Shown here in pieces: positions 1 through 7,924 of a DNA stretch of 7,924 nt (positions within the stretch are counted from its first letter, which is position 1; every line of letters begins with the position of its first letter). This DNA comes from a bacterium (GTDB lineage: Bacteria; JAJVIF01; JAGGVT01). The stretch is taken from assembly GCA_021157815.1 (NCBI GenBank), contig JAGGVT010000194.1, positions 1 through 7,924 of the forward strand, in the 5' to 3' direction. Both the position numbers and the translations under genes were made by a program. Under the pieces are notes generated by a model, which made no database searches, had not been told where the DNA came from, and was given only the letters and a program-made list of their open reading frames with translations.

Positions 1-1010
1 CGGGATTTATCGCCGCGGTAGAAGCGTTCGAAGATGTGCGGAATATCTTTTTCAGGGATTCCGATTCCCGTGTCGCTGATTTCCACTTCAATATAGCCAT
101 TCACAGGCTTTGCGGATATCTCAACTTTGCCGCCATCTTGTGTGTATGAAATCGCGTTGTTTAGAAGATTTACTATAATCTGCACGAGACGGTTTTTATC
201 AGCTTTTACCTCAGGCAAATCGGATGGTGTCTTCGCGCTGAAAATAATTCCTTTTTTCCTGAATCGAGGTTTGAATTCATAAGTGATTTTATACATCAGT
301 TCGTTCAGATTTACAGATTCCAGATTCAGTTTGGATGTTGAGGATTCAATCGCGGACAGTTCCCTTAAATCAGTAACCATGCTTGTTAATCGTTGAGTTT
401 CCTCACGCAGCAATTCAAGCGTTTTCCTTGTCGGCTCCTCTCCTTTTATGACTTTGTCATTAAGAGCCTCAAGATATCCGCTGATATTCGTAAGCGGAGT
501 CGCAAGTTCATGAGATACATTCGAGACAAGTTCACGCCGCATGGTTTCGATTTTCTCAAGGCTTTCCGCCATCCGGTTAAGCGCGATTCCGAGTTCACCT
601 ATTTCATCGCTTGAATATATTTCAACTCTTTTAGAGTAATCGCCAGCCGCTATCTCCTTTGTGGCATCGATTATTTTCCTTGTCGGATTTACAATTCTTC
701 GTGAGATAACCAAACTGAGAATGACAGCAACAGCTATCGCGCCCAATGCCGCCCATATCAGCGAATCCTTAACATCGGAAAGGAACTTTTGAGCCGCGTG
801 GTATCCTCGACGTTCGCCTCGTCCACCACCGCCACGCCCCAAACCGTCGTCTTCAGGAGGCTCACCCTCGGAACCATTTATTTCCGCGCTGTGGAAATGC
901 GAGAAATGGCGGTTAACCGAATAATCAGCGACAACGCTGACTATCAAAATCGCGACCAGCACGATAAACACGTAACTTGCAATCAGTTTTGTCTGGATAT
1001 TAATTTTCAT
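1..1010 (-). CDS. Sensor histidine kinase, C-terminus cut by left edge
   Basis: Membrane sensor kinase of a two-component system; 336 codons are visible. Numbering from the ATG at 1010: transmembrane segment about 9-29, short extracytoplasmic loop about 30-83, second transmembrane segment about 84-103, HAMP linker about 101-153 (Pro109), dimerisation/phosphoacceptor domain with the H-box SHELATPL and phosphoacceptor His167, then the N-box around Asn285 (LLNNAISYT) and the G1 box DTGIGIP at 313-319, followed by FERFYRG. The rest of the ATPase domain lies off the window. The loop is unusual: a His cluster (His35, His38, His40), an acidic stretch near 48-55, then an Arg/Gly-rich stretch near 59-69. 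The H-box has Ala where Arg is most common (HELRTPL). The start overlaps the regulator's last codons by 11 bp and is preceded by the ribosome site AGAGAGG, so the pair is translationally coupled. What it senses is not shown; metal or envelope stress is a guess from the loop. Confidence 0.96.
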   Translation of the reverse strand, partial: MKINIQTKLIASYVFIVLVAILIVSVVADYSVNRHFSHFHSAEINGSEGEPPEDDGLGRGGGGRGERRGYHAAQKFLSDVKDSLIWAALGAIAVAVILSLVISRRIVNPTRKIIDATKEIAAGDYSKRVEIYSSDEIGELGIALNRMAESLEKIETMRRELVSNVSHELATPLTNISGYLEALNDKVIKGEEPTRKTLELLREETQRLTSMVTDLRELSAIESSTSKLNLESVNLNELMYKITYEFKPRFRKKGIIFSAKTPSDLPEVKADKNRLVQIIVNLLNNAISYTQDGGKVEISAKPVNGYIEVEISDTGIGIPEKDIPHIFERFYRGDKS

Positions 1011-1704
1011 TGTCCTCTCTGAATCGGTATCCCACACCGAAAACGGATTCTATATAGGTCGGGTCGCGCGGGTTGTCATCAAGTTTTTTACGAATGTTTT
1101 TTATGTGCACGTCAATTGTCCTGTCGAAAACTATCTCATTTTCATTGTCGTAGATTTTCGACATAAGCTGATTGCGTGAAAAGACCTGTCCGGGTAATGA
1201 TGCCATAACGCTCAACAAGCGGAATTCCAGCGCTGACAGATGAATCACCTCATCCCCTTTTTTTACCTGGTACTTTTTCCGGTCTATTTCCAAATTCTTG
1301 ATTCTGATTATCTGCGATGAATCCCTCTCGCCCTCCTGATACACGCGACGGAGAATCGCCTTGATTCTCGCTACAAGAACTTTGGGGCTGAAAGGCTTGG
1401 TTACATAGTCATCGGCGCCGATTTCCAATCCGAGGATTTTATCTATCTCCTCTGATTTCGCTGTAAGCATGAGGATTGGCACTTTTGATTCAGCGCGAAT
1501 TCGCTTTGCAACCTCGATGCCGTCGATTTCGGGAAGCATCAAATCCAGAACGATAAAATCCGGTGATTCGCTTTTGAACAAATCAAGTCCGCTTTCCCCA
1601 TCATAAGCAGTGCTTGTTTGGAACCCTTCGTTTTCAAGATAGAGTTTAACAAGATCGGAGATTTTTTTATCGTCCTCTATTATGAGTATTTTTCTGTTTC
1701 TCAT
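1000..1704 (-). CDS. OmpR/PhoB-family response regulator
   Basis: Cytoplasmic DNA-binding response regulator, 234 aa from the ATG at 1704, a normal length for the family. The receiver domain spans about 4-118: acidic pocket Glu10/Asp11/Asp12, phosphoacceptor Asp54 in VLDLMLPEIDG, Thr81 in MLTAK, and Lys103 in DDYVTKPF. A C-terminal winged-helix domain (about 135-230) shows the family signatures SALEFRLL, VFSRNQLM, DRTIDVHIKNIRKKL and VFGVGYRF. The overlapping histidine kinase downstream is its obvious partner. A TTG at 1737 would add 11 residues, but it lies inside the terminator of the preceding gene and the added residues do not fit the family N-terminus. No strong ribosome site precedes the ATG at 1704. 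Likely targets include the small secreted protein gene upstream, based on 11-bp spaced repeats at its promoter; this is inferred. Confidence 0.97.
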   Translation of the reverse strand: MRNRKILIIEDDKKISDLVKLYLENEGFQTSTAYDGESGLDLFKSESPDFIVLDLMLPEIDGIEVAKRIRAESKVPILMLTAKSEEIDKILGLEIGADDYVTKPFSPKVLVARIKAILRRVYQEGERDSSQIIRIKNLEIDRKKYQVKKGDEVIHLSALEFRLLSVMASLPGQVFSRNQLMSKIYDNENEIVFDRTIDVHIKNIRKKLDDNPRDPTYIESVFGVGYRFREDNEN

Positions 1705-1715
1705 AGCCAGAGTAA

Positions 1716-1721
1716 ATAATA
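1716..1721 (-). promoter_or_regulatory. Possible -10 hexamer for the response regulator operon
   Basis: TATTAT lies 11 bp before the ATG at 1704, in the only 31 bp between the preceding terminator and the start codon. If used, the transcript would have a leader of only a few bases. No convincing -35 is visible at 16-18 bp because that position falls in the terminator hairpin. Read-through from the upstream gene is an equally good explanation. Confidence 0.22.
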
Positions 1722-1735
1722 CTGCATACATGGAC

Positions 1736-1760
1736 AAAAAGGGAGACCGTCTGGTCTCCC
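1736..1760 (-). terminator. Intrinsic terminator of the small secreted protein gene
   Basis: Read on the minus strand: an 8-bp perfect GC-rich stem (GGGAGACC / GGTCTCCC, 1741-1760) with loop AGAC, followed directly by five T (1736-1740). It sits 35 bp after the stop codon of the small secreted protein and 31 bp before the regulator's ATG. The short T run may let some transcription through into the two-component genes. Confidence 0.85.
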
Positions 1761-1795
1761 TTGTTAATGTTATCCAGATTAGATTGTGTTAATCA

Positions 1796-2254
1796 TTACC
1801 TGTTGCGACCCTGTCCGTTACCTCTTCCGCCGCCATTGCCATTACCGCCTCCGTTGCCTTTACCACCGCCACGTCCCTTTCGACCGCGTTTACGCTTTTT
1901 AGCTTTCTCCTGGATCTGTTTGACAGTATCAGGATCATCTGATGTTATGGTTATGCGAACACCGTCCTTGATATTCTCAACCGTCCTTTTAGCTTTTGGA
2001 GAATCACAGTTATCTCCACCGCCGCCTCGCCTTGTTTCCTTTCTCTCCTGAATCCTTTTTACGACATCGGGATCAGAGGAGGTCAGTTCGATAATTACAC
2101 CGTTGTCGATGTTCGTAACCGTCCTGTCAACCGCCGGCCTTTGGCGTTCATTTGAGCTTCCCCGCGCGGATGCCGAATTGGAATAACCATCGATTGCAAT
2201 CGCCGCCACAACCAGCATCAGTGCCATTGTTAGAACTAAATACACCTTCTTCAT
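1796..2254 (-). CDS. Small secreted protein with internal tandem duplication and basic Gly-rich tail
   Basis: 152 aa from the ATG at 2254, preceded by AGGAAGGTG. I do not recognise a named family. Residues 1-30 look like a Sec signal peptide (Lys-Lys start, hydrophobic core about 4-21, possible cleavage after SASA at 27-30). The mature part has two copies of a roughly 34-residue unit, at 43-76 and 89-122, with about 19 of 34 positions identical; the shared pattern is RTV.NI..GV.I...S.DPD.VK.IQE. A Gly4 linker and a single Cys83 lie between the copies. The last 30 or so residues are Arg/Lys/Gly/Asn-rich low complexity. The protein is therefore probably periplasmic or surface-exposed and strongly basic at its C-terminus. 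It has its own promoter and terminator, and it lies just upstream of the two-component pair, which suggests a regulated target or an accessory ligand of the sensor. In-frame extension to 2299 is possible but would bury the signal peptide. Confidence 0.85.
   Translation of the reverse strand: MKKVYLVLTMALMLVVAAIAIDGYSNSASARGSSNERQRPAVDRTVTNIDNGVIIELTSSDPDVVKRIQERKETRRGGGGDNCDSPKAKRTVENIKDGVRITITSDDPDTVKQIQEKAKKRKRGRKGRGGGKGNGGGNGNGGGRGNGQGRNR
1889..1990 (-). repeat. Second copy of the coding tandem repeat
   Basis: Encodes residues 89-122 of the small secreted protein. It aligns without gaps to residues 43-76 (about 19/34 identical), offset by 46 residues. This copy carries TSDDPD where the first has TSSDPD. 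Confidence 0.75.
2027..2128 (-). repeat. First copy of the coding tandem repeat
   Basis: Encodes residues 43-76 of the small secreted protein. Identity between the copies is concentrated at the RTV, GV, TS.DPD and VK.IQE positions. That pattern points to an old duplication of a small folded unit rather than recent slippage. Confidence 0.75.
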
Positions 2255-2298
2255 TTTGTTCACCTTCCTATTGATGAATAGATAAATTAAGTATTTCA

Positions 2299-2326
2299 AT
2301 TATATTCTCATTCCTAAACATGTTAA
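2299..2326 (-). promoter_or_regulatory. Sigma70-like promoter of the small secreted protein gene
   Basis: On the minus strand, -35 TTAACA (2321-2326; five of six match TTGACA), a 16-bp spacer, and a perfect -10 TATAAT (2299-2304). The expected start of transcription is near 2292, giving a leader of about 38 bases that contains the ribosome site. This is the best promoter match in the window. Confidence 0.6.
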
Positions 2327-2330
2327 TTAA

Positions 2331-2363
2331 ATGAAAAAGATGTGAAGAAGCTATGAAATTTGA
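2331..2363 (-). promoter_or_regulatory. Three 11-bp spaced direct repeats, candidate operator for an OmpR/PhoB-type regulator
   Basis: On the plus strand, RTGAA recurs with exact 11-bp period at 2331, 2342 and 2353 (TTCAY on the minus strand). The first two 11-mers, ATGAAAAAGAT and GTGAAGAAGCT, match at 8 of 11 positions; the third is conserved only in its first six bases. The block ends 4 bp upstream of the -35 hexamer. Direct half-sites one helical turn apart next to the -35 are the usual arrangement for this regulator family. The stretch is AT-rich, so chance is a real alternative. Confidence 0.4.
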
Positions 2364-2425
2364 AAAATAAATATTCGGATTTGAGAGAGCGATATCTGGT
2401 CGAATAACACGTCATTCTCGCAGAA

Positions 2426-2556
2426 GGGGTTGTTGAAAAAGGGCTGAATGTAGGGGGTAGGTCTCTGTGCCTACCCTAAATATTGGCATAAATACAGGGC
2501 AACCACGGAGAGTTGCCCCTACGGTCTGGGATATAATAGGCTTTTTCAACAGCCCC
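2426..2556. repeat. 131-bp MITE-like element: outer inverted repeat enclosing two hairpins
   Basis: The outer arms 2426-2441 and 2541-2556 are inverted copies of a 16-mer (GGGGYTGTTGAAAAAG) with one mismatch. Inside are two hairpins: 2455-2476 (7-bp stem GGGTAGG/CCTACCC, 8-base loop) and 2497-2518 (7-bp stem GGGCAAC/GTTGCCC, 8-base loop). Both hairpins begin with GTAGGGG, the first on the plus strand and the second on the minus strand, so they face each other. There is no coding capacity and no clear target-site duplication. The outer arms look like insertion-sequence ends, which would make this a non-autonomous derivative; that is inference. Confidence 0.7.
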
Positions 2557-2656
2557 AGGATGCCCGCACCACAAATTTACCGGATATTTACACATTTTAA
2601 ATGGTTCTGAGACGCATTCTCTGCAGAGGCCATATTGTAAGATTTTGACGACTAAA
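2557..2656. other. Non-coding flank downstream of the MauE-like gene
   Basis: No gene and no hairpin followed by a T run is visible between the end of the MauE-like gene and the repeat element. A short palindrome, CTCTGCAGAG, occurs near 2620-2629 without terminator features. Transcription may end within the nearby hairpin element instead. Confidence 0.4.
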
Positions 2657-3196
2657 TCAGGATGTCTCAGGTTTATCTGTAGATTGAGCGAGTTTTTTAG
2701 CGGATTTACGCCTTAAAAGCAATCTGTCAAGGGTGAATCGAGGTTTTGACAAGAACACCAGATACGCTGACATGAAAATGAAAACGGAATCGCGCAGGAC
2801 AGTCATCCATGTAAGTTTTTCGCTGATACCAATTAAATCAAGCGGGAGGCCGCAACCGCAGTCCATGTTCCTGCCACGCAGCAGGTTGATGATAATCCCC
2901 ATTTCAAACACGACAAGCATGACAAAAAATATCAGATTGCTCGAACGGTAAAGCGCGCCGAAAATAAGGCACAAACCGGTGAACATTTCAATCCACGGCA
3001 GAATGATGGAGAAGACAGGCACGGCAAATAACGGCAGAAGCTCATATTCCAGGGTCGCGCGATAGAACGAATAGGGATTCAGGATTTTACTGTATGAGGC
3101 GTAGATGAAAATTAATCCGAGCAGAATTCTGAAAAACAGCGAGAAGAATTCACGCACTCCGAATGATATTTTGTCTTTTACTGGTTTTTCGTTCAT
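2657..3196 (-). CDS. MauE/DoxX-family redox-associated membrane protein
   Basis: 179 aa integral membrane protein with about four transmembrane segments (roughly 18-36, 55-79, 85-106, 131-150). It matches the MauE-like group of the DoxX superfamily. The first helix is followed by YASYSKILNPYSFYRAT and then YELLP, with a conserved LPWIEMFTGL around 66-75, and a DCGCG motif (Cys113, Cys115) follows the third helix. MauE-type proteins are linked to disulfide or thiol chemistry during maturation of exported proteins, and the two Cys next to the membrane are the likely redox site. The basic C-terminal tail (about 152-179) is probably cytoplasmic. It starts 22 bp after the rhodanese stop, so the two are probably one transcript, although no good ribosome site is visible before the ATG. 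The substrate is unknown. Confidence 0.9.
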   Translation of the reverse strand: MNEKPVKDKISFGVREFFSLFFRILLGLIFIYASYSKILNPYSFYRATLEYELLPLFAVPVFSIILPWIEMFTGLCLIFGALYRSSNLIFFVMLVVFEMGIIINLLRGRNMDCGCGLPLDLIGISEKLTWMTVLRDSVFIFMSAYLVFLSKPRFTLDRLLLRRKSAKKLAQSTDKPETS

Positions 3197-3218
3197 AGCG
3201 GTTTTGGCTTAATTTGAG

Positions 3219-3734
3219 TTATTCAACCGGATACCCCTCCTCTTTCCAGTATTCGTAACCATCCTCAAACACAAGAATATTCCCGTCCGTAAAGCCGTTA
3301 TGGCAGAAAAAGTACGCCACTTCCATGGATGAATCGCAACCCTCATTGCAATAGAAGATATATATTCCATCTTTTGGCAGTTTTGATTTCAGCGATTTAT
3401 AAACTGGATATGCTTTCTCCGATGGAACATTCAGCGCGCCTTTGATATGCCCTGTTGCGAACTTATCTTTCTCGCGTGTATCAACAAAAAATGTCACATC
3501 ACCGGCATCGAAAAGTTCAAACGCCTCATCTGAAAAAATCGGGATAGGTTCACAGAAGCCGTTATCATCGCTGGCGGTTGCAGTCGGGTCAGCGATTTTC
3601 TTGTAATCCAGAGGGATTCTGTTTGGATTGGCCATGTTGAACAAAAGCCCGACAAATGATGCCGTGATGCAGATAATCACCGATCCGACAACCATCTGGC
3701 GAAATTCGCTTATATTTTGGTTTCTTTTTTCCAT
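3219..3734 (-). CDS. Membrane-anchored rhodanese-like protein
   Basis: 171 aa: one N-terminal transmembrane helix (about 14-34), a short linker with NPNRIPLD, then a single rhodanese domain (about 63-171). Visible rhodanese landmarks are VDTRE (84-88), TGHIKGALNVP (94-104) and the active-site loop beginning at Cys129 (CNEGCDSS), followed by GYEYWKEEGYPV at the end. Cys129 is in the position of the persulfide-forming Cys. The loop carries an extra Cys133 and lacks the Arg found in many rhodaneses, so classical thiosulfate sulfurtransferase activity is not assured; thiol transfer or redox is possible. The domain is probably extracytoplasmic if the N-terminus is inside. The neighbouring MauE-like gene supports a joint membrane thiol/sulfur role. 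No ribosome site is evident before the ATG, which follows an AT-rich stretch closely. Confidence 0.92.
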   Translation of the reverse strand: MEKRNQNISEFRQMVVGSVIICITASFVGLLFNMANPNRIPLDYKKIADPTATASDDNGFCEPIPIFSDEAFELFDAGDVTFFVDTREKDKFATGHIKGALNVPSEKAYPVYKSLKSKLPKDGIYIFYCNEGCDSSMEVAYFFCHNGFTDGNILVFEDGYEYWKEEGYPVE

Positions 3735-3737
3735 TTA

Positions 3738-3770
3738 TAAAAAAACTAGACAATGAGCTTAAGCCCATTG
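3738..3770 (-). terminator. Terminator-like palindrome between the ELM1-family gene and the rhodanese
   Basis: The near-perfect dyad at 3751-3770 (CAATGRGCTTAAGCYCATTG) folds on the minus-strand transcript into an 8-bp stem with one G-U pair and loop TTAA. After five bases comes a run of seven T (3738-3744). It follows the ELM1-family stop by about 20 bp. The T run ends only 3 bp before the rhodanese ATG, so the dyad could instead be an operator overlapping a rhodanese promoter. Confidence 0.5.
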
Positions 3771-3790
3771 CCATTCATTGTAAAAAACTA

Positions 3791-4876
3791 TTAGACATCA
3801 TCCTGAACAAGTGCGTTCACCGATTTTTTAATCATTTCGATATCGTTGAAATCCGCGGATGAAACCGCATCGGAAACGCTTTCCAGACTGCCGGTTTTTA
3901 CTATATCCTTTCCAATGGCTCTTATTAAGCCGTTATCAAGAAGATTTTGTTTGAACTTGTCGATTTTGTCAACCTTGCCTGCTATTTTGTGAGGCAGTTC
4001 TATCAATATAGTATCCCGCTTTGCCCACAGCGATTCACTTGCCATTGATACGGAATCCTCTGTGATAAAAACCTTTTTCGACAGCGCGAGTATTGCTCTT
4101 GTAGTGCTTATCGGCATTTCGGAATATATCTGCAAAAACGCGATTTGCTTCTTGAAATCATCCGCCAGATTTTTCAAGCGATTCTCAAATTCACTTTCCG
4201 TTCTACGGGATGTGCTGATTATTAACTTTGCGTTTTTCTCACGGGCTGTTTCAAGTATCAATTTCACAGCGTTAATCACATCGCTGGGTGGAAAGTCGCG
4301 AACCTTGCTTGGACCGCCAAGAAAAATCGCCCAGTGATTATCATCTCGATTGATGCTGTATTCATCGGCAAATGAATCGCCGTCATGTTTAATCAATTCG
4401 GGAAGGCACGAATTCGGGCTTGTGCATGGCGCGATAACATTGGAAGGCTCATCGCCTTTGATATCGTGTTTGGGAAGTATAACCAAATCAAATGCGCTTA
4501 GCGGCAGCATTGATGGTCTCATCGCGACAACGCTTTTGCATTTGAATTTCTTTTTGATTATGGCATTAAAACTCGACGGAATTGTGCCTGCTGAAATTAT
4601 TATGCCAGGAGGAGAGTCGTTGATGCTCTTGATATCCTCATCGGTGAGATATTTTTCAGCGCGTTTCCACAAGCTTTTGACGGATGGGAATCCCAGAAGC
4701 ATGTGAAGTCCGGTCAGGCCTCTGAGAAGCGATTCCTCTGAACCAGCCTCCAGTTTCACATTGATTGTGCGAATTGACTTCTCGCCATCGATAAGTTCAG
4801 CAATGCCTGTCGATTGCGACAAATGCCCCGCTTTGCCTTCCGTGATAACAATTATGTTGAGTGGATTTGCGCCCAA
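3791..4876 (-). CDS. ELM1-family (DUF1022) GT-B-like protein
   Basis: 361 aa cytoplasmic-type protein matching the mitochondrial fission ELM1 family (Pfam PF06258), which in bacteria has an unsettled role and a fold related to GT-B glycosyltransferases. Family marks in order: IVITEGKAGHLSQSTGIAEL (9-28), a conserved SAGT near 95-98, LGGPS (186-190), TSRRT (222-226) and ITEDSVSMASE (271-281), which resembles the donor-binding region of GT-B enzymes. Length is normal for the family. There is no signal peptide or membrane helix. No in-frame ATG exists between the upstream stop (TAA, 24 bp before) and the conserved N-terminus, so initiation at TTG 4876 is the best choice; ATT or CTG further up are less likely. 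A role in envelope glycan synthesis is plausible from the family but not shown by its neighbours here. Confidence 0.9.
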   Translation of the reverse strand: MGANPLNIIVITEGKAGHLSQSTGIAELIDGEKSIRTINVKLEAGSEESLLRGLTGLHMLLGFPSVKSLWKRAEKYLTDEDIKSINDSPPGIIISAGTIPSSFNAIIKKKFKCKSVVAMRPSMLPLSAFDLVILPKHDIKGDEPSNVIAPCTSPNSCLPELIKHDGDSFADEYSINRDDNHWAIFLGGPSKVRDFPPSDVINAVKLILETAREKNAKLIISTSRRTESEFENRLKNLADDFKKQIAFLQIYSEMPISTTRAILALSKKVFITEDSVSMASESLWAKRDTILIELPHKIAGKVDKIDKFKQNLLDNGLIRAIGKDIVKTGSLESVSDAVSSADFNDIEMIKKSVNALVQDDV

Positions 4877-4914
4877 TCGGATTTCAATTCCCAGCCCACA
4901 TTACAAAAACAAGT

Positions 4915-4920
4915 AGTATA
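4915..4920 (-). promoter_or_regulatory. Possible -10 hexamer of the ELM1-family gene
   Basis: TATACT on the minus strand lies about 38 bp before the TTG start, in an AT-rich gap between the gene and the nested-repeat element. No clear -35 is present at the usual distance; that position reaches the edge of the repeat element. Confidence 0.25.
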
Positions 4921-4942
4921 CAATAATTAAGGATATGATAGG

Positions 4943-5173
4943 AATAGCAGAGGGTTTTAGAGCGTGTCGGGAAAGGTCGCAATTTGATTCAAAACACCGG
5001 GTGCCGCCCATACAGCCCTCCGGGCTTTATGGGTGACATGTTACGAAGATACGCTTTTCACCCACAAATCACAAAAAGACGTGATGTGTGGGCGGCACCC
5101 GAGAGTTATCTGGAGAATATTATATTTGAGAATCAACATGTTTTCCCGACATGCTCTTTAACCCTCTGTTATT
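4943..5173. repeat. 231-bp MITE-like element with nested inverted repeats
   Basis: The outer arms 4943-4974 and 5142-5173 are inverted copies over 32 bp with 28 matches (core CAGAGGGTT..AGAGCRTGTCGGGAAA). An inner 13-bp perfect inverted repeat, CGGGTGCCGCCCA, lies at 4998-5010 and 5089-5101 and continues for about four more pairs. Inside that are smaller hairpins: AGCCC/GGGCT (5014-5026), GGGTGA/TCACCC (5031-5063) and ATCAC/GTGAT (5068-5085). The whole could fold as one multi-branched cruciform or RNA. No coding sequence and no target-site duplication were seen. The element lies just upstream of the ELM1-family promoter region. Confidence 0.75.
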
Positions 5174-5184
5174 TGGTGGGAGTT

Positions 5185-5313
5185 TTCCACGTAACCCGGC
5201 ATCCCTTTGCCGGGGTATCGCGCAAATTTCCACGTAACCCGGCATCCCTTTGCCGGGGTATCGCGCAAATCATCATGTAACCCGGCATCCCTTTGCCGGG
5301 GCATAGCGCAAAT
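5185..5313. repeat. Three tandem 43-bp units, each with a 7-bp GC-rich hairpin
   Basis: Copies at 5185-5227, 5228-5270 and 5271-5313. The first two are identical over all 43 bases; the third differs at 6 positions, none of them in the hairpin. Each unit carries the stem CCCGGCA/TGCCGGG with loop TCCCTT, followed by GGYATMGCGCAAAT. The array ends 10 bp from the stop codon of the large surface protein. There are no variable spacers, so it is not a CRISPR. No T run follows, so it is not a classic terminator, but it could stabilise the 3' end of that mRNA. Confidence 0.9.
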
Positions 5314-5323
5314 TGGCTATTCG

Positions 5324-7924
5324 TTAATAATGTTCAGCAGTATACATGAAGTTTCCGTATATATGCGCATCAGTACCAGCTGCGCCTCGATTATCAACCC
5401 ATGTGTAAAAGAGCTCAACTCTGTTGGGAAAGATTTTCGAAATACCATCGCACACGGCATTATAAGTATCACCGGACGAATGGTTTATATTGAATAGATA
5501 ACCCCAGGTATCACCACCATCAGTAGAGTAATATTCCGTTAATCCTGATGCTCTTGTGTAGAAAACAGCTGCAGTATTGCCGGAATCAGATACATAAACA
5601 TCAATACTTTCAGCACTGGCGCCTATGGACATAAGTCCGATCAAATACGGTTCAGTTGAAAAAGTCAACTTATAAATGACTATACTTCCTGTATCTTTAA
5701 GTGTGGCAATGTAGCCGGAACCGTCATCTGCCAACGACATTGCCCCGTCAACGAAATTGTCAGTTGTTGTGGCTGCGATAATATCCGTATGCCATGTTTT
5801 ACCGTCATCATCGCTCCAGTCAAGCAGGAACCTGCCGGGAGATACCTGTCCGTCAAGCCAGAAAGTATAGAGGATTCCGTTATCGCCAATTCCAATATGT
5901 GGATACGCGACAAAATCACCAATTCCGAAAGCATCCCTGAATTGTCCTCCACCGGGGGGAGCCTCCCATGTTACACCGCTGTCTGTTGACCTGAGCACAT
6001 AGTTCATAATATCAGCGGTTTCATTGGCTTCATAGAAAATGAAATAAGTGCTTGAGTTTAATCCGTTGCAGACAGCGATGTCTCCGATATTGTCAGGGCT
6101 GTCTCTGGATATAATAGTATAAGGGCCCGCCCATGTATCACCGTGGTTTGTACTTCGTAACATTTTCAGAGAGTACAAAAACGGAGACTGATCAGTGTCA
6201 TACTCAACCCAGATTACAATGACAGTGCTGCCAAAGCCAATGACTTTGGGATTCATGTTCCAGCCGGCAGCTACCGTATCTGCGATTTTCGAATAGTTTC
6301 CGAAAACATCATGATCGTCTCTATTGTTGCCGTAATATATTGCGTCATCATCATCATCCAGCCAGACCGCATGGAATGCATTTCCGATATTAGCTACATC
6401 CTGTTTGTGAAAGTTCGGATCCGGTTCATCTTCGTGATCAACCTTAATATCAGTGTCATAGAAACCTCTCACTATGATAATTCGTGAGCAGAGTGTCTCC
6501 AGATAATTTGAGCGTGTTTCTGTAATACGGCAGGCGACAGTATAGAATCCTGGTGTGTCCCAGCTCGTAAGCGGCATTGACCCAACTGCATCAATATCAA
6601 ACGTTATGCCATCATAATCAAAATCCCAAATATAATTAAGAGTATCGCCGTCAGGATCGTAAGCATCGATGGTTAATGTCATGTCTTCATCCACTCCGAC
6701 AATGCCCAGATATGGTTGGGTGTTGATTCCAATACAAACTGGCGGATCGTTATGCTCTTTTATATTGAAAACAACATCCTTTGTTCCTTCACCATCGATA
6801 TCTGTCGCGGTGAGTCTTAGAGTGAACTGCAGGCCGCCAACGGGAATATCATAAAGCGATGGCGCTACAAATTGAGCGTTTTTGAGTGTCGGATCAATGA
6901 ATGTAACGACCGGACTTGCCGGTGCTATCTGTTCCCAGAGGTAGGTTACATCATCGCCGTCAACTTCCGATACGGTCGCTGACAATTGAACGGTATCATT
7001 TTCAAAAACTGTACCGGGCGTCGCGATGCTGTTGACAACCGGCGCGGAGCCGTGCACTCGAATTGAGAATACTTGATAAACGGAATAATCGTAAATCTCA
7101 GGCCCCTCGAATGGAAAACCGTTTGGATTCTCCGGGATTCCCATCGGGCCCTGCTGTCCCTGCAGGTCATCCCTGACAGCGATAACTCCGTTGTAATATC
7201 CGGCGGCAACTCCCTCGGTATTTGTAACTGTCAGATTGAACAAATATGGATCAGCTGCTGTTCCACTTCCTGAATCGGGAGTATCTGACTGAACGAATGC
7301 GCTGACATTTGTCATTTCCACACTAACCAATGCGACATCGCTTGCCGCGCTGATTCCACCCATGTTGTCCGCATCGGGATAATCGGGATCAGCGTTAAGT
7401 CCCGCCTGCCAGTCACAGATTTCTATTGCTAATTGCGCGGTTGAGCTTGTATCGCCGGACTGTAAATCGTTTGTAACAATTGTGACATCCACTTTCCATG
7501 CCTCTTTACGGTTGTACTCCGGCAGGAAATAGAACGGCGTGTCCCGGTTTTCGTAAGTCGCGGAATGCCCGTATGCGCAGTCCACAACAAATGCGAAATC
7601 AATCGGGGAGCCAATGTCGATGTTGAAAATGAAATCCTGAGTTTCCCAATCGGCTCCGGTAGGCATTACGTTATGTCCCGACGGCGCATGAGGATCAAAG
7701 TCGGGGGAAGAGCCATCAATAAAGTATGACTTGAACGGATTGATATTCGCATTGTAATCGCGTGGCGGGTCGAAGTAGTTCGGGTCCGCGGCTAGTCCGT
7801 CAAAGTGATGCGTGTAGCCGTCCGCGTTTGCGACAAGCGACACATTCGCGCGCGCGGATGCGAAATCCAATTCATTCAGCATCACAATCGTGAGTGGAAA
7901 ATTGTAGTTGCCATCAGCGATTAC
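5324..7924 (-). CDS. Large exported-type protein with PKD-like modules and Asp-box repeats, N-terminus cut by right edge
   Basis: 866 codons are visible; the frame stays open to the right edge, so the true start and any signal peptide lie outside. Numbering from the edge: about 1-296 is an uncharacterised beta-rich part with many Asp, Asn, Tyr and Pro. About 297-391 is a first PKD/Ig-like module (VFENDTVQLSATVSEVDGDDVTYLW, written here as its start at about 305). About 391-485 is a second one with YDPDGDTLNYIWDFDYDG. From about 485 to the end is a probable beta-propeller with four Asp boxes of the S.D.G.TW type: 591-598, 646-653, 704-711 and 800-807. Asp boxes mark sialidase/BNR-type propellers, but I see no catalytic sialidase Arg triad signature, so binding or structural roles are as likely. 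The protein ends in YTAEHY without an obvious sorting or membrane anchor. It is probably secreted or on the cell surface; its ligand is unknown. Confidence 0.88.
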   Translation of the reverse strand, partial: VIADGNYNFPLTIVMLNELDFASARANVSLVANADGYTHHFDGLAADPNYFDPPRDYNANINPFKSYFIDGSSPDFDPHAPSGHNVMPTGADWETQDFIFNIDIGSPIDFAFVVDCAYGHSATYENRDTPFYFLPEYNRKEAWKVDVTIVTNDLQSGDTSSTAQLAIEICDWQAGLNADPDYPDADNMGGISAASDVALVSVEMTNVSAFVQSDTPDSGSGTAADPYLFNLTVTNTEGVAAGYYNGVIAVRDDLQGQQGPMGIPENPNGFPFEGPEIYDYSVYQVFSIRVHGSAPVVNSIATPGTVFENDTVQLSATVSEVDGDDVTYLWEQIAPASPVVTFIDPTLKNAQFVAPSLYDIPVGGLQFTLRLTATDIDGEGTKDVVFNIKEHNDPPVCIGINTQPYLGIVGVDEDMTLTIDAYDPDGDTLNYIWDFDYDGITFDIDAVGSMPLTSWDTPGFYTVACRITETRSNYLETLCSRIIIVRGFYDTDIKVDHEDEPDPNFHKQDVANIGNAFHAVWLDDDDDAIYYGNNRDDHDVFGNYSKIADTVAAGWNMNPKVIGFGSTVIVIWVEYDTDQSPFLYSLKMLRSTNHGDTWAGPYTIISRDSPDNIGDIAVCNGLNSSTYFIFYEANETADIMNYVLRSTDSGVTWEAPPGGGQFRDAFGIGDFVAYPHIGIGDNGILYTFWLDGQVSPGRFLLDWSDDDGKTWHTDIIAATTTDNFVDGAMSLADDGSGYIATLKDTGSIVIYKLTFSTEPYLIGLMSIGASAESIDVYVSDSGNTAAVFYTRASGLTEYYSTDGGDTWGYLFNINHSSGDTYNAVCDGISKIFPNRVELFYTWVDNRGAAGTDAHIYGNFMYTAEHY

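Follow-up and report, generated by a model that had tools for sequence, protein, structure and literature searches.

OmpR-type response regulators that work with HAMP-containing histidine kinases control small periplasmic proteins in Escherichia coli, as in the case of the Cpx system with CpxP and the Bae and Cpx systems with Spy. CpxP, in turn, feeds back on the kinase CpxA (PMC4985592). At the level of DNA, direct repeats spaced 11 bp centre to centre, often three to five in number, are the documented architecture of ArcA binding sites, and multiple repeats have been reported for OmpR and PhoB too (PMC3798270).

Here, we present an analysis of a 7,924-nucleotide stretch of DNA (contig JAGGVT010000194.1 of assembly GCA_021157815.1; the whole stretch is referred to as the window) from a bacterium of a little-studied phylum. 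The predicted arrangement in the window is like that of the Cpx and Bae systems: a gene for a basic, secreted protein of 152 amino acids lies next to genes for an OmpR-type regulator and a HAMP kinase. We suggest, with a probability of roughly 60%, that the small gene encodes a two-unit envelope stress-response protein, the promoter of which is activated by the adjacent regulator via three half-sites. This type of circuit is already known; its secreted component is new to it.

RESULTS

The small gene and its product

The small gene starts with an ATG at 2254, is preceded by the Shine-Dalgarno sequence GGAAGGTG, and ends with a stop codon at 1796-1798 (Table 1). The first-pass annotation had described a secreted protein with two related units of about 34 residues and an Arg/Lys/Gly tail upstream of a regulator-kinase pair, and both the anatomy and the gene order hold. 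The product has a signal peptide, and the two units, PAVDRTVTNIDNGVIIELTSSDPDVVKRIQERKETR and SPKAKRTVENIKDGVRITITSDDPDTVKQIQEKAKK, are identical at 21 of 39 residues (54%). Among the 34 residues of the C-terminal tail, 12 are Arg or Lys, 16 are Gly and none is acidic. The mature protein, with a pI of 10.7 and a charge of about +13, contains a single Cys and neither His nor Met. The gene is followed on the same strand by those for the response regulator (ATG at 1704) and the kinase (ATG at 1010).

Table 1. Features of the locus, in window coordinates
Feature	Position	Strand	Basis or remark
Membrane histidine kinase, HAMP-HisKA-HATPase, ~47-aa extracytoplasmic loop	1..1010	-	Domain search, inspection
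OmpR/PhoB-type response regulator, Response_reg + Trans_reg_C	1000..1704	-	Best NCBIfam match BaeR, below cut-off
Strong terminator/attenuator hairpin with T-run	1739..1762	-	z -4.2; separates small gene from response regulator gene
Gene for secreted two-unit basic protein	1796..2254	-	ORF, Shine-Dalgarno, signal peptide, unit homologs in other bacteria; stop codon included
Arg/Lys/Gly/Asn-rich C-terminal tail	1799..1903	-	Sequence inspection
Unit 2, aa 86-120, strand-strand-helix	1895..1999	-	Unit comparison, profile match, AlphaFold2
Cys83, linker	2006..2008	-	Sole Cys; aligns with Cys conserved ahead of second unit in relatives
Unit 1, aa 40-74, strand-strand-helix	2033..2137	-	Unit comparison, profile match, AlphaFold2
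Signal peptide, aa 1-30, ...NSASA	2165..2254	-	Sequence inspection
Sigma70-like promoter, TTAACA-N16-TATAAT	2299..2326	-	11/12 consensus bases
Three half-sites YTTCAY, presumed regulator-binding array	2331..2358	-	Plus strand ATGAAA 2331, GTGAAG 2342, ATGAAA 2353

Searches of Pfam and NCBIfam with the window protein gave no family that reached its cut-off. CpxP and Spy fold as all-helical hairpins; in contrast, the window protein is predicted to consist of beta-beta-alpha repeats followed by a polycationic tail, and it has no Pfam-A match to their LTXXQ model at E≤1. Unit 2 has a weak local match to TusA (PF01206; E=5.4e-5, 23.4 bits) that does not reach the gathering score of 28.6. The topology of TusA differs from the beta-beta-alpha repeat predicted here, and the window protein is, in addition, secreted.

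The beta-beta-alpha unit recurs in other bacteria

Using the two window units alone as queries against 385 genomes, we obtained four weak but sensible matches in other lineages, which were extended to further ones. A profile of the non-window units matched the whole window protein at E=1.9e-29, unit 1 at E=4.9e-12 and unit 2 at E=1.3e-15, all calculated for a nominal database size of 100,000, so that each unit is below 1e-11; these values are to be read with caution, as the non-window units were gathered starting from the window and aligned together with the window units. AlphaFold2, run on an alignment of two-unit relatives, modelled each unit as strand-strand-helix (mean pLDDT 78, ~90 inside the units), and the model of a relative from the family f176 has strand-strand-helix units too (mean pLDDT 86). 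Foldseek searches of the PDB with two models gave no match at E≤0.001, and the best VIA Z was 5.8, so that no fold match was confident. Judged by sequence comparison and these models, the unit is a real ββα domain that is unnamed in Pfam and NCBIfam, in line with the earlier remark that the protein belonged to no recognised family.

The relatives carry a signal peptide, as judged by inspection, so they are secreted like the window protein; they are usually rich in Cys, Met and His. The unit itself has no conserved Cys, His or Met. Searching named genomes and plasmids with the full-length protein gave no match, and a literature search on the unit peptides found none. Three weak full-length matches were rejected as relatives: L010 and L012 are spurious frames or unrelated genes, while L011 has three stops inside the matched stretch. 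The unit, an ortholog of the small gene and a close ortholog of the kinase are all absent from the three class-mates of the window genome, and the four genomes covered for its phylum likewise contain no ortholog of the small gene.

Gene neighbourhoods of the relatives

Proteins that combine the unit with a YHS domain or with a Cys/Met-rich region are encoded next to CusA and/or a copper-type P-ATPase in G067, G338, G390, G392, G393, G401, G423 and an Elusimicrobia MAG. The secreted YHS-domain proteins of such Cus/CopA copper operons have one copy of the unit ahead of the YHS domain, whereas the window protein has neither a YHS domain nor a Cys/Met-rich region. An ECF sigma factor is the neighbour in G380/G385 (in the order ECF - DUF5667 - unit), in G394 (unit - ECF, and Cus-like genes farther along) and in a Holophagales MAG. 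The protein of this MAG (L036:2983-3654), encoded downstream of the ECF sigma factor, has three units and repeated AMGENCCKGA segments. Three further loci (L034, G420 and G400) have no copper-exporter, ECF or two-component neighbour; the G420 contig ends just upstream.

In G423, the order is CusA - unit - RR - HK. We did not accept this locus as having the same arrangement as the window: because the RR-HK pair gives PhoB and PnpS/PhoR-like scores and has a PstS gene close by, the linkage is probably coincidental.

The copper neighbours in several lineages, together with the YHS domain and Cys/Met-rich context of relatives and the four His in the loop of the window kinase, would fit a metal-binding or metal-chaperone function of the unit, with the window protein being a degenerate copper-handling protein and the two-component system a metal sensor. 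However, the unit is devoid of conserved metal ligands of the Cys, His or Met type, the mature window protein has one Cys and neither His nor Met, and a Pfam search recognised no copper genes in the window. We consider this explanation improbable, and, given the lack of Cys/Met/His content in the window protein, metal binding is not to be assumed.

The response regulator and the kinase

The response regulator has the receiver and the winged helix of the OmpR/PhoB family (PF00072, 106.6 bits; PF00486, 84.2 bits). In NCBIfam, the top-scoring models were BaeR for the regulator and WalK for the kinase, with BaeS third for the latter; the BaeSR equivalog cut-offs were missed (BaeR, 252 of 380 bits; BaeS, 201 of 500, with the kinase cut by the window end). 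The remainder of the kinase is on contig C129, the end of which has an exact 127-base overlap with the window end. Because the last 45 kinase residues lie there and the next gene, a SpoIID-like one (named by eye), is convergent, the signalling operon comprises the regulator and kinase genes only. The His, acidic and Arg/Gly patches reported for the kinase loop are present as four His, an acidic patch and GRGGGGRGERRG.

Promoter, half-site array and flanking DNA

The three half-sites upstream of the small gene, which had been picked out as RTGAA repeats abutting the -35 element, are spaced by exactly 11 bp, and the array starts 4 bp upstream of the -35. Among dinucleotide shuffles of the 150 bp upstream of the gene, 0.5% contained three RTGAAR at 11-bp spacing, and 1% contained such a triple if a spacing of 10 or 11 bp was allowed. 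A looser 5-mer test gave a chance frequency of 8%, which is not significant, and the array on its own is thus suggestive only. The 3.2-Mb genome contains the exact RTGAA triple a single time and the reversed control not at all. The array is like ArcA and Pho boxes in having half-sites 11 bp apart centre to centre, three in a row and beside the -35, but its half-site YTTCAY was matched here to no named regulator.

A scan of the minus strand from 1600 to 2650 revealed no further sigma70-like site, and an Rfam search of the window gave no match. Elsewhere in the window, a dispersed MITE-like repeat occupies positions 2426-2556. Its terminal inverted arms of 16 bp are near-perfect (GGGGTTGTTGAAAAAG and CTTTTTCAACAGCCCC, 99 nt between them), and the rest of the genome has about 40 strong matches to it. 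The minus strand upstream of the small gene, at 2657-4876, carries in a row the genes for a MauE/DoxX-like membrane protein, a protein with a rhodanese domain and an ELM1-like (Mito_fiss_Elm1) protein, and at 5184-5314 a 43-bp unit with a hairpin-like core (CCCGGCATCCCTTTGCCGGGG) is repeated three times in tandem.

A parallel arrangement in family f176

In the distant family f176, a gene for a two-unit secreted protein lies directly upstream of a gene for a HELKTP kinase in 18/18 genomes, which count as one evolutionary event; in both loci that were read further, an OmpR-type regulator gene overlaps the kinase end. The promoter has the element TTGCAC-N5-TGACAC-N16-TGACA[C/G], with half-sites at offsets 0, 11 and 33, i.e., 11 and 22 bp apart. 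In aligned promoters, the half-sites are kept and the intervening sequence drifts. With up to two mismatches allowed, the element is found in 16/20 genomes with 17 matches, about once per genome, and reversed controls gave zero. Fifteen of the 17 matches are upstream of the unit gene, one is at a contig end and one is elsewhere. The half-site of Pho boxes is TGTCA, the reverse complement of which the f176 half-site TGACA resembles. Purine/pyrimidine-consistent hexamer triples at 10-11 bp were not found upstream of the f176 genes, which have their own TTGCAC/TGACA array instead. Because the window and f176 arrays differ in sequence, we regard them as parallel examples of one architecture and not as one conserved site. 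The f176 proteins (loci L066-L083) also have a long N-terminal region rich in Cys, Met and His, which in some of them contains near-repeats such as CTAEMAKKCTAEQAAACKAKGA; an LCxxC motif lies between their two units.

The linkage of unit homologs to two-component genes is mixed: f176 has it throughout (18/18), whereas other lineages have copper exporters, ECF sigma factors or the probably coincidental PhoBR-like pair next to the unit gene, or no relevant neighbour at all.

DISCUSSION

The array flush with the -35 and the independent parallel in f176, with its own conserved 11/22-bp array, argue that the small gene is probably a target of the linked two-component system, as the first-pass annotation had proposed. 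It could also be that the genes are chance neighbours, with a secreted envelope or metal-handling protein that has its own regulation and a two-component pair that regulates something else. The hairpin between the small gene and the regulator gene would fit such a separation, as would the relatives without two-component neighbours, the relative whose PhoBR/PstS-type neighbours probably have nothing to do with it, and the outcome of the looser array test. Yet, the minus strand offers no second sigma70-like promoter between the small gene and the regulator gene, the array abuts the -35, and the f176 linkage is a dedicated one with a conserved array. On balance, we find chance neighbourhood unlikely.

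In the circuit that we favour, the kinase would sense an envelope signal, possibly envelope or metal stress, via its short His/acidic/Arg-Gly loop and then phosphorylate the response regulator. The regulator would bind the three half-sites just upstream of the -35 and activate the small gene. Phosphorylated regulator would thus turn on the small gene strongly and the regulator and kinase genes more weakly, by read-through of the hairpin; because the minus strand showed no further sigma70-like promoter there, such read-through may supply low levels of both proteins and, thereby, autoregulation. The secreted protein would then act in the envelope, whether periplasmic or secreted. By analogy to the Cys/Met/His-rich relatives beside copper exporters, its role is probably to buffer or protect the envelope. 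The circuit is also favoured by the unit genes that neighbour ECF sigma factors in three further lineages and by those that neighbour CusA or P-type ATPases in several. Against it, the hairpin could fully separate the regulator and kinase genes from the small gene, the window protein does not share the metal-binding character seen in relatives, neither a two-component nor an ECF neighbour is present at several of the related loci, and the array falls short of significance in the looser test.

It is plausible, by analogy to CpxP, that the secreted protein is a ligand or modulator of the kinase. A stronger version would be a feedback module in the sense of CpxP, in which the secreted protein is the main target of the regulator and directly modulates the extracytoplasmic loop of the kinase via its cationic tail or its units. 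There is precedent for this in CpxP (PMC4985592). Moreover, two unrelated lineages show dedicated linkage to a kinase, the unit gene being the first of the operon in both, and the short loop of the window kinase has an acidic patch that could bind a protein of such high positive charge. However, the sensor region of the f176 kinases is different and much larger, so that there is no docking surface in common, and no such kinase accompanies the relatives that neighbour ECF factors or copper pumps. We judge this version of the favoured circuit to be rather doubtful.

The unit is an unnamed secreted domain that has been missed by Pfam and NCBIfam and that is tied by its neighbourhoods to envelope signalling and copper export in several phyla; being unnamed in the libraries searched, the family merits a family model. 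The arrays in the window (11 bp) and in f176 (11/22 bp) provide promoter-level predictions in two lineages. Tentatively, we speculate that the unit represents a family of secreted accessory domains, as yet undescribed, through which envelope or metal stress is reported to signalling machines of different kinds, such as OmpR-type two-component systems and ECF sigma factors, and that paired units together with their own kinase form a dedicated cassette in at least two unrelated lineages. If the secreted protein does act on the kinase, the locus would represent a feedback circuit of the CpxP kind that is assembled from unrelated parts.
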